Part shown: positions 1-64,000 of the stretch, piece after piece
Position numbering within the stretch: position 1 is the stretch's first letter
Layout of the letters: each line of letters opens with the position of its first letter
Assembly: GCF_008107685.1 (NCBI RefSeq)
Contig: NZ_VIRF01000063.1
Location: 186,001 to 250,000 of the forward strand
Direction: 5' to 3'
Length of the DNA stretch: 64,000 bases
Source of the DNA: Novosphingobium sp. BW1
GTDB taxonomy: Bacteria > Pseudomonadota > Alphaproteobacteria > Sphingomonadales > Sphingomonadaceae
Notes under the pieces: generated by a model
The model's database searches: none
Seen by the model: the letters and a program-made list of their open reading frames with translations, nothing else
What the model was told of the DNA's origin: nothing
Made by a program: the position numbers and the translations under genes

Positions 1-2553
1 GTTGATGCTCTCGGCGAACTCCTTGTACTTGGAGGGCACGTTGCCGCGCACCGCGTGCTGGAGGTTGCCGATGTTGTCGCTGGTCCAGGCGTGGTCTTCA
101 CCGCGCACGCGCGAGCCGTAGATGCCGCCCACGTCGAGCATGCCCGCGTAGATCGGGTTGTCGCCATAGGCCTCGGCGTGGCGACGCACGGTCTCTTCGG
201 CGATTTCGGCAAGGCCGGCGCCTTCGATGGTCGTCGCGGTGCCTGCGAAGTAGGTCTCGATGAAGTCGCTCGACAGGCCGACGGCGTCGAAGATCTGCGC
301 ACCGCAGTACGACTGGTAGGTCGAGATGCCCATCTTGGACATCACCTTGCGGATGCCCTTGCCCACGGCGTAAACGTAGTTCTTGGCGGCATCGTCGGCC
401 GAGATCGGCAGCTTCTTGCGGACCCGCATCTCCTCGATCGTCTCGAAGGCGAGGTAGGGGTTGATGGCTTCCGCGCCATAACCCGCCAGCGCGCAGAAGT
501 GCTGGACTTCGCGGGCTTCACCGGTCTCGATGACGAGGCCGGTCTGCATGCGCAGGCCCTGGCGCACGAGGTGGTGGTGCACCGCTGCGGTCGCCAGCAG
601 CGCCGGCATCGGGATGCGGTCCGGGCCCTGCGCACGGTCGGACAGGATCAGGATGTTCTTGTCCGCGAGCACGGCCTCGGTCGCCGCCCAGCACATTTCC
701 TTGATCGCCATCTCAAGACCGGCCGCGCCGCTTTCGGCGTCCCAGGTCATGTCGATGGTCTCGGTGCGGAAGGCGCCGTCAAGGGCGGCTTCCACCGAGC
801 GGATCTTGGCCAGTCCCTTGTCGGTCAGGATCGGCTGGCTGACCTCGAGACGCTTGTGCGTCCCGGCATCGTGACCAAGCAGGTTCGGGCGCGGACCGAT
901 CATCGAGACGAGGCTCATGACCAGTTCCTCGCGGATCGGGTCGATTGGCGGGTTGGTGACCTGCGCGAAGTTCTGCTTGAAGTAGTCGTACAGCAGGCGA
1001 GCCTTGTTCGACAGGACCGGGATCGGCGTGTCGGTGCCCATCGAGCCGATCGGATCGTCGCCGTTCATGGCCATCGGCTCGAGGAAGCGCTGAGTGTCTT
1101 CCTGCGTGTAGCCGAAGGCCTGCTGGCGGTCGAGCAGCGTGCCGGTGGGCGCGGGAATCTCGGCCAGTTCGGGCTCGATCACGTCGAGGTCGGCGAGCTT
1201 GTACTGCGCCTTGTCGAGCCACTTCTCGTAGGGTTCCTCCTCCGAGAGCTTGGACTTGATTTCCTCGTCCTCGATGATGCGACCTTCCTCGAAGTCGATC
1301 AGCAGCATGCGGCCGGGCTGGAGGCGCCACTTGCGCACGATACGCTCCTCGGCGATCGGCAGGACGCCGCTTTCCGAGGCCATGACGCACAGGTCATCGT
1401 CGGTGACGAGGAAGCGCGCGGGGCGCAGGCCGTTGCGGTCGAGGGTGGCGCCGATCTGGCGACCATCGGTGAAGGCCACGGCGGCCGGACCGTCCCAGGG
1501 CTCCATCAGCGCGGCGTGGTATTCGTAGAAGGCGCGGCGCTTGGCGTCCATCAGCGGGTTGCCGGCCCAGGCTTCCGGGATGAGGATCATCATCGCGTGG
1601 ACCAGCGAGTAGCCGCCTGCAAGCAGCAGCTCGAACGCGTTGTCGAGGCACGCGGTGTCCGACTGGCCGTGCGGGATGATCGGCCACATCTTGTCGAGGT
1701 CCGCGCCCAGGAGGTCGCTTTCCATGGTGCGGCGGCGCGCGTTCATCCAGTTCACGTTGCCGCGCACGGTGTTGATCTCACCGTTGTGGGCCATGAAGCG
1801 GTAGGGGTGCGCGAGGCGCCAGCTCGGGAAGGTGTTGGTCGAGAAGCGCTGGTGCACGAGGCCGAGCGCCGAAACGAAGTCCGGATTGCGCAGGTCGTCG
1901 TAGAACGAGCCGACCTGGGTCGCAAGCAGCAGGCCCTTGTAGACGATCGTGCGGCTCGAGAAGCTCGGCATGTAGAGCTCGGTCAGGCCGGGCATGTCGT
2001 TCTTCTCGGCAAGGTCGTGCAGCGGGTTCTGCGTCTGCTTGCGGATCACCAGCAGCTTGCGCTCGAACGCGTCCTGGTCGGCGCAGTCGCCGTCGCGCGC
2101 GATCACGCACTGGCGCACCACCGGCATCGATTCGAGCACCGCCTTGCCCAGGCCATCGAGCGTGACCGGCACGTCGCGCCAGCCCACGAGACGCTGGCCT
2201 TCCTTGGCAATGAACTTTTCGAACTTCGTGACCACGAAGTCGCGCGAAGCCTCGTCGCGGGGCAGGAAGCACATCGCAACGGCGTAGTCGCCCGGCTGCG
2301 GCAGCTCATGGCCATTGGCCTCGGCCCACTTGCGGAAAAGCTGATCGGGAATCTGCGTGAGAATGCCCGCACCATCGCCCAGCAGCGGGTCCGCCCCCAC
2401 GGCGCCGCGGTGGTCGATGTTTTTCAGAATCTCCAGAGCCTGGGTAATAATGGCGTGCGATTTTTCACCCTTGATATGGGCAACGAAGCCCACGCCGCAG
2501 GAGTCATGTTCATTTTGCGCATCATAAAGGCCCTGGGGCTTAGGAAATCCCAT
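1..2553 (-). CDS. gltB: Glutamate synthase (GOGAT) large subunit, N-terminal 851 codons; runs off the window
   Basis: Large subunit of glutamate synthase, which makes two glutamates from glutamine and 2-oxoglutarate in ammonia assimilation. The minus strand is open from 2553 to the window edge with no stop. The N-terminus has the class II glutamine amidotransferase start NEHDSCGVGF; the Cys at about residue 19 is the expected nucleophile, exposed after propeptide removal. The amidotransferase domain (to about residue 430), the central domain and the beginning of the FMN/synthase domain are present; the C-terminal part lies outside. The ATG at 2553 was chosen; an in-frame ATG at 2574 would add seven residues, and an AGGATGGG stretch between them could serve 2553. 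An 834-codon open frame on the opposite strand is a compositional shadow. Confidence 0.96.
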   Translation of the reverse strand, partial: MGFPKPQGLYDAQNEHDSCGVGFVAHIKGEKSHAIITQALEILKNIDHRGAVGADPLLGDGAGILTQIPDQLFRKWAEANGHELPQPGDYAVAMCFLPRDEASRDFVVTKFEKFIAKEGQRLVGWRDVPVTLDGLGKAVLESMPVVRQCVIARDGDCADQDAFERKLLVIRKQTQNPLHDLAEKNDMPGLTELYMPSFSSRTIVYKGLLLATQVGSFYDDLRNPDFVSALGLVHQRFSTNTFPSWRLAHPYRFMAHNGEINTVRGNVNWMNARRRTMESDLLGADLDKMWPIIPHGQSDTACLDNAFELLLAGGYSLVHAMMILIPEAWAGNPLMDAKRRAFYEYHAALMEPWDGPAAVAFTDGRQIGATLDRNGLRPARFLVTDDDLCVMASESGVLPIAEERIVRKWRLQPGRMLLIDFEEGRIIEDEEIKSKLSEEEPYEKWLDKAQYKLADLDVIEPELAEIPAPTGTLLDRQQAFGYTQEDTQRFLEPMAMNGDDPIGSMGTDTPIPVLSNKARLLYDYFKQNFAQVTNPPIDPIREELVMSLVSMIGPRPNLLGHDAGTHKRLEVSQPILTDKGLAKIRSVEAALDGAFRTETIDMTWDAESGAAGLEMAIKEMCWAATEAVLADKNILILSDRAQGPDRIPMPALLATAAVHHHLVRQGLRMQTGLVIETGEAREVQHFCALAGYGAEAINPYLAFETIEEMRVRKKLPISADDAAKNYVYAVGKGIRKVMSKMGISTYQSYCGAQIFDAVGLSSDFIETYFAGTATTIEGAGLAEIAEETVRRHAEAYGDNPIYAGMLDVGGIYGSRVRGEDHAWTSDNIGNLQHAVRGNVPSKYKEFAESIN

Positions 2554-2864
2554 CGATAATACCCATCCTGTCATTTTGTCAGGGGCCGCAAAACCCGCTT
2601 CGTCCGCGCAGCGCGCACGAATCGAGCGCCGCTCTTGAGCGACATAGTGACCCCACGGTCCCCATGCAGATTGAGGGCCGGTTTTGCAACCGACTTCGGG
2701 TCGTGACGGACGAAAAATTCCAATTGACGCCGATTCTAGGCCATTTTGTTATCAGGAATCGCCGTTTGAGAACTGTCACAATGGTTTGTTGATGCAAGTG
2801 TCCGTGGAGCGGAACCCGCTTCGGAGACCGGAAGGCCGCCGATTCCGTTCGTGGGTTTCCGAGA
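2554..2864. other. Intergenic region upstream of gltB
   Basis: About 310 bases between the gltB start and the stop of the next minus-strand gene. It must hold the gltB leader and promoter. The small open frames here have no recognisable product and no ribosome binding site. It is somewhat richer in AT than its surroundings around 2720-2790. No repeat or RNA gene was recognised. Confidence 0.5.
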
Positions 2865-4862
2865 TCAGGCGGCGCCGCTCATCCGTTGGAGCGTGGCGAG
2901 GGCAGCGCGCAGGGCCTTCTCGGTCTCTTCCGCGTCTTCACGCGCCGGGGCATCGAAGCGGCGGGGCTGCGGGTGGGAGGCATCGGCCTGCAGTTGACGC
3001 GGGAAGGCCAGGGGCTCGGAGTCTCCGGCAGGGGCGGCATCGAAGGGACGCGGTGCATCGCTCGATGTGTGGGCGGCCTGGCTGCGCGCCTCTTCGCCGG
3101 GGAAGATCACCACCGGTTCGATCTCGTCGTGGCCTTCGGGTTCCTCGATGCGCACGAAGGACGGGGCGTCTTGGGCCTGGCGCGAAAGGCCCAGCAGCGA
3201 GGAATAGCCCTGTTCGAGCACGCTCTCTTCCTCGGCGTCGTTTTCCTCCGGCTCTGCGGGCGCAAGGCCCGCGGGCGCGGCGAATGGTGCCGGGGACGGT
3301 GCGGACGGGGGCTCAGGCGCGCGGATGAGGCGCGCCGGGATATAGTCGGGCAGCGCCTCGTCGTCGTCATCCTCGAAGGCGTCGAAGTCGATCCCGCGCA
3401 TGGCGGCGGGCATGCCCGGCTTCGCGGCGTGCGCCTTTTCGGGAGTTGTCTGCGCAGCCTCGTGCGCGGAAGGCTCGGGGGTGGTGGCCTCGGAGTTCGG
3501 GGCGGCGAAGGGCCCGCGGGCCAGAGCGACCGGGGGCGCCTCCTCTTCGGCCGATGGCGTCGGTACCTGGGGTGCCTCGGCGGCGGTTTCCGGCGAATAG
3601 GGGGCCGGCATGGCGGGCGCGCTTCTGGAGGAGGGTTCCGAAGCCGGTTCTTCCGGTGTCTCCTTGGCCGCGTCGCGGGCCTCGGTCTCGCGGCGGCGCG
3701 TCATGGCCAGGGCGAGACGTTCGAGCAGTTCGATCGGCGAGAGTTCATCGAGTTCGCGCGCGGCGATGCGTTCCGCGCCGCTACGCGGACCTGCGCCTGC
3801 GGTGAATTCGGCCATGGCCGCTGCGGCGAACGGCATCACTTCGGGCGCGTTGGCCGGCGCGGTTGGGGCGCTGCCGGGTTGGTCCGTCACAGCGGGCTCG
3901 GACACGGTCGGGATTTCGTCCCAGCTCTCTGCGCTTTCGGCGCTCGCCTCATCCTTGTGCGGGAGCAGCGAGAAGCCAGGGGCAGCGGTCTTTGCGGCGA
4001 TCGCCTGCGAATAGGCATCGAACAGGCGCTGGCCGGGAGCGGCCGGTACGTCGGTGTCGGGCGCCGCGGCGGATGGGGCGCTTGTCCGGAAGAGCTGCGC
4101 CTCGGGCGGGATGGGGCGCGACGGGGACACGTTGTCCTCCAGGGCGAGCGGTCCATCGGGGGCTTCGGCTCCGCTTGGCGCGGGCATCGCGTCCGGCTGG
4201 ACCGTGGGCTTCTGCGCACTGTCGAGATAGGCGTCGAGATCGAACGCGCGCATGTCGAGGATACCTTCCGCGATTTCGCCACGTTCGGTCTCTGCAAGGG
4301 GCGCTACGGCAGGTGCAGGTGCAGCGGCCGTCTCGGGCTGCACAAAGGGCGCGGGAGCCTCGGGCGCGCAATCTTCTGGCGCCTGGGCAGTCTCCGCACT
4401 TGCTTCTTGGGCGCTCGCGGTTTCCAGTTCCATGTTGGCCAAGGCCCGACGGCGGCCCGCAGGTGCGCGCGCGGCGGCAGGGGCTGCAGGGGCGGCGGCG
4501 GGCGCGGTGGCCGGGGCTTCGTTCCGAGCCATCTCTGCGCCATCTGCACGGGCGCGGGCAGGCGGGCGCGGGCGCACGATGCGCAGGGCCAGGAACCCGC
4601 CGAGGAGGGCGCCGATCCCGGTCATGGCAAGGGTAAGGGCAATGCGGAAGGTGGCCCCGAGCGGCGGAGCGGCCATGGGCACGAGCGTATCAAGGCCGGT
4701 CGCGAGAATCGCCTGTTCGACCACTGCGGGACGCAGCGCGATGCTGCACAAACCGGCCAGCGCACCGCACCACAGCGCGATGATGGCGGGGAATATCGGA
4801 TGCCGGCTGATCGGCGGCTTTCCGCCCTTGGTCTTGCGCATCTTATCGGCCACGTCGCACAC
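2865..4862 (-). CDS. Membrane-anchored Ala/Pro-rich protein of unknown function
   Basis: A 665-residue protein of unrecognised function. Two hydrophobic segments near the N-terminus (about residues 23-48 and 72-95) look like membrane spans. The rest is a long low-complexity stretch rich in Ala, Pro and Glu with little predicted fold. The short acidic block near residues 480-500 and the C-terminal segment that may form a helix could be the only structured parts. The start at 4862 is GTG; an ATG at 4841 seven codons in is an alternative. It follows the glycosyltransferase gene by 46 bp in the same direction. A 662-codon open frame on the other strand covers almost the same bases, but its Gly/Arg-rich product resembles nothing. 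The minus frame is preferred for its anchored N-terminus. Confidence 0.6.
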   Translation of the reverse strand: MCDVADKMRKTKGGKPPISRHPIFPAIIALWCGALAGLCSIALRPAVVEQAILATGLDTLVPMAAPPLGATFRIALTLAMTGIGALLGGFLALRIVRPRPPARARADGAEMARNEAPATAPAAAPAAPAAARAPAGRRRALANMELETASAQEASAETAQAPEDCAPEAPAPFVQPETAAAPAPAVAPLAETERGEIAEGILDMRAFDLDAYLDSAQKPTVQPDAMPAPSGAEAPDGPLALEDNVSPSRPIPPEAQLFRTSAPSAAAPDTDVPAAPGQRLFDAYSQAIAAKTAAPGFSLLPHKDEASAESAESWDEIPTVSEPAVTDQPGSAPTAPANAPEVMPFAAAAMAEFTAGAGPRSGAERIAARELDELSPIELLERLALAMTRRRETEARDAAKETPEEPASEPSSRSAPAMPAPYSPETAAEAPQVPTPSAEEEAPPVALARGPFAAPNSEATTPEPSAHEAAQTTPEKAHAAKPGMPAAMRGIDFDAFEDDDDEALPDYIPARLIRAPEPPSAPSPAPFAAPAGLAPAEPEENDAEEESVLEQGYSSLLGLSRQAQDAPSFVRIEEPEGHDEIEPVVIFPGEEARSQAAHTSSDAPRPFDAAPAGDSEPLAFPRQLQADASHPQPRRFDAPAREDAEETEKALRAALATLQRMSGAA

Positions 4863-4908
4863 CCCCAGGAGTGATTATCGGGCCGGGAATCGCGGAACCG
4901 ATCGCGTT

Positions 4909-6165
4909 CTAGTGCCCATGTTGCGCCACCACAGGTGACAGCATTTGGTAAACGTCTTGATAACGCCTGGCATTGGCAGACCAGTCGTGCGCACGGCGCA
5001 CATGGGCAATGCCCGCAGTGCGAAGGCGTTCCCAACTATCGCGCGCGCCGAGCAGTTCGGCAAGCGCGCGCGCCAGATCCTGTGGATCGTCAGGCGCGAA
5101 GAGTACGCCGGTCTCGCCATGGATGACAAGTTCGCGATGTCCGCCCACGTTGCTGGCGGCAACGATCTTGCCCTGGGCCATCGCTTCCAGCGGCTTGAGC
5201 GGGGTGACGAGATCGGTGAGGCGGCTGCGCTTGCGCGGGTAGGCCATGACTTCGCACAGCGCGTAGTAGCGCTCGACCTCGGCGTGGGCGACGCGCCCCA
5301 CAAAGCGGATCGCGTGCGCGGCGGGGGATCCTTTCGCCTGTGCGGCAAGGGCCTCGGCGCGCGGGCCTCCGCCGACCAGCAACAGGCGCGCGTCGGGCTC
5401 ACGGGCGAGCAGGGCAGGCATGGCCGCGATGAGGTCGTCGAGGCCCTCGTAATCATAAAAACTGCCGATGAAGCCGATGACCGGGCAGGGGTGCCCGTCC
5501 GCACCCTGGAAGCCGAGCTTTCGGACAAGCGCCTCGTCGCGCCGCGCAGGTGTGCCGAAGAGGTCGAGGTCCACGCCGTTGGGCATGACCGTGATCTTGT
5601 CGGCGGGCACGCCGCGCCTGGCAAGATCGGCACGCAGACCCTCGCAGATTGTCACCACCGCATCGGCGCGAGCAACGACGTGGTTCTCAAGGCCGCGGGT
5701 CAGCCGGTACTTGAGCGAGCCTTCGCTACCTGTGCCGTTGCCCACCGCGGCGTCTTCCCAGAAGGCCCGGATCTCGTAGACGAGGGGGAGCGCGTGGCGC
5801 CGGGCGGCCCGCAGCGCCGCCGCGCCGCACAGCGCGGGTGAATGGGCGTGGAGGATGTCCGGGCGCCAGGCGGCGATCGCGGTCTCGATCCCTGCGTGGA
5901 AGCGGGCGACCTCGCGCGCCTCGCGCCAGACGGGAGGGCCCTTGGCGGTTCCGGGGGTGCGGTGGAAGAGCAGGCCATCGGCCTCTTCTGGCACCGCCTC
6001 AGCAGGAGAGGTCCCGGTCTTGTGGCGCAGCCCCGTGACGCCGCGCACCTCGTAGCCCATAGCCTGCTGAGCCTTCAGGATCGCACGGGTGCGGAAGGTA
6101 TAGCCACTCTGCAGCGGCAGCGAATGGTCCAGCACGTGCAGGATGCGGGGCGGGCGTGTGCTCAT
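4909..6165 (-). CDS. Exosortase A (PEP-CTERM)-associated glycosyltransferase, GT4 type
   Basis: A 418-residue GT-B fold glycosyltransferase. The N-terminus (ILHVLDHSLPLQSGYTFRT) and overall sequence match the TIGR04063-type transferases that accompany exosortase A/PEP-CTERM systems. The N-terminal acceptor domain has HAHSPALCG. Then come PNGVDLDLF and, in the C-terminal GT1 domain, a TPLKPLEAMAQGK segment with the usual nucleotide-sugar-binding glutamate. The likely role is adding sugar to an exopolysaccharide or glycoprotein made with the XrtA system at the inner membrane. It is transcribed away from the O-glycosylation ligase at 6431, another XrtA-linked family. No exosortase gene is in the window, so the rest of the system must lie elsewhere. 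The ATG at 6165 is the first good start. Confidence 0.85.
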   Translation of the reverse strand: MSTRPPRILHVLDHSLPLQSGYTFRTRAILKAQQAMGYEVRGVTGLRHKTGTSPAEAVPEEADGLLFHRTPGTAKGPPVWREAREVARFHAGIETAIAAWRPDILHAHSPALCGAAALRAARRHALPLVYEIRAFWEDAAVGNGTGSEGSLKYRLTRGLENHVVARADAVVTICEGLRADLARRGVPADKITVMPNGVDLDLFGTPARRDEALVRKLGFQGADGHPCPVIGFIGSFYDYEGLDDLIAAMPALLAREPDARLLLVGGGPRAEALAAQAKGSPAAHAIRFVGRVAHAEVERYYALCEVMAYPRKRSRLTDLVTPLKPLEAMAQGKIVAASNVGGHRELVIHGETGVLFAPDDPQDLARALAELLGARDSWERLRTAGIAHVRRAHDWSANARRYQDVYQMLSPVVAQHGH

Positions 6166-6231
6166 GGCGCTCGTTTGCTACAGGACAACGCTTAACGCGG
6201 CGTCAACCCAGACGCCTTAGCAGGTTTTGCG

Positions 6232-6438
6232 ATGGTCGACATCTTTGCCCTTGCCCTCTCCCACGGCCTGATCGCGCTGGCCGTGTGGCGCCTGTTGCAG
6301 CGGCCCGATCTCGACCGTGAGGGCGAGGCCACTGCGCCGCGCCGTACGCCGCGTGGGCAGGGGATGCGCGTTCCCGGCGCCAACCCGGATGCCGAGAGCG
6401 AGGGTGCGGGCGCGGCACGGGGCGAAAACGATGCTTAA
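6232..6438 (+). CDS. Small single-span membrane protein coupled to the O-glycosylation ligase
   Basis: A 68-residue protein with one hydrophobic segment at about residues 4-21 (IFALALSHGLIALAVW) and a polar, disordered Arg/Gly/Glu-rich tail. Its stop codon overlaps the start of the next gene by 8 bp (ATGCTTAA), which suggests translational coupling. That arrangement is the main reason to call it real. No family was recognised. It starts 66 bp from the divergent glycosyltransferase gene, so the two transcripts share a short promoter region. Confidence 0.6.
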   Translation: MVDIFALALSHGLIALAVWRLLQRPDLDREGEATAPRRTPRGQGMRVPGANPDAESEGAGAARGENDA

Positions 6439-7810
6439 TCTCGCCTTCACCGGCTTCTTTGTCGCGCTTCTGCTGGCCGGGCTGCGGCGCCCGTTCCTGT
6501 GGGTGTTGTGCTATCTCTACATCGACATTGTGGCGCCCCAGATCATTTCCTGGGGTTTCCTTTCGGTCATCCCGACCTCGCTGATTGCTTTCGTTGCGGC
6601 CTTTGGTGGCTGGCTGGCGCTCGACGGGAAGGAGGGGACGCGCTTCACCTGGCGCCAGGCGGTGATGCTGGCGCTGCTTGCCTACTGCGCGATGACCACG
6701 CTGCGCGCGGACTATCCGCTGCCCGCTCTCGAGAAATGGAGCTGGGTGTGGAAGGCGCTGGTCTTCGCGATCTTCCTCCCGCTCACCCTGCGTACGCGCC
6801 TGCGCATCGAGGCGGCGGCGCTGGTGATGGTGCTGGCGGCCAGCGCGCTCATCATCGACGGAGGGATCAAGACCGCGCTGGGTGGGGGCGGCTATGGCAC
6901 CTTGCGCATCTTCGTGGAGACCAACACGGGCCTCTACGAAGGCTCGATCCTCTCGTGCGTGGCCATCGCGATTATCCCGATCATCCTGTGGCTGGCGCGC
7001 CATTCGACGATCTTTCCCTCCGACTGGCGGGTCTGGACCTTCGCGGTGGCGCTCATCTTTGCCTGCTGCCTGATCCCTGTGGGCACGCAGGCGCGCACCG
7101 GCCTCGTCTGCCTTGCGGCCCTATGCATCCTTTACCTGCGTACCGCGCGCCACCGCGTATTGATCCTGGTGGGCATGACTCTGACCGCCTTTGCTGCGAT
7201 TCCCTTCCTGCCCCAGTCCTTCGTCGCGCGCATGAACACGATCGAGAACCACGAGGCCGACCAGTCGGCAGGCACGCGGCTGGGGGTGTGGAAGTGGACC
7301 TGGGACTACGCGCGGGAGAACCCGCTCGGCGGCGGCTTCGAGGCCTACCTTTCGAGCCGGGTCGAATACGACACGGTCGTGCGGGAAACCACGGGCGAGC
7401 TCACGACGGTGCGCCGCGAGCACGTGGTCGAGAAAGGTCGGGCTTACCATTCCAGCTACTTCGAGATGCTGGGGGAGCAGGGCTATCCCGGCCTGTTCCT
7501 GTGGTTGCTTCTCCAGGCCTCGGGGCTGTGGCAGATGGAGGCGCTGCGACGCCGCTACCGCAAGCAAAGCGCGCCTGAGGTGGCCTGGGTGGCCCCGCTT
7601 GCCAATGCGCTTCAGCTCTCACAGGTGTCCTACCTCGTGGGCTCCCTTTTCGTGGGCATCGCCTTCCAGCCCTTTATCCTCATGGTGATCGGCCTGCAGT
7701 GCGGTCTGTGGAGCTATCTTGCGCGGGTAGGTACACCACAGGTGAAGGCCGACCGCGCGAAGCCCCGTGCGCGCGCGGAAAGGAAAATGAAGGTGCGCCC
7801 CTTAACCTGA
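6431..7810 (+). CDS. Putative O-glycosylation ligase, exosortase A-associated (O-antigen ligase/Wzy-like)
   Basis: A 459-residue polytopic membrane protein with roughly ten hydrophobic segments. Its sequence fits the TIGR03097-type putative O-glycosylation ligases found with XrtA. The large periplasmic loop after about residue 270 and the central GTQARTGLV segment are typical of the Wzy_C/O-antigen ligase superfamily, which joins lipid-linked glycans to an acceptor at the periplasmic face. The open frame extends upstream to 6317, but the ATG at 6431 gives the family's usual N-terminus (MLNLAFTGFF) and overlaps the preceding small gene. With the divergent glycosyltransferase it forms an XrtA accessory pair. 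Confidence 0.82.
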   Translation: MLNLAFTGFFVALLLAGLRRPFLWVLCYLYIDIVAPQIISWGFLSVIPTSLIAFVAAFGGWLALDGKEGTRFTWRQAVMLALLAYCAMTTLRADYPLPALEKWSWVWKALVFAIFLPLTLRTRLRIEAAALVMVLAASALIIDGGIKTALGGGGYGTLRIFVETNTGLYEGSILSCVAIAIIPIILWLARHSTIFPSDWRVWTFAVALIFACCLIPVGTQARTGLVCLAALCILYLRTARHRVLILVGMTLTAFAAIPFLPQSFVARMNTIENHEADQSAGTRLGVWKWTWDYARENPLGGGFEAYLSSRVEYDTVVRETTGELTTVRREHVVEKGRAYHSSYFEMLGEQGYPGLFLWLLLQASGLWQMEALRRRYRKQSAPEVAWVAPLANALQLSQVSYLVGSLFVGIAFQPFILMVIGLQCGLWSYLARVGTPQVKADRAKPRARAERKMKVRPLT

Positions 7811-7860
7811 AGGGCACATGGCCGTTTTGGTTACCGTGGGGTGTGCGGTGGCACGACTAA

Positions 7861-7940
7861 GAATCTTTCCATAGTCTGCACTTCGCTTCCGCATTTACGG
7901 CAAATTAACCTTTAACCTTCATCCCACCTATGGTTAATTC
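7861..7940 (+). promoter_or_regulatory. ctrA upstream region with GANTC and clustered TTAA half-sites
   Basis: Upstream of ctrA there is a GAATC (GANTC, the CcrM methylation target) at 7861-7865 and TTAA cores at 7905-7908, 7912-7915 and 7934-7937. The first two read TTAACC/TTTAACC; the last is the reversed form GGTTAA. CtrA recognises TTAA half-sites, and in Caulobacter the ctrA promoter is autoregulated and methylation-sensitive. The spacing here (3 and 18 bp) is not the canonical 7 bp, so autoregulation is an inference. Confidence 0.45.
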
Positions 7941-8027
7941 TCGGCAAGGTCCGTTGCGAAGCGGTTACCGCAGTCTACACCGGGAGCCGATAGGGTCGGC
8001 AAATAAGGGCAACAAGGGGATCACCCA

Positions 8028-8723
8028 ATGCGAGTTCTGTTGATCGAGGACGAACCCACCACTGCACGTGCGATCGAGCTCATGCTCACGGCAGAAGGGT
8101 TCAATATCTACTCGACGGACCTGGGCGAGGAAGGCCTCGATCTGGGCAAGTTGTACGATTACGACATCATACTGCTCGACCTCAATCTGCCCGACATGCA
8201 CGGGTACGACGTGCTCAAGAAGCTGCGCGTGGCCAAGGTGCAGACCCCGGTGCTTATCCTGTCGGGCATCGCGGAAATGGATTCCAAGGTGCGCTCGTTC
8301 GGCTTCGGCGCAGACGACTACGTCACCAAGCCGTTCCATCGCGAAGAACTTATCGCGCGTATTCATGCGGTTGTGCGTCGTTCGAAGGGCCACTCGCAGT
8401 CGGTCATCCGCACCGGCAAGCTGGTCGTCAACCTCGATGCCAAGACTGTCGAGGTCGATGGCGCGCGTGTGCACCTGACCGGCAAGGAATACGCGATGCT
8501 CGAGCTGCTCAGCCTGCGCAAGGGCACCACGCTGACCAAGGAAATGTTCCTGAACCACCTCTATGGCGGCATGGACGAGCCGGAGCTGAAGATCATCGAC
8601 GTCTTCATCTGCAAGCTCCGCAAGAAGCTCAGCCATGCCTGTGGCGGGGCCAACTACATCGAGACCGTCTGGGGCCGCGGCTATGTCCTGCGCGATCCGG
8701 ACGAATTGCAGGAAGTCGCCTGA
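8028..8723 (+). CDS. ctrA: Cell cycle response regulator CtrA
   Basis: A 231-residue OmpR-family response regulator. The receiver domain (1-118) carries the acidic pocket (E7, D8), phospho-acceptor Asp51 in LLDLNLPDM and Lys101 in DDYVTKPF. The C-terminal winged helix (about 125-222) contains the near-invariant KEYAMLELL and [10 protein letters not shown] segments. The sequence is very close to known CtrA proteins, the master transcription factor for cell-cycle, motility and polarity genes in Alphaproteobacteria. It stands alone, preceded by AAGGGG as ribosome binding site and followed by a hairpin before the convergent lrgB. Confidence 0.95.
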
Positions 8724-8751
8724 GCGTCCTGCGCCCCGATCTGACCGAATC

Positions 8752-8791
8752 GAAACGGCCGGCGTTCCTTGAAGGAATTGCCGTCCGTTTC
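8752..8791. terminator. Hairpin between convergent ctrA and lrgB
   Basis: Inverted repeat GAAACGG (8752-8758) / CCGTTTC (8785-8791), with a further inner TTCCTT/AAGGAA pairing. It lies between the stops of ctrA and lrgB. There is no long T run, so it may be a bidirectional or factor-assisted terminator. Confidence 0.55.
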
Positions 8792-8811
8792 TATTCGCGA
8801 TTCGGGCAGGA

Positions 8812-9513
8812 TCAGAGCAACGCGGCGAGGAGCGAGAGCAGGGCCGCTGTCATCACCGCGTTGAGTGCCATGCCCAGGCTTGCAAAAGCGCCCGCGGTCT
8901 CGCTGACCTGAAATGCGCGCGCCGCTCCGAAGCCGTGCGCCGATACGCCCAGCGCAAAGCCACGGGGGCGGTAATCATCGAACTTCATCGCGTTGAGGAG
9001 CGGGGTGGCCGTCATCGCCCCCGCTATCCCGGCGAACAGGACGATGCAGGCCGCCAGGGCGGGCACGCCGCCCAGTTGCTCCGCGATCGCCATGGCCACC
9101 GGCGTCGTCGTCGCACGGGGGGCAATCGAGGCAAGGATCTCCGCGGGCGCTCCGAACAGGGAGAGAATCCCGATTGCGCTGACGACCGAGGACACCGCAC
9201 CGGCCGCGAGCGACAGGACAATCGGCACGGCAAGCCGCTTGATCCGCTCGCGCTGCGCCCAGATCGGGACGGCGAGGCCGACCACGGCCGGGCCGAGCAG
9301 GAAGCTGAGGAGAAAGGTGTCGGCCTTATAGTCGGCATAGGGCGTCCCCGTAGCCCAGAGCAGCGTGATCAGCACCGGCGTGGTCCAGAGCACCGGGTGG
9401 CACAGCGGATGACGCCCCGAGCGATGCGAACGGCGCTCGAAGATCTCGAAGACACCCAGCGTCACGGCCAGCCACAGGAGCGGTGTGGCGAGAAGATCGG
9501 TGAGGGCGCTCAT
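8812..9513 (-). CDS. lrgB: LrgB family membrane protein
   Basis: A 233-residue polytopic membrane protein of the LrgB/CidB family. The family motif region FLLGPAVVGLAVP and the segment RATTTPVAMAIAEQLGG are present. LrgB works with the holin-like LrgA/CidA; the pair has been linked to murein hydrolase control and, in other bacteria and plastids, to transport of pyruvate or glycolate. Its ATG overlaps the lrgA stop (ATGA), so the two are translationally coupled. An open frame running from 8812 to 10002 merges this gene with an unrelated upstream frame; 9513 is the correct start. Confidence 0.88.
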   Translation of the reverse strand: MSALTDLLATPLLWLAVTLGVFEIFERRSHRSGRHPLCHPVLWTTPVLITLLWATGTPYADYKADTFLLSFLLGPAVVGLAVPIWAQRERIKRLAVPIVLSLAAGAVSSVVSAIGILSLFGAPAEILASIAPRATTTPVAMAIAEQLGGVPALAACIVLFAGIAGAMTATPLLNAMKFDDYRPRGFALGVSAHGFGAARAFQVSETAGAFASLGMALNAVMTAALLSLLAALL

Positions 9514-9899
9514 GCGCCGCGCTCCGCAGGCTGTACGGGGCGCTTGCCGACCTCGTCCGGGGTGAAGCGGCGAAGTGCCCAACGGAACACCAGCGCGGTG
9601 ACGACGATAGTCAGCACGGTCGAGACCCCGGTCGCGAGCGCGAGCCCCAGCCCATAGCGGGAAAGGGCGGAACCTTCCTGCATGAGGCCGACCGCGGCGG
9701 GCACGAACATGATCGAGAGGTGCGCGGTCAGCCACCCACTGACAGCGCTGAGCGTGGGCCGCTCGCGCCGCACCAGCGCCAGCCAGCCCAGCAGCAGCAC
9801 CATGCCGATGACCGAACCGGGAAGCGCGAGCCCGGTGATCCGGTGCAGCGCCTCTCCGATGAGCTGGCAGGCAAGAAGGAGGAAGATGGCGGCGAGCAT
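9510..9899 (-). CDS. lrgA: LrgA/CidA family holin-like protein
   Basis: A 129-residue membrane protein with four hydrophobic segments and the family signature LPGSVIGMVLL followed by VPAAVGLM. It forms a two-gene unit with lrgB through a 4-bp ATGA overlap. The frame is open upstream to 9980, but those residues are polar and unlike the family; the ATG at 9899 (MLAAIFLLLACQ) is the natural start. Confidence 0.85.
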   Translation of the reverse strand: MLAAIFLLLACQLIGEALHRITGLALPGSVIGMVLLLGWLALVRRERPTLSAVSGWLTAHLSIMFVPAAVGLMQEGSALSRYGLGLALATGVSTVLTIVVTALVFRWALRRFTPDEVGKRPVQPAERGA

Positions 9900-10041
9900 G
9901 GTGAAAGGTCCGGTCCTGCTGGGGGCGGGTGGTTCGCCCCGCCTTGGTGGGGGTATGGCCGGGCCGGGGCGTGCGTGCAATTCGTCCGTTGCGTGGATTC
10001 AAGGCACGGAGCCATTTGCGGACAAGGATAGAAAGGTGATT

Positions 10042-10154
10042 CCGAGGGCCATCGCCCTCGGGCTCCCCAAACTGTCGACCTCAAGGTTCTTGCACCATGT
10101 GGTCTGAGAATGGGGAGGTCGCCCATTCAGGGGTCAAGGGGATCAGATCTTCGT
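10042..10154. repeat. Paired-hairpin intergenic element, copy A (second hairpin degenerate)
   Basis: First hairpin: CCGAGGGC (10042-10049), loop CATC, GCCCTCGG (10054-10061). The interior keeps the shared CTCCCC and GTCGACCTC blocks and a GAGGTCGCCC block. The second hairpin should start 93 nt after the first, at 10135. There the left arm CAAGGGG is present but the right arm is lost. The copy lies between the divergent lrgA and trmB genes, which is exceptional because most copies lie between convergent stops. Confidence 0.8.
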
Positions 10155-10272
10155 TCTTCTTTTCTTCGGTCATCCGCCTTGCACCGGGAAAGAGAGGCCA
10201 AGCTGCCACGCCTGCCACGCCTGCCACGTGCAATATTGACCCGCACGCGCTTGCCTGCCAGTGCCGCGGCCC

Positions 10273-10992
10273 ATGACTGCGCACAAACCCGGCGATCCCA
10301 CGACTCTCAACCGCCTCTATGGCCGCTCCAAGGGCAAGCCCTTGCGTGCGGGCCAGCAGGGCCTTGTCGACAACCTCCTGCCCAAGATTTCGATGCCCGA
10401 GGACGGGCCGATTACGGCCGAGGGGCTGTTTGGCGATGATCGCCCGCTCCACTTCGAGATCGGCTTCGGCGGGGGCGAGCACATGGCCGCCCGTGCGGAC
10501 ATGCTGCCCGGCCACGGTTTCATCGGTGCCGAGCCCTTCATCAACGGGGTCGCGCAGGCGCTGATGCACGTTGCGGGTGACAACGGTGCGCATCCGCCGC
10601 TCGGCAATGTGCGCATTCACCACGGCGACGCGCTCGAGGTCCTTGCGCGCATTCCTGATGGTTCGCTCTCGTTCCTCTACCTGCTGCACCCCGATCCCTG
10701 GCCCAAGGCGCGCCACGCCAAGCGGCGCATGATGAACGATGGTCCGGTGGACATGTTCGCGGCCAAGCTCAGGCCGGGCGGCGAGTTCCGCTTCGGCACG
10801 GACCACGCCATCTATCTGCGCCATGCGCTGATGGTGATGCAGCGGCACACCGGCCAGTTCGAATGGCTCTGCGAGAAGCCTCTTGACTTCCAGAAGCGCC
10901 CGGGCGGCTGGCCCGAGACCCGCTACGAGGCCAAGGCCCGCGCGGTCTACAAGCACGAGGTCTGGTACTTCCGCTACCGCCGCAAGGGCTGA
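10273..10992 (+). CDS. trmB: tRNA (guanine-N7-)-methyltransferase TrmB
   Basis: A 239-residue SAM-dependent enzyme making m7G46 in tRNA. The SAM-binding loop reads FEIGFGGGEH, and the family motifs HPDPWPKARHAKRR and RFGTDHAIY follow in order. Near the C-terminus the conserved TRYEAKA segment is present. The ATG at 10273 was preferred; a GTG four codons upstream (10261) is also in frame and neither has a clear ribosome binding site. It is flanked on both sides by copies of the paired-hairpin element. Confidence 0.93.
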   Translation: MTAHKPGDPTTLNRLYGRSKGKPLRAGQQGLVDNLLPKISMPEDGPITAEGLFGDDRPLHFEIGFGGGEHMAARADMLPGHGFIGAEPFINGVAQALMHVAGDNGAHPPLGNVRIHHGDALEVLARIPDGSLSFLYLLHPDPWPKARHAKRRMMNDGPVDMFAAKLRPGGEFRFGTDHAIYLRHALMVMQRHTGQFEWLCEKPLDFQKRPGGWPETRYEAKARAVYKHEVWYFRYRRKG

Positions 10993-11027
10993 GCCTTAGG
11001 ATTTCAGGGAAAACAGGACGTCGGTTT

Positions 11028-11140
11028 CCGAGGGCCATCGCCCTCGGGCTCTCCGAACTGTCGACCTCGCCTGTCGCGCGCCGCCTTGACTGAGAAAGGT
11101 GAGGTCGCCCGTTTTGGGGTCAAGGGGTGATCACCCCTTG
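11028..11140. repeat. Paired-hairpin intergenic element, copy B (complete, 113 bp)
   Basis: First hairpin CCGAGGGC/GCCCTCGG with CATC loop at 11028-11047. The second is a perfect 20-nt palindrome CAAGGGGTGATCACCCCTTG at 11121-11140. The interior contains GTCGACCTC and GAGGTCGCCC, which can pair to make a central stem. It sits between the convergent stops of trmB and the gene at 11175. Confidence 0.9.
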
Positions 11141-11174
11141 AGAAATTGCCTTTCTGATTTTTGCCTATTCCTAC

Positions 11175-11792
11175 TCAGAGGTACTGCTGCACCTTGTTCA
11201 GCAGATCGCTACGACGACGGCGCTGGCGGATCTGGTCGGTGGCGATGCTGAGGGGCTGGACGCGGGGGCCCTTGGGCACGTTGCGTTCGAAGTGGAAGCT
11301 GCGCGTCGCGCCCACGGGCAGGTCCTCCAGCGCGTAGAGCGCGACCACGGTAAGGTCGAACTGGTCGACTTCCTCCTCCTGCACGTCGGTTTCCTCGTTT
11401 GCGTCGAGCAGGGTGCGCACGATGTCATCGAAGTGGCCGATGTTCATGAATTGGCCGGTCGCAAGGCTGCCCTGGCCCATGATCGAGCGCGGGTCTTCGC
11501 CCAGGTCGCCGGGCAGTTCACGCAAGTCTGTCAGCGCCAGTTCGATCTGGCGACCGCGCACGTGCACCGTGGCGATAAGACTGGAGACGTAGAGCGGCTG
11601 GCTGCTCATATTGGTGACGAGGCAGCGGCTGCGCATGCCGCGCCCAGCCGCGCGGGTGATGAGGATCGTCGAGCGCTTGGTGCCCCGGAACTGGACCAGC
11701 AGCAACTGCAGGTAGATCACCCAGACGATCAGCATGGCAAAGCTGAGGGCAACGCTGACAACTTGCGTGTTCCCGGTAAACCACTGCCACAC
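11175..11792 (-). CDS. Conserved membrane-anchored protein of unknown function
   Basis: A 205-residue protein. One transmembrane segment lies near the N-terminus (about residues 10-33, VVSVALSFAMLIVWVIYLQ). The rest is a soluble part with beta-strand character and an Arg-rich C-terminal tail. No named family was recognised. The start is a GTG at 11792 because GGGAGG sits seven bases upstream; the frame is open to 11951, but that extension is polar and lies beyond this strong ribosome binding site. It converges with trmB across a paired-hairpin element. Confidence 0.65.
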   Translation of the reverse strand: MWQWFTGNTQVVSVALSFAMLIVWVIYLQLLLVQFRGTKRSTILITRAAGRGMRSRCLVTNMSSQPLYVSSLIATVHVRGRQIELALTDLRELPGDLGEDPRSIMGQGSLATGQFMNIGHFDDIVRTLLDANEETDVQEEEVDQFDLTVVALYALEDLPVGATRSFHFERNVPKGPRVQPLSIATDQIRQRRRRSDLLNKVQQYL

Positions 11793-11949
11793 GGGCGCCT
11801 CCCTCGATTCGATACCGCTCTTCGCGGCTGCGGCCCGGTGCCGCAGCGCAGGGCCAGCCTTTAGGATCGGCCCCGGGTGGGTCAATTGAAATTCGCGCCG
11901 ATCAGGCGGCGTTGCGCCGTGTGCGTGCGGTTCGCGAGGCAAGCGTTGC

Positions 11950-11989
11950 AAAAAGGCCCCGGCAAGAGCGTCCTGCCGGGGCCTTTTTG
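11950..11989. terminator. Strong intrinsic terminator downstream of maeB
   Basis: A near-perfect stem AAAAAGGCCCCGGCA / TGCCGGGGCCTTTTT with a short loop. A runs on one side and T runs on the other make it usable in both directions. On the minus strand it lies about 65 bases after the maeB stop. Confidence 0.9.
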
Positions 11990-12053
11990 TCAGGTGTTGC
12001 CGGAAACAGGGCCGTCCGGGAAAGCGGCCCTCTCCGATTGCGTTGCCGCTGCC

Positions 12054-14324
12054 TCAGCCGGCGATGCCAGCGGCCGCGAGCACGGCGCTCGTCAGCACGT
12101 CGGGCGCGATCGCGGTCATCGGTACGATCTGGACCGGCTTTTCCATGCCCAGCAGGATCGGGCCGATCGAGGTCGTGCCGCCGATCTCGCGCAGCAGCTT
12201 GGCCGAGATGTTGGCTGATTGCAGACCCGGCATGATCAGGACGTTGGCCGGAGCCGAGAGGCGGCAGAACGGGTAGAGCGCCATGATCTTGGGGTTGAGC
12301 GCGGCATCGGGTGCCATTTCGCCTTCGTACTCGAAGGGTACGTCGTCACGCTCGTCGAGGATGTGCACGGCATCGCGGGTGCGTTCGACCCACTGGCCCT
12401 CGGGGTTGCCGAAGGTCGAGTAGGAGAGGAACGCGACGCGCGGCTCGTGGCCCATGCGCTTGGCGACCGAGGCCGCTTCGGTGGCGATGATCGCCAGTTC
12501 CTCGGCGCTCGGGCGCTCGTTGATGGTGGTGTCTGCCAGGAACACGGTGCGGTTCTTGCCCACCAGCATGTGCATGCCGAAAGGCAGCTTGTCCGGGGCC
12601 GGATCGAGCACGCGGCGCACGTTTTTCATCGACTGCGCGAAGGGGCGCGTCATGCCGGTGATCATCGCATCGCCCACGCCCATCTTGAGCAGGCCCGAGG
12701 CGAAGGTGTTGCGGTCGGTGTTGACCATGCGCTGGACGTCGCGTTCCAGGTAACCACGGCGCTTGAGGCGCGCGTAGATCATCTCGACCATCGGGTCGAC
12801 GTGGTCCGAGACCATCGAGTTCTCGATGTGGAAGCTCTCCGGGTTGGGCACGCCCAGCTCGTTCATCAGATCGAGGATGTTCTGGGTGCGACCGACTAGA
12901 ATGGGCTCGCCATAACCGAAATCGCGGTACTGGATCGCGGCGCGAAGGACGACTTCGTTGTCCGCTTCGGCGAAGATCACGCGCTTGGGGTTGGCGCGAA
13001 CCTGCGCGTAGACCGAGCTCAGCACCGAGGTGGTCGGGTTGAGGCGGCCCTTGAGCTGGAGGCGGTAGGCATCGAAGTCCTCGATCGGACGCTGCGCGAC
13101 ACCCGATTCCATCGCCGCCTTGGCGACGGCGGCGGGCACCACTTCCATCAGGCGCGGGTCGAACGGTGCGGGAATGATGTAGTCGCGGCCGAACTGCTGG
13201 ACCTGGTCGCCATAGGCGGCGGCGACGTCCTCGTGGACCTGCTCGCGTGCGAGTTCGGCGATGGCGTTGGCGGCCGCGATCTTCATTTCTTCGTTGATCG
13301 CGGTGGCCGACACGTCAAGCGCGCCGCGGAAGATGAAGGGGAAGCCCAGCACGTTGTTGACCTGGTTCGGGAAGTCCGAACGGCCCGTGGCGATGATCGC
13401 GTCCGGACGCACGGCTTTGGCCTCGTCGGGAATGATTTCCGGGACGGGGTTGGCCATCGCGAAGATGATCGGTTCGTCGGCCATCTTGCGCACGTATTCG
13501 GCCGGCAGCGCACCGGCGGCCGAGAGGCCGAGGAACACATCAGCGCCGACCAGCGCTTCTTCCAGCGTACGCGCCTCGGTGGCGACCGCGTGCGCGCTCT
13601 TCCACTGGTCCATCTGCTCGGTGCGGCCTTGGTAGATCGTGCCCGAACGGTCGCACACGATCACGTTGTTGTGCGGCACGCCAAGCGACTTGATCAGCGA
13701 GGTGCAGGCCAGCGCCGCAGCGCCCGCGCCGTTCACCACAACCTTGATGTCCTTGATGTCACGGCCAGTGATGAGGCAGGCGTTGATGAGGCCGGCCGCG
13801 GTGATGATCGCGGTGCCGTGCTGGTCGTCGTGCATGACCGGGATGTTCATGCGGTCGCGCAGGGTCTGCTCGATCACGAAGCACTCCGGCGCCTTAATGT
13901 CTTCAAGGTTGATGCCGCCAAAGCTGGGTTCCATCATCGCGATGGCTTCGATAAGCGCCTCGGGGTCCTCGCTGTTCAGCTCGATGTCGATAGAATCGAC
14001 ATCGGCGAAGCGCTTGAACAGGACCGCCTTGCCTTCCATCACCGGCTTGGACGCGAGCGCGCCCAGGTTGCCCATGCCCAGGATGGCCGAGCCGTTGGAG
14101 ATGACCGCAACGAGGTTGCCCTTGGCGGTGTAATCGTAAGCCTTCTGCGGATCGTCGGCGATGGCCTGGACGGGCACGGCGACGCCGGGCGAATAGGCGA
14201 GCGACAGGTCGCGCTGCGTTGCCATCGGCTTGGATGCGATGATCTCGATCTTACCCGGACGGATTGTCTGGTGGTAAAACAGAGCCTCGCGCTCGGTAAA
14301 CTGGACCTTGCTTTTCTCGGACAA
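12054..14324 (-). CDS. maeB: NADP-dependent malic enzyme with C-terminal phosphotransacetylase-like domain
   Basis: A 756-residue MaeB-type malic enzyme: (S)-malate + NADP+ to pyruvate + CO2 + NADPH. The N-terminal part (about 1-430) has [11 protein letters not shown], the metal-binding [10 protein letters not shown] segment and the NADP-binding [11 protein letters not shown]. The C-terminal part (about 440-756) is a phosphotransacetylase-like domain, usually regulatory (acetyl-CoA sensing) and without transferase activity in this family. The TTG start at 14324 gives the expected N-terminus ([12 protein letters not shown]) and has GGGAG nearby; the open frame reaches 14390. It is divergent from mutS, with 113 bp between the starts. 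Confidence 0.94.
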
Positions 14325-14437
14325 TGAATTTCTCCCGGATGAGCGAGGGCCGATAACGAAAGATTCCGGGACGCGATAGGGGAAAGGCAAGGGGGTTGCG
14401 CTTCACAAGGCCCGGCGAGCGGGGCTAACGCAGCGCC

Positions 14438-17053
14438 ATGAGTTCCGGCGCAACACCCATGATGGCCCAGTATCTCGCGCTTCGCGAGGAAGCTGGCGAA
14501 TGCTTGCTGTTCTACCGTATGGGGGACTTCTTCGAGCTTTTCTTTGAAGATGCAAAAATCGCAAGTCAAGTTCTTGATATCGCACTCACCACGCGCGGCG
14601 AGCACAACGGAACCCCGATCCCGATGTGCGGCGTGCCGGTTCATTCTGCCGAGAGCTACCTTGCCCGGTTGATCAAGGCGGGCTGCCGCGTGGCCATTGC
14701 CGAGCAAACCGAGACGCCCGCCGAAGCGAAGAAGCGGGGGGGCTCCAAGGCCCTTGTCGCCCGCGATATCGTGCGCTTCGTAACGGCAGGGACGTTGACC
14801 GAGGAAGCTCTCCTGGAACCGCGCCGGGCGAACGTCCTGGCCGCGGCCTGCGAGGTGCGCGGCGTGATCGGTCTTGCCGCCTGCGACATCTCGACCGGGC
14901 AGATGGTGCTTGAGGAATGTGCACCTGACCGCTTTCTTGCAAGCCTTGCACGTTTGGGCGCGCGCGAACTGGTCGTGCAGGACGGCTGGGAGCTGGCGCC
15001 CGAGGATGCGATCGGGCGTTCGGGCCATGAATTCTCCTCCGAAGGCGGCGAGGAGCGGCTGAAGGGCATCCACGGCGTCTCCACGCTTGACGGGTTCGGG
15101 GCCTTCACCCGCCCGATGCTGGCCGCAGCCGGTGGTCTCATTGCCTATCTCGACCATGTCGGGCGCGGCGCGTTGCCGCTGCTGCTCCCGCCCGAGGCCC
15201 GTTCGGGCGAGGCGACGCTGGCGATGGACGAGGCCACGCGCGCGAGCCTGGAAATCCTCGAATCCGCGCAAGGAGCACGAAAGGGCAGTTTGATCGACGC
15301 GGTCGACCGCTGCGTCACTGGCGCGGGCGCGCGCCAGCTGGCCGAGGACCTTTCCGCGCCGCTGACCGACCGCAGCGCGATTTCCGCGCGTCTCGAACTG
15401 GTCGGCTGGCTGCATGAAGACCCGATGCTGCGCGAGGACCTGCGCGCGGCGCTGCGCGCGCTTCCTGACGTGGGCCGTGCGCTGGGTCGCGTAGTCGCCG
15501 GACGTGGATCGCCGCGCGACCTTGGCCAGTTGCGCGATGGTCTGGCCGGAGCGCATGCCATTGGCGGGCGCCTTGCAGGCCGTGCGGATCTGCCGGTGCT
15601 GCTGAACAGCCTGCTCCCGGCGCTGGGCGGTCACGTAGCGGGCTGGGGCGAAATGGTGGAGCACTTCACCCGCGCGCTGGTATCCGCGCCGCCGACCGAG
15701 CGCGGACAGGGCGGATTTATTGCCGAAGGCTACGACGCAAGCCTCGATGAACTGCGCCTCACCTCAGGCAACGCGCGCAAGGCGATTGCCGCGCTTGAGG
15801 CGAAGTACCGTGAGGATACCGGCGTTGCCGCGCTCAAGATCAAGCACAACAACGTGCTTGGCTACTTCATCGAGGTGCCCTCGCGCCACGCCGACACGCT
15901 GATGCAGGCCGAGAGCGGCTTTACCCACCGCCAGACGATGGCGGGGGCGATGCGCTTCAATGCGCTCGCGCTGCACGAGGAGGCGAGCCGGATCACCGAG
16001 GCAGGCGCCCATGCGCTGGCGGCCGAAGAGGCCCATTTCGAGGCGCTGGTCGAGGAGGCCGTCGCCGCACGCCAGGTGATCGCGGCCACCGCGGCGGCGC
16101 TCGCCCGTATCGACGTTGCCGCCGGGCAGGCCGAGCGTGCCGCGGAAGGGGGCTGGGCGCGGCCCGAAGTGGTCGAGGGACTGTCGCTGGAAATCGAGGG
16201 CGGACGCCATCCGGTGGTGGAAGCGGCCCTCAAGGCGCAGAACGAGCGTTTTGTGGCGAACGACTGCCGTCTCGCCAGCCACGACCGGCTCTGGCTTATC
16301 GGCGGCCCGAACATGGGTGGTAAGTCGACCTTCCTGCGCCAGAACGCGCTCATTGTCCTGCTCGCGCAGGCGGGCGGGTTCGTTCCGGCGGACGCGGCCC
16401 GTATCGGTCTTGTCGACCGTCTTTTCAGCCGCGTGGGTGCCTCGGACAACCTGGCACGCGGGCGCTCGACCTTCATGGTCGAGATGGTCGAGACCGCCGC
16501 GATCCTCTCGCAAGCGACCGAGCGCAGCTTCGTGATCCTGGACGAGGTGGGGCGCGGAACGTCGACCTACGATGGCCTCGCGCTGGCCTGGGCGGTGGCC
16601 GAGGCGGTCCACGAGACCAACCGCTGCCGCTGCCTTTTTGCGACCCACTACCACGAGATGGCGCGCTTGGCCGAAACCTGCGAGGCGCTTTCGCTCCACC
16701 ACGTGCGGGCGCGCGAGTGGAAGGGTGAACTCGTGCTCCTCCACGAACTGGCCGAAGGCGCGGCGGACCGCAGTTATGGCCTCGCCGTCGCGCGCCTTGC
16801 GGGGGTTCCCCCCAAGGTCATCAGCCGGGCCAAGTCGGTGCTCGAAAAGCTCGAAAAGGGCCGTGCGGAAATGGGCGGTCTTGCTGCTGGCCTTGGCGAG
16901 CTTCCGCTGTTCGCCGCTGCCGAAGAGGCGCGCGAGGACGCCTGCGACAGCTTGCGCGAAAAGCTGCGCGACATGGATGTCGACGCGCTTGCCCCGCGCG
17001 ACGCGCTCGAAATTCTTTACGATCTCAAGCGCGAGGCGGGAACCGACGGTTAA
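14438..17053 (+). CDS. mutS: DNA mismatch repair protein MutS
   Basis: An 871-residue MutS. The mismatch-binding domain has the FYRMGDFFELFFEDA segment carrying the Phe-x-Glu mismatch-wedge motif (GDFFELF). Connector, lever and clamp domains follow. The ATPase has Walker A GGPNMGGKST at about residues 622-631 and Walker B VILDEVGRGTSTYDG near 700. The C-terminal helix-turn-helix dimerisation segment is present. Length and motifs are normal. It converges with no partner mut gene; mutL is not in the window. Confidence 0.97.
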   Translation: MSSGATPMMAQYLALREEAGECLLFYRMGDFFELFFEDAKIASQVLDIALTTRGEHNGTPIPMCGVPVHSAESYLARLIKAGCRVAIAEQTETPAEAKKRGGSKALVARDIVRFVTAGTLTEEALLEPRRANVLAAACEVRGVIGLAACDISTGQMVLEECAPDRFLASLARLGARELVVQDGWELAPEDAIGRSGHEFSSEGGEERLKGIHGVSTLDGFGAFTRPMLAAAGGLIAYLDHVGRGALPLLLPPEARSGEATLAMDEATRASLEILESAQGARKGSLIDAVDRCVTGAGARQLAEDLSAPLTDRSAISARLELVGWLHEDPMLREDLRAALRALPDVGRALGRVVAGRGSPRDLGQLRDGLAGAHAIGGRLAGRADLPVLLNSLLPALGGHVAGWGEMVEHFTRALVSAPPTERGQGGFIAEGYDASLDELRLTSGNARKAIAALEAKYREDTGVAALKIKHNNVLGYFIEVPSRHADTLMQAESGFTHRQTMAGAMRFNALALHEEASRITEAGAHALAAEEAHFEALVEEAVAARQVIAATAAALARIDVAAGQAERAAEGGWARPEVVEGLSLEIEGGRHPVVEAALKAQNERFVANDCRLASHDRLWLIGGPNMGGKSTFLRQNALIVLLAQAGGFVPADAARIGLVDRLFSRVGASDNLARGRSTFMVEMVETAAILSQATERSFVILDEVGRGTSTYDGLALAWAVAEAVHETNRCRCLFATHYHEMARLAETCEALSLHHVRAREWKGELVLLHELAEGAADRSYGLAVARLAGVPPKVISRAKSVLEKLEKGRAEMGGLAAGLGELPLFAAAEEAREDACDSLREKLRDMDVDALAPRDALEILYDLKREAGTDG

Positions 17054-17076
17054 CCGGGAAGGTCCAGAAGGGGGCC

Positions 17077-17280
17077 ATGGTGTTCTTCGGTCCGCGCCTC
17101 ACCTGTGTCTTCCGCAGCCGCTGGCACGCTCTCTTCTGGGCGGCCAGCGTACTGCTGACCGCCTACTGCACTGTCCCGGCATCCGAAGGCGGGGGGCGCG
17201 ACAAGCCGGAAGCTGTCGCCAAAACGCATGGCAAGCATAAGAACCCTTGGGCGACGGAAACGCCCACCTCTCCCGATTGA
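17077..17280 (+). CDS. Small protein with one membrane segment, downstream of mutS
   Basis: A 67-residue open frame starting 23 bp after the mutS stop, with AGAAGGGGG as a possible ribosome binding site. A hydrophobic segment at about residues 18-33 (ALFWAASVLLTAYCTVP) is followed by a Lys/Pro-rich tail. The function is unknown. A lipoprotein-like Cys lies at the end of the hydrophobic part, but the lipobox is poor. Confidence 0.5.
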   Translation: MVFFGPRLTCVFRSRWHALFWAASVLLTAYCTVPASEGGGRDKPEAVAKTHGKHKNPWATETPTSPD

Positions 17281-17310
17281 TTTTCGTGTTTCTGGCGTGA
17301 GATCCTAGCC

Positions 17311-17628
17311 TCAACTGCCGTCGGACGCCAGATCCGGCTCGGGCGCGCTTTCACGTCCGTAGCGGTCTTCCAGGTCGTCCATCGCCTCTTCGCCCGCGTA
17401 AGCGGACATGTCGATGGTGCCGCTGGTGTCCATCTGGCGCATGTGGTCGACAAGATCCTGCGCGTTGGCACCGTCGAGGCTGGCGGAGAGCTTTTCGCTC
17501 TGTTCGAGCCCCAGAACCGAGGTCGACTGGTTCAAGGCCTGCTCGGCCACTTCCTGCGCCTGCATGGGCGCATCGGCCTGCTCGGCGTTGACCGTTTCGG
17601 GGGCGAAGTCGTCGTTACGTTGGGCCAT
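17311..17628 (-). CDS. Small acidic soluble protein of unknown function
   Basis: A 105-residue acidic, Ala/Gln/Glu-rich protein with no membrane segment or known motif. It begins MAQRNDDFAPETVN. The ATG at 17628 was chosen because AGGAG lies a few bases upstream (CAAAGGAGATACCCG); the open frame continues to 17751 into the paired-hairpin repeat, which cannot be coding. It may share a transcript end with hbd, but nothing points to a function. Confidence 0.65.
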   Translation of the reverse strand: MAQRNDDFAPETVNAEQADAPMQAQEVAEQALNQSTSVLGLEQSEKLSASLDGANAQDLVDHMRQMDTSGTIDMSAYAGEEAMDDLEDRYGRESAPEPDLASDGS

Positions 17629-17714
17629 CGGGTATCTCCTTTGACACCTGTAACGGAACGGACGCGAGTCGCGTTCCCCGTGCAGGGACAACGAAGATTG
17701 GAGAAAGGGGAAAT

Positions 17715-17827
17715 CCGGGGGCCATCGCCCTCGGGCTCCCGGACCAGTCAACCTCCCCTCCCACGCGCCATGGCGGCCGAGAAAGGCGAGGTCGCCCGGT
17801 ATGGGGTCAAGGGGCGATGGCCCCTTG
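17715..17827. repeat. Paired-hairpin intergenic element, copy C (complete, 113 bp)
   Basis: First hairpin CCGGGGGC/GCCCTCGG at 17715-17734 (one mismatch from the consensus). Second hairpin CAAGGGGC-GATG-GCCCCTTG at 17808-17827. The outer hairpins start 93 nt apart, as in copies B and E. It lies between two minus-strand genes, immediately downstream of hbd's neighbour and 16 bp from the hbd stop. Confidence 0.9.
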
Positions 17828-17842
17828 AATCGTCTTGTTCTT

Positions 17843-18712
17843 TTAGCGTGTGGGAACGGGCTCCTCGCCCGAATAGTCGTAGAACCCCTTCCCGCTCTTG
17901 CGGCCGTACCAACCCGCTTCGACGTACTTCTGGAGCAGGGTGGCCGGACGGTACTTGGGATCGCCAGTGCTCTCGAAGAGGACCTTCATGATCTCGAGCA
18001 GGGTGTCGAGGCCGATGAAGTCAGCGAGCGTGAGGGGCCCCATGGGGTGGTTGGCGCCCAGCTTCATTGCCGCGTCGATATCCGCGACATTGGCAACGCC
18101 CGCGCCCAGCACGCAGATCGCCTCGTTGAGCATCGGGCACAGCACGCGGTTGACCACGAAGCCGGCCTCGTCGCCCGCAAGCACAACCGTCTTGCCCAGC
18201 TTTTCGCCAAAAGCCTTCATCTTCGCGACGGTGTCCTCGCTGGTGGCAAGGCCGGGGATGACCTCGATCAGGCCCATGACCGGCACTGGATTGAAGAAGT
18301 GCAGGCCGCAAAAGCGCGTGGGGTCGATCGTGCCTGCCCCCATACGGGTGATCGGGATCGAACTGGTGTTGGAGGCCATGAGCGCGCTGTCCTTGAGCAC
18401 TTTGCCCGCCGCCTCGAAGATCTTTGCCTTGATATCCTCGCGCTCGTTCGCGGCCTCGATGATGAGGTCGCATTCGGCCATCGCCTCGTAGTCGCCGGTC
18501 GGGGTGATGCGGGCAAGGAGCGCGTCTGCATCGCCTTGCGTGATCTTTTCCTTGGCAATCAGGCGGCCAAGGCCCTTCTCGATCTTCGCCTTGCCCTTTT
18601 CGGCGGCGTCGAGGCTGACGTCGGTCAGGACCACGTCCATGCCCTTGCCCGCGACGGTCTGGGCAATGCCCGTACCCATGATCCCTGCACCGATGATACC
18701 GATTGTCTGCAC
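17843..18712 (-). CDS. 3-hydroxybutyryl-CoA dehydrogenase
   Basis: A 289-residue 3-hydroxyacyl-CoA dehydrogenase, interconverting acetoacetyl-CoA-type 3-oxoacyl-CoA and 3-hydroxyacyl-CoA with NAD(H). The Rossmann motif [11 protein letters not shown] is at the N-terminus, [11 protein letters not shown] near the middle, and the catalytic His lies in [15 protein letters not shown]. The single-domain length fits the Hbd/PaaH type and not the multifunctional FadB. The start is GTG at 18712 with GGGAG upstream. It is followed by a copy of the hairpin element that may end its transcript. Confidence 0.92.
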
Positions 18713-18788
18713 GCTGTGTGCTCCCTCTCGAACGTTTGGCCGCAGGGACGCGCAGGTCCGGGGCCTTGTGGAAATTACATCTGCCGTC

Positions 18789-19361
18789 TTATCGATTCTG
18801 TCCGGGCACCCACAATACGTCGCGTGCGCCGTTCTCGTTCAGTGCGCGGGCGAGCACGAAGAGGTAGTCGGACAGGCGGTTGAGATAGGCAAGTGCGGCC
18901 GGATTGACAGGCTCGTCCCCCGCCAGCGCCGTCGCGCAGCGCTCGGCGCTGCGGCAGCTCGCGCGCGCGATGTGAACGCGTGCGGCTCCTTCGCTGCCGC
19001 CGGGCAGAATGAAGCTGGTGAGCGGCTGAAGATCGGCGTTGACGGCGTCGATGGCACCTTCCAGCCAGTCGACCTGGGCAGTGACCATGCGCAAGGTCAT
19101 CTCGTCCGGGGTGAAGTCCTCGCCCGGGGTCGCGAGGTCCGCACCAAGGTCGAACAGGTCGTTCTGGATGCGCACGAGGTTGGCCCGATGCGTGTCCTCA
19201 GGACCAAGGGCGCAGACCGCCAGGCCGATCGCGCTGTTGACCTCGTCGATGCTGCCGATGGCCTCCATTCGGCGCGCGTGCTTGGGCAGGCGCGATCCGT
19301 CGACAAGGCCAGTGGTGCCGTCATCGCCAGTGCGGGTGTAGATCTTGTTGAGCTTGACCAT
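18789..19361 (-). CDS. Cob(I)yrinic acid a,c-diamide adenosyltransferase, PduO type
   Basis: A 190-residue corrinoid adenosyltransferase that makes adenosylcobalamin from cob(I)alamin and ATP. The ATP-binding N-terminus [11 protein letters not shown], the [12 protein letters not shown] helix and the [11 protein letters not shown] segment are those of the PduO family. The ATG at 19361 has GAGAGA upstream. It lies 76 bp upstream of hbd and downstream of the HIG1-type gene, all on the minus strand. The run pduO-hbd could be cotranscribed, but their pathways are not obviously linked. Confidence 0.93.
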
Positions 19362-19472
19362 GGTTCTCTCTCGCCGGGGTGTGGCCGTCCCTAGTCCGTC
19401 GGTCAGGCGATTGCACCACCCAAAGCACGGCCAACTGCCTGTCGGATCGCGCAGGAAAGAGGTGGCGGGCGG

Positions 19473-19706
19473 CTAGCGTGCGAAGGCCAGAAGCAGCGCG
19501 CAGACCAGGACCGCGGCGGCCTGGTACTTGATGCGGTTGAACATCATGCGGTTCTGCATCTGCTGGCTTTTCGACGGGCCGGTCTCACTGGGATCGCGGT
19601 TGAGGTCCTCCTTGGTGCCGTTGAGGAAGGCGATGATCCCGCGCACCAGACTGATCACGACCGCGATCATCAGGGCGACAATTACGATGACGAGTAGAGT
19701 GTACAT
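19473..19706 (-). CDS. HIG1-domain twin-transmembrane protein
   Basis: A 77-residue protein with two membrane segments (about 3-25 and 58-76) separated by a polar loop. The loop and second span, NRMMFNRIKYQAAAVLV, match the HIG1/hypoxia-induced protein family, whose mitochondrial members (Rcf1) associate with respiratory complexes. It lies 4 bp after the gluQ stop on the same strand, and precedes the adenosyltransferase gene. A respiratory role is only family-level inference. Confidence 0.78.
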   Translation of the reverse strand: MYTLLVIVIVALMIAVVISLVRGIIAFLNGTKEDLNRDPSETGPSKSQQMQNRMMFNRIKYQAAAVLVCALLLAFAR

Positions 19707-19710
19707 GGCC

Positions 19711-20547
19711 TCAGGCTACGCCTTCGCCCAGCGAAAGGCCAGCGGGGAAGGCATGGGCGCGCAAGGCCGCAGCGAGCGCGGGGCCATCTTCGCCAGCGCG
19801 GCGCCGGTCGGCCAGCGAGGGCGAGCCGCGCCGCTTGGCAAGCTTGCGCCCATCCGCTTCGACCAACAGGGGGTGGTGGTGCCAGGTGGGCACGGGCAGG
19901 TCGAGCAGGGCCTGGAGCAGGCGGTGGATGTGGGTGGCGCCGAACAGGTCCATGCCCCGGGTGACGAGGGTGACGCCGTCTGAGGCATCGTCAAGCGTGG
20001 CGGCGAGGTGATAGCTGCCGGGAAGGTCCTTTCGCAGCAGCACGACATCGCCGTAGGGCGCCGGATCGGTTCGCTGCATACCGGCCCGCTCGTCTTTCCA
20101 GGTGAGAGGCCCGGCGTGTGAGGTTGCCGCCTCCATGTCGATCCGCCAGGCTGCGCCTTCGGAATCGACTGCACGGCGCTTGCAGGTGCCGGGGTAGACT
20201 GGCCCATCGGGGCCCATTCGGGTGGCGGCGGCCGCTATTTCGGCGCGGGTGCAGCGGCAGGGATAGAGAAGCCCCATCGCCTTCAGCCGCTCACCCGCGG
20301 CCACGTGCGCGTGGACGTTGCGCGACTGGATGCGTACCCGTCTGTCCCAGGCAAGCCCCAGCCAGGTCAGGTCCTCCAGCGCCTCCTCGGCGAGTTCCTG
20401 GCGGCTGCGCGCTCCGTCGATGTCCTCGATGCGCAGGAGGAATTCGCCGCCGCGCGAACGGGCAAGATCGTGCGCGGTTAGAGCTGCATAGGCATGGCCC
20501 AGGTGAAGCGAGCCGTTGGGGCTGGGCGCAAAGCGTGTACGGATCAT
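19711..20547 (-). CDS. gluQ: Glutamyl-Q tRNA(Asp) synthetase
   Basis: A 278-residue truncated glutamyl-tRNA synthetase homologue, which glutamylates queuosine in tRNA(Asp). The HIGH-like motif is in RFAPSPNGSLHLGHAYAAL, the KMSKS-like motif is KLAKRRGS, and the zinc-site cysteines sit in YPCRCTR and YPGTCKRR. The anticodon-binding domain of true GltX is absent, as expected. The ATG at 20547 gives the canonical N-terminus MIRTRFAPSP; an ATG at 20571 and further upstream codons are in frame. Confidence 0.92.
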   Translation of the reverse strand: MIRTRFAPSPNGSLHLGHAYAALTAHDLARSRGGEFLLRIEDIDGARSRQELAEEALEDLTWLGLAWDRRVRIQSRNVHAHVAAGERLKAMGLLYPCRCTRAEIAAAATRMGPDGPVYPGTCKRRAVDSEGAAWRIDMEAATSHAGPLTWKDERAGMQRTDPAPYGDVVLLRKDLPGSYHLAATLDDASDGVTLVTRGMDLFGATHIHRLLQALLDLPVPTWHHHPLLVEADGRKLAKRRGSPSLADRRRAGEDGPALAAALRAHAFPAGLSLGEGVA

Positions 20548-20711
20548 GAAAAAGGCTCGTGAAGTGGACATGATGGCCTGAACAGCGCGGAGGTGCTCGT
20601 CGCATTTCGGCAAGGCTGTACCATAGGGGACTTGACGCCGAGTCGCGCAAGTGCTGCAAAAGACTTTATGTGCTGCCATGAACTTGTCATCACGGCCTGC
20701 GACAGGAGGCC

Positions 20712-21320
20712 ATGCTCAGATCGGAGCTGATTGAGCGCGCGGCCCGTTTCCGCAGCGCGGAGGATGATCCCTCCCGAAGTCTTTCGGACTGCCCTGCGCT
20801 TGTTCTCAATGCGGATTACACGCCGCTCTCCTATTATCCGCTCAGTATCTGGCCTTGGCAGACCGTGATCAAGGCGGTGGTGCTGGAGAAGGTGGACGTG
20901 GTCTCGTGCTACGACCGGGCGGTGCGCAGCCCCAGCTGGACGATGCAGATCCCCTCGGTGATCGCGCTCCACGATTACGTCAAACCGTCCGAGTTTCCCG
21001 CCTTCACGCGCTTCAACCTGTTCCTGCGCGACAAGTTTACCTGCCAGTACTGCGGATCGCCGCACAACCTGACCTTCGACCACGTGGTCCCGCGGAGGCT
21101 GGGCGGAAAGACGAGCTGGGAGAACATTCTCACCGCGTGCTCGCCCTGCAATCTCAGGAAGGGCGGACGCACGCCCAAGCAGGCGAACATGCCGCCCATG
21201 GTCGCGCCCATCAAGCCGACCAGCTGGCAGCTGCAGGACCGGGGCAAGGCCTTTCCGCCCAACTACCTGCACGAAACCTGGCGCGACTGGCTCTACTGGG
21301 ACATCGAGTTGGAGCCCTAG
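20712..21320 (+). CDS. HNH endonuclease family protein
   Basis: A 202-residue HNH nuclease. The core reads FTCQYCGS, then FDHVVPRRLGG, WENILTAC and CSPCNLRKG. This is the complete CxxC-DH-N-CxxC zinc-finger HNH fold with catalytic His. It belongs to a standalone type widely found in chromosomes, and no toxin, restriction or phage partner is nearby. The ATG at 20712 has a perfect AGGAGG. It is divergent from gluQ. The cellular role is not known. Confidence 0.85.
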   Translation: MLRSELIERAARFRSAEDDPSRSLSDCPALVLNADYTPLSYYPLSIWPWQTVIKAVVLEKVDVVSCYDRAVRSPSWTMQIPSVIALHDYVKPSEFPAFTRFNLFLRDKFTCQYCGSPHNLTFDHVVPRRLGGKTSWENILTACSPCNLRKGGRTPKQANMPPMVAPIKPTSWQLQDRGKAFPPNYLHETWRDWLYWDIELEP

Positions 21321-21330
21321 GTACAGGTTC

Positions 21331-22611
21331 CTAGTGCATTGTTGGCGCGTCGGGCGCGGCATCGCCATCGTCTCTCTCTTCCCCTGCGACCGCCGTCGTC
21401 ACTGCGACGTCCATCGTCACGTTGCCCAGCGTGCGCATGATGTCGGGAAGCATCTCTACGGCCACAAGGATGCCGAGCGGCCAGAGCGGCGCGCCCATCG
21501 CGGCGGCAATCGGCCCGGTAGAGGCGATGAAGCTGACCGTGCCGGGGAGTGAAACCGTGCCGAAGGTGGTGACGAAGGCGACGAGCACGCCCGCCGCGAT
21601 GGCGCTGGCCGAAAGCTCGTGTCCGGCGAGCTGCGCGGCGTAGACGGCGACGCCCACGTTCATCGCCGGACCGGTCGCGCGAAACAGGGTGACGGCGAGG
21701 GGGAGGGCAAATTCGGCCGCCGTGGCAGGGACCCGCAGCGCCCGTGCGGCGGCCAGCATTGCGGGCAGGCTGGCGAGCGAGGATTGGGTGGAGACCGCAA
21801 CCACCTGTGCAGGCAGAACCGCGCGGGCAAAGGTGCCAAGGTGGCACCGCCCGACCAGCACCGCCAGCGGATAGGCGGTGAGCAGGAACACCGCGCCCAG
21901 CGCCGCGACCAGCAGGATGTAGTGGCCCAGCGTCCCGATGGCCGCCGCGCCAGTGCGCGCGGCAAGCGACAGGCCAAGGGCAAAGACGCCCAGCGGCGCG
22001 AACTTGAGTACCCACCCGATGACCACGATCATCGCGCCCGCCAGCCCCTCGAAAAGGAGGGCAAGCTGTCGGCGCGGTTCCTCGGCAAGGCGGGTGGAGG
22101 CCAGCGCAAATAGGGCAATGAAGACGATTACCGGCAGCATCGCGTCCTCGGCGGCTGCGCCCAGCACGTTGGAAGGGACGAGCGAGCCGAGGAAATCGCC
22201 GAGGCCGGGCAGGTCGGATTCGGGCGCCTCGCCGTGGCCTGCAAGATCGAGCGCGGGGGCGGGAAACAGGCGCAGGAGAAGCGGCATCAGGAGGCCGCCG
22301 AGGCAGGCGCTTGCGGCCAGCACACCCACGATAAGGCCGAGCGTGCGGCGGGCCAAGGCGCCCGCCTTCGCGGCCGCGGCGGTCTCGACGATGCCGGTGA
22401 ACAGGAGCCCGGCGACCAGCGGCAGGATCGTCATCTTGAGCGCGCGCAGCCACAGGTCGCCCAGCGGTTCTGCCAGAATCAGGATATCGCGCAGCGGTGC
22501 CGAACCCTTGAACAGGGCGCCCACGGCCAGCCCGGCCAGAAGGCCGCCCAGCGTGAGGAGACCCGGAACGCGAATTTCGGGCATGCGGCTGGCGCTGGAA
22601 GGCTCGGTCAT
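21331..22611 (-). CDS. Dicarboxylate/amino acid:cation symporter (DAACS family)
   Basis: A 426-residue polytopic transporter of the glutamate/dicarboxylate symporter (GltP/DctA) family. The re-entrant loop signature STQSSLASLPAML and the second hairpin TFGTVSLPGTVSFI are visible, and there are about eight spans. The transported substrate is probably a C4-dicarboxylate or acidic amino acid taken up with Na+ or H+. The ATG at 22611 has AGGGA upstream; the frame is open to 22710 into low-quality sequence. A second long minus-strand frame over the same bases is a shadow. Confidence 0.85.
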   Translation of the reverse strand: MTEPSSASRMPEIRVPGLLTLGGLLAGLAVGALFKGSAPLRDILILAEPLGDLWLRALKMTILPLVAGLLFTGIVETAAAAKAGALARRTLGLIVGVLAASACLGGLLMPLLLRLFPAPALDLAGHGEAPESDLPGLGDFLGSLVPSNVLGAAAEDAMLPVIVFIALFALASTRLAEEPRRQLALLFEGLAGAMIVVIGWVLKFAPLGVFALGLSLAARTGAAAIGTLGHYILLVAALGAVFLLTAYPLAVLVGRCHLGTFARAVLPAQVVAVSTQSSLASLPAMLAAARALRVPATAAEFALPLAVTLFRATGPAMNVGVAVYAAQLAGHELSASAIAAGVLVAFVTTFGTVSLPGTVSFIASTGPIAAAMGAPLWPLGILVAVEMLPDIMRTLGNVTMDVAVTTAVAGEERDDGDAAPDAPTMH

Positions 22612-22742
22612 CAAGGTCCCTGGTCGTGTCTGGAAGGGGTAGGAAAAGGCGCATCCGGGTGAAAGGACGGGCGAGGGGGGTGACATTACCAGCCCGGCGC
22701 GGCATGGCAATTTACAAGACGCACGGCAGGTGACGGACAGGC

Positions 22743-24083
22743 ATGAGCAAGCAATTCTTCGGAACCGACGGCATTCGCGGCCGCACCAACCAGGGCGCGA
22801 TGACCGCTGCGACGGCCGCCAAGGTCGGGCAGGCGGCGGGCAAGCTGTTCCAGCGCGGCACCCACCGCCACCGCGTGGTGATCGGAAAGGACACGCGCTT
22901 GTCGGGCTACATGCTCGAGAACGCGATGACCGCCGGTTTCACCAGCGTGGGCATGGACGTGATCCTTCTTGGCCCGATGCCTACGCCTGCGGTCGCATTG
23001 CTGACCCGCGAGCTGCGCGCCGATGTCGGCGTGATGATTTCGGCCAGCCACAATCCCTACGAGGACAACGGCATCAAGCTTTTCGGCCCTGACGGTTTCA
23101 AGCTCTCGGACGCCGACGAACTGGCGATCGAGAAGATGCTGGGCGAGGACCTGGGGCTTGCCGAAGCCGAAGATATCGGACGAGCCCGGCGTATCGACGA
23201 CGCGCGCGGCCGCTACATCCACGCGGTCAAGGCCTCGCTGCCGAGCACGGTGCGGCTCGATGGTCTCAAGATCGCGGTCGATTGCGCCAATGGCGCGGCC
23301 TACCAGGTCGCCCCTTCCGCGTTTTGGGAACTGGGCGCCGAGGTGGTGACGGTGGGCGTGACGCCCAACGGCAAGAACATCAACAAGGCCTGCGGCTCGA
23401 CCCATCCTGATCTGCTGCAGGAGACGGTTGTCTCGGGTGGCTGCGATATCGGCATCGCGCTCGATGGCGATGCGGACCGGCTGATCGTTGTCGACGAAAA
23501 CGGCAAGGTGGTCGACGGTGACCAGATCATGGCGCTGCTCGGCACGCAGATGGCCGCACGCGGCAAACTGCGGGGCGGGGGCGTGGTCGCCACCGTCATG
23601 TCGAACCTGGGGCTGGAGCGTTACCTGCAGGGGCTTGAACTGACGCTGGAGCGCACCAAGGTCGGTGACCGGCACGTGCTCGAACGCATGAAGTCGGGCG
23701 GCTTCAATGTGGGCGGTGAACAGTCGGGTCACATGATCCTGCTCGACCATGCGACGACCGGCGATGGCACCGTGGCGGCCCTCCAGGTGCTGGCCGCGCT
23801 CGTTCAGTCGGGCAAGAAGGCGAGCGAGGTTCTGCACCTCTTCGATCCGGTTCCCCAGCTCTTGCGCAACGTGCGCTTTGCAGGGGGCCAGCCGCTGGAG
23901 GACGCGCGCGTGCAGGCCGTCATCGCCGAGGCCGAGAGCACGCTGCGCGGCGAGGGCCGCCTCGTCATCCGCCCCTCGGGTACCGAACCGGTGATCCGGG
24001 TCATGGCCGAAGGCGATGATGCCGCCAAGGTCGAGGCGGTAGTCGCCGCGATCTGCACCGCCATTGAAGAGGTAGCCGGCTGA
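22743..24083 (+). CDS. glmM: Phosphoglucosamine mutase
   Basis: A 446-residue GlmM converting glucosamine-6-phosphate to glucosamine-1-phosphate for UDP-GlcNAc synthesis. The N-terminus is [10 protein letters not shown]. The catalytic phosphoserine is Ser102 in [13 protein letters not shown], the Mg2+ loop is ALDGDADRL and the phosphate-binding loop is [11 protein letters not shown]. Length is standard. Its TGA overlaps the ATG of the next gene by one base, so the DUF1272 protein and probably thiD are cotranscribed. Confidence 0.96.
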
Positions 24084-24313
24084 TGGCCCTGGAAATGCGC
24101 CCCGATTGCGCGCGCTGCGGCGCCGATCTTCCCGCCGAGGCGCCCGGCGCCTTCATCTGCTCGTTCGAGTGCACCTACTGTGCGGAATGCGCCGAGAATC
24201 TCGACGACCTGTGCCCCGAATGCGGGGGCGAGCTGACCGACCGCCCGACCCGAGCCAAGAAGCACCAGGACGCCGCGCCCCCGTCCAAGGTGCGCCGCTA
24301 CAAGGCCAAGTGA
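24083..24313 (+). CDS. DUF1272 cysteine-rich small protein
   Basis: A 76-residue protein with eight cysteines arranged as CARCG, CSFECTYCAEC and LCPECGG, probably binding zinc. The layout fits DUF1272. The C-terminus is basic. It overlaps glmM by one base (TGATG) and is followed by thiD 13 bp later. The function is unknown. Confidence 0.85.
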   Translation: MALEMRPDCARCGADLPAEAPGAFICSFECTYCAECAENLDDLCPECGGELTDRPTRAKKHQDAAPPSKVRRYKAK

Positions 24314-24326
24314 CGAACCTCAGGCC

Positions 24327-25076
24327 ATGACCACACCTCCTCGTATTCTTTCCATCGCCGGTTCGGATTCTTCGGGTGGCGCAGGGATCCAGGCCGACAT
24401 CAAGACGATCACGATGCTGGGCGGCTACGCCATGACCGCGATCACCGCGATCACGGCGCAGAACACCTGCGGGGTGACCGACGTGGTCGCGCTTTCGCCC
24501 GAGGTGGTGGGCGCGCAGATCGATGCCTGCGTCAGCGACATTGGGGTCGATGCGGTCAAGATCGGGATGCTGGGCTCGGCTGAGATTGCGCACGTGGTCG
24601 CGGCGCGGCTGGAGGAGCTGGGCGTGCCGGTGGTGTTTGATCCGGTCATGGTCGCGACATCGGGATCGGTGCTGGCTGACTCGGCGACGATCGCGGCTTT
24701 CTCCCGGCTTATGGCCTGCGCCGCTCTGACGACGCCCAACGTGCCCGAGCTTGAGGCCCTGGGCGGCGATGCGGCGTTGGTGGCCTTGGGCGTGTCCTAC
24801 CTTGCCAAAGGCGGCGATGCCGAAGGCGACGTGGTCGAGGACCGATTGATGGTGCCGGGCAAGGACCCGGTTATCTGGCGCGCACCGCGCATCGTCACGC
24901 GCCACACCCACGGCACCGGCTGCACGCTCTCGAGCGCGATTGCGATGGGCCTTGGGCATGGAATGTCGCTGCCCGAAGCGGTTGAAGGCGCGCGTGAATT
25001 CGTGCGCCGTGCCCTCGGTGCGGCCCCTGGGCTGGGCGCCGGGCATGGCCCGATGGGCCATCACGCAGTCCGATAG
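24327..25076 (+). CDS. thiD: Hydroxymethylpyrimidine/phosphomethylpyrimidine kinase
   Basis: A 249-residue ribokinase-fold kinase that phosphorylates HMP and HMP-P in thiamine synthesis. The N-terminal SIAGSDSSGGAGIQADIK motif and the anion-hole signature HGTGCTLSSAIA are both present. It is the last gene of the glmM-DUF1272-thiD run. No TPP riboswitch was recognised upstream, consistent with its being expressed from the glmM promoter. It could also act as a pyridoxine kinase, as some ThiD proteins do. Confidence 0.94.
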   Translation: MTTPPRILSIAGSDSSGGAGIQADIKTITMLGGYAMTAITAITAQNTCGVTDVVALSPEVVGAQIDACVSDIGVDAVKIGMLGSAEIAHVVAARLEELGVPVVFDPVMVATSGSVLADSATIAAFSRLMACAALTTPNVPELEALGGDAALVALGVSYLAKGGDAEGDVVEDRLMVPGKDPVIWRAPRIVTRHTHGTGCTLSSAIAMGLGHGMSLPEAVEGAREFVRRALGAAPGLGAGHGPMGHHAVR

Positions 25077-25097
25077 GTTCCGGAAGAAGAAATTGAT

Positions 25098-25210
25098 ACA
25101 GCGGACATCGCCCCTTGCCCCCGGAACGGGCGATGTCACGTTTCCCAGCCAGGATGGCACGCTCAAGGTGGGGTCGACGGTTCGGGAAGCCCGAGGGCGA
25201 TGGCCCTCGG
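25098..25210. repeat. Paired-hairpin intergenic element, copy D (inverted; one hairpin degenerate)
   Basis: The CCGAGGGC-GATG-GCCCTCGG hairpin is at 25191-25210. Exactly 93 nt before it, where the other hairpin should begin, only the right arm (CATCGCCCCTTG, 25106-25117) is preserved. The interior keeps GGTCGAC and TTCGGGAAGCC. It lies between the convergent stops of thiD and the LOG-family gene. Confidence 0.82.
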
Positions 25211-25225
25211 ATTTATCTTCCGGTC

Positions 25226-26098
25226 TCAGCCGCAGTCGAGATCGTAGAAGGCACGGATCGCCTTCCATCCGTCCTCGGCGGTTTCACACCAGGTGAACAG
25301 GTCAAGGTCCCTGCGGGCGATCACGCCTTCCTCGGCCAGCGCCTCGAAATTAATGACCTTTTCCCAGAACTCGCGTCCGTAGAGGAGCACAGGGATCGGC
25401 TTCATTTTGCCGGTCTGGATGAGGGTGATCATCTCCAGCATCTCATCGAGGGTGCCAAAGCCACCGGGGAACACGGCCACCGCGCGGGCTCGCAGCAGGA
25501 AGTGCATCTTGCGCAGCGCGAAGTAGTGGAACTGGAACGAGAGGCGTGGGGTAACGTAGGGGTTGGGAGCCTGTTCGTGCGGCAGAACGATGTTGAGCCC
25601 CAGCGATTCCGCGCCGACCTCGTGCGCGCCGCGGTTGGCCGCTTCCATGATCGAGGGGCCACCGCCCGAGCATACGACGAACTGGCGCATGCCCTTTTCC
25701 ACCAGGCCGCACTGGCTGGCGATACGGGCGAGCTTGCGTGCCTCCTCGTAGTACTTCGCCTTGGCGACGAGCCGTTCGGCAACCTTCTTGTCCTCGTCGC
25801 TGGAGGCCATCGCAAGAACCTCGTCGCACTTTTCGGGCGAGGGAATGCGTGCCGAGCCGTACATGACCAGGGTGGAGCCGATGTTGGCCTCTTCCAGCAG
25901 CATCTCGGGCTTGAGCAGTTCAAGCTGGAAGCGCACCGGGCGAAGTTCGTCGCGCAGCAGGAAATCGGTGTCCTGGAAGGCCAGCTGGTAGGCCGGGTGC
26001 CGGGTCTGGAGGGTGCCGGTCTGTTCGCCGGCGAAAGTGGCTTCCTGTTCCGCCTTGTAGAAGCGGCGGTCGGTGAGTTTCTTTTCTTCTTCTGTCAT
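25226..26098 (-). CDS. LOG family (TIGR00730-type) Rossmann-fold protein
   Basis: A 290-residue protein with the Lonely-Guy fold. The motifs are SGGGPSIMEAANRGA and PGGFGTLDEMLE, the nucleotide-binding and catalytic signatures of cytokinin-riboside/AMP phosphoribohydrolases. This longer bacterial branch has about 90 extra N-terminal residues and its substrate is not established. The ATG at 26098 has AGG upstream; an ATG at 26110 is also possible. It is divergent from the LD-carboxypeptidase. Confidence 0.85.
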   Translation of the reverse strand: MTEEEKKLTDRRFYKAEQEATFAGEQTGTLQTRHPAYQLAFQDTDFLLRDELRPVRFQLELLKPEMLLEEANIGSTLVMYGSARIPSPEKCDEVLAMASSDEDKKVAERLVAKAKYYEEARKLARIASQCGLVEKGMRQFVVCSGGGPSIMEAANRGAHEVGAESLGLNIVLPHEQAPNPYVTPRLSFQFHYFALRKMHFLLRARAVAVFPGGFGTLDEMLEMITLIQTGKMKPIPVLLYGREFWEKVINFEALAEEGVIARRDLDLFTWCETAEDGWKAIRAFYDLDCG

Positions 26099-26181
26099 TT
26101 GCCTATCCATGGACCGGCAAGGCCGGTCCGTCGAGAGATTTGCCGAGACGCCGCCGCGGGGCGTGGCTAGGGTGCCACACC

Positions 26182-27252
26182 ATGCAGTCGAGACGCCAAT
26201 GCCTGAAAACCGTCGCGACCTCGGCCGGGGCGTTTGCCCTTTCGGGCTTCCCATTTGCCGCCGCCGCTCGCGCGCACGCCAAGGACAACGCGGACCGGCA
26301 CGAAAGGCTCCGCGCCCCGCGCCTGGGACCCGGCGACGGGCTGGGGCTGGTCGCGCCGGCGGGCTTCATCGGCGATCGGTTCGGGATCGAGGAAATCGCC
26401 GAGGCCGTGCGCGCGATGGGGCTGGAGCCAATCCTGGCGCCCAACCTGACCGCCCGGGCGGGCTATCTTGCCGGAGACGATGCGGCGCGCGCGGCCGCTT
26501 TTATGGAGACCTGGCAGGACCCCCGCGTAAAGGGCGTCATGGCCGTGCGGGGCGGCTGGGGGACCGCGCGCATGCTGCCCCAGCTGGATTTCGCCGCGCT
26601 GCGCCGCGCGCCTAAACTCTTCACCGGTTTCAGCGACAACACTGCGCTCCACGCCGCGCTGGCTGCCCATGGCTGCGCGCCCAGCGTGCATGGTCCCAAC
26701 GCCTCGGCCAGCTGGCCGCCTGACGTCTGGGAAAGCTGGCGCGCCCTGGCCTTCGAGGGCGCAACGCCCACGCTCTCAGTCGCAGGCTACACAGGACCCA
26801 GTCTTGGCGGGGGGCGCCGCACCCCGCGCGTCTTTGCGGGCGGACAGGCGCAGGGTCGCCTTCTAGGCGGCAATCTCAGCGTGCTCTCGGCGCTGGTCGG
26901 TACGCCTTATTTCCCCGACATGCGCGGCGCCGTCCTGTTTCTGGAGGACACCAACGAATCCGAGTACCGGATCGACCGCATGCTGACCCAGCTGGCCCTG
27001 GCCGGTGTTTTGAAGGTCCTGGCGGGCGTCGTTTTCGGACAGTGTACCAATTGCCGCAACCCGGGGCCTGGCTATTCCAATTTCACGATTTACCAGGTGC
27101 TCGACCAGCATTTCGGTGCGCTCGGCATTCCAGCCTTTCAGGGCCTCTCGATCGGCCACATCGCCGCGCAGGCAAGCGTGCCGGTGGGGTGCCATGTGCG
27201 CCTTGATGCCGATGCGGGCATGCTCCATGTCCTCGAACCGGTTGTTACCTGA
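26182..27252 (+). CDS. LD-carboxypeptidase (peptidase S66), exported
   Basis: A 356-residue serine peptidase of the S66 (LdcA) family, which removes the terminal D-amino acid from murein tetrapeptides. The N-terminus SRRQCLKTVATSAGAF resembles a twin-arginine signal, followed by a hydrophobic stretch and AAARAHA as a likely cleavage site. The nucleophile Ser is in FTGFSDNTAL, a Glu lies in LFLEDTNESEYR and the His in LSIGHIAAQ. Most LdcA are cytoplasmic, so an exported version is notable. The ATG at 26182 gives the signal peptide; the upstream open frame to 26140 does not. Confidence 0.87.
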   Translation: MQSRRQCLKTVATSAGAFALSGFPFAAAARAHAKDNADRHERLRAPRLGPGDGLGLVAPAGFIGDRFGIEEIAEAVRAMGLEPILAPNLTARAGYLAGDDAARAAAFMETWQDPRVKGVMAVRGGWGTARMLPQLDFAALRRAPKLFTGFSDNTALHAALAAHGCAPSVHGPNASASWPPDVWESWRALAFEGATPTLSVAGYTGPSLGGGRRTPRVFAGGQAQGRLLGGNLSVLSALVGTPYFPDMRGAVLFLEDTNESEYRIDRMLTQLALAGVLKVLAGVVFGQCTNCRNPGPGYSNFTIYQVLDQHFGALGIPAFQGLSIGHIAAQASVPVGCHVRLDADAGMLHVLEPVVT

Positions 27253-27275
27253 GCAAGCGGCCCGCCGCGGGCAGG

Positions 27276-27656
27276 TCAGTCCCGCTCTCCAGACAGAGCG
27301 TAGCGCCGCACGAGATCCCCGTAGACATGGAGGTCGAGGGGCTCTGCGAACTCCAGCCCGGCGCAATGCGCGTTGGACCAGGCAACGAAGGCGAGGGCCG
27401 GGCGCTGGCCGGGCAGGGCGAGGCGCACCGCTTCGTCGGGTTCCAGCCCCTCCACACCCTCGATCCGCGCGCCATAGGGGGTGAGATCTTTCAGCATAAC
27501 CGTGCTGCTGGAAATGGTGCGGCGAAAGCGCGCCAGCATCTCGACATGTTCGCGCGGCGCCCGCCGCCCGAACGGCGAACCGGGTGCTTCGGGCGCTGCC
27601 TCGACAAGACTTTCGGTTCTATCTCGCGATGCCGCGGGGAACAGGGCACGGACCAT
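27276..27656 (-). CDS. PilZ-domain protein
   Basis: A 126-residue protein. After a short N-terminal tail, the segment with RRAPREHVEML and, further on, LKDLTPYGARIEG and AGLEFAEPL follows the PilZ pattern. The RxxxR c-di-GMP-binding part is imperfect (FRRTISSS), so binding is uncertain. The ATG at 27656 has a full AAGGAGG upstream; the frame is open to 27695. It converges with the LD-carboxypeptidase gene, with 23 bp between the stops. Confidence 0.68.
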   Translation of the reverse strand: MVRALFPAASRDRTESLVEAAPEAPGSPFGRRAPREHVEMLARFRRTISSSTVMLKDLTPYGARIEGVEGLEPDEAVRLALPGQRPALAFVAWSNAHCAGLEFAEPLDLHVYGDLVRRYALSGERD

Positions 27657-27786
27657 CCGACCTCCTTCCGGCCATTCGGTTAGCCAGCCAATCAAGCGGC
27701 CTGGAAGGGTAATCTAAGTCGGATACGGTTAGCGGATCGCAAGCGGCAGCCTATGGACATGCGCGTGGTCTGTGGGCACGAAAAAA

Positions 27787-27813
27787 GGGGCGGCCTCGTG
27801 GGGAGGCCGCCCC
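27787..27813 (-). terminator. Intrinsic terminator of the TonB-dependent receptor gene
   Basis: Perfect stem GGGGCGGCCTC / GAGGCCGCCCC with a 5-nt loop. On the minus strand it is followed by six T (the A run at 27781-27786). It is about 140 bases downstream of the receptor's stop. Confidence 0.9.
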
Positions 27814-27953
27814 TTCTCGGGGCCCGGTCGATCCGGTGGGAGGATATGCCGCAGTCAGGGTTTCGGGCAACCGCGGCGGGGAACCGGACGACGGGCGCCG
27901 TCCTGTCCGACGGTCAACAAGGGACCAGACCGCCGGACGTGACGTAGGGTGCC

Positions 27954-30900
27954 TTAGAAATCGACCTTCGCGCCGATGCGGAAGTAGCGGCCCATAAAGA
28001 GCGAACCCTGCCACGCGGCGTTGAACTGGTAGATGCCGTAGGCCGCGTTGGGATCGTACTTCGGCTTGCCGTCGAGGATGTTCATGACATCGGCGTAGAG
28101 CGTGAACTTGCCATCGCCGATCTTCGTCTCGGCGTGGCCGTCGAGGTTGAAGGTGCTGGGGCCATGGCACTGCACGGCACGGCCGCTGTCGGGGTAGGTC
28201 ACAAGCTGGCCGGCCGCGGCGCTGGCTTCGCAGTCCTTGTACTTGCCGCCGGCATCCGAGGCCGTGCTCGAATAGCCGCTGGTGTAGTACGCGGTGAGCG
28301 TCACGCTGGTGGTGTCGGCGAAGTCGAGCGTGTTCTGCCACGCAGCGCGGAAGCGCGGGGCGCCTGAGCACGACGTCCAGTTACAGCCACCCAGCGAACC
28401 GTCGAAGCGGTTGATCGTGCCGTCGATGTCCTGCTGCAGACGGATCAGGTACGAGGCCGTGGCGTTGGTACGCCAGGTGATTGTATCGGTGACCCCGAAG
28501 TAGGCCGAGCCCGAGACGTCGATACCCTTGCCGAGCATCGAGTTCGCGTTCTGGAACGAGCTGCCGACCTCGCCGATCAGCGGAAGCGCGCCCAGGTTCT
28601 CCGGATCGGGAGCCCCCTGCGTCACGGTGATGCCCGGCATGTCCACCTGGCCATTGTTGCCGTAGTAGGCAGCATAGAGCGCATCGGTGGGGTTCACCGA
28701 GGTGATCAGGTTCTTGATCTTGGTGCGCCAGTAATCGACCGTCAGCGTGATGTTGCGGGTCGGCTGGATCACCGCGCCGAAGGTGTACGAGGTCGACTTC
28801 TCGGACTTCAGGTCCGGGTTGCCGGCCGAGGTGATGCCCAGGTTGTAGCCGCCCTCGTAGTAGCCCGGGTTGCTGGCGTGGGCCGCGCAGAATTCCTCGT
28901 AGGCCGCGTTGCTGCAGTTGATGGTGGCGTTGATGTAGCCGGTCGAGGGCAGCTGGAACGATTCGTTCAGGTTCGGGGCGCGGAAGCCCTTGGTGAACGT
29001 GCCGCGCAGCTTCAGCTCGTCGATCGGTTGGAACTCGGCCTCGAACTTGGGCGCGAAGTTTTCCTGCCCGGTCGAGTAGTGGTCATACGAACCGTCGGCC
29101 TTCACGCGGAACTCGTCCACGATCGGCACCGAGATCTCGTAGGCCGCCGACCACACGTCGCGGTGACCCTTCACGCCAATGGCGTTGATGCCGTAGTAGC
29201 GGTCTGCTGGGTTGACGTCGTTGGGGGCGTTCGAGCTCGGGTTGTTGATCGACTCGTAGCGGTACTGGCCCTGGATTGCCACGTTGACCATGCCGCCCGG
29301 CAGCTCGAATACGTCCTTGCTGAGGGTCGCCATGACCTGCGCCAGTTTTGATGTTGCGCGCTTGTGCTGGTCGGGGAACACGCCCTGGATGGCTTCGGCC
29401 GAGTTGGCCGAGGGATCCATGAAGTTGTAGGTGCCCTGCGCCACCGCGTCCATCAGCCCCTGGGCGTTGATGTAGCCGGTGTTGGTGACATCCAGCGTCA
29501 CTTCCGAGGCGGTCGCGCCGATCATGTAGTCCCAACCGTCACCGAACGAACCGTCGACACCGCCCGAAATGCGGTAGGTCTTGGCGTTGGTGTATGTGTA
29601 GCGCGGCAAGTCGGGCATGCCGAGCAGGCGGGCTGACTGGCCCTGCGCCGCGAACAGGTTGTTCGGGTTGAGCGTGCCGTTGCTGGCGTTGCAGCCGGTG
29701 CCGGTCAGCTGGTTGTCCGCCGAAAGCGTGCCCACGCCATCCGCGCAGACATAGGCGGGCAGGTAGATCTGGCTGATGGTGACGCGGTCACCGCCCGCCG
29801 CGGTGCGCCCCGTCCAGCCCGAGGGGGCCATGCGGTTCGCGGTGGTCACGTTGTAGTAGTTGAACATCAGGAACGCCTCAGTGAGGTCGTTCAGACGCAC
29901 CGTGCCACGCAGCGTGCCGCCGATGCGCTTGGTGCGCGCGGTGTAGGCCTCGTAGTCGTTGGTGAGATCCTGCTGGCAGACGACCGAGGGGGTGCCGGCA
30001 ATGCCCTGGGCCTGCTGTTCGGGGGTGAGCGTGACCGCGTTCAGGCGGCCGCAACCTGCCGCCGGGTTGAGCAGCTGGTAGTCACCCTGCGCGACGTAGT
30101 TGCCGTCGGCGTCCTGCGTGAAGGGCTGGACAAAGGGAACGATGGTCGACTGGATGCCGTTGAAGCCGCCGTCATACTGGATGCCGTTGCGCACGTTGTT
30201 GGTGAGGCAGCCGTCTTCGGGACCGCCGCAGATCGAGGACTGGTCGGCCGTGCTCCACGGACCCGTGCGGGCCGAGAGGTCCATCGCCGCGTTCTTCTGA
30301 TATTCGAAGTTCGCGTAGATGTTGAAGCCCTGGTCGTCGAGATCGCCGTAGCCGTAAGTGCCGTTGATGCGCTGTTCGTCACCGTCGCCGCGCTGCGAAA
30401 CGCCCATCGAGGCATCGAGGTGCAGGCCCTGGATCTGGCGCTTCGAGATGACGTTGACCACACCGGCGATCGCGTCCGAGCCGTAGGTCGCCGAGGCGCC
30501 GTCGAGCAGGGTGTCGACGCGATCGACGATCGAGCCGGGCATCGAGTTGATGTCGACGATGTTGCGCTGGCCGTCGTCCGCAAGCGGGTAGTACGCGGTG
30601 CGCATGCCATCGAACAGGGTCAGTGTGTAGGCGTTGTTGAAGCCGCGCAGCGAGGGGGCGGTGGCGCCGGTGGTGAAGCCGTTGCCCGACCAGCTGGCCG
30701 GGATCGTGCCCGCGTTGTTGGCCGTCAGCGTCTGCAGCGTGTCGGCAACGGTCTTGATGCCGCGCTTCTCAAGATCGTCCGAGGTGATCGAGACGACCGG
30801 CGAGGCCGTGGCGGCCGCCGGGTTGCGGGTGATCGAGCCGGTGACGATGATGACATCGTCGGCGCCTTCGCGGGCGGCCGGGGCCGCAGCGGTGGCGTCC

Positions 30901-30986
30901 TGTGCCTGGGCGGTGCCGCACAACAGGGCAAATGCGGTCAGGCTGGTGGCGCCGCGCAGCGCTGCTTTCCGGAAAGTGGGTGTCAC
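27954..30986 (-). CDS. TonB-dependent outer membrane receptor
   Basis: A 1010-residue TonB-dependent receptor. A signal peptide ends near residue 28 (CGTAQAQ), then a TonB-box-like region (DDVIIVTGS) and a plug domain (about 45-190) precede the beta-barrel. A conserved barrel segment (NPDLKSEKSTSYTFG) lies in the last third, and the protein ends in Phe (RIGAKVDF), as expected for an outer-membrane protein. The size and style match sphingomonad receptors for plant or polymer-derived oligosaccharides or peptides. The ligand cannot be read. It is a monocistron behind a long AT-rich leader and ends at a strong terminator; no partner transporter or regulator is adjacent. Confidence 0.95.
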   Translation of the reverse strand: MTPTFRKAALRGATSLTAFALLCGTAQAQDATAAAPAAREGADDVIIVTGSITRNPAAATASPVVSITSDDLEKRGIKTVADTLQTLTANNAGTIPASWSGNGFTTGATAPSLRGFNNAYTLTLFDGMRTAYYPLADDGQRNIVDINSMPGSIVDRVDTLLDGASATYGSDAIAGVVNVISKRQIQGLHLDASMGVSQRGDGDEQRINGTYGYGDLDDQGFNIYANFEYQKNAAMDLSARTGPWSTADQSSICGGPEDGCLTNNVRNGIQYDGGFNGIQSTIVPFVQPFTQDADGNYVAQGDYQLLNPAAGCGRLNAVTLTPEQQAQGIAGTPSVVCQQDLTNDYEAYTARTKRIGGTLRGTVRLNDLTEAFLMFNYYNVTTANRMAPSGWTGRTAAGGDRVTISQIYLPAYVCADGVGTLSADNQLTGTGCNASNGTLNPNNLFAAQGQSARLLGMPDLPRYTYTNAKTYRISGGVDGSFGDGWDYMIGATASEVTLDVTNTGYINAQGLMDAVAQGTYNFMDPSANSAEAIQGVFPDQHKRATSKLAQVMATLSKDVFELPGGMVNVAIQGQYRYESINNPSSNAPNDVNPADRYYGINAIGVKGHRDVWSAAYEISVPIVDEFRVKADGSYDHYSTGQENFAPKFEAEFQPIDELKLRGTFTKGFRAPNLNESFQLPSTGYINATINCSNAAYEEFCAAHASNPGYYEGGYNLGITSAGNPDLKSEKSTSYTFGAVIQPTRNITLTVDYWRTKIKNLITSVNPTDALYAAYYGNNGQVDMPGITVTQGAPDPENLGALPLIGEVGSSFQNANSMLGKGIDVSGSAYFGVTDTITWRTNATASYLIRLQQDIDGTINRFDGSLGGCNWTSCSGAPRFRAAWQNTLDFADTTSVTLTAYYTSGYSSTASDAGGKYKDCEASAAAGQLVTYPDSGRAVQCHGPSTFNLDGHAETKIGDGKFTLYADVMNILDGKPKYDPNAAYGIYQFNAAWQGSLFMGRYFRIGAKVDF

Positions 30987-31542
30987 GTAGTTGTCCTTGT
31001 CCCTTGGAGCCGGGCAGCGTGGGGGGCTGGGGGATCCCGGTTCGGTTGCAGGGCTCCGCGATCAGGAGACGCGAAAGCCGTGAGCGCTGCCTGTTGGCGG
31101 TCGGGGCAAAGACGTTCAACGCTTTTGGAAATATTTAAGAAATATATTCATGAGGCGTTGCAATCATGCAACGCTTTGATTTTTTTTAAAAAATGTATCC
31201 ATTTGCGGGATTATTCCAACAGGACAGGTGGAATTTAGAAACAATCTGCAATAAATAGTTCATGTGCCCGAAGGGAGGAATTGTACGACGCAATATTTGC
31301 AGAAGAACATATATCGTTCCTCTTTAAAGTTCGATTGCGAATGTCAACTTATGAGGGGAATGTCCTATGGGTTTTTCAGGGGCGCAGTGTGATGAACAAA
31401 ATTGCCATAAATTTGCAATAAAATTTCCCGCTGTGCCAAGAACTGTTGCGTTGCCAGGTCTCTTCGTTCCCACGCCATCCCGAGCGTCCGGCGGCCGTCA
31501 AAGGCAAGACCCGGATCTGCTGACCCGGCCATCCACGGTCGG
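30987..31542. other. AT-rich leader upstream of the TonB receptor
   Basis: About 556 bases without a convincing gene. The part from about 31120 to 31440 is much richer in AT than anything else in the window, with runs such as TTTTTTTTAAAAAA. It holds a perfect inverted repeat at 31155-31174. It is a likely promoter/regulatory region for the receptor on the minus strand, or a scar from element insertion on its right side. Confidence 0.6.
31155..31174. promoter_or_regulatory. Perfect inverted repeat in the TonB receptor leader
   Basis: GCGTTGCA-ATCA-TGCAACGC, an 8-bp perfect inverted repeat, about 170-190 bases upstream of the receptor start. It could be an operator for a LacI/GntR-type repressor. 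On the plus strand the following TTTGATTTTTTTT also makes it look like an intrinsic terminator. Confidence 0.45.
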
Positions 31543-32008
31543 TCAGAACACCTTGAAGCCGACCAGCGGAGTGCGTCCCGGGCCGGGAGGGCCGAGTTGC
31601 GGGGTGAGGATTTCGTCGGTGAGATTGGCCAAGTTGACGAAGAGTTGCAGCGGCAGGCTCGGCCCCTGAAGGGTGGTGGCGCGGTTGAGCGGAACGAGCG
31701 CGCCGCCTGCATTGGCCGACCAGGCGCGTCCGATGTGCCGTGCGCGCAGCCATCCGGCGATACCTGCCTGACCCGTGTCGCGCGCGGTTATCATAGCGAG
31801 AAGGGCAGGATGCTCGGCAATGCGGTTGATCTGGCCTGGCGGGGAATCCTTGCGGCGGGTGCGCGTCCAAGTCACGTTCCCGCTCAGGGCAAAGGCTTCG
31901 CTGGCCTGCCAGTTGCCCCCGGCCTCGAGCCCCTTCACGTGCGAAGCTGAAAGGCTGATGCGCTGGCGCAGGCCGTCGACCCGGCGCTGGTCCATGGTGT
32001 CGTCAAGC
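31543..32008 (-). pseudogene. C-terminal remnant of a TonB-dependent receptor, truncated by an IS5-type element
   Basis: The minus strand encodes about 155 residues resembling the end of a TonB receptor barrel: GLEAGGNWQASEAFALSGN, LQLFVNLANLTDE and a terminal GFKVF with Phe last. The reading frame runs without change into the IS end at 32009, so the 5' part of the gene has been lost. It converges with no intact gene and has no start of its own. Confidence 0.78.
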
Positions 32009-32395
32009 GGCTTTGTTGCGCAAATCGGTCGCCGATCAGCACTCGGCCTTTGATGACATTCGGATGCGCGACACGCTGCGTTTGAGGCCTTCCGAGCCTG
32101 GAGAAACGGTTGAGGATGGCGCCATGGCACCGGCATCGCATGCGGCAATAGTTTCGTGACAGGTTCTTGTGTCGAAGGCGCCATCGGCACTGAGGCCCGC
32201 GCTTGCCGGTGGGCGCGGACAGCCACTGCATCCCGGGATCAAACCAGACTTGCAGCGAACCTCTCTGCGCCAGCTATGCGTTGTAGGACTTCCCGTTCGT
32301 CGTGCGGTAACGCGCCCGGGGCGGTCTGCTCATCACCGTCCCTTAACCAACTGGATTCACCAACGGAATCCCTCCGTCATTTTCGTAGCAAAGCC
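32009..32395 (-). mobile_element. Internally deleted IS5-type element, 387 bp, both ends present
   Basis: One end reads GGCTTTGTTGCGCAAA (32009-32024), the same as both ends of the element at 49227-50249. The other end is a degenerate version (TTTTCGTAGCAAAGCC, ending 32395). Short stretches match the transposase ends of the larger copy in the reverse direction, but most of the centre is missing. Transposition would have to be driven in trans. It lies between two receptor remnants of opposite orientation. Confidence 0.8.
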
Positions 32396-32586
32396 ACCAG
32401 CAGGGCATTTCGGATTCGCACGAGGACGTGCTCGCCACCAACCGCACGCAGATGGCTTATGCGCAGGATCCGGTGCCCTACGGCAAGGGCCCATTCGACA
32501 ATTCGAACCCCGATCCGGGCGTGAACCCGACGCTCTACGAGTACTTGGGAGGCGCCTGCCGCGTGGGCGTGCGCATAAACATGTAA
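32396..32586 (+). pseudogene. C-terminal remnant of a second TonB-dependent receptor
   Basis: The frame from 32398 reads ISDSHEDVLATNRTQM, then NSNPDPGVNPTLYEYLGG and a terminal CRVGVRINM with stop at 32584-32586. The strand-like end and content resemble the last 60 residues of a sphingomonad receptor. There is no start; the 5' side is cut by the IS element. Its orientation is opposite to the remnant on the other side, so they are two different genes. Confidence 0.6.
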
Positions 32587-32812
32587 TGACCTCCAGCCCC
32601 CTGTTCGTCGCCTGCGAAAGTGGGCGATGAGCAGGGGTAAGGGAGCGCTGGCTTCACGGGGGGGATGACATGGCAGGAAAAGGCAGGGCTCCCCGGGACC
32701 TGGAACAGTGCGTTCGCCGATCCCGGCTTCCTGACCAAGGCCTGCTCTATGCTGCGTTGCTGCAGGTCCTGGGACTATACGGCCCGCGCTGGCACAGGAG
32801 GCGGCAACCTCC

Positions 32813-33223
32813 GTGGCAAGCCCGGCTCGCGTCGCTGACGGTTTCACCTTCGGGGCCTCGGGCGATCCCAAGGCGGTCGGCGATGCGGTGGCGATGGGCA
32901 TCGACCGTATCAGCCATGCCAACAATCACACCACAGATTGGGGCGTGGAGGGGCTTCGCGCTACGTTCGGTTATCTGGATGCAGCGGGGCTCGTTCAATC
33001 GGGTATCGGGCGCAATCTCGCGGTAGCGCGATTGCCCGCTTCCGCCCGTTTGTCCCGCGCGCCACGCTTGACCTGCGCGCCGTGCACGACGACGAATTCC
33101 GACACTGCTTGTTCGCGCGCGTGTGATTTCGTGATCGGGCACCAGCTCTGGCAGGATCCGGGTTTCGCCTGGAAGCCCATCGGTTCGGGCCGGGTGGGCA
33201 TTCTCATCCGCTCGGACATGTAG
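32813..33223 (+). pseudogene. CapA-like (poly-gamma-glutamate synthesis/metallophosphatase) remnant
   Basis: Residues from about 25 to 75 of this 136-codon frame read ISHANNHTTDWGVEGLR and then LDAAGLVQSGIGRNLAVAR. This is the conserved NNHxxDWGxxG core of CapA-family metallophosphoesterases. The usual N-terminal part with the first metal ligands is missing or out of frame, and the C-terminal part does not follow the family. The preceding 220 bases have no convincing frame. It lies just after a receptor remnant in the same direction, suggesting a decayed receptor-CapA pair. Confidence 0.6.
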
Positions 33224-33269
33224 GACGGCGGCGCCTCAATCGCGCGGACAAGTCTTCGCGACTATGAGG

Positions 33270-34760
33270 TCATCCGTTGCTCGCGGTTTCGTCTGGCGAG
33301 CCGGCAAGTCGCCGGGCGAGGATCACCATCGCCCAGGTGTCGCGGGTGCAATAGGCCCGCAGCGCCTCTTCCAGCGCGTGGCGGCGCTCAGGCGATGTGT
33401 CGGGCGAACTCGCTTCCAGAAAACTGTCCTGGGCCATCGCACCGTCCTGAACGGCGAGCTGCGTGTAGGCAAGTTCCGGGGCAATCGTGGGCAGCACCGC
33501 CTTGATCGACCAGGAGCCACGCTGTTCGCGGTGGTACCAATGGTTGCGGGTGACGGGCAATAGGTCGACCGTGCGCTCGGCCCGCGCCATCAGTGGGGCT
33601 TCGAATTCCGGAACCTGGCGTGCCAGCGCGCGCAGGATCGCGCGCTCGAAACCGGCGTTGTAGGCAATGATGGTCGCGTTGGGGGGGATCGTGCGCGCCA
33701 GTGCCTCGGCGCAGCCCGGCCGCGGGTCGCTGCCATCGACGCACAGGTATTGATGGTGGGTCATTGTGCCATCGGTCTGCTCGAGGTGGAGCGAGAACTG
33801 GAAGGGCACCTGCTGGTAGGGTTTGGTACCCGCCCAGAGCGGAACCGAGGCGGCAATCGTCTCGAAATCGAGCCAGGCGCGCGGCCATCTCCAGGAGGCC
33901 ATGGCGCGGCGCGCCCCTTGGGTGTCATGGTAGGGTTTCCCGCTCTGGGTGGCCGCTACGATGCGGGCCTCACGCGGCTTGGTCATGGTCGCCGGGTCGA
34001 GTTCGAGAAGGTGGCACACGCCCTTGCGGGCCCACTTGCGTCCACCTCCGTCCGGCAGAAGCATGACCGGCCATTCGGGCGCGTCCTCCAGCGCTCGGCA
34101 ATGCGGGGCGAAGGGGCAGGGCGCAGGCTTGCGGCAATGTGGGCCGGTCGGGCAGTTTGGTTCTGCTCCCGAAACGATCCCGCGGACTTCCCCGAGCCGA
34201 TCAGCCACGTCGGATTGCTGCGCGCGCGCGGAGGCGGTGACGTCGGTGTCGGTGAAGAGGCCGCGATACTCTCCCGGCGTTTCGAGCACGAAATCGGGGG
34301 CGATATGGCGGATCATGGCGCGCGAGATCGGTACCCCGCACTGTTCGACGGTCCACATCTGGGCCGCCAGCCTGGCGACATGGTGGGGCTTGGGCTTGGT
34401 GGTTCTGTGGACGGTGGTAAGCCGCCAGCGCTCCGGTGCCAGGGGATCGCGAGTGAGCAGGTCCACATCGGCAACGAGGCCTTCGTGGACGAAGCGGGCC
34501 TCGAAGACAGGACCCGGGTGTCCGGCGGAGAGGATCTGGCGGGTACGTCGCAGGGCCGCATCGTGGCTTTCGTGTGGGCCAAGCCGCGTGCCGGCGTCTT
34601 CCTGCTCACGGGCAAGTTCGTGAATGTCGAAGGGCGCGCTCTCGAAATGGGGCGTGGCTCGCGCCAACTCGGGGCGATGAACCTCCAGCCAGAGACGACG
34701 CGGGCACTGGGCCAGCGCGGCCAGATGGCGCGGGCGCAGCAGCCGGTCAGGCCCGGGCAA
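33270..34760 (-). CDS. DUF2779-type nuclease-like protein
   Basis: A 496-residue protein. The N-terminal half is Cys-bearing (CPTGPHCRKPAPCPF), reminiscent of the iron-sulfur cysteines seen in AddB/Cas4-like PD-(D/E)xK nucleases. The C-terminal domain has WLDFETI, IIAYNAGFERAIL and AYCTRDTWAMV, the DEDD-type 3'-5' exonuclease pattern typical of DUF2779. The biological role is unknown. The start is a TTG at 34760, the first in-frame initiation codon, with no obvious ribosome binding site. It lies beside a tRNA-Leu gene on the same strand, next to the decayed IS zone. Confidence 0.78.
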   Translation of the reverse strand: MPGPDRLLRPRHLAALAQCPRRLWLEVHRPELARATPHFESAPFDIHELAREQEDAGTRLGPHESHDAALRRTRQILSAGHPGPVFEARFVHEGLVADVDLLTRDPLAPERWRLTTVHRTTKPKPHHVARLAAQMWTVEQCGVPISRAMIRHIAPDFVLETPGEYRGLFTDTDVTASARAQQSDVADRLGEVRGIVSGAEPNCPTGPHCRKPAPCPFAPHCRALEDAPEWPVMLLPDGGGRKWARKGVCHLLELDPATMTKPREARIVAATQSGKPYHDTQGARRAMASWRWPRAWLDFETIAASVPLWAGTKPYQQVPFQFSLHLEQTDGTMTHHQYLCVDGSDPRPGCAEALARTIPPNATIIAYNAGFERAILRALARQVPEFEAPLMARAERTVDLLPVTRNHWYHREQRGSWSIKAVLPTIAPELAYTQLAVQDGAMAQDSFLEASSPDTSPERRHALEEALRAYCTRDTWAMVILARRLAGSPDETASNG

Positions 34761-34836
34761 TGTGAGGATCGAAAGCAGGCATCGGCAAGGAGCGCTCCAC
34801 AGGCAGGCCGTGCTCGGCCATCCTGGACAGGCTTTG

Positions 34837-34921
34837 TGGTGCGGGCGGCGGGACTCGAACCCGCACGATCAAGGATCAGGGGATTTTAAGTCCCCGGCGT
34901 CTACCATTCCGCCACGCCCGC
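34837..34921 (-). tRNA. tRNA-Leu (anticodon TAA)
   Basis: On the minus strand the sequence begins GCGGGCGTGGCGGAATGGTA, has a D-arm, and an anticodon stem-loop GGGGACTTAAAATCCCC with anticodon TAA. A variable arm and the TPsiC arm GGGTTCGAGTCCC follow, and the acceptor stem GCGGGCG/CGCCCGC closes. The 3' CCA is encoded (34837-34839). No duplicated tRNA end (attachment site) was seen nearby. Confidence 0.97.
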
Positions 34922-35029
34922 ACAGGCGTGGGCTGCGATCTGGCAGATCGCGGGGCCGACGGCAACGAGGAACTTGCGAGGAACTTGCAGGCACGCGCGA
35001 CGCGTCGGGCCCCGGCGCGTCCGACCTGG

Positions 35030-35311
35030 TCAGGTAACGTTGAGGCGCGCGCGCATTTCCTTGCCCGGCTTAAAGTAGGGGACCCGCTTCTCGGGGACCT
35101 CCACGCTTTCGCCGGTGCGCGGGTTGCGGCCCACGCGGCTGTCGCGGTGGCGCGTCGAGAAGGCACCGAAGCCGCGTAGTTCCACGCGTCCGCCGTCGGC
35201 GAGACGCTGGCCGATTTCGTTGAAGAAAGTGTCGAGCGCGCTTTCCACGTCCTCGGCGCGCAGTTCAGGATTTTCCTTGGCGAGTGCCTGCAGCAGTTCG
35301 GATCTGATCAT
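35030..35311 (-). CDS. ihfB: Integration host factor subunit beta
   Basis: A 93-residue DNA-bending protein. The N-terminus [17 protein letters not shown], then [17 protein letters not shown] and GRNPRTGES (the beta-ribbon arm with the Pro that intercalates into DNA) are characteristic of IHF-beta. The ATG at 35311 is preferred over an upstream codon at 35323. A GGGGGAT lies upstream. It is upstream of the tRNA on the same strand. Confidence 0.95.
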
Positions 35312-35665
35312 TGCATCCCCCAATGGCGCCGGGTCCGACTACGCCGGACATTCCGGAACTGGTTCCAACAGCGGTCCGAAAAAAGAACCGCACCCCTTCG
35401 AATCATAAAATTGCGTATTCAAACGTCCGCGTCGAAAGGGAAAATGCCATTTCATGGCGAATGACGCAACGCCTAACCTTTGTCCGTCGATTTCCGGGCC
35501 GAATCGCTGGCCTTCGCGCCGCGAGATGGGTGTGCAGGAGGCAAGGTCCCCTCTTCACAATGACCGTTTTGGCGCTAGGCTCGCCGGTCATACGCGGCCC
35601 GCGCCCCTTCGCTGTGCGGCGCACAGGGCCGAACAACACGATCAATCAAGGGAATTCCGGGGTCG
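35312..35665. other. Intergenic region between divergent ihfB and POT transporter
   Basis: About 354 bases carrying the promoters of two divergent genes. No convincing protein or RNA gene was seen. Small open frames on both strands lack ribosome binding sites. Confidence 0.5.
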
Positions 35666-37252
35666 ATGGCGACACACTATGCCGAAAGCGGGGATGCCCG
35701 TGGCACCATATTGGGGCATCCGAAAGGCCTCTTCGTTCTGTTCTTTGCCGAGATGTGGGAGCGCTTCTCCTACTACGGCATGCGCGCGCTGCTCATTTTC
35801 TACCTGACCAAGCATTGGCTTTTCTCGGACGGGGAAGCGGGTGTCATCTACGGCGCCTACACCGCTCTCGTATACATCACCCCGGTGCTCGGCGGCTATC
35901 TTGCCGACCGCTACCTGGGGCAGCGCAAGGCGGTGGCCTACGGCGCGATACTTCTGACATTCGGCCATTTCCTGATGGGCTTCGAAGGTTCGGGCGGACA
36001 GGACGCGGCCAGCCTCAACGTGTTCTGGCTGGCGCTGGCCTTCATCATCGTGGGTTCCGGTTTCCTGAAGGCGAACATCTCGGTGATCGTCGGCCAACTC
36101 TACCCGCGCACCGATGCGCGCCGCGATCCGGCCTACACCATCTTCTACATGGGCATTAACCTGGGTGCCTTCCTCGGTTCGCTGCTGTGCGGCTACCTGG
36201 GCGAGGTTTACGGCTGGTCCTATGGCTTTGGCGCGGCGGGCGTGGGCATGCTGCTCGGACTTGTCGTCTTCGTCGTCTTCAAGCCGCTCCTGATGGGGCG
36301 CGGCGAAGCGCCCAAGCCGCTCTCGAAGGGCTTTGAATGGGCGCTCTACGGCGTGGGTCTCGTGGCCGTGCTGGCGTGCTGGTGGCTGGTGCAGAACCAG
36401 GCCGTGGTCGGCACGCTGCTCGGCGTCTTTGGTGGGCTCCTGGTCCTGGGCGTGATCCTCTACTCGGTCGTAAAGCTGCCCGGACATGACCGGGACCGTA
36501 TCTTCGCGGCGCTGTTCCTGATCTTCGTGTCGATCGTGTTCTGGGCGCTGTTCGAGCAGGCGGGCAACTCGCTCTCGCTCTTCACCGACCGCGAAGTTGA
36601 TCGCAACATGCTCGGCTTCGAGGCGCCCGCCTCAATGTTCCAGTCGCTGAATGCGGCCTATATCTTCCTGCTCGCCCCGCTCTTCGCCGGGATCTGGACG
36701 ATGCTGGGACGCCGCGGGTTTGAGCCCTCGGCCCCGTTCAAGTTCGGCCTTGGTGTCATCCAGGTCGGCCTTGGCTTCCTCGTTCTCGTCTGGGGGGCGA
36801 AGGCTGCGGGAATGGACAACGCTGTGCCGGTGCTTTTCATTTTCCTGATCTATCTCCTCCACACCACAGGAGAGCTTTGCCTCTCCCCGGTCGGCCTTTC
36901 GGCGATGAACCGGCTGGCGCCTGCGCACATGGCCTCGCTCATCATGGGCACCTGGTTCTTCGCTTCGGCGACGGGCAACTTCGCGGCGGGTCTCATCTCG
37001 CAGGCGGCAGGCGGCGATGGCCTCGAAGGCGGCGAAGCGGGTAAAGAACTGGTGCTGGGCGTCTACAATACCGTGGGTTGGTATGGCGTCGGGATCGGCG
37101 TCGCCGTCCTCGTTCTCAGCCCGCTGGTGAAGCGCCTCATGCACCTCGACAGCTTGCGCGACGACGGCGCGGAGGACGATCTTGCCGGGCAGGGCGAAGC
37201 GGGCCTCGAAGCCCAGGAAGGCGGCGTTCACCCCGAGGTGCAGCCAAACTAA
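35666..37252 (+). CDS. Proton-dependent oligopeptide transporter (POT/PTR2 family)
   Basis: A 528-residue transporter with about 14 membrane segments. The N-terminal signature AEMWERFSYYGMRALL carries the ExxERFxYYG proton-coupling motif of the POT family, and GGYLADRYLGQRK is the family's second signature. It imports di- and tripeptides with H+. The C-terminal tail is polar. It is monocistronic, ending at a strong terminator. Confidence 0.93.
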   Translation: MATHYAESGDARGTILGHPKGLFVLFFAEMWERFSYYGMRALLIFYLTKHWLFSDGEAGVIYGAYTALVYITPVLGGYLADRYLGQRKAVAYGAILLTFGHFLMGFEGSGGQDAASLNVFWLALAFIIVGSGFLKANISVIVGQLYPRTDARRDPAYTIFYMGINLGAFLGSLLCGYLGEVYGWSYGFGAAGVGMLLGLVVFVVFKPLLMGRGEAPKPLSKGFEWALYGVGLVAVLACWWLVQNQAVVGTLLGVFGGLLVLGVILYSVVKLPGHDRDRIFAALFLIFVSIVFWALFEQAGNSLSLFTDREVDRNMLGFEAPASMFQSLNAAYIFLLAPLFAGIWTMLGRRGFEPSAPFKFGLGVIQVGLGFLVLVWGAKAAGMDNAVPVLFIFLIYLLHTTGELCLSPVGLSAMNRLAPAHMASLIMGTWFFASATGNFAAGLISQAAGGDGLEGGEAGKELVLGVYNTVGWYGVGIGVAVLVLSPLVKRLMHLDSLRDDGAEDDLAGQGEAGLEAQEGGVHPEVQPN

Positions 37253-37265
37253 GGACACACACATT

Positions 37266-37293
37266 CCGGCCCGGTCAGTGATGACCGGGCCGG
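37266..37293 (+). terminator. Intrinsic terminator after the POT transporter
   Basis: Perfect 12-bp stem CCGGCCCGGTCA / TGACCGGGCCGG with a 4-nt loop GTGA, followed by AGTTCTTT. Confidence 0.92.
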
Positions 37294-37319
37294 AGTTCTT
37301 TCAAGCAGGGGCATGACAC

Positions 37320-38702
37320 ATGAGGATGACGTCGCAGATCGGGCGGTTGAGCAGCGCGCTGGCGCTGACCCTCGCGCTTACGCTGGCGCCAGGCGCGCAG
37401 GCGAAGAAGAAGGACAAGGACGCCGAGGCGTCGCACGAGGTGCCCTACGCCTCGACCTACAAGGCCTATCCCGGGCGCCCGACAGCGCTGGTGGGCGCCA
37501 CTCTCTATGACGGGCGCGGGGGCCGCATCGACAACGGCACGTTGCTCTTTGCCGAGGGCAAGGTCGTAGCTGTGGGCGCCTCCGACCTTGCCATTCCCGA
37601 AGGCTATGACCGCATCGATGGCACCGGCAAGTTCGTGACGCCTGGCGTCATCGACGCGCACTCGCACCTGGGCGACTACGCCTCGCCCGGTGTCGATGCC
37701 AATTCGGACGGCAACGAGGCGACTGCGCCGACCACGCCGGATGTGTGGGCCGAGCATTCGGTCTGGCCGCAGGACCCCGGCTTCAGCCGAGCGCTCGCAA
37801 ACGGCGGGGTGACCTCGCTCCTGATCCTGCCGGGGTCGGCCAACCTCATGGGGGGGCGCTCGGTCATGCTCAAGAACGTGCCCGCGATCACCGTGCAGCA
37901 GATGAAGTTTCCAGGAGCGCCTTATTCGCTCAAGATGGCCTGCGGAGAGAACCCCAAGCGTGTCTACGGTTCGCGTGGGATGAAGCCTTCCACGCGCATG
38001 GGCAACTTCGCGGTCAACCGCCAGACCTGGATCGACGCCAAGGCCTACATGGAGGGTGACCACGAAAAGCGCGACCTGGCCAAAGAGACGCTCGAGGGCG
38101 TGCTGAAGGGCGAGATCCTGGTCCAGAACCACTGCTACCGGGCCGAGGAAATGGCGCTCGTGCTCGATATGGCGAAGGAGGCGGGCTACAAGGTCACCAC
38201 CTTCCACCACGCGGTGGAAAGCTATAAGATTGCCGACATGCTGCGCGAAGCCGACGTGTGCTCGGCGGTCTGGGCGGACTGGTATGGCTTCAAGATGGAG
38301 GCCTACGATGGCATCCCCGAGAACGCCGCGCTGATCGCCAAGGAAGGCGCCTGCGTGGTCATCCACTCGGACGACCAGAACGGCATCCAGCGCCTCAACC
38401 AGGCGGCGGCGAAGGCGCAGGCTTCCGGGCGCCGAATGGGGATCGATATCCCCGATGCCCAGGTCATTTCCTGGTTTACCTACAACGCGGCCAAGGCGGC
38501 GGGCATTTCCGATCAGACCGGCAGCCTTGAAGAAGGCAAGATGGCCGACGTCGTGCTGTGGAACGGCGATCCGCTCTCGGTCTACACCCGCCCGGAAAAG
38601 GTCTGGGTCGATGGTGCAATGTTGTTCGATGCCACCAATCCCCGGATGCGTCCGGTGAGCGATTTCGAACTTGGTCAGCCCGGTGAAGGAGACGTGAAAT
38701 GA
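37320..38702 (+). CDS. Exported amidohydrolase family protein, metal-binding
   Basis: A 460-residue amidohydrolase-superfamily protein with an N-terminal signal peptide (LALTLALTLAPGAQA). The first metal ligands are H114 and H116 in VIDAHSHLGD; further candidates are in TTFHHAVES and VIHSDDQNG. The C-terminal part (GSLEEGKMADVVLWNGDPL) is the composite-domain signature of imidazolonepropionase-like enzymes. The substrate is unknown, plausibly a peptide or cyclic amide in the periplasm; the neighbouring peptide transporter supports but does not prove this. Its stop overlaps the next gene by 4 bp (ATGA), so both are made together. Confidence 0.85.
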   Translation: MRMTSQIGRLSSALALTLALTLAPGAQAKKKDKDAEASHEVPYASTYKAYPGRPTALVGATLYDGRGGRIDNGTLLFAEGKVVAVGASDLAIPEGYDRIDGTGKFVTPGVIDAHSHLGDYASPGVDANSDGNEATAPTTPDVWAEHSVWPQDPGFSRALANGGVTSLLILPGSANLMGGRSVMLKNVPAITVQQMKFPGAPYSLKMACGENPKRVYGSRGMKPSTRMGNFAVNRQTWIDAKAYMEGDHEKRDLAKETLEGVLKGEILVQNHCYRAEEMALVLDMAKEAGYKVTTFHHAVESYKIADMLREADVCSAVWADWYGFKMEAYDGIPENAALIAKEGACVVIHSDDQNGIQRLNQAAAKAQASGRRMGIDIPDAQVISWFTYNAAKAAGISDQTGSLEEGKMADVVLWNGDPLSVYTRPEKVWVDGAMLFDATNPRMRPVSDFELGQPGEGDVK

Positions 38703-40000
38703 GCCGTATCCTCGCATTTTCCGCCAGTCTTGCGGCGATCGCTGCGCCGCTTGCCGCGTCCGCACAGGACCTTGCCGTCACCAACGCCACTCTGGCGACG
38801 GGCGATGGCAGCGAGCCCATTGAGGGCGCGACCGTGCTCGTCCAGGGGGGCAAGGTCGTCGCGGCTGGCGTGGGCATTGCGGTCCCGGCCGGGGTCGAGA
38901 CCGTGGATGGCACTGGCAAGTGGGTCACGCCGGGCATCTTTGCGGCGGTCTCCGACATGGGCCTGTGGGACGTGCAGGCGGTGGGCGACAGCAACGATCT
39001 CTCGGCCGACAAGAGCCCCTTCAACGCCAGCCTCGATGTCGTGCCCGCACTGAACCCGGCTAACGAGCATATTGCGGTCAGCCGCGAAGGCGGGGTGACG
39101 CGCGCCAGCGTGACGCCGTTCCCGGGCAATGCCATCTTTGCAGGGCAGGGTGCGCTGATTGATCTGGGGGCGGACGCCGCACTCGTCGACAAGCCGCGCG
39201 CCTTTCAGCTCGTAGTGCTGGGGGAAGGCGGCGCGCGCGAGGCCGGCGGCAGCCGCATGGCCGCGCACGTTACGCTGCGCAACGCGCTGCGCGAGGCGAA
39301 GGCGCTTGCAGGTGCGTCGGCCTCGGCCGAGCGGGCCTCCGATGCGCTTCTGACTCATGCGGATGCGGCGGCTCTTGCGCCTGTCCTCTCGGGCGAGCAG
39401 GCGCTCTACGTCCATGTCGAGCGCGCCTCCGACATTCGCGCCGTACTGGCCCTCAAGAGCGAATTTCCCGCTCTCAAACTCGTGCTGATCGGTGCGAGCG
39501 AGGGCTGGATGGTGGCGAGCGAGATTGCCGCGTCGGGCGTCCCGGTCCTGACCATGCCGCTGCGTGACTTGCCTGAGCAGTTCGAGGTGCTGGGCGCGAC
39601 CCAGTCCAACGTCGGGCGCATGGTCAAGGCGGGCGTCAAGGTCGGCATCGGCCTCTTCGCGGGGGACAACCAGCCCCGCCGCGCGACCGAGCAGGCCGGA
39701 AATCTTGTGGCTTTGACCAAACTGCCGGGCGCGAGTGGCCTTACCTGGGCTCAGGCCTTCGCCGCGATCACCTCGATCCCGGCCGAGATCAGCGGCATGG
39801 GCGGTAAGGAAGGCGTCCTGGCACCTGGCGCGGTAGGCGATGTGGTGATCTGGGACGGCGATCCGCTGGAGCTCTCCTCGGCGCCCGACGCTGTCTACAT
39901 TGACGGGGTCAAGCAGCCCTTCGACAGCCACCAGGCACGGCTGCGCGAACGTTACAAGGACCTGGATCGCACGTACCTGCCCAAGGCCTACGCCTGGTAA
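38699..40000 (+). CDS. Amidohydrolase-like exported protein lacking the HxH metal motif
   Basis: A 433-residue paralogue-like partner of the preceding protein, with a signal peptide ending at ASAQD. The fold signatures are kept: GTGKWVTPGIF, and at the end MGGKEGVLAPGAVGDVVIWDGDPL. But where the metal-binding HxH should follow the TPG segment it reads FAAVSDMG, and no histidine pair replaces it. It is probably catalytically inactive or uses other residues, perhaps as a subunit for the first gene. A 4-bp overlap links the two. Confidence 0.82.
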   Translation: MSRILAFSASLAAIAAPLAASAQDLAVTNATLATGDGSEPIEGATVLVQGGKVVAAGVGIAVPAGVETVDGTGKWVTPGIFAAVSDMGLWDVQAVGDSNDLSADKSPFNASLDVVPALNPANEHIAVSREGGVTRASVTPFPGNAIFAGQGALIDLGADAALVDKPRAFQLVVLGEGGAREAGGSRMAAHVTLRNALREAKALAGASASAERASDALLTHADAAALAPVLSGEQALYVHVERASDIRAVLALKSEFPALKLVLIGASEGWMVASEIAASGVPVLTMPLRDLPEQFEVLGATQSNVGRMVKAGVKVGIGLFAGDNQPRRATEQAGNLVALTKLPGASGLTWAQAFAAITSIPAEISGMGGKEGVLAPGAVGDVVIWDGDPLELSSAPDAVYIDGVKQPFDSHQARLRERYKDLDRTYLPKAYAW

Positions 40001-40074
40001 ATTCGCAGCATCGACACTTTCGCGCTCGGCAGGCGTTCATCCTCTGAATTGAGGAAAGGACACACGAGGACACC

Positions 40075-40833
40075 ATGCGGATCGTGATCGTGACGGGCGG
40101 CGCCCAGGGTATCGGCAAGGGGGTGGTGTTCCATCTCCTTGGCAAGGGGTGGAAGGTGGCCGCCTTCGACCGTGATGAAGAGGCGCTGGCTGACCTTGCG
40201 GCCGAGAGCGGCAGTCAGCAGCTTCTCACCCAAGCCGTCGATGTGGCGGACGAGGACGGCATGGCGCAGGCCTTTGCGCAGGTCGCGCGGTGGACGGACA
40301 ATGCCGGTCTCGATCTCCTCGTTTCCAATGCGGGGATCGCGGATCCGGTCTCCGGGCCGATCGAGGAGCTTTCGCTGCAGGAATGGCGGCGCTGGCAGGA
40401 CAGCCACGTGACAGGCGCATTTCTGGCCGTGCGCGGTTCGGTCGCACCCTTGCGCGCGCGGCAGGGAAGCATCGTCCTCATGGCGTCCACCCGCGCGCTC
40501 CAGTCCGAACCCGATACGGAGGCCTACGCGGCGGCCAAGGGCGCCCTGTGCGCGATGACCCACGCGCTTGCCGTCAGCCTGGGTCCTGAGATTCGCATCA
40601 ACGCGATCCTGCCGGGCTGGATCGAGACAGCCGACTGGCAGAAGGCCAGCGCGCGGAGCGAACCTGAACACCGGCCCATTGACTGCACACAGCATCCCGT
40701 GGGGCGGGTCGGCGTCCCTGAGGATATCGCGGGGGCTGTCGCGTTTCTGGCCTCGGATGCGGCGGGTTTTATCACCGGCCAGCAGTTCGTCATCGATGGG
40801 GGAATGACCCGAAAGATGATCTACGCGCATTGA
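40075..40833 (+). CDS. Short-chain dehydrogenase/reductase
   Basis: A 252-residue classical SDR oxidoreductase. The cofactor motif is VTGGAQGIGKG, the structural motif is SNAGIAD, and the catalytic Ser-Tyr-Lys are in MASTRALQ and AYAAAKGAL (YxxxK). The C-terminal GQQFVIDGGM is typical. The substrate is not identifiable. It follows the amidohydrolase pair by 74 bp and may be cotranscribed. Confidence 0.88.
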   Translation: MRIVIVTGGAQGIGKGVVFHLLGKGWKVAAFDRDEEALADLAAESGSQQLLTQAVDVADEDGMAQAFAQVARWTDNAGLDLLVSNAGIADPVSGPIEELSLQEWRRWQDSHVTGAFLAVRGSVAPLRARQGSIVLMASTRALQSEPDTEAYAAAKGALCAMTHALAVSLGPEIRINAILPGWIETADWQKASARSEPEHRPIDCTQHPVGRVGVPEDIAGAVAFLASDAAGFITGQQFVIDGGMTRKMIYAH

Positions 40834-40849
40834 AGGAACATGAGCGATT

Positions 40850-40962
40850 CAAGGGCCCATCGCCCCTTGACCCCGAAATTGGCGACCTCACCTCTCTTTG
40901 CCAATGTGGCGGGCGCAAGGTGAGGTGACTGGGCTGGGGCGCCCGAGGGCGATGGCCCTCGT
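40850..40962. repeat. Paired-hairpin intergenic element, copy E (inverted; complete, 113 bp)
   Basis: CAAGGGCC-CATC-GCCCCTTG (40850-40869; one mismatch) and CCGAGGGC-GATG-GCCCTCGT (40943-40962; one end mismatch) start 93 nt apart. Between them GACCTCACCT (40884-40893) and AGGTGAGGT (40918-40926) form a central inverted repeat. It fills the gap between the convergent stops of the SDR and dxs genes. Confidence 0.9.
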
Positions 40963-40970
40963 TCTTTCGC

Positions 40971-42905
40971 TCAGGCCCGCGCTTCGCTCACGCCCTGGCT
41001 GTTGTGGCGCAGCGCCGAAAGCACGGTGTCGACGATTTGCGGAGCGTTAAGGCCGGCATCGTCGTACTGCTTCTCGGGCTTGTCCTGATCCTGGAACACG
41101 TCGGGCAGGCGCATTGTGCGGATCTTGAGGCCTGCGTCGGTGAGGCCCTCGTCGCTCGCCATGGTGAGGACGTGGGCGCCAAGGCCGCCGATCGAACCTT
41201 CCTCCAGCGTGATGACCACTTCGTGGCTCAGCATCAGGCGGCGGATGAGGTCGGTGTCGAGCGGCTTGGCAAAGCGCATGTCGGCCACCGTCGTGGGCAG
41301 GCCTTTGGCCTCCAGCGTGTCGGAGGCCTTGAGCGCTTCGCCAAGGCGCGTGCCGAGTGAGAGGATGGCGACCTTGCCGCCTTTTTCCGCAGGACCGCGC
41401 ACCACGCGCCCCTTGCCGATCTCAAGGCGAAGTGGGTTCTCGGGCAACTCCACGCCTACCCCGTTGCCGCGCGGGTAGCGGAAGGCGATGGGGCCACTGT
41501 CATGCTGCGCGGCGGTGTGGGTCATGTGGACCAGTTCCGCTTCGTCGGCAGCGGCCATGACGACCAGGTTGGGGAGTGTCGCCAGGTAGGTGATGTCGAA
41601 CGAGCCTGCGTGGGTGGCGCCGTCGGCCCCGACAAGCCCGGCCCGGTCGATGGCGAAGCGGACCGGCAGGTTCTGAATCGCAACGTCATGCACGACCTGG
41701 TCGAAGGCGCGCTGCAGGAAGGTCGAGTAGATCGCGCAGAACGGGCGCATGCCCTGTGCGGCGAGACCGGCTGCGAACGTCACTGCGTGCTGTTCGGCAA
41801 TGCCGACATCGAACGAACGCTCGGGGAAGAAGGAGGCGAATTTGTCGAGTCCGGTGCCCGACGGCATCGCGGCGGTGATCGCGCAGATCGTGTCGTCCTT
41901 CTCGGCCTCGGCGATCAGTGCCTTGGCAAAGACGCCGGTGTAGCTGGGCGGACCGGCCGGGGCCTTGGTCTGTTCACCGGTGACGACGTTGAACTTCTGG
42001 ACGCCGTGGTACTTGTCGGCTGCATCCTCGGCCGGCTGGTAGCCCTTGCCCTTCTGGGTCACGACGTGGAGCAGGATCGGGCCTTCACCCGCATCGCGCA
42101 CGTTTTCCAGCACAGGAACCAGTGAATCGAGGTCATGGCCGTCGAGCGGACCGACATAGTAGAAGCCCAGTTCCTCGAACAAAGTGCCGCCCATGGCGAG
42201 GCCGCGGGCGTATTCATCGGTCTTGCGGGCGGCCTGCGCCAGCGGGCGCGGCAGGCGGCGGGCAAACCGGCGCGCGAGTTCGCGAAGCCCCAGGAACTTG
42301 CCTGAGGACACAAGACGCGCGAGGTAGGACGAGAGGCCCCCGACCGGCGGTGCAATCGACATGTCGTTGTCGTTGAGGATCACGATCAGGCGGTTGCCCG
42401 CGGCCTCGGCATTGTTCATCGCCTCGTAGGCCATCCCTGCGCTCATCGCGCCATCGCCGATCACGGCGATGCCGCGTCCGGGCACGCCCTTGATCTTGTT
42501 GGCCATGGCAAAGCCGAGCGCGGCCGAGATCGAGGTGGAGCTATGCGCGGTGCCGAAAGGATCGTATTCGCTCTCGGAGCGCTTGGTGAAGCCCGAGAGG
42601 CCGCCACCTTGGCGCAGCGTGCGGATACGCTCGCGGCGACCGGTCAGGATTTTGTGGGGATAGGCCTGGTGGCCGACGTCCCAGATCAGGCGGTCGGTGG
42701 GCGTGTCGAAGACGTAGTGCAGGGCCACCGTGAGTTCGACCACGCCGAGCCCCGAGCCCAGGTGCCCGCCTGTCTGCCCCACGGCCGAGATCGTCTCGGT
42801 GCGCAGCTCGTCGGCAAGCTGCCGCAGCTGGTCGGGCGCAAGCGCTCGCAGGTCATCAGGGGTGGAAACGGTGTCGAGGAGGGGCGTTGCCGAGCTGGCG
42901 TTCAT
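40971..42905 (-). CDS. dxs: 1-deoxy-D-xylulose-5-phosphate synthase
   Basis: A 644-residue thiamine-diphosphate enzyme condensing pyruvate and glyceraldehyde-3-phosphate, the first step of the MEP isoprenoid pathway. The ThDP motif lies in [15 protein letters not shown]. The transketolase-type pyrimidine-binding domain has [14 protein letters not shown] and [17 protein letters not shown]. The ATG at 42905 (MNASSATP) is preferred; the frame is open to 42962. Its stop is 8 bp from a paired-hairpin repeat. Confidence 0.96.
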
Positions 42906-43053
42906 CAGGTTAGCCTTACACGTGTGCGGCGAGCATGTCGATCCGATCGACTTCGGAGCCATCGGGTCCTAACGGCCGTCCGTAAGGATTGTGCCAAGGA
43001 AAAGTCAAGAAATTGGCGGGCGTTTCAAGTTGGCACTGGAAAAAGAGGGTGCC

Positions 43054-43557
43054 TCAACTGCACGAAGCGCAGGTTCCGCGCAGTTCGACGACTGGACGCA
43101 CGTCGGCAAAACCGTTGTCGCGGGCGGCCTTGATGAGCGCGCCGGTCAATTCATCGTCATCGATATGAACAACTTCGCCGCAGGCATCGCAGATCAGGAA
43201 GATGCAGTCGTGGCGACAGCCGGGATGCGAATTAGCGATGTAGGCGTTTGCGCTCTCCACCCGGCGCGCAAGGTTCGTGCGCACGAACAGGTCGAGAATG
43301 CGGTAGACGCTGTTGGGGGCAACACGCTTGCCGCGCAGCGCCGAGACGCTTTCGGCGAGGTCATAGGCCGAAGCGGGCGTCGTGCGTTCGGCCAGCGAGG
43401 CGAACACGTCCGCGCGCATGTCGGTCCACTGTTCACCCGCGGAGACGAGAACGTCGCGCGCAGCCTTCTTGAGGCCTTCGCCGCTGTGTTCGTGGTGGCC
43501 GTGCGTGATTTCGCAGTCGTCGTGAAGATCGGTGCCCATGCTTCCAATATGGGCCAT
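43054..43557 (-). CDS. Fur-family transcriptional regulator, probably Zur-like
   Basis: A 167-residue Fur-superfamily repressor. A histidine-rich N-terminus (ITHGHHEHSGEG) precedes the winged-helix (SAYDLAESVSAL, NSVYRILDLF) and the dimerisation domain has two CxxC pairs (CDACGE and CASC), the structural zinc site. Together these favour a zinc-responsive Zur over iron Fur, without proving it. An internal ATG at 43539 is an alternative start. It is upstream of dxs on the same strand, with 148 bp between. Confidence 0.85.
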   Translation of the reverse strand: MAHIGSMGTDLHDDCEITHGHHEHSGEGLKKAARDVLVSAGEQWTDMRADVFASLAERTTPASAYDLAESVSALRGKRVAPNSVYRILDLFVRTNLARRVESANAYIANSHPGCRHDCIFLICDACGEVVHIDDDELTGALIKAARDNGFADVRPVVELRGTCASCS

Positions 43558-43626
43558 CGGGCCCCGCTCCGCAATGTCGGTAGGTGCTACAGGCCCCGGG
43601 CGGCTGTGCGCCGCGCGCGGCTTGCC

Positions 43627-43776
43627 TCAACGCGTTGTGGCAGCTTCGGCCGGGGGAACCATTGTGTCCGAAAGCGAAGTTCCGGTGTCAATGCCCATGA
43701 CGCCGAACACCAGCACGGCCCCGCCGGCGAAGCCGAGAGCGAAGAAGCGGGCGAATTGGGTCTTGAGCAGGCGCAT
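43627..43776 (-). CDS. 49-residue single-span membrane protein
   Basis: A small open frame starting MRLLKTQFARFF, with one hydrophobic segment (about residues 12-29) and a Thr/Ala-rich tail. The frame is open upstream to 43893, but that part is Arg/Gly-rich and has a poor context. The function is unknown; its position between the purH-side small gene and the Fur-family gene on the same strand supports expression. Confidence 0.45.
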   Translation of the reverse strand: MRLLKTQFARFFALGFAGGAVLVFGVMGIDTGTSLSDTMVPPAEAATTR

Positions 43777-43956
43777 AGGGTATCCAGGCAATCCAAAGGT
43801 TTTGGGCGAAAGGTTCTGGCGGCGCGGGCCGCCGGTTCCACCGCGCCCTCTTGTCCTAAAACGGCTGAGCGTCGAGTGAATAAAGGGCATCATCCGTTGA
43901 CCGGACGATGAGTTGTTTTGTGTGGGCGGCAGGGCGAGGAAAAACCCGGAAACTTG

Positions 43957-44178
43957 TCACATTCCTGTCGAAGGACTGTGCGTTTCCATCAGCATTTCGA
44001 AGAGCGAAAGCGCGGCCAGAATCAGCACCGGCAACGTCGCGCAGCCGAAGGGAAGGCCGAGCGCGGCGAGCCAGCTGGCCGGGCGCGAGAGGCGCCCCAT
44101 GCGCAGCAGGATCGCCGAAATCAGAAACCCGGCCATGAATCCGAGCGTCACGAGGGGGCCGAGCCAGAGCAAGGTCAT
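43957..44178 (-). CDS. 73-residue membrane protein downstream of purH
   Basis: A small protein with two hydrophobic segments (about 3-26 and 37-63) and an otherwise short polar tail. It begins 30 bp after the purH stop in the same direction, so it is likely cotranscribed. No family was recognised. Confidence 0.6.
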   Translation of the reverse strand: MTLLWLGPLVTLGFMAGFLISAILLRMGRLSRPASWLAALGLPFGCATLPVLILAALSLFEMLMETHSPSTGM

Positions 44179-44208
44179 GTTCGCAGCGGCCCCCGGCGTA
44201 TCGGTGTC

Positions 44209-45801
44209 TTAGTGACGGAAATGGCGCATTCCGGTGAAGACCATCGCGAGGCCCGCTTCATTGGCCGCCGCGATCACTTCATCGTCGCGGATCGATCCAC
44301 CGGGCTGGATGATCGCGCTGGCACCCGCTTCGGCGGCGGCGAGGAGGCCATCGGCGAAGGGGAAGAAGGCGTCCGAGGCAACCGCGCTGCCATGGGTGCG
44401 GGGCTTATCCCAACCGAACTTTTCGGCCGCTTCGGCCGCCTTCATCGCGGCGATGCGCGAAGAGTCGCGGCGGTTCATCTGGCCTGCCCCGATGCCCGCG
44501 GTCGCGCCGTCCTTGGCGTAGACGATGGCGTTCGACTTGACGTGGCGCGCGACCGTCCAGGCGAAAAGGCAGTCGGCCAGTTCGGCGTCGGTGGGCGCAC
44601 GCTCGGTGACGACCTTGAGATCATCGAAGCCGATCGCGCCGTTGTCGCGGCCCTGAACGAGCAGGCCGCCGGTGATGGGCTTGACGTTGAGGCCGCCGCG
44701 GCGTGGGTCGGGCAGTTCACCGGTCAGCAGCAGGCGCAGGTTCTTCTTCTTGGCAAAGAAGGCGCGTGCGTCCTCGTCCGCGTCGGGCGCGACGACGACT
44801 TCGGTAAAGATCTGGCAGATCGCCTCGGCGGTGGGGCCATCGAGGGTCTGGTTGACAGCGACGATCCCGCCGAAGGCTGAGACATCGTCACAGGCCAGCG
44901 CGTCGTTCCAGGCGCCCAGCAGCGTGTCACCCTGGGCCACGCCGCAGGGGTTGGCGTGCTTGACGATGACGACCGAGGGCTTCTGGCCCTTGAACTCGGC
45001 GGCGAGCTCGAAGGCGGCGTCGGCATCGTTGTAGTTGTTGTACGAAAGTTCCTTGCCCTGGATCTGTTCGGCCTGGGCAAGGCCCTTGGTGTAGGGGCCG
45101 ACCGGCGTGTAGAGCGCGGCCTTCTGGTGCGGATTCTCGCCATAGCGAAGGGTGGTGGAGAGGCGGCCGTTGACCGCCAGCATCTCGGGGAACTCCTGGC
45201 CTTGGTCGGCAATTGCGAACCACTGCGAGATCATCGAATCGTAGGCGGCGGTCTGGGCAAAGGCGCGCGCGGCCATCAGCTTGCGGAACGCGAGCGTGGT
45301 GGCGCCGTCGGTGGCCTCCAGCTCGACCATCAGGCCCTCGTAGTCGACCGGGTCGGTGACGATGGTGACGTAGGCGTGGTTTTTGGCCGCCGAACGGACC
45401 ATCGAGGGGCCGCCGATGTCGATGTTCTCGATGATCGTGTCGCGGTCCGCGCCCTTGGCGACGGTCGCCTCGAAGGGGTAGAGATTGACGACGACGAGGT
45501 CGATCGCGCCGATTGCGTGATCTTCCATGGCCTTGGCGTGTTCGGCGTTGTCGCGCACGGCGAGGAGGCCGCCATGGACTTTGGGGTGCAGCGTCTTGAC
45601 GCGGCCGTCCATCATCTCGGGGAAATCGGTCACTTCCGAGATGTCCTTCACGGTCAGCCCGGCATCGCGCAGCGCCTTGGCGGTGCCGCCGGTCGAGACC
45701 AGTTCGACGCCGCGATCGGCAAGGACCTTGCCCAGTTCGGCAAGCCCGGTCTTGTCGGAAACCGAAAGCAGGGCGCGGCGGATCTGGACAGTATCGCTCA
45801 T
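44209..45801 (-). CDS. purH: Bifunctional AICAR transformylase/IMP cyclohydrolase
   Basis: A 530-residue PurH carrying the last two steps of purine synthesis: formylation of AICAR with 10-formyl-THF, then cyclisation to IMP. The N-terminal MGS-like cyclohydrolase domain begins [17 protein letters not shown] and has [10 protein letters not shown]. The C-terminal transformylase domain has [11 protein letters not shown] and, near the end, [14 protein letters not shown]. The ATG at 45801 is the canonical start; the frame is open to 45945. The region upstream has five TGACAC-type repeats. Confidence 0.97.
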
Positions 45802-45938
45802 GGTCAAAAGGCTTCCTTGCAAAGAAGAGGGCGTCAAGTCTTTGCGCGCGCCCTTAGGCCGCGGACGGGACAGGAGCAAGTCTGCGTGCGGCAAAAAGTG
45901 GCCCGCAAGGCCGCCTGCGCACCCGAAGGGCGGACAGG

Positions 45939-45999
45939 GTGACACAAAGTTGACACAGGTGACACTCTCCAGGGGCTGTCACCGGCCCCCTCGTGTCAC
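45939..45999. promoter_or_regulatory. Cluster of TGACAC motifs upstream of purH
   Basis: Five copies of TGACAC or its complement GTGTCA/TGTCAC lie within about 65 bases (near 45940, 45951, 45960, 45977 and 45993), in direct and inverted orientation, roughly 140-200 bases upstream of purH. A GGGGC/GCCCC inverted repeat overlaps them. It may be a regulator-binding region or a repeat remnant. Confidence 0.35.
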
Positions 46000-46123
46000 C
46001 TTGGGAGGGCGTTTGGTTCCAAGGGGAGAATGAGGCGTGCGACCGCATTCGTCCGGTCTCGCACGAGGGCGCGGGTGTAGGAAAGCAAAATCCCGAGCCG
46101 CCAGGAAACCAAGCGAGGCTAAT

Positions 46124-46143
46124 GCGAGGGCCATCGCCCTCGC
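46124..46143. repeat. Paired-hairpin element, copy F (single hairpin)
   Basis: GCGAGGGC-CATC-GCCCTCGC, followed by the shared CTCCCGGAA. No second hairpin lies 93 nt away, so this is a partial copy. The rest of the 712-bp gap between purH and the IS remnant has no convincing gene. Confidence 0.75.
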
Positions 46144-46513
46144 GCTCCCGGAATCGGACAGAGCAGGGCGCGCCGGGAGGCCTGCTTTTGGGACCTAGCC
46201 GACTGTCGCTTTTGGAGCGACCGGCCAAGGTAAGCCGACGTTCGCTCAGCGGCTGCGCTACGTCGGCCGAGCGGCTTGCGCTGGGATATTGGAGACCGTT
46301 GGCTCCGGAGTGCAAAATCGTCGATTCCGGAAGTAACCTTCGAGCGATATGCTTTCTGGAAGTGCCGACATTGCTTACGTTCAAGAACATTATAGCATGT
46401 TCAGAAGATGCCATCCGTGTTTTTCCGAAATGCCCGCCCGAGATCATCAGCTGATCAATTTCTTCGATACGAAAGGGCGGCCTAGGGCGTAAGCTCATAA
46501 AGCGGCTTGAGGT

Positions 46514-47251
46514 TTGCCGGATATGCTGATTCACAGCGCTCCAAGATTGGAGAGGGGTGATGGCACGGCGGCGCTACGATTGACGGATCGGGAATGGGCA
46601 ATCATCGAGCCCTTGCTGCCCAATAAACCACGCGGCGTGGCTCGGGTGGATGATCGCAGGGCCCTCAACGACCTGCTACAACCGGTTCGTGCGCTGGCGC
46701 AAAGCCGGCGTCTGGGACCGGCTGCTGTCAGCCGTCTCGGCGGATTACGATGGCGATCTGATCGTGATCGATCCTACCTGTATTCGCGTCCACCAGCATG
46801 GTGCGACGGGTAAAAGGGGAAATCCTGCGATCGTGGCATGGGACGTTCCCGGGGCGGTCTTACCAGCAAACTCCCCGCACTTGTCGATGCTCGCGGACGT
46901 CCTATCGGATTGCGGCTGACTGGCGGGCAGGTCCACGACACCTGCGAGGCCGAGGCCCTGATCGAAGTCATTTCTGAAGGCGCCACACTCCTGGGCGACA
47001 AGGGCTATGACAGCAATGCCACACGCAAGGCGGCCGCGGCTCGGGGCATCTGGGCCAACATTCCCAACCGCTCCAACCGCAAAAAGCGCTTCGGCTTCTC
47101 GCCTTGGCTCTACAAGCAGTGCAATCCGGTCGAACGCTTCTTCAACCAGATCAAGCAATTCCGGGGCATCGCAACGCGATACGACAAATGCCCCGAAAAC
47201 GACCTCGCCGCCATCAAGCTCGTCTGCGTGCGCCTCTGGTGTGCCAATTAA
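46514..47251 (+). mobile_element. Broken IS5-family element (transposase with deletion and frameshift)
   Basis: Transposase remnants appear in three frames: LTDREWAIIEPLLPNKPRG at the N-terminus, then TTCYNRFVRWRKAGVWDRL and DPTCIRVHQHGATGKRG, and finally SRGGLTSKLPALVDARG through NPVERFFNQIKQFRGIATR to the stop at 47251. Between the first and second parts an internal deletion of about 65-75 bases is implied. A frameshift near 46840 separates the second and third. Terminal repeats were not identified. It cannot encode an active transposase. Confidence 0.85.
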
Positions 47252-47263
47252 TGAGTCTGCGCT

Positions 47264-47446
47264 CTAATGGCTATCAGCGCTGGCAAGCCAGTCGTGGCGC
47301 CATTGTTTATGCACTTTCCTGCGAATCGGCTTGTCGCAGTACTTGCAGTTTCCGACGAAATGCTGCCCATCCCAGTTCACGTGGGGGCGTACCGGTTCGT
47401 GTCGATTGAAAAGACATTTGAACAAGCCGATAATCGTTTTTGGCAT
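47264..47446 (-). CDS. 60-residue CxxC protein between IS remnants
   Basis: A small basic protein with LFNRHEPVRPHVNWDGQHF, NCKYCDKPIRRK and an Arg/Trp-rich C-terminus. The CxxC and nearby His residues suggest a zinc knuckle. AAGAG lies upstream of the ATG. Its content looks like a genuine protein rather than a shadow. The function is unknown. It stops 12 bp after the transposase remnant on the opposite strand. Confidence 0.6.
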   Translation of the reverse strand: MPKTIIGLFKCLFNRHEPVRPHVNWDGQHFVGNCKYCDKPIRRKVHKQWRHDWLASADSH

Positions 47447-47843
47447 TGGCGACTCTTGTTGCGTGGTACCGGTAAATCGAAGCCGTGGTGATCAAGCGGT
47501 AGACATGTGGCTGCCCTTGCCTGCCAGTATTCCGTATTGGCAAAACCTTTGGCGCGGGCGGGTGGTTTGGCCCTGCCTATGGCATCGGGATATGGGTATG
47601 TATGTGGCCCGATCGGGCCACAGCGTTCGATTTATTGCATCGTGCAAAGTGGGGCGCTCGCGGCCATCCGGGCAAGGTGACGATGGCAGCCCCGGCGGAG
47701 ATTAGCGCAACGCTTCAAGCGGCCGTTTTGCAAACGTGCATTATTGAACTTATGGTAAATTTCTCTTAGCGATGAATGCGTTGTGCCGAGACTGTGCGAA
47801 GGGGTTGGCATAGGGGGTGCGCAGACAGGGGGATCGTGTCGCA
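47447..47843. other. Intergenic region upstream of the PAS/LuxR regulator
   Basis: About 397 bases with no convincing gene; small open frames on both strands lack start context. The last 100 bases are AT-richer (TTGCAAACGTGCATTATTGAAC) and probably hold the regulator's promoter. Confidence 0.4.
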
Positions 47844-49055
47844 ATGCATGCACGTGCAGTACGTTCGGATCATGAAAGCCATGGCTTGGGGGATCGCGCA
47901 AGCGGCGGGAACGCCACCCCTTGGGCGGCCGAGTTTTATAGCGATGCACTAGCGGTTGCCGGCATCGGCGCCTGGTCCTGCGACTTGCGCGACGAGACGC
48001 TGACGTGGAGCCCGATGGTCTTCGATATCTTTGGCCTGCAACAGTCCGATCGCATCGAGCGCACCGATACGGTGGCGATGTATTGCGAAGAGTCCCGTGA
48101 AATGCTGCACCGGCTGCGCTCGTGCGCCATCGCCGATTGCGGCACGTTCTCGCTGGAAGCCCGGATCATCCGGCCCGATGCCGAGGAACGCTGGATACGG
48201 GTGAAAGCGGCTACGCGCTCCCACCGGGGAAAGCCACTCGCGTTATTCGGGACCAAGGAGGATATCACCAGCGCCCATATTCAGTGGACCTTGCAACGCG
48301 GCTCAGGGCAGTTCGACCCGCTGACCGGGTTGCCGACGCGCGCCCAGTTTCAGGCCGATTTCCTCGATCTGGCGCCCGGAGGCGTCACACTGGCTGCCTT
48401 GAAGGCGCTCACCGTGTTCAGGATCGACAACCTGCGGGAGATCAACCGGCAGTGGGGTACTTCGGCCGGCGATGCCTGCCTGATCGCGCTGGCCCGGCGG
48501 CTTTCCGCGGGCAGTACCGGGATGCATATGCCAACACGGCTTGGCGGCAGGACATTCGCGGTGCTCGCCAACGGTGCACGTCTGACGGGGCGCCGCGGTG
48601 CGCAGCAATTGCCGGAGGACTTTGCCGACGCGGTGCTGTGGCGCGGAACCTTCATTCCGCTCTCCCTCTCACTGGGAATCGCCAGCCTGATGCCGGGCCA
48701 GATGCCGACACCCGAGGCGCTGTTCGAGCAGGCCGCTCTGGCGCTTGATATTGCGGTCCGGCAATCGGGTGCCTCGCCGCGCGTGTCGGTGAGGACATGC
48801 GATGTGGCGGATCGTCGCGCGCCGCAATTTGCAGATCAAGCCAATCGCGCAGGCTGGGGCGGTCAATGGGGCCTTTCCCGGCGCGAGGCGCAAGTGCTGC
48901 GGCTGATCGTGCAGGGGCGGACCAATGATCAGATCGCCTGTTCGCTGGAATTATCGCCGCACACCGTCCGCAATTTCATCCGGCGCCTCTACATGAAGCT
49001 GGAGGTGAGCGGCCGGGTGGAGGCGGTACGTCTGGCACTGGTTTCCGGTCTCTAG
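47844..49055 (+). CDS. PAS - degenerate GGDEF - LuxR-type HTH regulator
   Basis: A 403-residue protein (412 with the GTG at 47817, which the numbers here use). A PAS fold covers about 40-155 (AGIGAWSCDLRDETLTWSP). A GGDEF-like domain follows from about 167 (FDPLTGLPTRAQF) to 315, with the active-site loop reading RLGGRTFAVL at 241-250 instead of GGDEF. Both catalytic acidic residues of the motif are replaced, so it should not make c-di-GMP. The C-terminus is a LuxR-type helix-turn-helix (352-397; LSRREAQVLRLI, SPHTVRNFIRRLYMKL). It is plausibly a ligand-sensing transcription factor. It stands between two IS remnants. Confidence 0.82.
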   Translation: MHARAVRSDHESHGLGDRASGGNATPWAAEFYSDALAVAGIGAWSCDLRDETLTWSPMVFDIFGLQQSDRIERTDTVAMYCEESREMLHRLRSCAIADCGTFSLEARIIRPDAEERWIRVKAATRSHRGKPLALFGTKEDITSAHIQWTLQRGSGQFDPLTGLPTRAQFQADFLDLAPGGVTLAALKALTVFRIDNLREINRQWGTSAGDACLIALARRLSAGSTGMHMPTRLGGRTFAVLANGARLTGRRGAQQLPEDFADAVLWRGTFIPLSLSLGIASLMPGQMPTPEALFEQAALALDIAVRQSGASPRVSVRTCDVADRRAPQFADQANRAGWGGQWGLSRREAQVLRLIVQGRTNDQIACSLELSPHTVRNFIRRLYMKLEVSGRVEAVRLALVSGL

Positions 49056-49226
49056 TGGATTGATTTTGACATTTGAACGCGCCCTATCCGATAGCGTGCC
49101 AAATACCACTAGGCGGCGTGGACACAATCAATGCCGGCCGGAACGGCGGAAATAGGTGTGGTACGGACGTTTGCAAACATCGCTCATCGATAGCGGCTAA
49201 CGCCCCTCCCTTCACAGACCTTTTGG

Positions 49227-50249
49227 GGGCTTTGTTGCGCAAACACCCAAGGGATTCCGTTGGTGAATCCAGTTGGTTAGGGTGCGGCGATGAGCAAACC
49301 GCCCCGGGCCCGCTACCGCACGACGAACGGGAAGTCCGACAATGCAGCGCTGGCGCAGAGAGGTTCGCTTCAGGTCTGGTTTGATCCCGGGATGCAATGG
49401 CCGTCCGCGCCCACCGGCAAGCGCGGGCGTCAGCCGGTGGTTTCGGAAGCCGCAATCCAGGCCTGCTTGACCCTGAAGGGCGTGTTCAAGCTCCCCTTGC
49501 GCCAGACCACCGGCATGGTTTCCAGCCTTCTCGAGATGGCCGGGCTCGATTGGCCGGTGCCGGATTTCAGCACGCTGAGACAGAGGCAGAAGACCTTGCT
49601 TGTCGAGATTCCTTGCCAGCCCAGTTCCGAGCCGCTGCACCTGCTGATCGACAGCACGGGCATCAACGCGGTGGATGACGGGGAATGGTGCCGGCGCAAG
49701 CATAGCCCGTCCAAACGCCGCCAGTGGCGCAAGGTCCACTTGGTGTGAACCTCGGATCGTTGGATATCCGCGTTATCGAAGTGACCGGAAGCCGGGTTGG
49801 CAATGCCCCCATGCTACCCGAACTGCGGGACCAGATCCCACCCGATCACGCCATCGCGAGCGTCAGCGCCGATGGTGCTTTCGACACAAGAACCTGTCAC
49901 GAAGCCATTGCCGCGCGCGATGCCTGCGCCATCATTCCCGCCCGCAGCAATGCGCTGGCCTGGCCCCAGAGTACGCCGGGCGTTGCGGCCCGCAACGAAA
50001 TCGTGCGCTCAAGCCAATAGTTTGGCAGGGCGATCTGGAAGCGATGGAGCGGCTGTCACCAGCGCAGCCAGGTCGAAACGAAAATGCATCGCTTCAAGCT
50101 GCTGGGCCAGCGCATCATGGCACGAGACTTCGATCGCCAGGTCGCCGAAATGCAAGTCCGCGCCGCCATCCTCAAACGCAGCGTGTCGCGTGACCCAATG
50201 CCATCAAAGGTCAACTGTTGAGCGGCGACTGATTTGCGCAACAAAGCCC
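49227..50249 (+). mobile_element. IS5-type element, about 1023 bp, with intact terminal repeats
   Basis: Terminal inverted repeats GGGCTTTGTTGCGCAAA (49227-49243 and its complement 50233-50249). The transposase inside is disrupted. The same terminal sequence bounds the deleted element at 32009-32395. No obvious target duplication was seen at the flanks. Its right end falls where the second hairpin of repeat copy G would be expected, so it may have truncated that repeat. Confidence 0.85.
49290..50221 (+). pseudogene. IS5-family transposase with frameshift and in-frame stop
   Basis: First part (49290-49748) begins MSKPPRARYRTTNGKSDNA and includes the first DDE Asp in LLIDSTGI. The frame shifts near KVHL (about 49740), apparently by one missing G. 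The second part contains SADGAFDTRTCHEAIA (second catalytic Asp). A TAG at 50018-50020 interrupts it, and the rest (VETKMHRFKLLGQRIMARDF) runs in the same frame to the stop at 50219-50221. With these two lesions it cannot give a complete enzyme unless by programmed frameshift and readthrough, which is unlikely. Confidence 0.85.
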
Positions 50250-50335
50250 GGCCAAACGATCGACAAGGGTCGAACGGCGACGTTGCGGGTGAGTATAAGC
50301 GCCTGGTTCGCACTGCGCTCGACAGTTCGGGGAGC

Positions 50336-50355
50336 CCGGGGGCGATGGCTCTCGG
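50336..50355. repeat. Paired-hairpin element, copy G (single hairpin)
   Basis: CCGGGGGC-GATG-GCTCTCGG, preceded by the shared CGACAGTTCGGGGAG, in the inverted orientation. The partner hairpin expected at 50243 is replaced by the end of the IS element at 50249. It lies just downstream of the heparinase-like gene. Confidence 0.75.
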
Positions 50356-50394
50356 ATTTGTCTTTTCTTCCCATATTCAAGAGCCCCTGAGGGC

Positions 50395-52236
50395 TCAGCC
50401 CATCTTCTTGAAGAGCCAGCTGAAGGTGCCGCCGCCGCGTGAGGCGAGGCCCTGGAGGACGATCTGGTGGGTGGCCTGGGGGCGGCCCTGGCCATCGACC
50501 CAGAGCGAATCCTCGATCTCGACGGTGCCCGCGCCCGCGCGGAACTGCCAGTAGCTGCCGTCGGCAAGGACGAGGGCAGCGCCCTGGCCGTCCTCGGTGG
50601 GGGCGACGGTGACTTCGGGGGCGAGGTGGAAGCGGATCGCAAAGCCCACCTTGCCACGCTTGGCCTTGCGCCCGGAGGGCAGCAGCATGTCCTCGCCGCG
50701 CAACTCGGTGCCGTCGTCGCGCAGGATCAGGATGCGGCGGTGGGTCAGCGTGTAGCGCTGGGCATAGCCGTTGTGGCTGGCCTCGAGCCGGGTCGCGCGT
50801 GCGCCGCTGTCGGTCTCCATCGTCTTACGGTCGACATCGACGGCGGTGACGCCCTGGCCGATCGCGCCGTTGATGAGGATAGCGGTGGAATTGGCATCGT
50901 CGAGCGTGAGGGTGGAGTGCGCGGCGGTGGCGCGCAGACCCTGGTCGAGCCGCGCGGGGACAAGCCCGCCCGCGCTTGCCGCGCCGCCGCAGTTGACGAT
51001 CATGCGCTGGCGGTTGTGCGAGAATTCGAAGGCAAGGGTGGACGCACAGCCAAAGCGCCCGTCGCGCGGCATCGGCGGCGGGGCGGTGTCGAACTGCAGG
51101 ATCGACTTGTGCGCGGCAACACGCTGGTAACCCCACTGGCGCACGTCGCGCAGCGGACGGGTGCGCACGCCGCTTGCCGCAATGAGGCCGTCGACGGTGT
51201 CGGCCGGAACCGCCCAGCCGCCCTGCCACGAGCCCAGCGAACCATCGCCATGGCACAACGCGAGGAGCGGGGGCACGAGCATCTCGATGACGTGCTCCAT
51301 CGCCTCGGTGCTGTCGCGCCGGGTGGCCTGGTAGCAATTGCGCAGGCGCACGAGGAGGGCGATCGCCTCCATCTGGGCGAGCGGGCTGCGCGAGAGGACA
51401 CCGCCGTCATCGCCCATCAGTTCGCCCAGCGCCTTCATTAGCCCGGCTTCGCCGTAGAGGCGGCGCGGGCGGCCTTCGGGCAGCAGCAGGCCGCAGGCGA
51501 CAAGGCCGCACCAGCCCGCGACCGCGCCTAGCGAATCCTCGGCGTGGTGGACCTGCCGGTCGAGCCAGCGGGCGGTCTCGGCAATGTGGCGCAGCATGCG
51601 CACGCGCAGTGCCTTTTCGCCCGAGAGGATGAGAGGGGCATGGACCAGCCAGTTGAGCAGGCGCGCGCCAGTGTGCCCCACCGTCCAGGCCGGCCCACGG
51701 GTCGCCTTGCCGGTCTTGGTGGGGGCCCTGGGGTTGGCCTGAAGCCAGGAGGTGAGGATGCGTTCGGCCACGGGGGCGACCTGTTCGCGGGGCCCGCAAG
51801 CTTCGAGGTCGGCGAGCCAGGCGAAGCTGTGCACGGTGCGCTCGAGCGGGGGGGGGACGCGCGCCGCACCGCCGAAATCGACCTGGGTGATCGGCGTGCG
51901 CGCGCCATGAACAAGGAAATGTCCCGCGCGCAGCGCGGTGCCGGCTGCCTTGTCGCCCGGCACGGTGCCACGCACGGTGGCCAGCAGGCGCATGCGGGCC
52001 TTCTTGCCCATCGGAGCGGTCAGCATCGTGCCCGGCACGCCCAGCTTGTAGGCAAAGCGGATCAGGCGTTCGCCCGCGCTGACGGTGGGCGCCGCAAAGT
52101 CGACCAGCGCAAGCGCGCGGCCGGTTTCGGACTGGTCGACCCCGACGACGGGGGGCTCGGCACCCTCGGGCACGGATGTATCTCCCAGAGGCGGGTCCAC
52201 GCGGCGCGCGGCGCTGTCTTCTGCGGGTTTGTACAT
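50395..52236 (-). CDS. Heparinase II/III family protein
   Basis: A 613-residue protein resembling heparinase II/III-like polysaccharide lyases: an all-alpha N-terminal region (about 100-330) and a beta-sandwich C-terminal domain with AAHSTLTLDDANST. No signal peptide is evident. Sphingomonads carry such a gene beside rpe, and its substrate is not known. The ATG at 52236 (MYKPAEDSA) has AGGAGG five bases upstream, better than the GTG at 52341 that would leave 5 bp to the rpe stop. A plus-strand frame over the same bases is a shadow. Confidence 0.82.
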   Translation of the reverse strand: MYKPAEDSAARRVDPPLGDTSVPEGAEPPVVGVDQSETGRALALVDFAAPTVSAGERLIRFAYKLGVPGTMLTAPMGKKARMRLLATVRGTVPGDKAAGTALRAGHFLVHGARTPITQVDFGGAARVPPPLERTVHSFAWLADLEACGPREQVAPVAERILTSWLQANPRAPTKTGKATRGPAWTVGHTGARLLNWLVHAPLILSGEKALRVRMLRHIAETARWLDRQVHHAEDSLGAVAGWCGLVACGLLLPEGRPRRLYGEAGLMKALGELMGDDGGVLSRSPLAQMEAIALLVRLRNCYQATRRDSTEAMEHVIEMLVPPLLALCHGDGSLGSWQGGWAVPADTVDGLIAASGVRTRPLRDVRQWGYQRVAAHKSILQFDTAPPPMPRDGRFGCASTLAFEFSHNRQRMIVNCGGAASAGGLVPARLDQGLRATAAHSTLTLDDANSTAILINGAIGQGVTAVDVDRKTMETDSGARATRLEASHNGYAQRYTLTHRRILILRDDGTELRGEDMLLPSGRKAKRGKVGFAIRFHLAPEVTVAPTEDGQGAALVLADGSYWQFRAGAGTVEIEDSLWVDGQGRPQATHQIVLQGLASRGGGTFSWLFKKMG

Positions 52237-52346
52237 GGAGCCCTCCTCGACGCCCGGCTCGGCGGCGTCTGCCGGTAGCGGAACGGCCGAAGGGGGCTCC
52301 TGGTTGCGCGTGGCGGCGTCGAGGGGAAAATCGCGCCGCACCGTGC

Positions 52347-53009
<663 letters not shown>

Positions 53010-53319
53010 GGATCTCGTGAAACTCCTCTAGCCATCCAGATACGGCACCCCATGTTGGGGCGACAAGGCAGGATCGGGCCGTTTTCCACACACGATGTGG
53101 GGTTTGCCTCCGATCCGGATCGACGCGCGGATAGCGTCTTTCGTCTCGCGTGCAAGCCCATCTTGGAGACTGTGTGCAGGGAGTGCTTGAAATTCAGTGC
53201 CTATTCAGCGCGTCAGACCTAAGAACCTCTATGAAGTCCCGGGCTTTGCTCGGGAGGGGCGCTGTCCGATGGGAGGATAGGCCGCCGGAAAAACGAGTTG
53301 TCTTGAGGATTGGATCGAC
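53010..53319. other. Intergenic region between divergent rpe and DUF2141 gene
   Basis: About 310 bases containing the promoters of both genes. The small open frames are not convincing. No repeat copy was recognised here. Confidence 0.45.
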
Positions 53320-53811
53320 ATGATTCGACACAGAATGGGCGCGTTTGCGCTGGTCAGCCTTCTGGCCGTGGCAGCCGCGACACCCGCATCCGCGCAGTTT
53401 CGTAACGAGATTTCGAACGACCTGCGTAAGTGCACGAGCGCGAGCGGGCCGGGCCTGCTGGTCACGGTTGACGGGGTGAAGGCCTCGCGCGGGAACATGC
53501 GCGTGCAGTCCTACCGCGCGACCAAGGCCGACTGGCTCGAGAAGGGCCACTGGCTCTCGCGCATCGAGGTTCCGGCCAAGGCGGGCACGATGACCTTCTG
53601 CCTGCCCGTTCCGGGGCCGGGCACCTATGGGGTGGCGGTGCGCCATGATCTCAACGGCAACGGCAAGACCGACATCGCCGAGGATGGCGGGGCAATGTCC
53701 AACAACCCCTCGATCAACATCTTCAACCTGGGCAAGCCCAGCTACACCAAGGTCGGCGTCGAGGTCGGCTCCAAGGTGAAGTCGATCCGGGTGCAGATGA
53801 AGTACATGTAA
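53320..53811 (+). CDS. DUF2141 exported protein
   Basis: A 163-residue secreted protein with a signal peptide ending near TPASAQ. The C-terminal part, with YGVAVRHDLNGNGKTD and a following SNNPSINIFN, is the DUF2141 pattern, a beta-sandwich often carrying a Ca-like DxNxNGKTD loop. It may bind metal in the periplasm or on the surface. It stands alone and converges with the nucleotidyltransferase gene across a hairpin element. Confidence 0.82.
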   Translation: MIRHRMGAFALVSLLAVAAATPASAQFRNEISNDLRKCTSASGPGLLVTVDGVKASRGNMRVQSYRATKADWLEKGHWLSRIEVPAKAGTMTFCLPVPGPGTYGVAVRHDLNGNGKTDIAEDGGAMSNNPSINIFNLGKPSYTKVGVEVGSKVKSIRVQMKYM

Positions 53812-53834
53812 GGGGAGCAGACAAAGCTTCTTTT

Positions 53835-53982
53835 CAAGGGGCCATCGCCCCTCGCCCCCCAACCGTCCTGCGCACTTCGTGCCGGAAGTGCCGTGGCGGA
53901 CAGTCCCTTTTCTCTGCTGCACGCTGGCGTCCGGCCCATCTGCGCTCGGCAGTTCGGGGAGCCCGAGGGCGATGGCCCTCGG
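53835..53982. repeat. Paired-hairpin element, copy H (inverted; expanded to 148 bp)
   Basis: CAAGGGGC-CATC-GCCCCTCG at 53835-53854 and CCGAGGGC-GATG-GCCCTCGG at 53963-53982. The outer hairpins start 128 nt apart instead of 93, so about 35 bases were gained in the interior; CAGTTCGGGGAGC is retained. It fills the gap between convergent DUF2141 and nucleotidyltransferase stops. Confidence 0.85.
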
Positions 53983-54000
53983 AAACCATCTTTCTGCTTA

Positions 54001-54801
54001 CTATGTCTTTCGCGCGGCAAGAATCGCGCGCACGTCGACAAGGTCCGAGGGCTTGTCGACATCGACCGCGGCGAGGCCGTCGCGCGCGGCGACGCGCACC
54101 GCCGCAACCCCGATCCTGCCGCCGAGCCGGGCAATCGCCTCGGCCATGGTCAGGCGTCCCAGCGCAAAGCGCAGGAGGATGCCGGGCCCGAGGCGCAGCG
54201 CAATGCGCCAGGGGCGCTTGCGGTCGGCCTCGACGGCCTTCCAGGTCTCGATCGCAGCTTCCGCGCCGGGACGGGCGAGGAGAAACAGGTTGCAGCCCGA
54301 CCAAGCGCCGTCGGCCATCTTTAGCCAGGTGCGCTTGCTGCCGGGCAGCGCCTTCTCCACCACCTCGCGCCGGGCAAGCAGAATTGCAACGTCCGCTGCC
54401 TCTCCCCCATCCGCCACGAAATCGGTGATCCACTGCGGGTCGAGCAGCGCGTGGTCGGCGGTGGTGACGAGCATTGGCGCGCCCAGGTGCGCGAACCCGG
54501 CAGCGACGCTGGCGCTGGGGCCTGCCTCGGCGGGCAGGACTTCGCAGCTCAGGTCCTGCGCCAGCGCGATCACTTCGGGTGTGCTGGTGATAACGGCGAT
54601 GCGCGCGATTGCGGCGGCTTTGAGGGCGGCGACCACGCGCGCGAGCATCGGCTGTCCGTCAATCTCGATCAGCGCCTTGTGCGCGACGCCTTGTTCGCTG
54701 GCGAGGAGATCGGGCGCGCCGGGTCGCGAACCGGCCAGCACGAGAGCGCTCAGGGGGCGGGCCTGTGCGGGGGCGGGAGAGTCTTGGGGTGAAGATGTCA
54801 C
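54001..54801 (-). CDS. Nucleotidyltransferase (MobA/GlmU-like fold)
   Basis: A 266-residue GT-A-type nucleotidyltransferase. ALVLAGSRPGAPD is the substrate-binding start, AHKALIEIDGQPML follows with the catalytic-lysine region, and TTADHALLD holds the metal-binding Asp. The typical LxAGxGxRM is loosened, so NTP specificity cannot be read. Its ATG overlaps the stop of the preceding gene by 4 bp (ATGA), so it works with the Tam41-like protein. A role in activating an alcohol or sugar phosphate for an envelope lipid is inferred from the neighbours. Confidence 0.78.
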   Translation of the reverse strand: MTSSPQDSPAPAQARPLSALVLAGSRPGAPDLLASEQGVAHKALIEIDGQPMLARVVAALKAAAIARIAVITSTPEVIALAQDLSCEVLPAEAGPSASVAAGFAHLGAPMLVTTADHALLDPQWITDFVADGGEAADVAILLARREVVEKALPGSKRTWLKMADGAWSGCNLFLLARPGAEAAIETWKAVEADRKRPWRIALRLGPGILLRFALGRLTMAEAIARLGGRIGVAAVRVAARDGLAAVDVDKPSDLVDVRAILAARKT

Positions 54802-55787
54802 GCGGCGCGGTCGTCCGTCGTGTCGGGGGAGTTAGCGGCGGCGAGACTCGCGGCCTTACGTGCACGCCATACGCTCCACAGCACGCTGGGCGCGGCGAGC
54901 ACGGGGTGACGTTCGCGCCAGGGCGTGATGAGGACGGGCACGCCGGTGTGGCGCTCGATCTTCCAGGCGGCGTAGCGCGCGGCGCCCTCGAACGTGGTCG
55001 AGGCCTTGATCAGGCGCAGCACGTTGTAGGGCTTGCCCAGCCGCTGGCGGCGCTGCCACCAGCTGAGGATACGGGCCTTTGCGGCCGCATCCAGCTCGGG
55101 CCGGATCGTGCCTTGGGGGCCGCCGCGCGCGAAGGGGATCCCCTGCGCGACAAGGGCGAGCGGGAGCAGGCCATCGAAATGCTCGCGGTTGGCCGAGAGG
55201 ATCGAATCCTCGCGCCCCGCCTTTTCGACACGGAATTCCGCCGCGTAGGTCGCGCGGAACAGCGCGCGCCAGTAGTCCTCAGGAGTGCCGCTGTCCGGGC
55301 CGAGTGCGACGGCAAGGCGTGCAGCGGTCTTCGCCGCGCCCGCGACGGCCTCTCCGGCGGTGCGCGAGGCGGCGCGGTCGTGGCTCCAGACCAGCGCGCT
55401 GGGCTGGACGAAGCGGGCCCAGATGGTGGTGTCGAGGCGCTCTCCGGCGGCGGCCGCGCGAAAAGTCTCGAGCGGCATCGTCGCGACCTTGGCGCGCAGG
55501 TCCGCGTCGGGCAGTGCGGTGCCGTCGGGCGCGGTGACGGCGGGCGAGCAGCGCCATTCGTGGTAGCTGACGCGCGGCCAGATCTTCTCGACCTGCGGCG
55601 TGTCGGTCAGGACGTAGAAGTCGAGTACGCCGTCCAGCGAGCCGGTGCGCAGGTTCGATCCGTAGAACAGCACGGCAAGTACAGGCACGGCGGACTGTGC
55701 GGCAAGACGGTGCGCGAAAGCCGCCACAGCCGGTTCCACCGGGCGTTCGAGTGCGGTCCGGATCCGCCCCAGGAGGTCTACGCTCAT
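54798..55787 (-). CDS. Tam41/MMP37-like protein, candidate CDP-diacylglycerol synthase
   Basis: A 329-residue protein. Several features recall Tam41, the mitochondrial phosphatidate cytidylyltransferase: a nucleotidyltransferase-type FYGSNLRTGSLDG with following LDFYVLTDTP (about 41-64), a central ALFRATYAAEFRVEK (about 175-189), and a C-terminal KASTTFEGAARYAAWKIER (about 261-279). The Tam41 patterns these would correspond to are GSGxxxQ...MVDFI, SYTGDFRM and the KGxxT...Y...K end. This assignment rests on my recollection of the family and needs a profile search. A TTG at 55805 is an alternative start. It is cotranslated with the next nucleotidyltransferase and follows a diacylglycerol-kinase-like gene. 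Confidence 0.6.
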   Translation of the reverse strand: MSVDLLGRIRTALERPVEPAVAAFAHRLAAQSAVPVLAVLFYGSNLRTGSLDGVLDFYVLTDTPQVEKIWPRVSYHEWRCSPAVTAPDGTALPDADLRAKVATMPLETFRAAAAGERLDTTIWARFVQPSALVWSHDRAASRTAGEAVAGAAKTAARLAVALGPDSGTPEDYWRALFRATYAAEFRVEKAGREDSILSANREHFDGLLPLALVAQGIPFARGGPQGTIRPELDAAAKARILSWWQRRQRLGKPYNVLRLIKASTTFEGAARYAAWKIERHTGVPVLITPWRERHPVLAAPSVLWSVWRARKAASLAAANSPDTTDDRAA

Positions 55788-55878
55788 GTCCTTATGCTCA
55801 GGCAAGGCCGCCTCGAAATCAAGACAGATGGAGAAACGGGTGGAAATGCCTGCGCCAGATGGCGCGTGCAGGGTGGGG

Positions 55879-56913
55879 TCAGGGCACCACGAAGGTCAGC
55901 AGCGGGCCTTCGTCCAGAATGTAGCGCCCGGCCGGGAAGGCTTCGCCATCGAGGATGAAGGGGCCTTCAATGTCCATGTCGACATCGCTGGTGGCAAAGC
56001 GGTGCAGACCATGGCGGCCCAGCAGGCGCCCGCCCAGACCCATCATAACCAGCGGCGCAAGGCCCAGCACGAGGCGGCTGGCGCGGTCGAGCACGAGGAG
56101 TTTGAGGCCCGGGGCCACCTTGCGCCCGAAAGGGCGCATGCCGAGCGGGAAGCGCTCGAAGGTGGTGGCGATGGTGAGGAAGCGGCGGTCGGTTTCGCCG
56201 GTGCCGAGCTTGGCTCCGGCATGGGGAAGCGCGCGGCCCGTCATGCGGTCGACAAGACGCGTGGGTGTACCCCGCCGCCAGGTGTTGGCCTGGCGGCCGA
56301 AGAGCGCCTGGAGGATGCCCGAAAAGATCGAGATGCCCACCGCCAATGAGTTGAACGCGCCGCGGCGGTGTGCGTCCTGGCCCGCTTCGGTGCACAGCGT
56401 GTAGACGCCCGAACCCAGGATGAAGCCCTGGACCGCGGCGAGGCCGGTGTCGGCCGCGTCGGCAGAGGTGATGCGTAGCGGGTGGCGAGTGACCGTCTTG
56501 CCCACGTGGGCGGCGGCAAGCGCCTCGGTGAGCGACCATTCGCCGGGCAGACCCAGGTCCACCGTCAGCGCGTTGGTCTTGCCCTTGGGCAGCACGATCA
56601 GGCGCGGCCAGTCCTCGCCGAAGATCTCGGTGCCGCAGGTCAGCACGTCACGCACAGTGCCATCGCCGCCATCGATCACGAGGTAGTCGATCCCGCGCCG
56701 GGCAAATTCGCCGAGCGTGTCGAGCAAGGCCTTGCGATCGCGCGGAGTTTCGGTCAGGATGTTCGAGCAGTCCGCCATTTCCGCGGCCTTGCCCTTGTTG
56801 CGGTGGCTGCGCGGATTACGGATGATGCCCACGAGCGGCACGGCGCGACCGGCCCGGGCACGGGCGACCGCTGTGCGCGAAGGGCGCTGCACGCGATCGC
56901 CGAAACGCGGCAT
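55879..56913 (-). CDS. Diacylglycerol kinase catalytic-domain protein
   Basis: A 344-residue protein with the lipid-kinase fold. IRNPRSHRNKGK is the N-terminal phosphate-binding segment and IDGGDGTVRDVL (GGDGT at 82-86) is the ATP-binding glycine loop. The next motif reads PKGKTNALTVDLGLP (109-123), where most homologues have PxGTxN. Family members phosphorylate diacylglycerol or sphingoid bases. The ATG at 56913 was chosen; a GTG at 56943 is also in frame. It is the first gene of the minus-strand arm that leads to the Tam41-like protein, 91 bp away. Confidence 0.82.
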   Translation of the reverse strand: MPRFGDRVQRPSRTAVARARAGRAVPLVGIIRNPRSHRNKGKAAEMADCSNILTETPRDRKALLDTLGEFARRGIDYLVIDGGDGTVRDVLTCGTEIFGEDWPRLIVLPKGKTNALTVDLGLPGEWSLTEALAAAHVGKTVTRHPLRITSADAADTGLAAVQGFILGSGVYTLCTEAGQDAHRRGAFNSLAVGISIFSGILQALFGRQANTWRRGTPTRLVDRMTGRALPHAGAKLGTGETDRRFLTIATTFERFPLGMRPFGRKVAPGLKLLVLDRASRLVLGLAPLVMMGLGGRLLGRHGLHRFATSDVDMDIEGPFILDGEAFPAGRYILDEGPLLTFVVP

Positions 56914-57190
56914 CGCTTCAAATTCGTAGATTGATCCGTTCACGCGCTCCACATAGGGACTCGCGCGGAAAAAATCATCCCGAAATGCGTTCTGACACAT
57001 TTGTGTGACATATTGATGGCTGTTTTGCGCCCGAGTGATGTCTTGATGGCACGAAATGATGGGGACTGCGGCAAGGTCAGGGCGCTGTCCGTTCCCGGTG
57101 CGTCGCCCTCGACACTCCTGCCCGACTCGCGCAAGGCCAGCCCGTGGCCCGCCGATTGCCAGTTTGTCCAACTCGCAGTAGGGGCCAATC

Positions 57191-58363
57191 ATGGCACAAG
57201 GTGAAAATGCAGTGGGTGACCTGACGGTCGCCGTAGTCGTCGGGCACAACGACGTGATCCTGTGGGGCCTTTCGGTCACGGAGCGGGTCGGGCGGATCGC
57301 CCGCGCCTCTGGCCTGGAGCTGGCCGCGCAGGTTTCCGACGCGATTGCAGGGTCGGACCCGGCGGGCGCGATCCTGGCCCATGCCGATTTTGCCTGGGAC
57401 CCCTCCTGGTTTCGCCACATCCTTGCGCACCCGGGCATGGTGTTGACGCTGGGCGGTGTGCCCGCGCTCGCCCATGCGCGCTCGGGCGAGGAAGCGGCTG
57501 CCCTGGCGGCGGCCATGCGCGGCGATGCGGCGCAAGGGCGCACCCTCGCGGGGCTTCAGGTCCTGGCCTTCGAGGATGGCCCGACGATCGAGAACAGGCA
57601 GCTGCGCAAGCGCGAGACGCCCTTCCTCATGCCGCTGCGCGCCGACACCGTGCGCGCGATCGAGCGGGCCAGCTATTTCGGCGCCTACAAGGGCGTGACC
57701 GACATCCTCACCAAGTACCTCTGGCCCGAATGGGCGCTGGTGCTCACCCGCATCTGCGCGCGCTGGCACGTGACCCCCAACATGGTGACTTTCGTGGGTG
57801 CGGTTTTCTGCGTGTTGGCGACGGTGCTGTTTGCCTACGGCCACTACTGGGCGGGCATGGCAACGGGCCTCGTGTTCATGGTGCTCGACACCGTGGACGG
57901 CAAGCTCGCGCGCTGCACCATTACCTCCTCGGCCTGGGGTAATATCTTCGACCACGGTATGGATCTTGTCCATCCCCCGTTCTGGTGGTGGCTATGGGCC
58001 ACGGGCCTCGCCAGCTGGGGCCTCGCCTACGACAACGCCACGTTCTGGTGGATCCAGGGCGTAATCCAGCTGGGCTACTGGGTCCAGCGCGCGATCGAGG
58101 GCATCTTCATGCAGCTTGCAGGCGGGCTCCACATCCATGTCTGGACCCGCTTTGACAGCTGGTTCCGCCTGATCACCGCGCGGCGCAACCCCAATATGGT
58201 GATCCTTTTTGTCGCGATGCTCTTCGCGCGTCCCGACATCGGTCTGGCGCTCGTCGCGGCGTGGACCGGGCTGAGCTGTGCCATCCATGCGGTGCGCCTG
58301 GTCCAGGCCCTTGTCTACAAGGCGCGCGGCGGGCAGATAGCCTCGTGGTTGGCGGAAGGTTGA
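57191..58363 (+). CDS. CDP-alcohol phosphatidyltransferase with N-terminal extra domain
   Basis: A 390-residue membrane enzyme. The complete CDP-alcohol phosphotransferase motif is present: D233, D236-G237, A240-R241, G250, D254 and D258, with the standard spacing. About six membrane segments lie in 180-390. The first 150 residues form a soluble domain starting LTVAVVVGHNDVILWGLSVTERV, possibly a worn nucleotidyltransferase fold as in fused IPCT/DIPPS enzymes. Such enzymes transfer a phospho-alcohol from a CDP donor. The ATG at 57191 has AGGGG upstream. It opens the plus-strand arm of the envelope locus. Confidence 0.88.
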   Translation: MAQGENAVGDLTVAVVVGHNDVILWGLSVTERVGRIARASGLELAAQVSDAIAGSDPAGAILAHADFAWDPSWFRHILAHPGMVLTLGGVPALAHARSGEEAAALAAAMRGDAAQGRTLAGLQVLAFEDGPTIENRQLRKRETPFLMPLRADTVRAIERASYFGAYKGVTDILTKYLWPEWALVLTRICARWHVTPNMVTFVGAVFCVLATVLFAYGHYWAGMATGLVFMVLDTVDGKLARCTITSSAWGNIFDHGMDLVHPPFWWWLWATGLASWGLAYDNATFWWIQGVIQLGYWVQRAIEGIFMQLAGGLHIHVWTRFDSWFRLITARRNPNMVILFVAMLFARPDIGLALVAAWTGLSCAIHAVRLVQALVYKARGGQIASWLAEG

Positions 58364-58365
58364 CT

Positions 58366-58794
58366 ATGCACGCGACGCTCGAGAAGTTTGGTTACCCGGC
58401 AAGTGAAGTGAAGGCCTACGAGCACTGGGTGGTCCTCGTCCGGCCGGCCCAGCCTACGCTTGGCAGCCTGGTGCTTGCGGCCAAGAGCACGGCGATCGCC
58501 TTCGGGGACCTGCCGGCAGGTGCGCATGCCGAACTGGCCGAGATCACGCGCGACATCGAGGTCGCGCTCGCGACTTTTTCGGGCTATGAAAAGCTCAACT
58601 ATCTCATGCTGATGATGGTGGACCCACACGTCCATTTCCATGTCATTCCCCGCTACGAAGGCGCGCGCGAATGGCATGGGTTCGCCTTTGCCGATGCCGG
58701 TTGGCCCGGCCCCCCGGCGCTGGGCGAAGCGCATAAGCTGACAGGCGACGAGCCGGATGCGATGCGCCGCGCGCTTCAGGCGCTCTGGGCCTGA
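58366..58794 (+). CDS. HIT-family protein
   Basis: A 142-residue histidine-triad protein. VDPHVHFHVIPRY holds the HxHxH signature. HIT enzymes hydrolyse nucleotide phosphoramidates, dinucleotides or nucleotidyl-sugars. It begins 2 bp after the phosphatidyltransferase stop, so the two are closely linked. It could remove or recycle a nucleotide intermediate in the same pathway, which is inference. Confidence 0.88.
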   Translation: MHATLEKFGYPASEVKAYEHWVVLVRPAQPTLGSLVLAAKSTAIAFGDLPAGAHAELAEITRDIEVALATFSGYEKLNYLMLMMVDPHVHFHVIPRYEGAREWHGFAFADAGWPGPPALGEAHKLTGDEPDAMRRALQALWA

Positions 58795-58811
58795 GCCGAG
58801 CCCACCCCGAC

Positions 58812-59966
58812 ATGGTCCGGATCGCTTTTTCGCTGGTCGGCGGCGCGCACCAGTTCCTGCACGGTTTGCCCGTTGCGGCCGCGCTTTCGCACCGCGCGGG
58901 CGTGGAGGTCGCGGCCTTCGTCGCACGTCGCTGCGATGGACGGGCCGCGGGCGAGTTGTTGGCCCAGCTCGATGGCCAAGCGGTCCAGGTACGCGAGATG
59001 CCGCTGCCCGGCTGGCTCGAGGCGCTCGCCGCCCGGGGCGACGCGCAGTCCCCGCTCAAGGTCCTGCGCCTGGCCCGCTGGGCCGGCACGCTGCGCGGTT
59101 TCGATTGCATCGTCGCGCTCGAGCGCACCTCGGCGCTCCTGAAGCAGCTGCCCGGCCGCTGCCCGCCGCTGGTCCAGATCCCGCACGGCGTGGGCGGTGC
59201 CCGGCGAGCGGGCGGCGGCGGGGTTGACCGGCGCCTTGCTTTGTTCGACCGCGCGCTCGTCTCGGGCGAGGCGGACCGCGCCTCGACCGTGGCGCTGGGG
59301 CTCCTGAACGATGCGCAGATCGACGTGGTGGGGCAGGTCAAGCTGGCAGGCTTGCGGCGCCTGGGCCGATTGGAACGTCACCGCCTCTTCGCCAACCAGC
59401 GCCCGACCGTCCTCTACAACCCTCATTTCCATGCCCGGCGCGGCACCTGGAAGACCTATGGCCGTGGGCTCATCGAGGCGCTGCGCCGCGATGGCCGCTT
59501 CAACCTCGTCGTCGCGCCTCACGTGCGACTGTGCGAGGGCATGGGTGAGGCCGAACGGGCGCAACTGCGTGGCCTCAGCGATCCCGACTGGCTGCTGGTC
59601 GATCCCGGATCGCAGGCTTCAATGGACATGACCTATACGCTGGGTGCGGACATCTACCTCGGCGATTTTAGCAGCCAGCTCTACGAATGGCTGATCTACC
59701 AGCGCCCCTGCGTGTTCATCGACCAGGTTGGCGATGGCGGGTGTGACGACACCAAACTGCCCGAGATGTGGAGCACGGGTGAAGTCGTCCACCGCATCGA
59801 GGATCTTGTTCCCGCGCTCGAGCGTGCGAGCGCGCGGCACGGTGAATTCGCCCCCCGCCAGGCCGAAATCGTCCACCACGCCGTGGGCGATCCGAACCTG
59901 CCCTCCGACGAGATCGCGGCGGCGCGCATCCTCGCGATGCTGGAGAGCCCTCAAGACGCGGCCTGA
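58812..59966 (+). CDS. CDP-glycerol glycerophosphotransferase (TagB/TagF)-like protein
   Basis: A 384-residue GT-B-like transferase. RPTVLYNPHFHARRGTW lies in the middle. DMTYTLGADIYLGDFSSQL followed by YEWLIYQRPCVFID occupies the C-terminal site where CDP-glycerol glycerophosphotransferases have a TDYSSxxFE segment. Those enzymes build poly(glycerol phosphate) in Gram-positive teichoic acid; here the family is in a Gram-negative envelope locus. It follows HIT by 17 bp and ends before a hairpin repeat. Confidence 0.68.
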   Translation: MVRIAFSLVGGAHQFLHGLPVAAALSHRAGVEVAAFVARRCDGRAAGELLAQLDGQAVQVREMPLPGWLEALAARGDAQSPLKVLRLARWAGTLRGFDCIVALERTSALLKQLPGRCPPLVQIPHGVGGARRAGGGGVDRRLALFDRALVSGEADRASTVALGLLNDAQIDVVGQVKLAGLRRLGRLERHRLFANQRPTVLYNPHFHARRGTWKTYGRGLIEALRRDGRFNLVVAPHVRLCEGMGEAERAQLRGLSDPDWLLVDPGSQASMDMTYTLGADIYLGDFSSQLYEWLIYQRPCVFIDQVGDGGCDDTKLPEMWSTGEVVHRIEDLVPALERASARHGEFAPRQAEIVHHAVGDPNLPSDEIAAARILAMLESPQDAA

Positions 59967-59997
59967 AAGCCAGGGGCAATAGGCGAAAACAAGTGAT

Positions 59998-60017
59998 CCA
60001 AGGGCCATCGCTCTTGG
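59998..60017. repeat. Paired-hairpin element, copy I (single hairpin)
   Basis: CCAAGGGC-CATC-GCTCTTGG, a solo hairpin between the convergent stops of the TagB-like and the nucleotidyltransferase genes. Confidence 0.7.
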
Positions 60018-60049
60018 AATCGCCTTTTTCGACTTTCAGGCTGGAGCGA

Positions 60050-60796
60050 TCAGGCGGCCCACTGGTCGGTGAGCCGGGTTGCGATCTCGATGTCGTTGAG
60101 GAAGTCGACTTCGGCCCAGTCCATGCCCTCGATCGAAAGCGTGCCGACCTTGCCGGTGGGGGCGATCGAATCGATGACCTTGAGGTACCAGTGCTGGACG
60201 CCTTCAGGGGTGCGCATGGCCTTGCGTACGGTTTCGCGGAAGAGGTCTGCGCCTTCGCCGCGGAAGGCCAGGAAGCCGATCGATTCGGCGTTCGACTGTT
60301 CGGCGGTGAGCGTCTTGCCGATATGGACGAGGCGCCCGTCTGGGGTGCGTTCGACCTTCATGTCATCGCTGTCGTAGCCCTCGGCCTTGACGTCGACGGT
60401 GACCGCGATGGGCCACGGGTTGGGCTCGGCCAGCACTGCCCGGGCAATGTCTTCGGACACCAGCGTGTCGCCGTTCAGGATGACGAAGTCACCGCGCATC
60501 GCCTCGCGCGCGATCCAGCACGAGCCGAGGTTGTCGGCGACCTTGAAGAAGGGGTTGAAGCGCACCGTGATTTCGACCCGCGGGTCCTTGATGGCGGCGA
60601 GGTGGGCTTCGAGCATGTCGGTCATGAAGCCGGTGACAACATCGATACGCTTGATCCCCGCGCGCGCCAGCATCTCGATCTGCCAGGCGATCAGCGAACG
60701 GCCCGAAAAATCGATCAGGCACTTGGGACGTTCGGCGGTGAGGGGGAGGAGGCGCGAGCCCTGGCCGGCGCTCAGGAGGATGGCATGTTCGATCAT
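60050..60796 (-). CDS. Phosphocholine/inositol-phosphate-cytidylyltransferase-like nucleotidyltransferase
   Basis: A 248-residue nucleotidyltransferase of the LicC/IPCT type. The start HAILLSAGQGSRLLPLTAE is the LxAGxGxR glycine-rich loop with the following KCLIDFSGRSL. ILNGDTLVSED holds the metal-binding Asp. It probably makes an NDP- or CDP-linked alcohol or sugar phosphate. The ATG at 60796 is preferred; a GTG at 60805 is possible. It is divergent from the flippase gene with 151 bp between the starts. Confidence 0.82.
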   Translation of the reverse strand: MIEHAILLSAGQGSRLLPLTAERPKCLIDFSGRSLIAWQIEMLARAGIKRIDVVTGFMTDMLEAHLAAIKDPRVEITVRFNPFFKVADNLGSCWIAREAMRGDFVILNGDTLVSEDIARAVLAEPNPWPIAVTVDVKAEGYDSDDMKVERTPDGRLVHIGKTLTAEQSNAESIGFLAFRGEGADLFRETVRKAMRTPEGVQHWYLKVIDSIAPTGKVGTLSIEGMDWAEVDFLNDIEIATRLTDQWAA

Positions 60797-60947
60797 GGGG
60801 GTCACTGCGTGTACTTTGGGGGAGGCCTAGGCCTCTAGCGCGCGGCGCGGCGAAGGGAAAGGCAAACGCGCCGTTTCGCGTTGATTTGCGCGCGCGGCAT
60901 GTATCCACGGCTTGCAAGTCGGCGCGCGCTCGTCCACATGCCCGCCA

Positions 60948-62291
60948 ATGTCGGCCAAACCCAACCGCCCGAAGACCGAATCTTCGCTGGGGCGGATCCT
61001 TCGCAACACCGCCTGGCTGCTGGGCGGCAAGGGATTCGGTGCTGTGTGCAGCATCGCCTACCTTGCCATCCTGACGCGCACCCTGGGCCTGAAGGACTTC
61101 GGCCACTTCTCGCTCATCTTCGGAACCGCGCAGGCGATCATCGCGCTGACCGGTTTCCAGACCTGGCGGGTGGTCGTGCGCTACGGCAGCGCGCACGTCC
61201 ATGAAAAGGAATGGGGCCGCTTTGGACGTCTGGCGATGCTGTGCGGGGGGCTCGACGCCATCGGCGCGGTGCTGGGCACGGTGGTCGCGGCCATCGCCAT
61301 CTTCGGTTTCGGGCATATGCTCGAGCTGAACCCGGCCTACGTCAGCGTCGCGTTCTGGTTCTGCTGCGCCTCGCTCTGGGCGCTGGTCTCCGCGCCGACC
61401 GGCGTGGTGCGCGCGCTCAACCGCTTCGATGCGGCGGTCTACGTCGAGGCGGTGGTGCCGACCGGGCGGCTCCTCGCCGCGCTGGCGATCTGGCTGACAG
61501 GACCCAGCGTGGCACGCTTCCTGTTCGCATGGGCCGCGATCGATATCGTGGAGGCTGCGCTCTACTGGATCGTTGCGCGCCGGCTGTGTCCGGAGGGTAT
61601 CCGTCTTTCCAATTTCTGCCGTCTGCGCACGGCCTTGCGTGAGAACGAGGGGCTCGCCCACTTCTTCCTCGTTTCCTATTTCGGCTCTTCGATCGACGCG
61701 CTGATGAAGAACGGCCCGTTGCTCATCGTGGGTGGCTGGGTCAGCACCAGCGCGGCCGGTCTCTACCGCCTCGCTTCGCAGCTCTCGCAGGCGATGAGCA
61801 AACTCTCCACCCTGCTCACACGCTCGGTCTACGCCGAGGTCGCCCACGTCAGCGCCTCGTCCGAGGCCTCCGAGCTGCGCAAGCTGGTCGGACAGACCAG
61901 CAAGATCGCGGGTGGTGCGGCGCTGCTCGTTGTGGTCCTCGCGCTGGTGGCGGGCAAGTACCTCCTGCAGCTCATCGGCGGCGATGATTTTGAGCAGGGC
62001 GCGGCGATCCTCGTACCGCTTGCGATCGGCGCCAGCTTCGACCTCGCCAGCGTCTCGTTCGAGCCGGTGCTCCATTCGACCGGCCGCGCCAACCTCTCGC
62101 TCTTTGCGCGCATGGTCGCGCTGGTGGCGATGGCTGTCAGCCTGGTCTTCCTGGTCGGTTTTGGATCGACGGGCGTGGCTTGGGGCGTGGCCATTGGCGG
62201 GGCATGCTCGTATCTGTTCATGGGTTGTCTGGCGCTGCGCACGCTGCGCCGCCTCGAACATGAGGAGAAGGCTGCCGCGGCGGCGTCCTGA
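60948..62291 (+). CDS. Lipopolysaccharide/oligosaccharide flippase family protein
   Basis: A 447-residue polytopic membrane protein with about 12 to 14 membrane segments and the RNTAWLLGGKGFGAVCSIAY N-terminus typical of the Wzx/MATE-like polysaccharide exporter superfamily. It should move a lipid-linked saccharide or lipid across the inner membrane. The ATG at 60948 was chosen; the frame extends to a TTG at 60912. It may export the product of the neighbouring cluster. Confidence 0.82.
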   Translation: MSAKPNRPKTESSLGRILRNTAWLLGGKGFGAVCSIAYLAILTRTLGLKDFGHFSLIFGTAQAIIALTGFQTWRVVVRYGSAHVHEKEWGRFGRLAMLCGGLDAIGAVLGTVVAAIAIFGFGHMLELNPAYVSVAFWFCCASLWALVSAPTGVVRALNRFDAAVYVEAVVPTGRLLAALAIWLTGPSVARFLFAWAAIDIVEAALYWIVARRLCPEGIRLSNFCRLRTALRENEGLAHFFLVSYFGSSIDALMKNGPLLIVGGWVSTSAAGLYRLASQLSQAMSKLSTLLTRSVYAEVAHVSASSEASELRKLVGQTSKIAGGAALLVVVLALVAGKYLLQLIGGDDFEQGAAILVPLAIGASFDLASVSFEPVLHSTGRANLSLFARMVALVAMAVSLVFLVGFGSTGVAWGVAIGGACSYLFMGCLALRTLRRLEHEEKAAAAAS

Positions 62292-62338
62292 GCCCTCACA
62301 GCGCTCGACACCCTGCGCGCCGTGCGTATCATGGTGCC

Positions 62339-63559
62339 ATGAGTGTTTCCATCGAGGCTGACTGCCCCGCCGCCATTTCCGAGCGCATCGTGGCCCTGCG
62401 CCGCGCGATCCATGCCGAGCCCGAATTGGGCCTTCACACGCCCCTGACGCGCGACAAGATCCGCGCCGAGCTGGCCGACCTGCCGCTCGAATGGGAGGAG
62501 GGGCCCTCGACCACGGGCCTTGTCGCCACATTGCAGGGGCGCGCCGGACCGGGGCGCTCTGTTCTCCTGCGCGGCGATATGGACGCGCTGGCCATGCCCG
62601 AGGAAACCGGGCTCGATTTCGCCTCCGTCATTCCGGGCGTGATGCACGCCTGCGGGCACGACACCCACGTCGCCATGCTGGCGGGCGCGGCGCGGTTGCT
62701 GGCGGACAAGGCGGAAACTCTGACGGGCGAGGTGCGCTTCATGTTCCAGCCCGGCGAGGAAGGCTGGCACGGCGCGCGCTACATGCTCGAGGATGGCCTG
62801 CTCGGCGGTCCGGGCACCGACCGTGCGCTGCCTGAAGCCGCCTTTGCGCTTCACATCATGCCCAACGCGCGCCATGGCATGATCGGCGGGCGGGCAGGGC
62901 CCCTCATGGCCTCGGCCGACCAGATTGCAATCACCGTCAAGGGCCGGGGCGGACACGCCTCGATGCCGCACGACACGATGGATCCCATGCCCATCGCCTG
63001 CGAGATCGTGGCCGCCATTCAGACCATGGTTGCGCGCCGGTTTTCGGTCTTCGATCCGGTCGTCGTCACCATCTCGAAGATCACGGCAGGCAGCGCGCAC
63101 AACGTCATTCCCGACCATGTCGACATGCTGGGCACGATGCGTTCGCTTTCGGCCACCAACCGGGCGCGGTTGCGCGAGGAGGTGACCTCGCTCGCCGCCG
63201 GGATCGCCGGGGCCCACGGCCTTGCCGCCGAGGTCGAGATCATCGAGGGCTTCCCCGTCACTATGTGCGATGCGGGCGCAGTCGACTTCGGCGAGGGCGT
63301 GGCCCGCGATCTTTTCGGCGCGGACACGTTCGAGCGGCTCGCCAATCCGATCATGGGCGCGGAGGACTTCGCCTATGTGCTCGAAAAGACACCGGGCGCG
63401 ATGTTCTTCCTGGGCGTCGCGGCCGAAGGCGATGACTGGAGTCAGTGCTGCGGCATCCATTCGACCCGGATGATGGTCGATGAGAGCGTTCTGCCCCGTG
63501 GCGCACTGTTCCTCGCTGGTCTCGCCGAGCGCTATCTTGCGACAGGGTGGGAGGAGTAA
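62339..63559 (+). CDS. M20-family metallopeptidase/amidohydrolase
   Basis: A 406-residue enzyme of the M20D (hippurate hydrolase/N-acyl-amino-acid amidohydrolase) family. MHACGHDTHVAML and QPGEEGWHGAR carry the di-zinc ligands and catalytic Glu, KGRGGHASMPH lies in the lid/dimer domain, and the terminal metal ligand is near FGGIHS-like CCGIHSTRM. No signal peptide is evident. It follows the flippase by 47 bp, but its chemistry points to amide hydrolysis rather than to the envelope locus. Confidence 0.9.
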   Translation: MSVSIEADCPAAISERIVALRRAIHAEPELGLHTPLTRDKIRAELADLPLEWEEGPSTTGLVATLQGRAGPGRSVLLRGDMDALAMPEETGLDFASVIPGVMHACGHDTHVAMLAGAARLLADKAETLTGEVRFMFQPGEEGWHGARYMLEDGLLGGPGTDRALPEAAFALHIMPNARHGMIGGRAGPLMASADQIAITVKGRGGHASMPHDTMDPMPIACEIVAAIQTMVARRFSVFDPVVVTISKITAGSAHNVIPDHVDMLGTMRSLSATNRARLREEVTSLAAGIAGAHGLAAEVEIIEGFPVTMCDAGAVDFGEGVARDLFGADTFERLANPIMGAEDFAYVLEKTPGAMFFLGVAAEGDDWSQCCGIHSTRMMVDESVLPRGALFLAGLAERYLATGWEE

Positions 63560-63574
63560 GAACAAGAGTGATTT

Positions 63575-63594
63575 CCGAGGGCGATGGCCCTCGG
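63575..63594. repeat. Paired-hairpin element, copy J (single hairpin)
   Basis: Perfect CCGAGGGC-GATG-GCCCTCGG between the M20 gene and the next plus-strand gene. No second hairpin is 93 nt away. Confidence 0.75.
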
Positions 63595-63669
63595 AAAACC
63601 ATCTTCTCTTCCTGTTCGTGCATCCCACTTCGTTTGCGCTTTTCCCCCTTGGTCACCATGTATGTCCCC

Positions 63670-64000
63670 ATGACGGACAACTGGCAATTCTGGGTCGATC
63701 GCGGTGGCACATTCACAGACGTAGTGGCGCGCGCGCCGGACGGGCGGTTCGAGCGGCTGAAGCTCCTGTCCGAGGACCCGGGCCGTTACGAGGACGCCGC
63801 TGTCGAGGCGATGCGCCGACTGACGGGCGTTGAGGAGGGCGATCTTCCGCCCAGCGAACTGCGTCTGGGCACTACGGTTGCCACCAATGCGCTGCTGGAG
63901 GGCAAGGGCGAGCCAGTGCTGCTTGCCATCACGCGCGGCTTTGGCGATGCGCTGCGGATCGGCACGCAGGAGCGCCCGGACATCTTCGCGCGCCACATCG
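63670..64000 (+). CDS. Hydantoinase A/5-oxoprolinase family protein, N-terminal part; runs off the window
   Basis: The first 110 codons show WVDRGGTFTDVVARAPDG and GTTVATNALLEGKGEP, the phosphate- and nucleotide-binding start of the hydantoinase A/oxoprolinase fold. Such ATP-dependent enzymes open cyclic amides (5-oxoproline or hydantoins). The fused form with the B domain cannot be told from separate HyuA at this length. An in-frame ATG at 63658 could add four residues. It runs in the same direction as the M20 amidohydrolase, and both act on amides, so a catabolic link is plausible. Confidence 0.88.
   Translation, partial: MTDNWQFWVDRGGTFTDVVARAPDGRFERLKLLSEDPGRYEDAAVEAMRRLTGVEEGDLPPSELRLGTTVATNALLEGKGEPVLLAITRGFGDALRIGTQERPDIFARHI

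Follow-up and report, generated by a model that had tools for sequence, protein, structure and literature searches.

The locus studied here raises the question of which lipid is built by a lipid kinase, a protein with a Tam41-type fold and a CDP-alcohol phosphotransferase encoded side by side. It lies in a 64,000 nt stretch of contig NZ_VIRF01000063.1 of Novosphingobium sp. BW1 (the window), of which positions 54,001-59,966 had been read in a preliminary description as a possible self-contained pathway acting on diacylglycerol and phosphatidate. The present analysis, which draws on gene content, gene order, folds, motifs and co-occurrence, indicates that the product of the cluster is very probably an acidic lipid based on ceramide, of the ceramide phosphoglycerate (CPG) type; the lipid acted on is most likely ceramide rather than diacylglycerol. 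It would be a known pathway in variant form, with two added candidate enzymes, a HIT protein and a TagB/TagF-like protein, which may fill open steps. The genes are:

53320-53811, plus strand: DUF2141 protein (DUF2141, 77.2 bits in Pfam), a recurrent neighbour and possible accessory
54001-54801, minus strand: CofC/MobA-like nucleotidyltransferase, CC_1153-like, called NT1 (NTP_transf_3, CofC, 2dpw)
54798-55787, minus strand: predicted CpgC-like CDP-lipid synthase with a Tam41 fold (AlphaFold model, fold search, context)
55879-56943, minus strand: predicted CpgB-like ceramide kinase (DAGK_cat, GGDG; ATG start at 56913 in the preliminary description)
57191-58363, plus strand: CpgA-like CDP-alcohol phosphotransferase (CDP-OH_P_transf) with an N-terminal extension of ~190 residues
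58366-58794, plus strand: HIT-type protein, constant partner of the CpgA-like one (HVHFH motif, homologues, co-occurrence)
58812-59966, plus strand: TagB/TagF-like GT-B transferase (model fold, Glyphos_transf match under the cut-off, TarL profile match)
60050-60805, minus strand: CpgD-like cytidylyltransferase, predicted CTP:phosphoglycerate, called NT2 (NTP_transferase, CpgD residue counterparts)
60951-62291, plus strand: Wzx-like flippase (Polysacc_synt, 42.7 bits in Pfam)

The six reading frames described earlier were all confirmed in the window sequence, together with the 4 bp overlap of 54001-54801(-) and 54798-55787(-) and the 2 bp spacing between 57191-58363(+) and 58366-58794(+). The kinase start alone is amended: it is probably the GTG at 56943 and not the ATG at 56913, as judged from the sequence. 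An IYEF-type stretch after this codon is found in 26 places (the window and 25 loci, at least 7 of the 26 coming from an organism that is already represented). GTG is the codon used in all of them (26/26), and 13 have an in-frame stop at most 6 codons upstream. The conserved neighbourhood extends beyond the piece first described and takes in the genes at 60050-60805(-) and 60951-62291(+). The DUF2141 gene is present in 6 of 20 class loci, five of which are outside the window's family. Promoter and terminator scans gave nothing above shuffled sequence.

The ceramide (di)phosphoglycerate pathway of Caulobacter involves CpgA-D, CC_1153 and CC_1158; the activities of CpgB and CpgD were shown, while the other genes are genetically required (PMC11324152, PMC12275187, PMC10331486, PMC13228409). 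The Caulobacter cluster includes a potential flippase, CC_1166; CC_1167 is probably unrelated to the pathway, and CC_1385 is an unlinked gene with cofitness with CC_1159 (PMC11324152). Each published CPG/CPG2 gene has a counterpart in the cluster, except the phosphoesterase CC_1158: the kinase corresponds to CpgB, the Tam41-like protein to CpgC, the CDP-alcohol transferase to CpgA, the CofC-like protein to CC_1153 and 60050-60805 to CpgD, all assigned from published descriptions, domains and residues. The published cpgD primer, used as a search pattern, gave no match in three sets of genomes (0/7, 0/31, 0/17), and none of the best 80 of 570 CpgC-like relatives is from Caulobacter. No CC_1158-like phosphoesterase was seen within the window or two other stretches of the same genome (L188, L189); S. 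wittichii and H. neptunium also lack this type of phosphoesterase (PMC11324152).

In the proposed scheme, the kinase would phosphorylate ceramide, the Tam41-fold enzyme would activate ceramide-1-phosphate with CTP on the route to CPG, the 60050 enzyme would form CDP-glycerate from CTP and 2-phosphoglycerate, and the CpgA-like enzyme would move phosphoglycerate from CDP-glycerate onto CPG, yielding CPG2. The CofC-like enzyme would carry out a second activating step. For the HIT protein a role in the CpgA step is proposed, the likeliest reaction being removal or transfer of CMP from an intermediate linked to CDP. The TagB/TagF-like enzyme would extend the head group by another phospho-alcohol or a sugar, and flipping of the product would fall to the Wzx-like protein. 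We infer from the gene complement that Novosphingobium sp. BW1 makes the same lipid as Caulobacter, in which CPG-type lipids help the cells to survive without LPS and confer polymyxin sensitivity (PMC11324152, PMC12275187).

The association of a lipid kinase, a Tam41-type fold and a CDP-alcohol phosphotransferase is kept from the preliminary description (DAGK_cat, Z 16.1 and CDP-OH_P_transf). The kinase matches DAGK_cat above the cut-off (37.4 bits), has kept GGDG (IDGGDGT) and, on reading the sequence, lacks the eukaryotic CxxxCxxC motif, the combination by which CpgB-type ceramide kinases are recognized (PMC10331486). The 54798 protein matches no Pfam family, and only one of 19 homologues matches Tam41_Mmp37 (PF09139), with 23.1 bits against a cut-off of 24; it is therefore named Tam41-like by its fold and not as a member of the Pfam family. 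Its AlphaFold model (mean pLDDT 91.3) gives Z scores of 16.1, 15.2 and 14.6 with Tam41 structures, the next fold being at 7.3. CC_1161 was reported to have a CDP-DAG-synthase domain (PMC11324152). The Tam41 fold makes CDP-ceramide a definite prediction: the enzyme is predicted from its model to convert CTP and ceramide-1-phosphate into CDP-ceramide. The domains proposed at the outset are borne out by Pfam for NTP_transf_3, DAGK_cat and CDP-OH_P_transf, but HIT and Glyphos_transf are under their cut-offs and 54798 has no match.

The nature of the lipid is indicated by the genomic context. Genes homologous to those for 54798, the kinase and the CpgA-like protein cluster with spt-like (serine-palmitoyltransferase-like, aminotransferase-class), AMP-binding (aasR-like), epimerase (cerR-like), GNAT (cerS-like), LptF/LptG and phosphoesterase genes, the same grouping as published for C. 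crescentus (PMC11324152); two loci (L082, L083) have the full set and, in addition, HIT, TagB-like, Wzx-like and NT1 genes inside 20 kb. Within the fetched stretches, to which all class-locus gene counts apply, an spt-like gene accompanies the homologues in 16/20 class loci and is missing from the other four (L081, L092, L093, L096). A glycerophospholipid route, in which phosphatidate from a diacylglycerol kinase is turned into CDP-DAG by the Tam41-like enzyme and then into a phospholipid by the CDP-alcohol transferase, with extension by the TagB-like enzyme, is very unlikely. The DAGK_cat domain and the Tam41 fold formally stand for phosphatidate chemistry, and diacylglycerol is also a substrate of Caulobacter CpgB in vitro, but deletion of cpgB leaves phosphatidate unchanged (PMC10331486), the spt-like gene shares the stretch in most class loci, and the neighbouring 60050 enzyme resembles CpgD. 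Diacylglycerol as the lipid of the cluster was rejected on genomic context. The BW1 genome carries another, better-scoring gene of the DAG-kinase type elsewhere, so that the cluster kinase need not supply ordinary phosphatidate. Nor is the ceramide phosphoglycerate cluster self-contained: spt-like (53%) and cerS-like (41%) genes, labelled by context, are on other contigs, the latter near lptF2/lptG2-like genes, and the piece first described includes neither the 60050 cytidylyltransferase nor the flippase.

An alignment of five CpgC-like sequences, used as a profile, retrieved 570 confirmed relatives; the named loci are the best 80 of these, so that the figures speak for close relatives only. 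Several named loci come from the same organisms as loci in the other set, and the counts of both sets overlap. The expectation that the neighbours are conserved together holds for the kinase and Tam41-like pair, which is adjoining and on the same strand in 80/80 named loci (best 80 of 570). It holds in a subset only for the CpgA/HIT arm (21 of the 72 named loci with enough flank), and not for the TagB-like gene, which is rare at precisely this position (0/13 same-genus stretches, 1/80 named loci), even if its presence across genomes tracks the pathway. Among the same 72 loci from the best 80 of 570, 49 have kinase and CpgC without the extension genes and 23 have them, a split into modules that agrees with Caulobacter genetics. 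NT1 adjoins cpgC in loci bearing the extension arm, and was counted with the arm only when it does; in four of the 49 loci without the arm (L147, L159, L166, L174) it is a few kb off. In L101 and L110, TagB-like and GT4 glycosyltransferase genes replace the CpgA-HIT-60050 arm in the stretch, which suggests that the head group may differ among species.

The 60050 protein matches NTP_transferase in Pfam (53.5 bits) and has probable counterparts for 11 of 13 residues described for CpgD (PMC12275187, PMC13228409), the register being set by hand without the CpgD sequence. The catalytic and nucleotide-site residues G12, R16, K26, N90, G111 and D112 of CpgD correspond to G14, R18, K28, N92, G112 and D113, invariant in 11 sequences and mostly common to related nucleotidyltransferases. 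The cytosine contacts T88 and T93 are replaced by A90 and S95. The glycerate contacts N110, M147, K161 and S170 probably correspond, with shifting offsets, to N111, M149, K164 and S175 (the last being the least certain), and W201 likewise to W206. In one locus (L100), the homologue of 60050 is in one run with cpgA-, cpgB-, cpgC- and cerS-like genes. None of the PDB matches of 60050 and the L100 homologue at E up to 0.001 is labelled CpgD. The other nucleotidyltransferase, 54001, matches NTP_transf_3 above the cut-off (62.7 bits in Pfam) and 2dpw best in the PDB (E 1.5e-21); its best NCBIfam match is CofC, a resemblance only (30.2 bits for a cut-off of 105). CC_1153 was reported with a CofC domain (PMC11324152).

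These residues also bear on whether the product could be an inositol lipid or di-inositol-phosphate. In that case 60050 would act as an inositol-phosphate cytidylyltransferase, and CDP-ceramide would be the substrate of the CDP-alcohol transferase, working as a synthase of the inositol-phosphate type. The best NCBIfam matches of the CpgA-like protein are PIPSynth (3.5e-14) and archaetidylinositol phosphate synthase (7.4e-11), and the Thermococcus IPCT/DIPPS model matches 60050 at 2.3e-13, all under the cut-off. Such matches are expected, because the nearest fold of CpgD is an inositol-phosphate cytidylyltransferase (PMC12275187), and the probable counterparts of the CpgD glycerate contacts, N111, M149 and K164 (register by hand), are invariant in the 11 sequences of the 60050 family, which makes an inositol product most improbable.

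The CpgA-like protein matches CDP-OH_P_transf above the cut-off (36 bits, residues 195-319), and D233, D236, G237, A240, R241, G250, D254 and D258, which we take to be the active-site motif of CDP-alcohol transferases, are invariant in 14 sequences, so the motif is intact. The HIT protein is under the Pfam cut-off (16.1 bits; 21.5 for PF01230); it is called HIT-type because 5 of 6 homologues scanned are above it and because HVHFH agrees with the HxHxH motif. Across 98 genomes the HIT gene and the CpgA-like gene coincide completely: 23 genomes have both, and the HIT gene is found in 0 of the other 75, a match in distribution which is new here; CpgA matches with E above 1e-16 were left out of these counts (there is a clear gap below 1e-60). 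The two genes are on different contigs three times, and the fetched stretch of five CpgA-like class loci (L089, L092, L094, L099, L100) has no HIT gene. Inside four families (f1, f2, f4, f6) the CpgA-like gene is both present and absent. Among the 39 genomes outside the window's genus, cpgC is found in 8/8 CpgA-positive and 22/31 other genomes, a weak link (p 0.16; here and below, since the 98 genomes share kinship, Fisher values are not true probabilities).

The model of the TagB/TagF-like protein (mean pLDDT 81.1) has a GT-B fold, which structure comparison places near TagF (Z 22.6), TarL (22.0) and UDP-GlcNAc 2-epimerases (up to 24.0), without separating TagF from epimerase. Its Glyphos_transf (PF04464) match is under the cut-off (11.2 bits for 22.1, E 0.18), as in 7 of 8 relatives scanned (up to 17.3 bits); those of L101 and L110 match Glyco_transf_4 better and that of L082 has no Pfam match. 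Its profile finds TarL as best PDB match (E 0.011). The gene tracks the pathway, and the signal comes mainly from the window's own genus: among 98 genomes, cpgC is present in 26/27 TagB-positive and 27/71 other genomes, and the CpgA-like gene in 20/27 and 3/71. One TagB-positive genome lacks cpgC (G027), three CpgA-positive genomes lack TagB (G038, 68% complete; G059; G082, 85% complete), and one TagB match (G095, E 2.5e-5) was left out of the counts.

The TagB-like and Wzx-like genes could instead be part of a capsule or exopolysaccharide system that is simply adjacent to the CPG cluster, which we consider unlikely though worth weighing. The TagB-like gene is missing at this spot in 13/13 same-genus stretches, epimerases rank slightly above TagF by fold, 10 of 12 TagB-like places fetched elsewhere have no cpgB/cpgC nearby, and outside the genus the link to cpgC is weak (10/10 and 20/29, p 0.08). 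On the other side, the gene co-occurs with cpgC and the CpgA-like gene across the 98 genomes (counts above), the link to CpgA holds outside the genus (6/10 and 2/29, p 0.0014), and the TagB-like gene is within the cpg cluster in four loci (L082, L083, L205, L206). A Wzx-like gene adjoins a TagB-like gene in L082, L083 and L204-L209. If the TagB-like protein does belong to the CPG pathway, one can envisage an oligo- or poly(phosphoglycerate) anchored on ceramide, a polymer resembling teichoic acid but carried by a sphingolipid in the outer membrane of a Gram-negative cell: the CpgD-like enzyme would give CDP-glycerate, CpgA and HIT would start the chain, the TagF-like enzyme would lengthen it and the Wzx-like protein would flip it. 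The polymer step may exist, as the preliminary description had supposed, but such a product is improbable. The HIT gene, with its distribution identical to that of the CpgA-like gene, and the TagF-like gene are concrete, testable candidates for pathway enzymes.

Compared to known systems, the 54798 model shares the fold of Tam41 CDP-DAG synthases (6ig4, 6ig2, 7ecd) over 215-219 aligned residues, but is only 11-14% identical, and the genome context indicates a ceramide phosphate substrate. The TagB/TagF-like protein has the GT-B fold of the teichoic acid polymerases TagF and TarL, and its ADIYLGD-SSQ-YE stretch aligns with TarL (TDLLISDYSSLIYE); unlike them, it is under the Glyphos_transf cut-off, is equally near UDP-GlcNAc 2-epimerases by fold, and its donor is probably CDP-glycerate, not CDP-glycerol or CDP-ribitol. 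In the inositol phosphoceramide pathway of Bacteroides, a CDP-alcohol-transferase-type enzyme puts a phosphorylated head group on ceramide. The window shares this type of enzyme and probably this type of head group, but it has a CpgD-like enzyme, and PIPSynBT1523 matches the CpgA-like protein at 4e-6 only, far below the cut-off. The Caulobacter pathway differs in that the window genes form two divergent arms apart from the ceramide genes, with no CC_1158-like phosphoesterase seen near the cluster, and in that the HIT and TagB/TagF-like genes are outside the six published enzymes. In both organisms there are a kinase, a Tam41/CDP-DAG-synthase-like enzyme, a CDP-alcohol transferase, CofC-like and COG1213-type nucleotidyltransferases and a flippase, and the alphaproteobacterial homologues cluster with ceramide-synthesis-like and LptF2/LptG2-like genes.

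All six reading frames claimed in the preliminary description are found at their positions, including the 4-bp overlap between the genes at 54001-54801 and 54798-55787 and the 2-bp gap that precedes the HIT gene. Pfam finds two further genes outside the stretch first described, an NTP_transferase gene and a Wzx-like gene, and both belong to the same neighbourhood. The cluster is real, conserved and coherent, and is composed as follows:

54001-54801, minus strand, CofC-like nucleotidyltransferase (NT1)
54798-55787, minus strand, CpgC-like protein (the 54798 protein)
55879-56943, minus strand, CpgB-like kinase (probable start)
57191-58363, plus strand, CpgA-like CDP-alcohol transferase
58366-58794, plus strand, HIT protein
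58812-59966, plus strand, TagB-like protein
60050-60805, minus strand, CpgD-like NTP_transferase (the 60050 protein)
60951-62291, plus strand, Wzx-like protein

The gene names refer to the ceramide phosphoglycerate (CPG) pathway of Caulobacter crescentus. In the accessible text of the articles, CpgB phosphorylates ceramide and carries a DAG-kinase domain, CpgC has an InterPro domain of the CDP-DAG-synthase-like type, CC_1153 is CofC-like, CC_1158 is a phosphoesterase, CpgD is a CTP:phosphoglycerate cytidylyltransferase and CC_1166 is a potential flippase; the activities of CpgB and CpgD have been demonstrated (PMC11324152, PMC12275187, PMC10331486, PMC13228409).

Among the window proteins, NTP_transf_3, DAGK_cat and CDP-OH_P_transf score above the Pfam cut-off, and HIT and Glyphos_transf below it. 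The kinase is probably better started at GTG 56943, judging from the sequences, since a GTG precedes the IYEF-type stretch in 26 of 26 places (the window and 25 loci, L061 to L123), at least seven of which are repeats of one organism. The kinase message is perhaps leaderless. A CCCTACATAG-like stretch often lies within 15 bases upstream of this GTG.

The Pfam search matches no family to the 54798 protein, and only one of 19 homologues (from L098) matches Tam41_Mmp37, at 23.1 bits for a cut-off of 24. For the AlphaFold model, built with 39 homologues (mean pLDDT 91.3), the top four Foldseek matches are Tam41 chains (E 1.7e-8 to 1.2e-7), and VIA-align gives Z 16.1 for 7ecd (3.3 Å, 219 residues), 15.2 for 6ig4 (4.3 Å, 216 residues) and 14.6 for 6ig2 (4.3 Å, 215 residues), before aminoglycoside nucleotidyltransferases at Z 7.3. 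The initial guess of a Tam41-like protein is thus correct at the level of the predicted fold.

The residues of CpgD were placed on the 60050 protein by motif, from the published numbering. G12, R16 and K26 correspond to G14, R18 and K28, N90 to N92, N110-G111-D112 to N111-G112-D113, M147 to M149, K161 to K164, S170 to S175 and W201 to W206; T93 is changed to S95 and T88, a backbone contact, to A90. Thus, 11 of 13 residues are identical in this motif-based register. Across 11 sequences of the family, there is no variation at G14, R18, K28, N92, N111, G112, D113, M149 or K164, and almost none at W206. At the sequence level the match to the catalytic part of CpgD is firm; that to the substrate-specific part is only suggestive, because the mapping was made without the CpgD sequence and the offset moved from +2 to +5.

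Co-occurrence across 98 genomes (that of the window and others from its genus and order) makes the HIT protein a very likely member of the pathway and the TagB-like protein a likely one. The CpgA-like gene (E < 1e-60) is present in 23 genomes and the HIT gene in exactly those 23, at a distance of at most 40 bp in 15, of 2.5-3.9 kb in five, and on separate contigs in three. cpgC is found in 23/23 CpgA-positive genomes, compared to 30/75 others. The TagB-like gene (E < 1e-30) is present in 27 genomes, 26 of which have cpgC (27/71 others) and 20 of which have CpgA (3/71 others). Within the genus (59 genomes), cpgC occurs in 16/17 TagB-positive genomes versus 7/42 others; outside it (39 genomes), in 10/10 versus 20/29, which is not significant. 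Among 12 TagB-like places elsewhere, hand-picked from 33 match rows, six have a Wzx-like gene within 2 kb and two have cpgB/cpgC. In the sole TagB-positive genome without cpgC (G027, locus L209), the TagB-like, Wzx-like, DUF2141 and LptF-like genes are still clustered. No published link of the HIT gene or of a TagF-like gene to the CPG pathway was found in the accessible literature, supplements aside (further genes may be treated in S1 Text of PMC11324152).

The fold of the TagB-like protein, modelled from four sequences (AlphaFold, mean pLDDT 81.1), is GT-B, with margins too small to choose between UDP-GlcNAc 2-epimerases (Z up to 24.0), TagF (22.6) and TarL (22.0). Its sequence leans to TagF, since Glyphos_transf matches seven of eight relatives, each below the cut-off and in two behind Glyco_transf_4, and since TarL is the best PDB match of the profile (E 0.011). 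PMC12275187 compares the chemistry with that of TagD and TagF, but its accessible text names no TagF-like gene.

A homologue of the 54798 protein is found in 35 of 289 class genomes, the window genome counted. In stretches from 20 of the 35, tblastn detects the kinase in 19, the CpgA-like gene in nine and a gene like that for serine palmitoyltransferase (spt) in 16, including L094, the origin of the spt-like query; it does not find the latter in L081, L092, L093 and L096. According to Pfam, L094 encodes, in gene order, AMP-binding, epimerase and class I/II aminotransferase proteins and the 54798 homologue (no match). Past the kinase gene and the CpgA-like gene come a phosphoesterase of the calcineurin-like type, two LptF/LptG proteins, another CDP-OH_P transferase, a fatty acid hydroxylase and finally a GNAT protein. 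This set looks like the published Caulobacter cluster; the gene names are those given in this analysis. L082 and L083 hold within 20 kb (tblastn) Wzx-like, TagB-like, aasR-, cerR- and spt-like genes, the 54798 homologue, kinase, CpgA-like, phosphoesterase, HIT, LptF2, LptG2, hydroxylase, ceramide synthase (cerS)-like and NT1 genes; in L100 the 60050 homologue and NT1 are in one run with cluster genes. In the window's own genome (4.46 Mb assembly, 134 contigs), the spt-like gene is on another contig (C11) and the cerS-like gene on a third (C62), near LptF2/LptG2-like genes. Ceramide backbone genes are likewise dispersed in Sphingomonadales (PMC11324152, accessible text).

The second CDP-alcohol transferase (L094 16027-17238, also L089 and L099, one genus) is 32-37% identical to that of the window and adjoins the LptG2-like gene. 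The DUF2141 gene (window 53320-53811) is near cpg genes in distant families too (L084, L090, L091, L095, L097). A 16-bp REP-like palindrome, GAGGGC(C/G)AT(C/G)GCCCTC, is dispersed in the window (10 matches with at most two mismatches, 0.27 expected), one copy being between the DUF2141 gene and NT1:

10044, 11030, 25193, 40945, 46126, 53965, 63577, exact copies
17717, one mismatch
50338, 51355, two mismatches

Frames at 49290-50200, beside a heparinase-like gene, appear to be a broken transposase, presumably of IS5 type.

Among the best 80 of 570 relatives of the 54798 protein, the nearest named loci are from Novosphingobium (N. profundi at 83%, followed mostly by other Novosphingobium at about 70-73%), and the kinase directly precedes the homologue in 80/80. 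Of these, 72 have enough flank: 49 have neither NT1 adjoining cpgC nor CpgA, HIT or TagB, and in 23 (L108 counted) NT1 adjoins cpgC, together with CpgA and HIT (21) or the TagB-like gene alone (2). In N. profundi (L101 6421-8765) and Novosphingobium sp. CF614 (L110 4871-7204), TagB-like and GT4 glycosyltransferase genes replace the CpgA, HIT and 60050 genes, suggesting a swapped head group. Genome G002 has TagB-like and cpgC-like genes similarly spaced; neither a CpgA-like gene (E < 1e-3) nor a HIT gene was found in it. The head group probably differs among species. According to the accessible literature, mobilis has the CPG genes and lacks the CPG2 genes.

From its fold and the gene order, the 54798 protein would use CTP to activate ceramide phosphate. 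The HIT protein may be a hydrolase releasing CMP or a CMP transferase; E. coli CDP-diglyceride hydrolase is a member of the HIT superfamily capable of CMP transfer. The TagB-like enzyme would attach one more phospho-alcohol or sugar, and the Wzx-like protein would flip the product. The exact match between HIT and CpgA makes an open part of the known pathway testable.

Every gene described for the Caulobacter CPG pathway, except CC_1158, is matched by a counterpart in the window. The pathway is already known; what is new is this variant of it, with two good candidate enzymes.
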